DNA from: Plicaturopsis crispa FD-325 SS-3
Taxonomy: Eukaryota; Basidiomycota; Agaricomycetes; Amylocorticiales; Amylocorticiaceae
Direction of reading: 5' to 3'
DNA length: 24,848 nt
Assembly (NCBI GenBank): GCA_000827205.1
Contig: KN832562.1
Location: 497,742-522,589 of the forward strand
The position numbers and the translations under genes are program-made. The notes under the pieces were generated by a model that was given only the letters and a program-made list of their open reading frames with translations, ran no database searches and was not told the DNA's origin. Positions 1-24,848 of the stretch are shown here, piece by piece (the first letter of the stretch is position 1; each line of letters starts with the position of its first letter).

Positions 1-282
1 AAGCAGTCTGACGTCCCTAACGCCCTTGAGAATCTCGTGCCGGATGCTACGAGAGTCGATGGCGTTCCAGATCACGACGAACGCCTCTTCGTTCTTCCTG
101 TTGTAGGCATCGAGGGCGGTAGCATCAGGGGGAGGGGATAACTTGCCCGAGGTGATCTCCCAGAAGGCGTGGTCAACGCCGCACATCGCCATCTCAACCT
201 CATCCTTCCAATAAAACCACTCTTCCTGCCCCTTCAACTTCACGATCGACGATACGAGTTTGGCGGCACTGAAAGTGGACAT
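1..282 (-). CDS. copia-type gag polyprotein, N-terminal part (partial)
   Basis: Ninety-four codons are open from the ATG at 282 to the window edge. The start reads MSTFSAAKLVSSIVKLKGQE, followed by EEWFYWKDEVEMAM. The pattern of hydrophobic residues, then L-x-G-x-x-x-W/F-x-x-W, then a helix is the N-terminal signature of copia-class Gag (UBN2/DUF4219-like). Gag would assemble the particle that packages the element RNA. It sits about 165 nt downstream of the primer-binding site, as expected for a 5' leader. No stop or frameshift is seen, so the element may be young. A nuclear gene of this family is unlikely given the adjacent LTR and primer site. Confidence 0.8.
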   Translation of the reverse strand, partial: MSTFSAAKLVSSIVKLKGQEEWFYWKDEVEMAMCGVDHAFWEITSGKLSPPPDATALDAYNRKNEEAFVVIWNAIDSRSIRHEILKGVRDVRLL

Positions 283-448
283 GGTGGGGAATAGGATAGG
301 AGTGGTGGATGATAATGGATCGGGGTAGATGGTGGTGGATAAGGGGTGGAAAGGTGGAAAAAAGCACAAGAGACAGAGGGGACCACTGATGAAGCGGTAA
401 AGCACTGATAGACTCTGATAGACACTGATAGACCCAGATTTACGCCGC

Positions 449-461
449 GGGGCTCATAACC
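449..461 (-). other. primer-binding site for an initiator-tRNA-Met half molecule
   Basis: On the minus strand the 13 bases GGTTATGAGCCCC follow the LTR end with no gap. They are complementary to the anticodon stem-loop of eukaryotic initiator tRNA-Met (GGGCTCATAACC core), not to its 3' acceptor end. Drosophila copia is known to prime from a cleaved initiator tRNA in this way. The same 13 bases occur at 24448-24460. Confidence 0.8.
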
Positions 462-610
462 TGTCAGAAGACGAGGAGGTAGTGCAGCGGACAACGACAG
501 TATAGAGTGCAGAAGTAAGGATAAGTACATGAGGAACGACGCAGACAAGTCCAACTATTTGGTACTGTTTGTAGCTGTGGCTGGCTGAGTCCGTACTTTG
601 AGTCCTGACA
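462..610 (-). repeat. short LTR (149 bp) of the left copia element
   Basis: Read on the minus strand it starts TGTCAGGACT and ends TTCTGACA, giving inverted termini TGTCAG/CTGACA. The primer-binding site abuts it directly. It has no internal duplication and no intron-like segment, in contrast to the LTRs at 1108-1545 and 24000-24447. Confidence 0.8.
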
Positions 611-1102
611 GCGCACTATTTCTGACAAGACCTCACAAATCGAGGTCATTTACTCGCACAGAAGCGAGGGAGGCGATACGAGGAAAATTGGAGAGGGAAA
701 TACAGAGGAGGACGCCGCAGGCGCAAAGAAGGAGAGGGGAGGAAGAGAGGAAGGACTTAGCGATGAAAAAAACGAAATCGATCAAGTTCAACCTGTCACA
801 TGCATGCATAACCCAATCCCGTCCGGTCCCGGATGATGAACCCAGCTTCAAATTCGCGAAGCTCGTGCTGGGTTGCAGCGCGAGGCTTCAGCTGAGTGCA
901 AATCTCGCATTTCGTGCCAGGCTTCACAAATCAAGATCAAGCCTACGCATTTATTTCGGGGTTTAAGCCAGGTTTATCTGAAGCTCTGGCTGTGTAGCTA
1001 GCAGCTCTCGCCCTCGACATGGGACGACTTTCTCGGTCTGTCGCAGCTGTTGCCTTGCTGCTCACGGGAGTCGAGATGAGCCCCCCAACGCCGTCGCAGG
1101 CC
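611..1102. other. unassigned spacer between two LTR insertions
   Basis: No gene is recognised. A 122-codon open frame on the plus strand (598-966) is basic and low in complexity, overlaps the LTR, and looks like chance. The first 17 bases (611-627) resemble the 3' tail of the other LTR family and may be a remnant of an older copy. Confidence 0.5.
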
Positions 1103-1107
1103 GTTTC
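1103..1107. repeat. target-site duplication, left copy (GTTTC)
   Basis: Five bases identical to 1546-1550, exactly flanking the solo LTR. A 5-bp duplication is typical of copia-class integrase and fixes the LTR boundaries. Confidence 0.85.
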
Positions 1108-1175
1108 TGACAGAATATGAGGGGTGCCCGCACACATCCTTTGTCTGTCAGGCCTGCAAAACGTTTTCCACCAGC

Positions 1176-1188
1176 GGGAATTGAACCC
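1176..1188 (-). promoter_or_regulatory. tRNA T-arm / Pol III B-box-like motif in LTR U3
   Basis: On the minus strand it reads GGGTTCAATTCCC, which fits the B-box consensus GGTTCRANYCY. The same 13 bases occur at 24071-24083 at the equivalent place in the other LTR, although flanking U3 sequence differs. No convincing A box or cloverleaf is present, so this is not called a tRNA gene. Confidence 0.5.
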
Positions 1189-1203
1189 AGGACCTCCGGC
1201 AAA

Positions 1204-1227
1204 TATATTCGATTATAATCGAATATA
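1204..1227. repeat. U3 hairpin 1 of the solo LTR
   Basis: Perfect 10-bp arms (1204-1213 and 1218-1227) with a 4-nt loop. It lies just downstream of the B-box-like motif, as does the unrelated-sequence hairpin at 24098-24115 in the other LTR. Confidence 0.7.
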
Positions 1228-1255
1228 AGCGAATATAAGGCCTTATAATGAGGTT

Positions 1256-1291
1256 ATGAATTTCGACACAAGTCAACGCGTCGAAATTCAT
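1256..1291. repeat. U3 hairpin 2 of the solo LTR
   Basis: Perfect 12-bp arms (1256-1267 and 1280-1291) around a 12-nt loop. The other LTR has an 18-bp-arm hairpin (3 mismatches), also with a 12-nt loop, at 24119-24166. The arm sequences are unrelated. Confidence 0.7.
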
Positions 1292-1387
1292 GACGTCATA
1301 GTCTTTGTCAGCATTCATGGACTCTTGCAAACTTTTCTCTTCGTCTCTTTTCCTCAGTCGCTTCGCTATTATTGCAGCACGGCTGAG

Positions 1388-1442
1388 GTATGTTGTTCAT
1401 AGTATTCTCTACACTACATTACATTACTTACCACTGTACTAG
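1388..1442 (+). other. intron-like segment inside the solo LTR
   Basis: It is 55 nt long, starts GTATGT, has CTTAC at 1427-1431 as a branch site about 11 nt before the 3' end, and ends CTAG. These match the introns of the ordinary genes in this window in size and signals. Block A (1356-1387) precedes it and block B (1443-1466) follows. The same A and B lie directly joined at 1481-1536 with exactly this segment missing. Splicing is inferred; no RNA evidence is available here. Confidence 0.75.
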
Positions 1443-1480
1443 ACGCATTTGCTGCGCACTTCATAGGTACAGTTTAATCA

Positions 1481-1536
1481 AGTCGCTTCGCTATTATTGC
1501 AGCACGGCTGAGACGCATTTGCTGCGCACTTCATAG
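1481..1536 (+). repeat. spliced-looking second copy of LTR blocks A and B
   Basis: 1481-1512 repeats 1356-1387 (32/32 identical) and 1513-1536 repeats 1443-1466 (24/24 identical). The two blocks are joined without the intervening 55 nt. A 14-nt spacer (1467-1480) separates the first and second arrays. Confidence 0.9.
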
Positions 1537-1545
1537 ATTCTGTCA

Positions 1546-1550
1546 GTTTC
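1546..1550. repeat. target-site duplication, right copy (GTTTC)
   Basis: Matches 1103-1107. Confidence 0.85.
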
Positions 1551-2435
1551 TCAACGTTCCTTATCGCCAGGATCCCCACATTTTTTGCACAGCCACCGCC
1601 AAGCCTTAATTCGCATCTGGGTCGTTTGGGTGCCTGGCCTTGGACAACGCCTCCATTGGCCTCGTTATCGCTCAAGCACACTGTATCCTCGTGCCCCCCT
1701 CTCCTGCCGCTACTATTCACGAGTAAACAATGTTTCTTCATCCGCCCTCGTACAGTACCGCTGCCTCTCGAGTCTCGGCTGCTTCGTCTTTTTTCCCGAC
1801 GTTTAATATCGATCGGAACCGAGTCCCTATGTCGCAATCTCACCGCGACTGTTCGTCAGGCCTCGTACATGTTGTGCATGCGATCCTCGACGTGCATATG
1901 TGTGCCTGACAAAGGGACGTTTTTCGTACCCACCATGCCTCTAACCTGGATGTCTGCGATAGGGAAACGATCAGCTTGTATCTGCAAACTTGGCCCGATC
2001 TTTACGGAGGCGGTAATGATTGCTCTCCATGAGAAAGAGCGGCGCAAGTTGTAGCGCTTCACTTGCATCAAGTCGGGCGCTAAAACATGACTGCACGTCG
2101 CGCATGCTGCCAGTGGCGCCGTCGACACACCATTTTTCAATATGGCGTGCTCGCTCGTCGTCGACATGCTTCAGCCTGTACTTACGCTTGCTGCACACGA
2201 CCATCTTGAACACACGACTCTGAACTTTTTTGCGCCGGGGCATCGGAAGAGAGTTATCTTGATCCGGCTGAAACTCGAATGATATCTTCGACGTAAGATT
2301 GATGGAGCACATGGAGCCTCTCGGGGCCACTGACGATCGAGTCAATACACTCTTACTTGAGCGTCACTTTAAGTATGGCCGCTCGGTGAAGAGACGGCCA
2401 CCCTTGCTACCCTCACAGCGCCTCTTTCATCCAGG
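1551..2435. other. upstream region of the OPT gene, no gene recognised
   Basis: Several 60-142 codon open frames exist on both strands and overlap one another. None shows family motifs or a believable exon chain. The region should contain the promoter of the OPT gene; I see no clear TATA box. Confidence 0.4.
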
Positions 2436-5400
2436 ATGTCTGCGAGCTCCAGCGTTGAGCAGCAACTACCGGCCACGCACCGCACCGCCGCCGCGTCCAC
2501 GGAATACGTCGACGAAAAAACGGCCAAGGACTATGAGACTGCTCACTCGGAGTCGGACGACATCATCATCGACGACCACGATGCGTGAGTTCTCGTTCTC
2601 GCTTTCCAGTGTCTTTTCTTACAGTCTGTCGTGTTTTTGCTAGGGGCAAGCCATTCCCGATCGACCCAGACTACGTCGAGGAGACCCATCAGCTTACCGT
2701 TAGGTGCGTGACCACAGGCTTGCCGGTCCATGCTAAACCATCTCACCGAAACCTTCGTATTTAGGGCTGTCTTTGTTGGATGTCTATTGGGCGCAGTCGG
2801 TACGTAGCATCCTCAACAACTAATTGGCATAGCTACTTAACACGGTTATGTAGTGGGCGCGTCGAACATCTACCTTGGGCTGAAAACTGGTTTCACGTTC
2901 GGTCCCCAGCTCTTTGGTGTGAGTTTTGATACATTGCATTGCATTTGAGTACAATTTACTCATTTCACCCTTCAGGCCATCTTCGGTTTTGCGATACTCA
3001 AACCGCTCAGCAAAGCTCTCCCCGAGTCTGGTCTCCTCGGGCGCTTCCTCGGTGGGCCCTTTGGGCCCAAGGAGAACTGTACCGTTCAATCTGCTGCTAC
3101 CGGTAAGTCTGAATGCGATATCGTACGCACCGTCGCAAGAGCTCACACCTCAATGACAGCGTCCGGCGGCCTTGGCATATTATTCGTCTCTGCGGTCCCT
3201 GCCATGTACAGACTGGGGCTCCTCTCCGCGGTGCCCAAGGACGACATCGGCCGGCTCCTCGCGCTCACGACGACCGCCGGCTTCTTCGGCGTGTTCTTCG
3301 TCATCCCGCTGCGCAAGTACTACATCATCAAGCAGAAGCTCACGTTCCCCACGCCCGCGGCGACCGCGTACACGATCCGCGCGCTGCACAACACGAAGAC
3401 GGGCGCGATCGCCGCCAGGAAGAAGAGCTTGATGCTGCTGTACAGCTTTTCGGCGACGTTTGTGTTCAAGGTCATGACGGGGTATGCACCGGGAATTGTG
3501 AGTGCGATTGCGATTCGAGATGTTGTGGAGTGTTAATAGCGGCACCGGATGTAGCTGTACGATTGGCATATCGGCTGGACGCTCTTCCGCCTTGGATTCA
3601 CGAGCATCATTTCGCTTGATAACTACGGATGGTGGATCGAATGTGCGTTGCTATTCCCAACGCCCCTTTATAACTTATGTTAACGGTGTATTATGCAGTC
3701 ACACCCGCCTTCTTCGGTGCAGGAATGCTCAGTGGCCTTAACGCCAGTTGGAGTTTCTGTACGGCATCTTCTTACTCTTCAAGTGTTCCACGACTGATTA
3801 AATCTCCTTGAAACAGTCGGAGGATCCATCCTCGCATGGGGTATCATTGCGCCTTCTCTCGTCAAGAACGGGCTCGCAGTTGGTGTTCCCGGCTCCGACA
3901 CATTCCCGGAGATCATTTCGTACGACGCCCTGAAGTTCAAAGACACTGATCAGTATATCAACGCCCCGTCGCCGAGGGTTAGTCTCCTGCTGCATTTCTG
4001 ACCCAATGAGCGCGAATACTGATCATAGTCCTCTGTTCCAAATCATAGTATTGGTAAGTGTTAAATACATGTGTAGACTCTTTATCGCATTGCTAAACGC
4101 CATTGACTTGACCAGGTTGCTGTGGCCCGGTGTGCTCGTCATGTTGGTGTACAGCTTCACCGACGTCATCCTTTCCTCGGGCGGACTCATCACCAGTACG
4201 CACCCTGCCACCGCACTCCTTCCTAACGCGTCTCATCCCACCTCCTAGCCCTCAAGAAAAGCAGCCCCAAGACCTGGTTCAGCGCCACCGCTACCGAGGA
4301 CGACGAGGATCCCTCGCCCCCTCAAGACCGCGTCCCAACGCTATGGTGGACGGGCGGGCTCTTCCTCAGCATCGTGATGTCCTGCGCGCTGCTCGCGACG
4401 CAGTTCCACATGAACGTCGGCGAGGCGATCCTCTCGCTCATCCTCGGCTTCGTATTCTCGTTTATCGGCGTGCAGTCCTCCGGCGCGACGGACGTCAACC
4501 CCGTCAGCACCGTCGCCAAGGCGTCGCAGCTGATCTTCGGTGGCATCGGCAAGGGCGCACACCTCAACTTGGCCCAGGCGCAGACGCTGAACTTGACAGC
4601 CGGTGTCGTGGCGGCGGGCTCTGCTGCACAGGCTTCGGACATGACGGGTGACCTCAAGACCGGTTTCCTCCTCCGCGCAAAACCCAAGAACCAGTTTGTC
4701 GCGCAGCTGTGCGGCGCCGTCGTGGCGGTGTTCCTGACTACCGGGCTTTTCGTGCTCTTCACGAGCGCGACGCCGTGTATCATGTATGTGGCCCTTACGA
4801 TCCCTAGCTCCAGCTTCAATCGGTTCACTGACATTGGGTCCACATAGAACTGGCGACACACCGTGCACGTACGGAGCCCCGTCGATATCGGCTTGGGCCG
4901 CGGTCGCCCTTGCGGTAACGAGTCCGAAGCTCCGTGAGTATCCCCCATTCACACTCACGTATGTTACTAACCAGAATCGTGCCGCATACAGCTATTCCTC
5001 CGTCGTCCGGTTACACGGCTATCGCACTAGCCATCGTCTCCGCCATCAGCGTCATCGCCACCCACTTCTGGGTGCCGCCCAAGTACAAGGGATACATGCC
5101 AAACTGGAATGCCGTCGTAAGCGCTACTTTTGCTCTTTTACACCGGGTGGGGTCTCACCCTTTATATAGGGTCTCGGATTTGTTACACCCCAGGTGTACT
5201 ACAGTTTCGCCATGGGTACGCTTGAGATTTTTTGACCGTTCAGTTTCAGTATCCTGACTCTGTTCATCATCGCAGCTGTTGGAAGCGTCTTTAACTTCTA
5301 CTGGGCGCGGAGAAACCCCGCTGGCTACGACATGTACATGTTCGCACTCTCGGTACGTGTCTTTGCTTTTCTATCCACGTTTGTCTGTTACTGATATGTC

Positions 5401-5594
5401 CCTTTAGGCTGGACTTCTCGCAGGAGAAGGTCTCGGTGGTGTCTTCCAAGCGCTCCTCGCTGTTGCCGGCGTTGACGGGTCCAGTAAGTCGCTCATATCG
5501 CATCCGTGCTGTACCCGTCAATTACTTACATACCTCTACCACGACAGAATACGGTACCGTCATCGGCTGCCCTGGGCTAGAGTTCTGCGGTTAA
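2436..5594 (+). CDS. oligopeptide transporter (OPT family) membrane protein, 711 aa
   Basis: Proton-coupled importer family for small peptides or metal-ligand complexes; the substrate cannot be told here. Exons: 2436-2584, 2644-2703, 2765-2799, 2854-2918, 2976-3102, 3160-3497, 3555-3642, 3699-3758, 3817-3977, 4049-4053, 4116-4195, 4249-4783, 4848-4933, 4992-5116, 5194-5215, 5276-5352, 5408-5483, 5548-5594 (2136 nt, in frame, ending TAA). An acidic N-terminus precedes EETHQLTVR and many hydrophobic segments. Family-like motifs are SNIYLGLKTGFTFGPQLFG, WHIGWTLFRLG, SPRYWLLWPGV and NWNAV. Length fits the fungal OPT/YSL-like group. Exon 10 is 5 nt and is required to read SPRYWLLWPGV. The start is the first ATG in frame with the acidic leader. 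All introns are GT-AG. Confidence 0.93.
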
Positions 5595-5691
5595 AACGTC
5601 TGAGCATTTTGCTGCTATTATATTGGGTTGTACGATTCTTTACGACGAGCTCCTCTGTAATGTCTTGGGATTGACGATCGGGTACACGTAT

Positions 5692-5700
5692 GGACAGTAG
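5692..5700. repeat. 9-bp target-site duplication, left copy (GGACAGTAG)
   Basis: Identical to 7294-7302 and directly abutting the terminal inverted repeat. Nine bases is the duplication length typical of Mutator-like transposons. Confidence 0.85.
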
Positions 5701-5948
5701 TAGACTCGAGGCAGTCAAAATTTCACAGCCGACACTCGAAGATAATCGTTCGAGTTGGCTGTATAGGGACTGGAGCATAATCCGGCCATTTAGGACGGTC
5801 AAACTTCCGAATACCTTCCGGCCGTCACATGACCAGAATAAAATGGACTTAGAAAAAATCGAGCACTTGTGAAAATTCAAACTCGTTGGATCGTATTTCT
5901 GAAGAGACAGAAAGCTTCGCAATGTGCTCGTTAAGATGCCCCCGAAGT
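5701..5948 (+). repeat. left terminal inverted repeat of the MULE
   Basis: It matches the reverse complement of 7047-7293. The inner part from about 5777 onward is well conserved, including the block GGCCATTTAGGACGGTCAAA and the stretch around ATGACCAGAATAAAATGGAC. The outer 60-70 bp after the first 9 are more diverged. Confidence 0.85.
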
Positions 5949-7046
5949 TGCACATCATGATACCTATAGGTGGTTCAACGGCAACTCAAATGGTATGCAG
6001 TTGAGCAAGGTTACTAGAATTGATATCCGAGTCGACGGATTGTCGCGAGATACACAGATAGAGCCAACCTCAAACTATCCTAGCACTGAACAAGATGTCG
6101 CATGGGAGGTGGGTAACATCGCTATCCGCGAGCGCCCTCCATCGAGGTGCGGCGCGGCCATCCTCAGATCCCTGCTTCGTAACTCGAAGATTGTAGCGTG
6201 GCCCGCGCAATCGAGGTGACTACAGCTAAGGATGTTATCAGTTATGGTTCCACGGACAAGAAACAAGAATTCTTACCTCCTCAGCCAGCAGGGAGCACTG
6301 ATAGATTCAAGTGCAAAGGGGTACTTGTCCGATTCGGATGTCGCCTGTCACACCGACTCGAAGCCATTACCGAGCTGTCTCCATCCCCGCACCAGAGAGC
6401 CCAGAGAGCTTTAATGGTACACCAACACGACGACGCCGTTTTGAGCGCGCGACGAGAACAACATTCTCGGCTTTGCAGGTCAATGGACGACCCTCTTGGT
6501 ACCATGTCAGTGAGTTAAATGCTGACGACGTACCGGTCGAGAAATTCAGTCCCGCAGTGGTCCAGGGATCGGAGCAGGCTATATCACCTCCTCTTTGACG
6601 GGGAAGCATGCTCTACCGCATTCACGGCTTGGGTGCTCCAATCCTGCGTGCCTAGCGGCATAGCTCCTGGCATGTTTATTGTAGCCTCTCGAGAACGGTC
6701 AATCCAGGTGGAATACTACACAGTTATAGAACGATGTCAGCGCAATCTGAGTCAGATCGAAGCTCGAGTATGCGCACCGTGCAATTCGAGACGCGACGTG
6801 ACAGAACACCGCCGCCACTCCCAAGCTACCTGCACGGTTGTGGAAACTGCTCAGTGGCGGTAAGCTGGTACAGTCTACAGGATATCCACGAGTTCCAGCT
6901 ACATGCCTAGGAAATGAAAGACCGTAAGACGAGGTTGAGAGATGGACACGCGTCGTGATGTGAGCGCGGGGTTGAAGGAGGAAAATGACCAGGTTGAGTC
7001 GTTGTTTCGACATTACCACGCGTAAAATGTTGCTTCGCGTCTCGAA
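5949..7046. other. MULE interior, no gene recognised
   Basis: Open frames of 60-155 codons occur on both strands, none with known motifs. A captured host-gene fragment (Pack-MULE) is possible but I cannot identify one. Confidence 0.4.
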
Positions 7047-7293
7047 ACTTCGGGGGCGTCTCGACGAATACATTACGAGACTTTCTGTCTCCTCAGAAAT
7101 GCGATACAGCGAGTTTGAATTTTCCAGGGTGCTCGATTTTTTCCAAGTCCATTTTATTCTGGTCATGTGATGGCCGGAAGGTATTCGGAAGTTTGACCGT
7201 CCTAAATGGCCGGATTATGCACCAGTCCCGAATCCGAGCGACAAAACGATTATCTTTTGTGTAGCGTAGTTTTCGGGCACTGGTTCGAGTCTA
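7047..7293 (-). repeat. right terminal inverted repeat of the MULE
   Basis: Inverted partner of 5701-5948 and almost the same length (247 versus 248 bp). Confidence 0.85.
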
Positions 7294-7302
7294 GGACAGT
7301 AG
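7294..7302. repeat. 9-bp target-site duplication, right copy (GGACAGTAG)
   Basis: Matches 5692-5700. Confidence 0.85.
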
Positions 7303-7543
7303 TACTGCGTACATGGTGCACCGCTACTGTAATTATCCCATGAAACTTTTTTTGCGTCTTTGACGTCGAGCCCTGCACAGTACATATGTCTCTCACATTG
7401 ATTGTCAGGTTCGGCATATCCTGGGCATATCTTGGAGACCTGATCCAGACTGGTGCCGGTGAGACCTCTGTGGTACTTGCCTCCATGACCGTTCCTCTCG
7501 ACTAGCCAGATCTCCTACTGTCTGGGTTATCAGAGGAGTAAAC

Positions 7544-8412
7544 ATGTCGTCCACCACCGCAGCTAGTCTAACAGCATCTATCAGCACCACTTCAACGTCG
7601 GCGACGTCCACGGCCTCGACGACCGACTCGTCCGACGGAATGCCTAAATCCGCGAACTACTTCTTGGCATTCCTTATAACGTTCGCACCCCGAGTTATCA
7701 CTATTGAAGGTCATGAAGCTAATGATACGGGCCCGCGTGGTGGTGCTGTGTGATATAGTTTCGTTGGACTGCTGCTTGTCTTTGTAGGCTTTGGGTTTGC
7801 GTCGCGTCGCCGCTTCCAGCGGATTGGGCTTGCGAATGCTTGGGACACTGCGAGCTTGGATGGGGATAGGGTATTCGGCGACAAGCCTATGATGTGGGAG
7901 GTGTGGGTCAGAGACAGCGAAGGAAAGGAGGCTGTGTGGGCTGATATGCAAGTCAGTATTGCAATAGCATCTTGTGGATGGGGGGAGCTAGCACTCACCT
8001 ACTTATCTTGCCGCAGAAACCAATATCGGCCTCGTTCATTTGTCCACCGTCTCCCAAGCCCAGCACGGATGTATTCGAGTCTCAGCGTATTGAGAACCAG
8101 AACATCGACGTACCTCCTACATCACTTACGCCGACCAGTGCCTCGCGCCCCTCCATGTTTCGCACAATCTTCCCGGGCCTGAGGGAGTCCACGGCTCCCA
8201 GCTCTACACCCAGCAAGTCTGAGCTTGCGTCCCCGCCACAGGCGCCTCCCCCATCTGCAGTGCAAGTCGCGTTTATGATCGCCATGCCTTCCGAGGACCG
8301 TCGGCTGCGTTCACGGGATAGCATGGGGTCCAAAGAGCCTGCGACAGAAGGTTTTCCTGGGGGCTACGAGCTTGGCGTAGCAAAGGTGCCTTGGACACAC
8401 GGGGAGCTATAG
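7544..8412 (+). CDS. small single-pass membrane protein, 241 aa, unknown function
   Basis: Exons 7544-7680, 7759-7951 and 8017-8412 join in frame (726 nt, stop TAG). The N-terminus is Ser/Thr-rich (about residues 1-32). One transmembrane helix follows (ANYFLAFLIT joined to FVGLLLVFVGFGFA, split by intron 1) and then a basic stop-transfer RRRFQR. The cytoplasmic tail is Pro/Ser-rich and ends in a conserved-looking block (AVQVAFMIAMPS, then YELGVAKVPW). I recall similar uncharacterised proteins across Agaricomycetes, but no function is known to me. Intron 1 has donor GTTCGC, chosen because it alone keeps the membrane helix in frame. The start lies about 240 bp after the MULE right end. Confidence 0.75.
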
Positions 8413-8593
8413 GCGATATTTATCGACGTAGGGTGGATGGATGGATGATGTATTGCCTTTACTGGGGTGTGTTCTGTATTACCCCAGAGTGTACTCACTA
8501 TATGTATGTTTCCTATGCGCTGTACGACATGTATACCCCCGTACATACTCATATCCACGTAACTTGGAGCACCCAGTGCATACTAGGTTATGA

Positions 8594-10219
8594 CTACGTC
8601 CATGCATGCCCAACACGCTTCCCAGCCTCTACGCAATCACCCACACTCACACCACCCACTCCTGCCCCAATCACCTCCATCCTTCCGCGACCCCATGCTT
8701 CGCTTTCCTGCAGCACGCGCCGCAGATCTACCATTCTTTCGACGTGGCCCACGCCGAGGGTCGGGATGCAGTCCGCGTGATGGCGTATACGATACGCCAA
8801 CGGCTTCGGGAGCGAAGGAACGCCAAGCTGCCTGGCGATAACTTCCAGGACTTTCGCCACGTCGGCGGGCGTGGAGAGGGGGATAGGTGACGGGTGCGGG
8901 CCGCCTATCATGGCAGTCATTTTGGTCACGCCGTGCATCCCTGGACCAAGCCCATCCTGTCCTGGCGTCGCGTCGAAGACGACACCGAGTATACCGGGAT
9001 TTCCAGGTGCGTCATATCCATGTTCGGGGCATGGGATGAGGTACCCGAAGCCCGGAGGGTGAATGGGCGGGTGAGGCGGAGCAGGGGTAGAGAATACGAG
9101 ATTGAATACAGTGACTGAGGATGTGGCGTTGTGTGTTAGATGCGGAAGAGACGTGGGGGATGGTACCAAAGTGGAAAGAAGTGGAAGCGGGAGTGTGGAG
9201 ACCAGGTGGGATGCATGGAGGGCACCTGTCGGTGTATCAATCTAAGCATAATTCACGGTCAATATCGACGCAGGGAGAAAGGAGAGAGCACATACGTCAA
9301 ATCTGTCAGTGGAGGCGTCGAACCGTATTGATTTGACAGCAGTGTTCGTCCGCACGGAGACGTTGGTCTTCTGCTCCAAATTCTTCACCAACGCTTTGGG
9401 CAATTGTTCTATCCCGTCCTTGAACGTATACACGCTCACACCCTGCATGAGCTGCTCGACTCCGTCCAAGTCATAGTCATCCTTGGTGTCGGACACTTTT
9501 TGTTGTCCTCTCAGCATGCCGACGAGCACGCTCCCCCTGCCGCGCTCCTCCGCAGCCCATAGCGAGGGAAATGCTGCGCGTATACTAAGATTTCGGGAAT
9601 CTGCTGCATACACGCCGTGCACCAGCGCGCTCCCAAACGTCTGAGCAACTTTCGCACCGAAACGGCGCGAGAGGAAGCTATCTAGGCTTTCGTCCGTCGC
9701 GCCCGGAGGTCGGTTAGGCCGTCTGAACGGCTCAGACATTACCGCACGGAGAAGGGCCGGGCCAAAAGGTGACGTAAGGAGGGAGGAGAGCGAAGATGGG
9801 AGGGTATGTAGCCCTGTGGTCGACGGCAGGTGCAGAAAACGGTTAAGTGCTAGAGGTGAGGTCCGCGGGATCGTGAGCAGCAACGAACGCAGGCCAAGTA
9901 GGTTTATCTAGGCTTTGCGGGTATCGTTAGTACTTGATCAAACAAAACTTGAGAGCCAGTGCTACAATGCAAGGCTCACCAGTTCGAGAACACTGTTTGC
10001 ATTTGGGCGGAGCGTTCTCGGACCTGCTTCGAGCAGGACGTTTGCAGTTCTGCCCTCCGTATCACGCACCTCGACGCGCTCGCTCTGCGCCCACCCGCCA
10101 AGACGCGCCTCCTTCTCCAGGAGCGTTATGCGCGAAGCGGGGAAGCGGCGCGCGAGATGAAAAGCGGAAGAGAGACCGGTCAAACCACCACCAAGGACAG
10201 CAATGTGTGCAGGCGGCAT
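8594..10219 (-). CDS. HEM14: protoporphyrinogen oxidase, 499 aa
   Basis: Flavoenzyme that oxidises protoporphyrinogen IX to protoporphyrin IX (EC 1.3.3.4), the penultimate step of haem synthesis at the mitochondrial inner membrane. Exons on the minus strand: 10219-9980, 9907-9296, 9241-8594 (1500 nt). The N-terminus carries the FAD-binding Rossmann motif GGGLTG (residues 10-15) and LLEKEARLGGW. Further family blocks are RTLRPNANSVLELV/INLLGL, VHGVYAADSRNLSIRAAFP, LPLPLLSTL and PCPEHGYDAPGNPGILGVVFD. The C-terminus ends VGGVSVGDCVEAGKRVG, the FAD-contacting end. Length is normal. Intron 1 has a perfect TACTAAC branch site. For intron 2 the acceptor CTTAG (9242-9246) was chosen over a nearer CAG because only it keeps frame. 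It converges on the membrane-protein gene with 181 bp between stops. Confidence 0.95.
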
Positions 10220-10532
10220 TGCGTGAGTTCAGAGTCGTTGTAGAGGTTTTATGCAACAGAGTTCATGCTTGGAGTTTGTAAGTAGACTTTCGCCGTGCTT
10301 AGGTTGGTGAAAGGAGGAAAGAGAATGGCCGCATGATAATTGGCTGGCACAAACTCAGGGGTTATTTATCTCATCTACGGCCAACAATGTTCCAGGTGCC
10401 TCGAAGGCGGACAGTAAGAGTACAGGCACATAGATTCTTTGGCAGGACCCAGATAGCTCGACCGACAACAAAAATGTGCTACAAACGAGAAGAATTGCGA
10501 ATGCAAGTGATACGGCGACCCTTTCCCTTCCA
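10220..10532. other. intergenic, HEM14 promoter side
   Basis: Short gap between the AA9 stop and the HEM14 start on the minus strand. No clear promoter element or RNA gene is seen. Confidence 0.5.
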
Positions 10533-11917
10533 TTACGCCACGGAGCGCGCAGCAACAGCAGTCGGGACAGTTGACGGCTGCAGGGCCGTGTCCCAAGTCG
10601 CGGTGGTCGGGTAAGGCGTTGTCGCTACAGTCGGGGACGCGGTACCGTATGGCTGCGGTCCAGGAACTGTTCAGTCAAACCGTCAGCGATGTCCAATTTA
10701 GCCGAAGAAATAGGAATAATCACTTGTGTACGAATCTAGCTGGGTGTAGATGTTGATCAAGATTCTGGAGGTCGAAGTCGAGTCACATGAGTAATGGTAC
10801 TATGTGGTGCAGCAACCAGAGTGGAAAGAAACCCACCCAGGGTCAGTCGCGCTATAAGCTCCAGGGATAGAGACGCCAGACGGCTTCGCGGTACCGGATC
10901 CACCGACTTTGATCTGGTAGCAGGACATGTAGAATCTGAATGTCACAAAGTCAATCGTTGAGAGTCATTTGCTGTATGTGCTAGAGGAGTGACTCACTGC
11001 GCACCGCCCTCTGTGGAGGCTACATGGAGTGCAATGACCTCAGCGCGAAGGAGGTAATCGCCAGGCGCGATATCGGAGGGGACGGTGAAGGTGTAGTGTC
11101 CACAGTTGTCCTATATAAGACAATCTGTCAGCTCTCCGTACCTCTGGCGAAATGGTGATTTTACGGACGTTCAAAACCTCGGTACCCCAGTAGTCGGGGG
11201 CTGATACCACATGTTTCATTAAAGAATAAGTTGGGCATGAAAGATTGATGTCGTACCACTGGAAGGCAGTCCAATCTCGCTGACCTTGAACCACGAAGCA
11301 CTGGTAAACCACTGTAAGCGACAATGAATGGAAAGGCGTCGAGATCCATACCTAGAGCCGACGGCAGTAGTTGCGTCGTCCACGGGCGCAAGATAAACCT
11401 GATAAAAGGAATTGTCAGAGAAATGTAATGGTACGGCAAACCAACGTCGATACATTGATGGGGCCGTAGTGATCTGGAGACGGGGATTAACTAGCATTCG
11501 ACGTCAAAATTTTAGGAACTGCGCCTCACCTCCTCCGATGGCCTCATTCGCGCAGGATCGATCCCCAGGCTGCTGGTGCATTTCAACGGTAACAGTATCT
11601 CCGGCTGTCAAACATCAGGTGAATAAAAGTGCCTCGAGGCTCAAGATTCTAGCGTACGGTTGACGGAGCAGACACCACTGCTCGCAGCTGAACCAGCATT
11701 GCAAGCCAAATCCTATAGATATACATGCTTAGTATCGTGTAAAAAGCCGCACAGGAACACATACGTCTGTGGTGACGCTGGTCACAGGGGAGTTGCTAGC
11801 GGGCAAACGCACGCAAGAACTACCCTGGTCGACGTCGTTCACCCAGAGCTCTTGGAACGTGGCGTGGGCAGCCGCGGACGCGACAAAGCAGGCGGTGGCG
11901 GCGAGAGAGAACAACAT
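10533..11917 (-). CDS. AA9 lytic polysaccharide monooxygenase, 270 aa, no carbohydrate-binding module
   Basis: Secreted copper enzyme that oxidatively cleaves cellulose or related glucans. Exons on the minus strand: 11917-11765, 11712-11658, 11604-11530, 11473-11454, 11398-11352, 11300-11257, 11200-11169, 11110-10998, 10935-10837, 10764-10724, 10666-10533 (813 nt). The signal peptide [17 protein letters not shown] is cut before His18, which becomes the N-terminal copper ligand ([10 protein letters not shown]). The second histidine-brace residue is His96 in DHYGP. Gln180 and axial Tyr182 lie in [10 protein letters not shown], and [20 protein letters not shown] is family-typical. The C-terminus is a short Ser/Thr/Pro tail with no CBM1. 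Exon 7 uses donor GTCCGT, chosen to read VLN-DNCGHY. Confidence 0.95.
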
Positions 11918-12748
11918 CGTATGGTGCGGAAGTGTTGCAGCTGCTTGGGGCGAGTTTAGGCGCGTAAGTTGTGCATTTATATACCTCCCGAGAGCCAATG
12001 GAACTGATGGACGATCAGCCTTGGTTATTCGCAGCGTAAACGTCGGTGGATGTCGTGCATTTTGGGAGCGAGGAACAACCATGGAAAAATAGACGCTGTA
12101 GGGAAGAACCTCCTCTTCAGCAGAAGGGCACAAAATCAACATGATCATGCAGGTCGAATGAGCCGAATGAAATTCGCTCGCTGTTTCGGCGAAATGAGCC
12201 CTCCTTCACGACCCGGGAACCAGCCGTAGTTTTTCCGCAAATGCGAAACCCCCCAGGTTTGACATCGAATTTGAAGGCATACTGTGAAAGCCGAAGCCGC
12301 GGAGGCAGCTTGCTAGGAAGAGAGCAAATATGGTGTGTCATTATATTATACAGATGTTGTTACTCACGACCGCAGGGAAGGTCTCCAGACATTGGCATGC
12401 CTGTGCTGAACGTCCGCTGTTACTCCGAGTGATCGACCGCGACCAACGGTGACGTCTAGTGACCATCGATTGTCTCCCGGGGTTGGTGAAGCCCACCTGC
12501 TTTGGGTGGGCTAAACTTGGGCTAAACGCTCCCATATTGTCAGACTTGATGCTGAGGCGTAGCTCGAAAAATCAAACCGAGGACAGCAACAAAATACGCA
12601 TGGTTTCATTTTGCCAACGACAACATAACGATAGAAGCACTGGTCTGCATACACAAGCAGAGTATAGGTCAAGAGAGCAAACATCACAGCACTGTTCGTT
12701 CACCTGCACTCGGCCATTCTTTCGAGGGGATACCAAGACGGAAATAGT
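11918..12748. other. AA9 promoter region and 3' flank of the PWI-domain gene
   Basis: No further gene is recognised. Open frames here are short and overlap on opposite strands. Apart from the TATA box I see no element I can name. Confidence 0.5.
11976..11983 (-). promoter_or_regulatory. TATA box of the AA9 gene
   Basis: TATATAAA on the minus strand, about 60 bp upstream of the AA9 start codon. This is a normal spacing for a strongly regulated fungal secreted-enzyme gene. Confidence 0.65.
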
Positions 12749-14485
12749 TTAAGACTGGCCCGACGAGGCACCATTGCTACCCTTGCGGGTCCTCATGACT
12801 TTGTTTCGGAGCGCCTTCTCTTTCAGCTCGTTCTCCTTCTTCTCGAGTTCTAGTCTATCTGCACTAGGCATCGTCGGGCGCTAGCTCAAGAACAAACAAG
12901 CAATAAATTAGCCACGGATGCCGCCGATAACAGAGGGCACGTACGGAGTCCTTTGGCTCATCCTCCCATTTGCTCTTTCGCTTCTCAATCTCGGCTTGAC
13001 CTTTGATTTTCAACTCACCTTTCGGAGCAGCATCATTGTCAATATCCATGGTATCCTCCCGCTTACTCCGCTTGTCTGCAGGGGAGCGGCTACGGCTGCG
13101 GCTGCGGCTGTAGCGCCGAGCTCTCTTGCCGTGATTATCACCGTTTTTGTCGCGGCTTAAGCTCCGCGCATCGGCTCTGCGCTTCGGAGGAGGCGACGGC
13201 GGGGTTCTGGAGCGGGAGGAAGGGCTCCTACGGCGTCTCCTCGGAGGGCTCACGCTGCGACGCCTGGCATAGTTGCGTGAGGGAGGACTACGTGAACGGC
13301 TGGGCGAGCGAGACTGGGAAGGGGGAGACAGCCGGCGCCGGCGAGGAGGCGGGCTACGACTGTCCCGGCCTCTGTACCGCCTGTCTCGAGGTGGTGGCGA
13401 GTATGAAGGAGATCGTCGCCGCCGACGAGGAGGAGAGCGAGAGCGAGAAACTGTCGGAGACCGACGACGTGAGAGAGGAGGTGACGGTGAACCTCGAGAC
13501 TTCAAAGGTGGAGTACGCGATGAAGACCGGCGCCGAGGAGGGGAGCGGTATCTTCGCGCAGGCGCAGGAGACCGAGAGCGGGAGGCGGAGAAGGAACGTG
13601 ACCGCCGACGCGGGGGAGGCGAGCGAGAAATGCGACGACGCGAAGGGGGAGGTCCCTACAAAAATATATATGAGCTCATCACCCATCACAGGCAGCGAAA
13701 TGCTTACGCCGCCTCTGCCACCCCAGCCCGAGTCGCGTCCCCTGCCACCACGGTCATCGTCAAAGCCACCCCGGCCACGGCCACGGCCGCCCCTCCCTCG
13801 CCCTCGACCGCCTCTTCCTCCACGATCACCATCTCTTATCTCGTCCAGACGGGCGCGTCTATCTCTCTCGTCAAATGCTCGTGAGTCACCAGCCCTTGCA
13901 TTCCTCATTTCTGCCTTTTTCTCTTCAAGGAACGTTCGCGGCACTCCAGCCTCAGATTCCTGCGCTTCCAGAAGGAGATTCCACAACGAGGTCATGAATG
14001 AGGGCGTGGAATTTGTGAGAAATCCGGTCAGATTTATTTGCATCTTTTTAGGGTCGGGTGTCTGGCGAAAGACAAGTCAAGGCGAGCTCCCTCTTAAGCA
14101 TAGACACACGCACTGGTTGCTGCTTGTCCTCTAAAAGACCCATAGCATATTCCACCACGACCTCGTCCTCGAAACCTACGAGCTCGATGATCTTCTTGGC
14201 GATCCAAGGTCTAATTACCTGCAAATTGACTTTGCGCATGTCAACCTGGTAGCGCTCCCGGATTAACCCATCGTCATTCTGCGCACGCATGTTTTTGTAC
14301 CTTTTTGTCAAATTCTGGAGGGAATTTCATCGACTTCAAGAGCTTCAGCTCCTTGTCTGAAAACCTCCGGTCCTGGTCGGCGCTCGTGCCCTTGAAAAAG
14401 CCTGCGATGGGTGAGCAAAAGGGAGGTCTGTGAGTAGGACGAAAGGATACCATGCTATGTGCCCAGTCTCACCAGCATCAGCCAT
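12749..14485 (-). CDS. SRRM1/SRm160-like splicing coactivator (PWI + RG + RS domains), 480 aa
   Basis: Nuclear protein of the splicing and exon-junction machinery; PWI domains bind nucleic acid. Exons on the minus strand: 14485-14473, 14401-14301, 14245-14114, 14061-13708, 13655-12945, 12880-12749 (1443 nt). The N-terminus has KSMKFPPEFDKKVDMRKVN. The PWI core is VIRPWIAKKIIELVGFEDE, about residues 48-66. Then comes an acidic/basic helix, an RGRGRGG-rich stretch (about 130-155), and long RS/SP-rich repeats (about 157-345, e.g. RSRSPPRRRRRSPSYSPPP). It ends with a KSKWEDE block and a coiled C-terminus ELEKKENELKEKALRNKVM. Exon 1 is only 13 nt. The last intron uses CTAG at 12881-12884, the acceptor that restores frame. 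It is divergent from the protease gene. Confidence 0.9.
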
Positions 14486-15115
14486 TCTTGCGATTTACTT
14501 TGTCGATATGTGAGGGGAGGAAGAGAGTTGTTGTGACTTGTAAATACTGCGTTCAAGTTATACGAGGCCGTGGGAAAATGGCGGTGGCGTAGGACCTCCA
14601 CGACGCCGTGGTTATTTCTCAATGTTCGCAACGACGACGCCGACAGGAAATTCTGCCAACCGAATACCTGCTTGCTTATTCAACTTGGAATGCTCCTGCA
14701 TATGACGAGTTCGGTCCAGCCATTAGTGGACTCACGGTATCATGGCGACTGCGTTACACTTCGCAAGGCATCAAACGCGACGCCCGCACTCAGGGTAGAT
14801 ATTGCTCTGTCTTGGCACGCTAGAAAATGGGACAGTGTGGACCGTCCTAGTCGGAGAGAGGATGGGGAGCATATGACCAGCAGTGTGTGTACCCTCTATG
14901 CCCGCTTTCTGCACAATTTTATCGCAAGTCTGCGTGCATAGGCACCAGTACTGTGCGAACCTCGACATATTTTCGGTTATCACCAAGTTATCATCGAGTC
15001 TGCTCGCGAGGAATCTCTCGACGACATCCCGTGCGACAATGATGCGACTTGCAGCTGAACGCTTTATTAAGGACGATTGTCTACATTTTCCTCCCCACCT
15101 ACCAAGTAACCCGAG
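14486..15115. other. divergent promoter region
   Basis: It separates the PWI-domain gene (minus) and the protease gene (plus). An AT-rich CTTTATTAAG at 15061-15070, about 50 bp before the protease ATG, may act as its TATA-like element. No gene is seen. Confidence 0.45.
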
Positions 15116-17947
15116 ATGCGGTCCTTGCTCTCACTTGCTGCACTGCTTGCCATCTCCCACATATCCGCTACTGAGATCTCAGGCCGCAGTTCAGATCCCT
15201 GCACGGCCTTAGGTGGCCAGAAATGGGCCGCCCCGCAGGATGTTAGGGCATGCCTGAGCTCTTTCCCGGTCAATTCCACGATCAAGGCCGGCGTAGGTGA
15301 TCTTCTGTCGTTTTCAGCATCACCCCGCTCACAAACTGGTGGCCATAGATTATTGAGACAGTCAACAAAACGCTCGCATTTCATACGTCTGTGAACTATG
15401 AGTTCAGGGCCCCGGAGCCATTCACACAAGACGTGCACGAAGATTTGCTTGCAGACTTAGCGCGCATCAGTCAACAGAGCTACGCATCTGATCTTGATTT
15501 GCATATCGACCTCTCGCGCACACTCAAACGACTCAACGACGGTCACTGTGTCTACCTAAATTCCTGTTATGACAGTAAGTCCTCGTTCTTTCGAAATGTA
15601 ACCTGTGAGACTCATGTAGTGCTTCTCATAACAGCTCTTTTCATTACATACCTGCCTACGCCGCTAGTTCTATTGACCAACGCAGACGGGACTCAAGATG
15701 TGCACATTGCACCTGAAGCGTTTGCAGTGGCGTCCGTGGAGTTTGCGGATGAAATCGACTTCTGGCAAAACTCTCTGCCTGGTCCTCTGAAAGGGCAGCT
15801 AAGTTCTGTTTGTAATATTGCAAGTCAATGCATAGCATTGCCTGACGATATATTTATTAGCTATCCGGAGCGAAGGTGCTGGCTATCGACGGTCAAGATC
15901 CTTTTGTTGCCGTCAATGCAAACGCTCTTGTCACTGGTAGCTTTCAAGGCTTTGGGACTCGTCAAAACTCGTGAGTCATCAGGTTTTGAAATTCATAGCA
16001 AATTCTCATCATCTGATTTTTCCCGCTGCTTCAGTTTCTTCTCGAGTTACAATTTGGGTTTAACAGGCTGGGTATATGTTTTCGGGGACTTCGCCCAAAC
16101 GTCGCTGCCGCTCAAGGACTCTGCAAACCTGACCGTCCAGCGTGTCAACACCAGTGAAACCGAAACGTTCACTGTAATTCAGTTCTTCTACCCGAAGATG
16201 ATTCATGTCTAATTCTGTGTTTCAGATACCATACCGCTCCAGGATTGGATCCAGGACGAAAAACTTCACAGACTCTGCATCACTCTGGGCCAACAACTGC
16301 GTAGCCGTTAATGGCACTAACGGCGACGATCTCCGCGAGACTAGCAGCCAGTCGCGCCGTTCGATTGCTGACCCGTCCGCCAAGCCGATATCACGTTTCC
16401 AACAGCAACCTCCTATTAGCGCGAATGACGCCCAAAAACACCCTATCAACGTCCTGCTGGATGCTATACCACCCAGTGATGTCGTGTTGCCGCCTGGCCT
16501 ACAGCCCACTGGGACACCACTAAATGGCAGTAGTGGCGTTGCTGCTTTCTACTTGCTAGATGATGGCATAACAGGTGTCTTTGCACTTGGCAGTTTCGCT
16601 GCCGCCGATTTCGACACATTCCAGGCGAGTCTTTTGACTGGCCTGCAGGCTTTGAAGGACAAGGGAGCTTCGCGTTTGATAGTGGATGTCGTGCGTGCTT
16701 CCTTTTCTTATGCCACCCCACATCATAGCTCATGGTCTCACAGACGAACAATGGTGGGGGCTTCATCTGCATAGCACATGTGAGCTAATTTCCCTTCGTG
16801 CTAGTGCACAGTTGACCGTTCTCATTCTCGCAGTGGCTACACCGCATAGTAAGTGCCCCAACCAATTCTGACTACGGTCAATGAATTCCCGTTCTGCGCA
16901 GATTGTGGGACCCAGCGCAACTACCGTTCCACAAGCAGGTCTAGATACGAAGGCTCGTGACGGCCCCCTTGCTCAGTTGATCGTCAAAGCTATCGTGAAT
17001 GGCGCGGATCCGAATGCCGAGCTTCTGTACAACCCAACAGGCTTCTCAAACGAAGACAATGTCTTCTTCACCTCTACCACAGACTGGCTACAACCGCCCG
17101 TGGACATAACGGTCAACGGTAGAGCTGACGCCTTCAGTCAGAGGTGCGAAAATCGAATTCGAAATGACCTCGACCTCAATGCTAACAGTACCGTTTGGAA
17201 CAATAGACTGGGCCAAGAGTGCCAACCGTTCTCGCAATCTCCCCCGAATGAAGCGTTGTTCAACGCCTCCGCAGTCGCCATTGTCAGCAATGGGAGATGT
17301 GCTAGTTCTTGCTCTTTATTCTCGGTATGATACTTTCTATATGCATTGTCCACCGTCTTCCTCATCACAGAACTCTGTAGGTAACGATGCAGAAAATCGA
17401 GGGTGCCAAAACAGTTGTTGTCGGAGGCAAGCACGACGTTCAGCAACAATATTGCGGGACCGTGGGCGGCCAGTCGACAGACTACTCCACTCTGGACACG
17501 GACGTTAAGGTAAGGTGATATTGGATGGCCTCTTCACACCTGTTTAACATAATTATGTCCGGCAGACCACGGGCCTCAAGAACAACTCGTTAGCACCGCC
17601 CGATTTGTGAGTCGTCCCTTCATCCTAAACCTCGCTTCGCATTAACGGCGTGCTTTCTTGCGATACAAAGTCAGACCAACAGCGTGCAAGGTGTCACATG
17701 GAGACTAGCATTTGGCGTTGAGGATACCACCCAGCCAGAAGGTGAACACATATTAGTCTTGTTCGTTTGTGTTACTCTTACTGAAACCCTGATTTAGAGT
17801 GGCAAAGTCGTCCTGCGACCTTGAACCTGCCTTTGACGGCACCGACGTGAGTGAAATTGCTATTGGTCTTGTTAAATTCTGAACACATTCTTCAGCGTGA
17901 ACAATCCCACCGCGATTTGGGAAAGCGTTGCATTAGCAGTTTTTTGA
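15116..17947 (+). CDS. peptidase S41 (tail-specific protease-like) family protein, secreted, 686 aa
   Basis: Exons: 15116-15292, 15349-15574, 15635-15807, 15861-15970, 16035-16173, 16226-16690, 16744-16779, 16834-16848, 16902-17143, 17189-17324, 17381-17509, 17566-17606, 17671-17741, 17798-17846, 17896-17947 (2061 nt, stop TGA). A signal peptide (MRSLLSLAALLAISHISA) precedes DPCTALGGQKW. Family blocks are VNYEFRAPEPFTQDVHEDL, HIDLSRTLKRLNDGHCVY, FITYLPTPLVLLTN and VDVTNNGGGFICIAH. The serine nucleophile region is SNGRCASSC (about residues 561-569), followed by KTVVVGGKHDVQQQYCGTVG. I recall this architecture as a fungal extracellular S41 group (CPAF-like); the substrate is unknown. Exon 8 is 15 nt and intron 9 only 45 nt. 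No break is seen. Confidence 0.88.
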
Positions 17948-18673
17948 AATCATAAATGGCATTGAGAACCGTGTATTTTTCACCTGTCGCACCAATCGTA
18001 CCCCATAGTCGTTGCCTTGCGATTCGTGCATTCTGTCACTGTGACATCGACCGGCATCGGCGGGTCCATCATTGCCTCCTTCCGCGAGGTGGCCACGGAA
18101 CTTCAAGGACGGAAGTATGATACTAGTGGTCAACGCCAACGTTCAGTCCTCTTTCGATGCTGTGATGCTCACGATGCCGTTGAGGTCGCATGAAGATGAC
18201 CTTCCCTCACCTTCTATTCTCTCCGCCGTGAGTTAATCGCCAATCATTGAGGTCTGCCCTCGCGTAATGCCTCTTCACACCCGCACCGCAAACTGCCGCG
18301 CCCTGTGTCTTTTTAAAGTCTTGTGGGCATAGGACACCCCCGCTGTTTCTTGCGCCGCCTGCATGCTACGCAATGCAGTGTCATCGTATGCATGGTTAGT
18401 GCTTCCTGGACTCTAACATGGTGGTCAGGTGAAAGACAGCGCGGAACAAGGATCGCAGGTGACAAGGGGCTCCTCCTTCATAGCTGCGAGTCATCGGTCC
18501 AAACCACTCGAATCCGGGGTAAGACGCGCCTTCGCTGATTTCCTAGTAGGCTCCTTGAGAGCTTACCTCCAGATCCGGGACAAATTCGTGTGTAGTATCT
18601 CGATCGTAACGAAACAGCTGACGGATTGTGTAATGTGGGGAATACTTTCTGGACGCCGACTCTCCATTTATAA
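17948..18673. other. intergenic with coding-looking scraps, unassigned
   Basis: Around 18110-18235 a plus-strand frame reads VVNANVQSSFDAVMLTMPLR before a stop. Around 18429-18570 another reads KDSAEQGSQVTRGSS. Neither has a start, splice chain or family I recognise. This could be a decayed gene or chance. Confidence 0.3.
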
Positions 18674-18674
18674 A
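18667..18674 (+). promoter_or_regulatory. TATA-like box TTTATAAA at the P450 5' end
   Basis: This palindrome touches the first in-frame ATG (18674). If it is the working TATA box, transcription would start further down and the true start codon would be the in-frame ATG at 18749. Confidence 0.45.
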
Positions 18675-20913
18675 TGACGACCTCGAGAGGTCTGACCAGA
18701 AGTCGAGCATCGTTGCCCCAGCTTGAACCTAAGGCCTTCATCTTCGTCATGATATCCGCACTGGCAGTCGATTTCATTCAGAAAATCGATGTTGTCTCGC
18801 TAGCGGTCATAATCCCCACTGTGGTTGTTTGCGCCCACGTTATTCCCTATTTTGTGGACCCACACGGCTTTCGCTCGATCCCAGGGCCTTTTCTTGCCAA
18901 GTTCTCCGATTTGTGGCTCGGCTGGGTGAGTGCCCATGGGCACCGTTCCGAAATCGTCCACGAGCTGCATCGAAAATACGGTACGCCACAGTCGTCAAAA
19001 AATTCAACGTGCCATGTACGTGGCCTCATATCCGAATACTGACGCCAACATTCCTTAGGAAAATTTGTTCGCATTGCACCGAATCACGTCTCTGTCGCGG
19101 ACCCAGACGCTCTGCAGACTGTATACGCACACGGTAAGGGTACTTTGAAACCCGATTTCTACGACGCGTTCGTCAGCGAGTCGTTGGGGAAAGGCCTGTT
19201 TAACACTCGGGACCGTGTCGAACACACGCGAAAGCGCAAGATTGTTTCCCATGTCTTCTCACTCAAAAATGTACTCGAATTTGAACCGAACGTCCGGTAT
19301 GTGAGACCAGTAAAATCGACATGTGTGCATCCGGTCTGACGAAAGAGACATTGCTATATAGGACCTACGTCGGACAGCTCATTCAGCAATGGGACCGTTT
19401 ATTTGACCGTGCCGTCAAAGGTCTGTCTGGTCCAGAAGGCGAGGGTGGGTGGACTGGAAGAAACGGACGGCTGTGGCTGGACTGCCTACCATGTCAGTAA
19501 AGCGTGACACTGATATGCTTCTCTGCTGATAGTCTTCTCGCGGTCTAGGGTACAATTGTGAGTCTCATTGCCATTGCTCTACTTGAATAGTAGCTAACAA
19601 AAGCGTAGACCTTGCGTTCGATATAATCGGTGAGTGGGCCATCCTTTTCATCGTCGAAAGCGGCCTAATGCCGCGCGTCCAGGCGATCTTGCGTTTGGCA
19701 GTCCATTCGGAATGATCATGGCAGCTAAGGACTCCGCGCCGGTTGCCACTTCGCACAAAGAAACGATGAATTCATATGGGATTGAATCGGCAGCATGCCA
19801 GGTTACCGAGATCCCAGCGGTTCAAATTCTCAATGACCGTGGTGAATACTCGATGTCCTTAGGCGGTTAGTTATCTCCTGCTGCTGGAACTCGTATGATA
19901 TAATGACTTCGCCGTGTGTCATGTCTAGTCCTCCCCCCTTGGTGGCGTCCCTTTGCTCAAAAGCTTCCGTGGTTTAGTGTTGGCAAGCAAGCTGTTCACA
20001 ACCTGGCTGGTTTAGCTGTTGCAGCCGTCGCAAAGCGCCTCACCACTCCGACTGACAGAGTAGACCTGCTGAGCAAGTTACAGGAAGGGAAGGACGACGC
20101 CGGACAGCCAATGGGTCGACGGGAACTGACGGCGGAAGCGCTGACGCAGCTCATTGCCGGAAGTGACACCACCAGCAAGTACGCAATGCACGTTCGCCGC
20201 AGAATTATTAGCATGCCACACTTACACACCGATTTGTAGCTCATCTTGTGCGATCACCTACTACCTGGCACTAAACCGGCATGCTCAGGAGAAACTCCAG
20301 AAAGAATTGGACGACGCACTCGGCGCAGATGACGACCCGGTCGTAACCTACGAACAAGTGAAAAGACTGTCCTACCTTGATGCCTGCATCAATGAAACGC
20401 TACGCATCCACTCTACCTCAGCTATTGGCCTCCCTCGCGCTGCCCCCGAAGAGGGTATACTCGTCCTTGACAAAACTTTCCCGGAAGGCGCGATTTTCAG
20501 TGTTCCAAGCTACACCATACACAGAGATACAGGTGTCTGGGGGGACGATGTCGATCAGTTCAGGCCTGAACGCTGGTTTGAAAGGGACGGCGCCGCGATC
20601 CAGAAGGCATTCAACCCATTCTCATATGGCCCAAGGTATGTCCCGCAATTTTGAACGGTTCGATTGGCCTTGACGACCATTACAGGGCATGCGTTGGCCG
20701 CAACTTGGCCGTAATGGAGCTGCAGGTAATAATCGCGTCGATTCTACGCCGCTTTGATTTTGTCCTTGAAGCTCCTGATAAGCCGGTATGTCTCTATATC
20801 TCTTTGGTCAGTGCTTCAGGGAACTCACATCTTTCATGTAGTTCGATACACGGGAGGGCTTCTTGAGGAAACCGCTCGATTGCAAAGTTGGCATCAAACG
20901 TCGAAACGTTTGA
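18674..20913 (+). CDS. cytochrome P450, CYP53-like (benzoate 4-hydroxylase type), 568 aa
   Basis: Membrane-anchored haem monooxygenase; CYP53 members hydroxylate benzoate-type aromatics, an assignment made by recalled similarity. Exons: 18674-18980, 19059-19296, 19362-19492, 19549-19557, 19609-19629, 19683-19865, 19929-20178, 20240-20635, 20686-20785, 20842-20913 (1707 nt). A hydrophobic anchor (DVVSLAVIIPTVVVCAHVIP) precedes DPHGFRSIPGPFLAKFSD. The I-helix oxygen motif AGSDTTS is at residues 373-379, the ExxR motif is ETLR, FRPERW follows, and the haem loop is FSYGPRACVG with Cys514. The tail is FDTREGFLRKPLDC. Exons 4 and 5 are 9 and 21 nt and are needed to read WYNYLAFDIIGDLAFGSPFG. The start is uncertain: an in-frame ATG at 18749 gives a 543-aa protein. 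Confidence 0.92.
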
Positions 20914-21224
20914 CGTGTATCCTTCTCGAGTCTTTCCTTTGAAGTTTGACCCAGAATAACTCGAATTTTCATCCATGTATGCAAGTTTCTATCAATTGAA
21001 TAGCATACAAGTCATGCACAAACGTCCTATCTTTGTATCCAAAATACCAGCTGTGTACAACGCACGTGTAAGAACTGTAGTGCGAGACTACTAGAAGAAC
21101 AACCTCGACGATAATGTCGCAATGTGTAGCAGAAATAAAAGGGGTAGCAGTCAACGGGGTAAGAAAGTGATGCAGTGAAAATACAATGTTCTCAATCGAG
21201 ATGTTCATATCATGAACGAATGTC
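20914..21224. other. convergent intergenic region
   Basis: Gap between the P450 stop and the stop of the minus-strand membrane protein. Nothing recognisable is seen. Confidence 0.5.
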
Positions 21225-22263
21225 CTACACCGACGTGTGCCGGGGAGCCGTAATCAGAGGAGCGTCACTGGCGACGCTACCTCGTACTAAGGAAGGCGCT
21301 GTAGGATAGACAGGCTGTGATCGGACTGAAGGTACGACGACAAAGCTTCCGCGATTTAAATCTCGGGCTAGCCTCTGAGCGCGGGATATCCACGTTGCCC
21401 TTGAGCTCGACTGATTTCGCAATATGGAATCGGTACTGGTGAATACAGTGTCTGTTGCAAATTGCAGAACTTAGCTGCTTATAGCTCGGGATAATCTTAT
21501 CACTCACGTCGATTGCTCCAGTTTTCTGAACAAGCAGGTTCAATATGCTGGCGCTCCTTGCGAGCCCGCCATCGCCGCCGCACTAGGAAACATACGAGAA
21601 GGACGAGGATGACAAAAACCATAGAGCCAAGAACCGCAGCTACGATGACGATGGTTCGCCGCACGTCACTGACTCCCGATGCTGTGTTTGACCCAGCGTT
21701 AGAGCCTTTCGTGGGACTAGGCAAGTTGGACGACTTCGATTGCCCAGCTGAATCTTGAGCGGTCTTCGAGGTCGGAAACACGAAGAGATAGTCCAGAGTG
21801 AATGGACTGGGCGCAGCAGTAATGTTGACGGTTATCGTGTGCTCATCGTCGTCCGACAACTGCTGTGACGCAAATAACGGCTGGCTGAGGATGTCCTGTT
21901 TGGCCGCGGGCATTGGGCTCTGCATAGGAGAGTCGTTATCCATGGTGAAGGTGGCTATTGGCGGTCCGACTGTGTCATTGTTTGCGGGAACTGTGCCGAA
22001 AACAACGATGGCGCTGCCTTGGATATAGAGAAATCCGTGTAGTCAGCAATGAATGGGCCCTGGAAGGCAAGAAAAAACAAGTCACCATTGAAGGTATATG
22101 ACACCGTAGATCCCGGAGTCGTCGTACTGTGCGATGTGCCCTGCTTGTTGCTGGTAAGAAGCCAAGAGCCCGTATAGACGAGTCTGGCGTCATTGTCCGC
22201 AACACAGAGGGCACAGTGCCCAGCAAGAACATTCCCGCTGCCGCTCCCATTACTGTTTGACAT
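21225..22263 (-). CDS. single-pass membrane protein with extracellular beta-type domain; 5' end unresolved
   Basis: Minus-strand exons: 22263 (or further upstream)-22086, 22017-21508, 21451-21225, stop TAG. From the in-frame ATG at 22263 the order is a Ser/Asn/Gly-rich stretch, DNDARLVYTGSWLLTSNKQG, GSTVSYTFNG joined to SAIVVFGTVPANNDT, PPIATFTMDNDSP, TLDYLFVFP, and a Ser/Thr-rich stalk. One membrane helix follows (TIVIVAAVLGSMVFVILVLL) with basic RRRWRARKERQ, then a roughly 100-residue cytoplasmic tail. I recall this layout as a common, uncharacterised Agaricomycete family. The expected signal peptide is missing. The open frame runs upstream to about 22386 through a Ser/Asn repeat encoded by GAGTTC/GAGCTC units, so the true start or an upstream exon is unresolved. 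Confidence 0.65.
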
Positions 22264-22383
22264 GGAGTTCGAGTTCGAGTTCGAGCTGGAGCTCGAGCCA
22301 TTCCCTCCTTTTCCGGAATTGCTGTCTCGCCGGTTTCTTTGATAAAGCTCTGAATGCGCGAGGTGGATCAAGCTTATTGACTC

Positions 22384-22749
22384 CTAGTAATGGAGAACGA
22401 AACTGACCAGAGCCGTACTTTGACATGATGTTATGATGAAATCCTTGTGATGGGATTTGAAAAAGGAAGCGAGGCGCTCAGCGCTCAACCTGTAGATACG
22501 GTGGACACCGGTAAGACCGACCACGCCATCTGATAGACAGTAGATTACGCACGCTAAAAGAAATAAAAATCTCGATATTCCAGCGAACCTGTCGAGTGGG
22601 GCGAACAGCGACGGCTGAGAGTCGACGTATGTCGCTACCATAAGTACTTACCTGACATGCATCCATGCCGAAGCTGTGGGTTCGGGCACAGTGTATTCGA
22701 TGAGACTCGGTCCTAAAAGTAGAGAAGCCCTCCCGAAGTAATCCCGCAT
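22384..22749 (-). CDS. possible small three-exon ORF, 79 aa, unknown
   Basis: Minus-strand exons 22749-22652, 22588-22553 and 22489-22384 join in frame through two 63-nt GT-AG introns (donors GTAAGT and GTGCGT). The product starts MRDYFGRASLLLGPSLIEY and has a hydrophobic stretch (ISRFLFLLA). It lies just upstream of the minus-strand membrane protein and might instead be its missing 5' exons, though I found no in-frame join. Chance is possible. Confidence 0.25.
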
Positions 22750-23356
22750 TGTGGGGTCAGTATGGGGGTGTCGACAGTCGTGAGCAACCATGCGCTAAAT
22801 TGCCTTCACTACTCACTGCAAGCAACGGAATACCATTAGCGGGACAAGTTATAAAGAAATGTCAAAGTCAAAATCTTACTGCATGCTGAAGGACGGCCTG
22901 CCTCGACCAAATATGCACGCGGTGGCAACCTCGACCTTGTGTGCCATATCGTATGCGTAGCGTTCGTGGGCAATAATAATCCCGGTCCTGGAGAATGAAG
23001 ATTCGCCACAATCCCCCGGTTCTGAACTGCAGTTGCAAGTAAAGGGTGAGAGAGCCACAAGCCCTCGGGCTTTCTCGGTGGGCCGTTTGAATGAGAACCG
23101 TGAGTACCATCATCTAGCAACCATGGTCACAGTCAATCCAGCCACGGCTTGGGAAAGCAAAGCGTGGGACTGTCGTTACTCATACGGACCTTCGTGGTGC
23201 TAGGCACCATGCAGAAAGTTCCTGACAGCCGTCCGTATCCATATGCCCTCGGTCGCAAAGAATCGAATGTCTAAAATAGGTTCGCTTTACATAGCATGCC
23301 ATGCATGAACAGATAATTATCCACGAAGCGCGTACGCTCACCCAGATATTGCTATG
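22750..23356. other. unassigned region with one coding-looking minus-strand frame
   Basis: Minus strand 23058-22876 reads MALSPFTCNCSSEPGDCG, later FGRGRPSFSMQ, next to a possible GTAAGA donor. Downstream frames hit stops quickly. No family is recognised. It may be part of a decayed gene. Confidence 0.25.
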
Positions 23357-23911
23357 CTAAGCGCTACTAGAAAGCTCTCTGAGTGCTGCAAACTCCCCTT
23401 TTCCGGTAGCCTTGCAAAGGGCGTGGAATTGCGACGATGAATCCTTGATAAGTGTTCCGGGACTAGGCCAGTGTTTAACGACTAAGTAGCAACGTGAAGT
23501 AGGACGCATACCTATCAAACTCCACAATACGGCCTTGATCAAGAAGCATAACCTGTAAAGAAATTAATACACTGTAAGATAACGATTGAAATGTGCCACC
23601 TACCCTATCGTAGTTGATGACCGTGCGTAGACGGTGAGCAATGGTCAAGATCGTGCTTTCAGCGAATTCCCTGGGTCCCGAGGATTAGATTTTCCACGTT
23701 CGGTCAGAACAAGAAATAAACGTACTCTCGAATTGTCCTGCTGATGAGTTCGTCTGTAGCGTAATCAACGCTAAACGTTGTTGTCATTAGCAAGGGGGCC
23801 ATCCATCTACCGAAGGTTCTGGGCGTACCTGGCCGTAGCCTACATAAACAGATGTCAGGTTTTGTCGTTGCGAGTAAATGTCGAGACCCGTACCTCATCC
23901 ATTACTAGAAC
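23357..23911 (-). pseudogene. 3' end of an ABC transporter (ABCC/MRP-like second NBD); rest of gene not seen
   Basis: Minus-strand exons 23911-23894, 23839-23829, 23770-23726, 23670-23604, 23552-23512 and 23462-23357 join in frame, with intact GT-AG introns and a TAG stop. They encode VLVMDEATASVDYATD (Walker B plus D-loop), TILTIAHRLRT (H-loop histidine), VMLLDQGRIVEFDSP and a short tail. This is the end of the second nucleotide-binding domain of a full-length exporter. Walker A and the LSxGQ signature should lie further upstream, but a copia LTR begins only 89 bp away at 24000. The visible part has no stop or frameshift, so any disruption is recent, or the gene resumes beyond the element. 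Whether it is dead or merely interrupted cannot be decided from this window. Confidence 0.7.
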
Positions 23912-24070
23912 CTTTGTGTAGGATTAACCCAGAGACACTGATGCACGGAAAGCCTGAGGACCCAGATATCACAGAGAACGAGTGAACATCATAGTAGAGT
24001 GTCAAAACTGGACGGTGATAGGAGAGCCCGCGCGCATCCTTCACCAAGTGGAGAAACGTTTTCCTGCAGG

Positions 24071-24083
24071 GGGAATTGAACCC
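24071..24083 (-). promoter_or_regulatory. tRNA T-arm / Pol III B-box-like motif in LTR U3
   Basis: Identical 13 bases to 1176-1188 in the solo LTR, in the same relative place. Confidence 0.5.
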
Positions 24084-24097
24084 ACGGACTTTCAGCC

Positions 24098-24115
24098 ACA
24101 AGTCATGTGACTTGT
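24098..24115. repeat. U3 hairpin 1 of the right LTR
   Basis: Eight-bp perfect arms ACAAGTCA/TGACTTGT with a 2-nt loop. Same position as 1204-1227 but unrelated sequence. Confidence 0.65.
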
Positions 24116-24118
24116 AAC

Positions 24119-24166
24119 GACGATGTTGGCACCGAGCTCCCCGGCCCACTCGGTAGCGACATCGTC
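24119..24166. repeat. U3 hairpin 2 of the right LTR
   Basis: Arms of 18 bp (24119-24136 and 24149-24166) with 3 mismatches and a 12-nt loop. Positional counterpart of 1256-1291. Confidence 0.7.
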
Positions 24167-24290
24167 ATAGTTTGCCGTCCCATTCAGGGGCTTATGGACT
24201 TTCTTCCCACGCTTTTTTCTGCACATGTCTGGACGCCTTTCCTTTTCTCTTTTCCTCAGTCGATTCCACTATTCTTACAGTGCGGCTGAG

Positions 24291-24344
24291 GTATGTTGTG
24301 TTACACCCTACTCTACCTTACTTTGATACTCACACATGTACTAG
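24291..24344 (+). other. intron-like segment inside the right 5' LTR
   Basis: It is 54 nt long, starts GTATGT, has CTCAC at 24329-24333 as branch site, and ends CTAG. It lies between block A (24258-24290) and block B (24345-24368). The downstream copy at 24382-24438 joins A to B without it. Confidence 0.75.
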
Positions 24345-24381
24345 ACGCGACCCGCTTCGCACTTATAGGTACATATAATCA

Positions 24382-24438
24382 AGTCGATTCCACTATTCTT
24401 ACAGTGCGGCTGAGACGCGACCCGCTTCGCACTTATAG
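24382..24438 (+). repeat. spliced-looking second copy of LTR blocks A and B
   Basis: 24382-24414 equals 24258-24290 (33/33) and 24415-24438 equals 24345-24368 (24/24). A 13-nt spacer (24369-24381) separates the arrays. Confidence 0.9.
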
Positions 24439-24447
24439 TTTCTGACA

Positions 24448-24460
24448 GGTTATGAGCCCC
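24448..24460 (+). other. primer-binding site for an initiator-tRNA-Met half molecule
   Basis: GGTTATGAGCCCC directly after the LTR, complementary to the anticodon arm of initiator tRNA-Met and identical to the site at 449-461. Confidence 0.82.
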
Positions 24461-24551
24461 GGGGACGCTTAGGGACCCTCGTACACCACAGACTATCCTC
24501 AGTCACTCGACTCACCACCGCGCGTTCGTAGCCTGACCCGCTCAGCGTGCA

Positions 24552-24848
24552 ATGTCCACCTCGGACTCAACTACGTGTCCGGTCCTCCAAGGACCGGAGA
24601 ACTTCCAGATATGGCGACTCCGCATCACCGCAAAGCTGCGGGTGGAGAAGGTCTACGGTGTCGTCAGCGGCGCCGAACTAGCACCCTCTTCAGCCGCACC
24701 TCCACCTGCTGCAGCCGCACCTCCACCTGCCGCTGCGGCACCTCCACCTGCTGCTGCCACTTCCGTCTCCACTCCCGGAATGCCTCATGGCGACACCGAC
24801 TCCAGCATCTCCGCCAAGCTGTCGGCCGCCACCGACTCCTGGGAGATC
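24552..24848 (+). CDS. copia-type gag polyprotein, N-terminal part (partial)
   Basis: Ninety-nine codons are open to the window edge. The start MSTSDSTTCPVLQGPENFQI continues WRLRITAKLRVEKVYGVVSG. This is the L-x-G-x-x-N-F-x-x-W-x-x-x-I/M signature of copia-class Gag. An Ala/Pro spacer of three tandem heptads follows (residues about 47-68), then a second ordered part ISAKLSAATDSWEI. The start lies about 90 nt after the primer site. No breaks are seen. Confidence 0.82.
   Translation, partial: MSTSDSTTCPVLQGPENFQIWRLRITAKLRVEKVYGVVSGAELAPSSAAPPPAAAAPPPAAAAPPPAAATSVSTPGMPHGDTDSSISAKLSAATDSWEI
24691..24753 (+). repeat. 21-bp tandem repeat, three units, inside gag
   Basis: Units at 24691-24711, 24712-24732 and 24733-24753 encode AAPPPAA-like heptads. 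The period is a multiple of three, so unit number can change without breaking the frame. Confidence 0.8.

Follow-up and report, generated by a model that had tools for sequence, protein, structure and literature searches.

A split and a joined copy of the R region inside LTRs of Plicaturopsis crispa: a candidate route for keeping introns through spliced genomic RNA

An element that is copied through RNA should lose its introns at every cycle that passes through a spliced transcript. The classical way to prove that an element passes through RNA is to show that its introns disappear, according to a 2025 review (PMC12786077). In a 24,848-nucleotide stretch of the genome of Plicaturopsis crispa (hereafter the window), a solo long terminal repeat (LTR) holds an intron-like segment together with a second, joined copy of the sequences on either side of it. 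How could an intron stay in such an LTR, and how did the joined copy come to lie beside the split one?

Results

An LTR with an intron-like segment and its joined copy

The LTR at 1108–1545 has perfect 8-bp inverted ends and, internally, the order A1–intron–B1–spacer–A2B2 (Table 1). The first-pass annotation, made from the letters of the window, had called it a solo LTR, had delimited the array and had described a fused unit lacking exactly the intron-like segment. All of this was borne out: GTTTC flanks the LTR on both sides, the array coordinates are exact, A2B2 equals A1 plus B1 letter for letter, and the 55-nt segment is precisely what the fused copy lacks. The CT-rich tract before A1 had been read either as a splice acceptor or as a start of transcription. 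The RNA start is the better fit, because the copied tract begins at the CTC/A base.

Table 1. Features of the two LTRs of the family and of adjoining sequences in the window
Feature	Position	Strand	Remarks
Target-site duplication GTTTC, left copy	1103..1107	+	right copy 1546-1550
Solo LTR, Ty1/copia-like element, termini TGACAGAA...TTCTGTCA	1108..1545	+	close copies L009-L013
CT-rich tract ending CTC, upstream of and adjoining the predicted RNA start	1332..1355	+	tract copied into A2 starts at the next A/G
A1, first exon	1356..1387	+	predicted RNA 5' end at 1356
Intron 1, GTATGT...TACTAG, 55 nt	1388..1442	+	exactly missing from the fused copy
B1, second exon, TAG at end	1443..1466	+
Spacer, 14 nt, begins GTACAG	1467..1480	+	putative intron 2 donor; last base (1480) is the hotspot position
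A2B2, intron-less fused copy	1481..1536	+	identical to A1+B1; candidate landing site of strong-stop DNA
Putative intron 2 (spacer+A2+B2), 70 nt	1467-1536	+
Short U5 ATTCTGTCA	1537..1545	+
Second family LTR, a 5' LTR	24000..24447	+	R region ~77% identical
Second LTR, A1	24258-24290	+
Second LTR, intron 1	24291-24344	+
Second LTR, B1	24345-24368	+
Second LTR, spacer	24369-24381	+
Second LTR, A2	24382-24414	+
Second LTR, B2	24415-24438	+
Second LTR, U5	24439-24447	+
Primer-binding site GGTTATGAGCCCCG	24448..24461	+	complementary to anticodon region of tRNA-Met genes in L070, L071
Start of gag-like reading frame, continuing beyond the window	24552..24848	+	weak DUF4219 match, E 0.076, short of the cut-off

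Inverted-repeat LTR ends, a short target duplication and a tRNA primer site after the 5' LTR identify these sequences as LTR retrotransposons. The primer site lies directly 3' of 5' LTRs and reads GGTTATGAGCCCCG in superfamilies I and II (see below) and GGTTATTGAGCCCCGG in superfamily III; GGTTATGAGCCCCG and the tRNA-Met genes in L070 and L071 match over 14 nt. Target duplications also flank single copies in L009, L018, L023, L041, L047, L049 and L051 and span the LTR pairs L021/L022, L038/L039 and L044/L053; the remaining copies are 5' or 3' LTRs, are truncated or gave no target duplication. Judged by the primer, the LTR ends, the 5-bp duplication and a weak gag hint, the elements appear to be Ty1/copia-like. 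Two other loci with the same primer-site sequence (L063 and L065) contain no direct repeat of at least 10 nt in the 330 nt upstream, and the array is therefore not general to this primer class.

Several further features of the window were recorded. Both LTRs contain a T-arm/B-box-like stretch (1159–1189 and 24054–24084; minus strand, GGTTCAATTCC). Its 31 nt are 90% identical between the two LTRs, although much of U3 has diverged, and it may be a tRNA relic or an antisense motif of Pol III type. Searched for as a tRNA or SINE relic, the part near 1176–1188 gave no tRNA and only weak Rfam matches. The gag-like frame includes 21-nt tandem repeats (24691–24758). An apparent short LTR of ~166 bp (TGTCAGAA...TTCTGACA) lies at ~462–627 on the minus strand and precedes the same primer site (GGTTATGAGCCCCGCGG); inspection by eye showed no A/B array. 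A 184-nt inverted repeat (5766–5949 and 7046–7229; 90% complementary, 1096 nt apart) lies downstream of a transporter-like gene.

The array recurs in three superfamilies

Similarity and pattern searches of the species' own 33.2-Mb genome, whose counts are lower bounds, gave at least 64 places with such an R region, seven of them masked or broken off within the array (L013, L017, the second copy in L020, L042, L050, L078 and L090). Among the findings that the first-pass annotation had named as speaking against it was that most family members lack the second A–B unit or show no exact removal of the GT–AG segment. The genome reads otherwise: 51 of the 57 classifiable LTR copies, the two LTRs of one element being counted separately, keep the full A–intron–B–spacer–AB order. 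Fifty of these were parsed by regular expression and one (L125, with an incomplete A1) was read directly; both window LTRs are included. A single fused AB was found in five copies (L041, L043, L051, L052 and L056), which are spread over four subfamilies, one adjoining a primer site and two having target duplications. The last copy, the decayed LTR L082 (G000:C30:55507), has a single A–intron–B joined to U5 and followed by the primer site. Two fused ABs within 150 nt, as in a triple or an intronless double array, occurred nowhere in the loci scanned (L009–L028, L037–L057 and L072–L104). Recurring at 24000–24447 and in 50 parsed arrays, the array is not a product of chance. The superfamily I donor-to-acceptor pattern has 32 matches genome-wide, compared with 0 for the same pattern run backwards.

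The array is common to three superfamilies with dissimilar A or B. Superfamily I comprises at least eight subfamilies with related B sequences (ACGC...ATAG); superfamilies II and III were read after predictions had been set down from it. In superfamily II, where B differs (TTTGCTATCTTGCATCTAG), eight of ten fetched, previously unread places contain the full array. Of the other two, L078 breaks off within intron 1, and L082 has the single A–intron–B, the form that had been named in advance as contrary (1 of 10). The predicted intron, GTA spacer, exact fused copy and variable base before A2 were all present, whereas U5 measured 40 nt and not the predicted 9 nt; a C before A1 was not countable in these places because the finding pattern demanded it.

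Superfamily III was reached through a U3 similarity search and the motif YTAGGTACAT. Its A ends GCTGAGAC, its intron begins GTGAGT and its B is 11 nt long. Where the first intron of L093 ends, TAG stands twice in a row (TAGTAG); its fused copy marks the second TAG as the junction. The motif as such is not enriched, with 80 places in the genome versus 106 for the reversed control. Already-known arrays account for 14 of the 80, and another 53 that were fetched (14 picked by hand, then 20 and 19, bringing coverage with the known arrays to 67 of 80) comprised 6 arrays and 47 places without one. In one superfamily III copy, L125 (G000:C20:461450-461950, minus strand), similarity starts exactly at the predicted RNA-start A (ATCTT) and the usual TC ahead of that A is absent, as in an inserted RNA-derived copy. 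Its base before A2 is T; the other superfamily III arrays read have C.

Splice signals of two putative introns

Intron 1 is 50–56 nt long in the 47 arrays for which a length was obtained and runs from GTATGT, GTACGT or GTGAGT to TAG or CAG. Its donor, branch-like site, acceptor and length are typical of the host: the neighbouring transporter gene has 17 candidate introns of 51–77 nt, with G at +5 in all 17, picked by eye and confirmed by reading frame for the first eight only. By sequence criteria, intron 1 is a probable spliceosomal intron, and its predicted junction is reported by the fused genomic copy.

The spacer together with A2 and B2 looks like a second intron, usually of the form TAG/GTAC...TAG and 54–70 nt in length. 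This putative intron 2 measures 66–70 nt in superfamily I, 60 nt in II and 54–56 nt in III, with 58 nt in L083 (III) when a duplication is included; the candidate introns of the host gene span 51–77 nt. TAG/GTAC follows B1 in all three superfamilies despite their dissimilar B, the exception being subfamily G44 with TAG/GTATAA. B ends in TAG, and A2 contains an RCTGAG whose A lies 14–25 nt before the end of the second TAG. A GTA downstream of B1 and a B ending in TAG were required by the parsing expressions themselves, and those features rest on direct reading.

The putative donor of intron 2 (GTACAT, GTACAG or GTATAA) has A at +5; G occurs there only in L075 (GTACGT). Compared with host donors it would be weak, which is the main weakness of the two-intron reading. 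Our guess is that a weak donor may be needed to keep A2B2 in the 3' LTR. An acceptor at the A2/B2 junction (CTGAG) was considered in place of intron 2 and rejected, as it would leave B unhomogenised.

A hairpin fold of exon A is possible in 10 of 10 sequences tested. Its z-scores against shuffles are 0.2 to −1.9 in superfamilies I and II; in III, z is ~−4 only with bases upstream of the copied tract and −0.7 from the predicted RNA start. The alignment of A contains no compensatory changes in support of the hairpin, and the structure proposed for exon A as a whole is paired in 72.6% of cells, compared with a mean of 75.7% for shuffles, a shortfall due in part to a misplaced inner helix. A TAR-like role of exon A is only a lead.

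The two copies change together

A1 equals A2 in 46 of 50 arrays (exceptions L012, L025, L040 and L089), and B1 equals B2 in the same number (exceptions L012, L023, L025 and L039), extra letters after B2 in L024 and L083 being ignored. Among ten superfamily I representatives, there are up to 18 base differences in A1B1 (53–57 nt) and up to 20 in the intron. A2B2 is closest to its own A1B1, rather than to any other A2B2, in eight of the ten, and L025 and L040 are ties. Recent changes occur in both copies, as in the first base of A (L015/L016), in B (L014 compared with L015) and in A of L077.

Such identity despite the divergence of the subfamilies argues that A2B2 is rebuilt from A1B1 during replication. 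Homogenisation thus seems to belong to replication, and the L012 and L025 pairs suggest drift after insertion, once replication had stopped. The simplest reading in the first-pass annotation, a one-off placement of a spliced copy next to the intron-containing one, is insufficient: because A2B2 tracks A1B1 from subfamily to subfamily, repeated rewriting is needed.

Exactly at the B2/U5 junction, the end of B is duplicated in L024 (14 nt, in both LTRs) and L083 (4 nt); B1 lacks these duplications. An alternative 3' splice site was rejected as their source, there being no AG at the required places.

A mutational hotspot at the base before A2

Within several subfamilies, no position of the R region varies as much as the one immediately preceding A2. 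There, seven G44 elements read T, T, C, A, C, T, C, five G18 elements C, C, T, C, T and eight G73 elements T, T, A, T, A, T, T, C, and six S1 copies have A with one G. A1 is preceded by C in 28 of 28 arrays. Across eight subfamilies, 10 of 92 changes fall at the base before A2 versus 0.32 expected (Poisson P ~3e-12). The column had been noticed ahead of testing, hence a correction for 291 columns, which gives ~7e-10. This count used a star tree, collapsed known mates of one element and left out superfamily III. Two of the three changes in G73 may be one event, and if only two changes are assigned to G73, P after correction is ~2e-8.

The signal is carried by G44, G18 and G73; S1 contributes one change, and G14, G20, G27 and G37 none. 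Within G44 the hotspot column conflicts with the grouping obtained from other sites (L048, L049). The base agrees between both LTRs of one element in L044/L053, L021/L022 and L074/L075. A hotspot before A2 would be expected because cDNA made from the RNA 5' end would land there, and we take this base to mark where strong-stop DNA, copied as far as the RNA 5' end, was joined by its 3' end. MMLV reverse transcriptases are described as adding untemplated nucleotides at an RNA 5' end (PMC6885630).

A two-intron model and its rivals

The architecture, the concerted copies, the hotspot, the exact boundaries and the counts of forms are all seen in the genome. As their best explanation we favour, with a probability of about 0.6, a leader with two introns combined with landing on A2B2. 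The R region would be stored twice, once split (A1–intron 1–B1) and once joined (A2B2). Transcription would begin at A1, and the 5' leader would lose both intron 1 and intron 2 (spacer, A2 and B2) to give A1B1–U5–primer site. Strong-stop DNA made from this spliced leader would be the complement of AB–U5 and would anneal to the unspliced 3' LTR at A2B2, the sole joined AB there, with synthesis proceeding upstream through the spacer, B1, intron 1, A1 and U3. The daughter LTR would again be A1–intron–B1–spacer–AB–U5, with both introns kept and A2B2 newly written from A1B1. If the strong-stop DNA landed on A1, the rare single-AB LTR would result, and splicing of intron 2 alone would leave the form seen in L082.

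Several points of the first-pass annotation are supported: the intron-like segment, whose splice signals resemble those of the host, the exact fused copy, the upkeep of the array (51 of 57 classifiable copies) and, within its mechanism, the idea that spliced strong-stop DNA has an intron-less place to land. One change to that mechanism is proposed: splicing of intron 1 by itself would add one AB per cycle, and no double-fused array was seen in the loci scanned; removal of a second intron would close the cycle. Since B is homogenised like A, B1 would have to be joined directly to U5. Removal of intron 2 would explain both this homogenisation and the origin of the L082 form.

The RNA start, both splicing events, the landing step and the non-splicing of the 3' LTR are the steps that we infer from these patterns. 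Retention of intron 1 in the 3' LTR and the B2/U5 duplications in L024 and L083 have no explanation within the model and count against it. We see a little better than an even chance that the elements replicate via a spliced genomic RNA, with a self-renewing joined copy that would serve as both the interior of intron 2 and the landing pad and that, rewritten each cycle, would record the RNA start and both junctions.

Splicing of intron 1 only could still maintain the array if each landing added an AB unit and slippage of the reverse transcriptase between repeats removed one. Deletion between direct repeats by reverse transcriptase is well known, and a balance of gain and loss would account for the homogenisation and the single-AB forms; the small B2/U5 duplications in L024 and L083 resemble slippage, and the weak donor of intron 2 also fits. 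We nevertheless consider it unlikely, as it predicts triple and intronless double arrays, of which there are none among the loci scanned, and leaves unexplained why TAG/GTAC and the terminal TAG of B persist in families whose B sequences are unlike. Lower still we place the idea that A2B2 goes back to an ancient reverse-transcribed copy of spliced RNA, retained because RNA structure, promoter or packaging needs its sequence, and homogenised by ordinary recombination or gene conversion between short repeats. The hairpin of A can be folded in each sequence tested, mostly little better than shuffles, and direct repeats are able to convert, but it is implausible that conversion would have made tracts of 25–33 and 11–24 nt identical in almost every array. 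Moreover, the old-looking L012 and L025 have drifted instead of converting, A shows no compensatory changes in its alignment, and nothing in such a history would put a hotspot exactly one base before A2.

That hotspot, along with a standard first strand transfer, would follow if the RNA started at A2, making A2B2 the R region and A1–intron–B1 an untranscribed relic in U3. However, the CT-rich start-like tract precedes A1 and not A2, the splice signals of A1–intron–B1 are maintained in three superfamilies, and a start at A2 offers no route to A1 = A2 and B1 = B2; we regard it as very improbable, the least probable of the accounts weighed here.

Discussion

If the two-intron model is true, the elements would resolve the intron-loss conflict in a new way, by keeping two introns while replicating through spliced genomic RNA, and landing on the joined copy would be a new mode of first strand transfer. 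Were A2B2 rewritten every cycle, genome assemblies would record RNA start sites, splice junctions and untemplated nucleotides. To our knowledge, there is no description of a copia LTR that pairs an internal intron with a joined copy of its flanks. An LTR of this kind was also absent from the matches listed in the open PMC literature, most subscription papers lying outside that scope. The word 'intron' does not appear in the main text of a survey of Copia elements in filamentous ascomycetes (PMC5445492). Neither PMC13148404 nor PMC4668388 proved relevant.

The elements resemble Ty1/copia elements in their short inverted LTR ends, their 5-bp target duplication and a primer site whose complement lies in the anticodon region of tRNA-Met genes. 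Ty1/copia elements of the Drosophila copia type are primed by a half-tRNA of initiator-Met. The order of the repeat letters, A1...B1 A2 B2, is superficially like that of DIRS, Ngaro and VIPER elements, whose split direct repeats span the whole element, with A1 and B2 as the termini and no known target duplication. A tyrosine-recombinase element with split direct repeats (DIRS/Ngaro) was rejected, since A and B lie here inside an LTR flanked by target duplications.

Plant LTR elements are generally intron-less, with Ogre and EVADE as exceptions whose introns yield subgenomic RNAs via alternative splicing, according to the 2025 review (PMC12786077). As described there, Ogre and EVADE offer no parallel to the paired split and joined copies within the LTR of the elements reported here. 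Common to all is that they are LTR retrotransposons bearing introns, which are functional in Ogre and EVADE and putative here.

Some retroviruses have a 5' hairpin or a splice donor in R (HIV TAR, HTLV/BLV), and the R region described here is like theirs in its possible hairpin at the RNA 5' end and in a putative splice donor within R. The genomic RNA of retroviruses is unspliced; in P. crispa, by contrast, the replicating RNA would be the spliced one.
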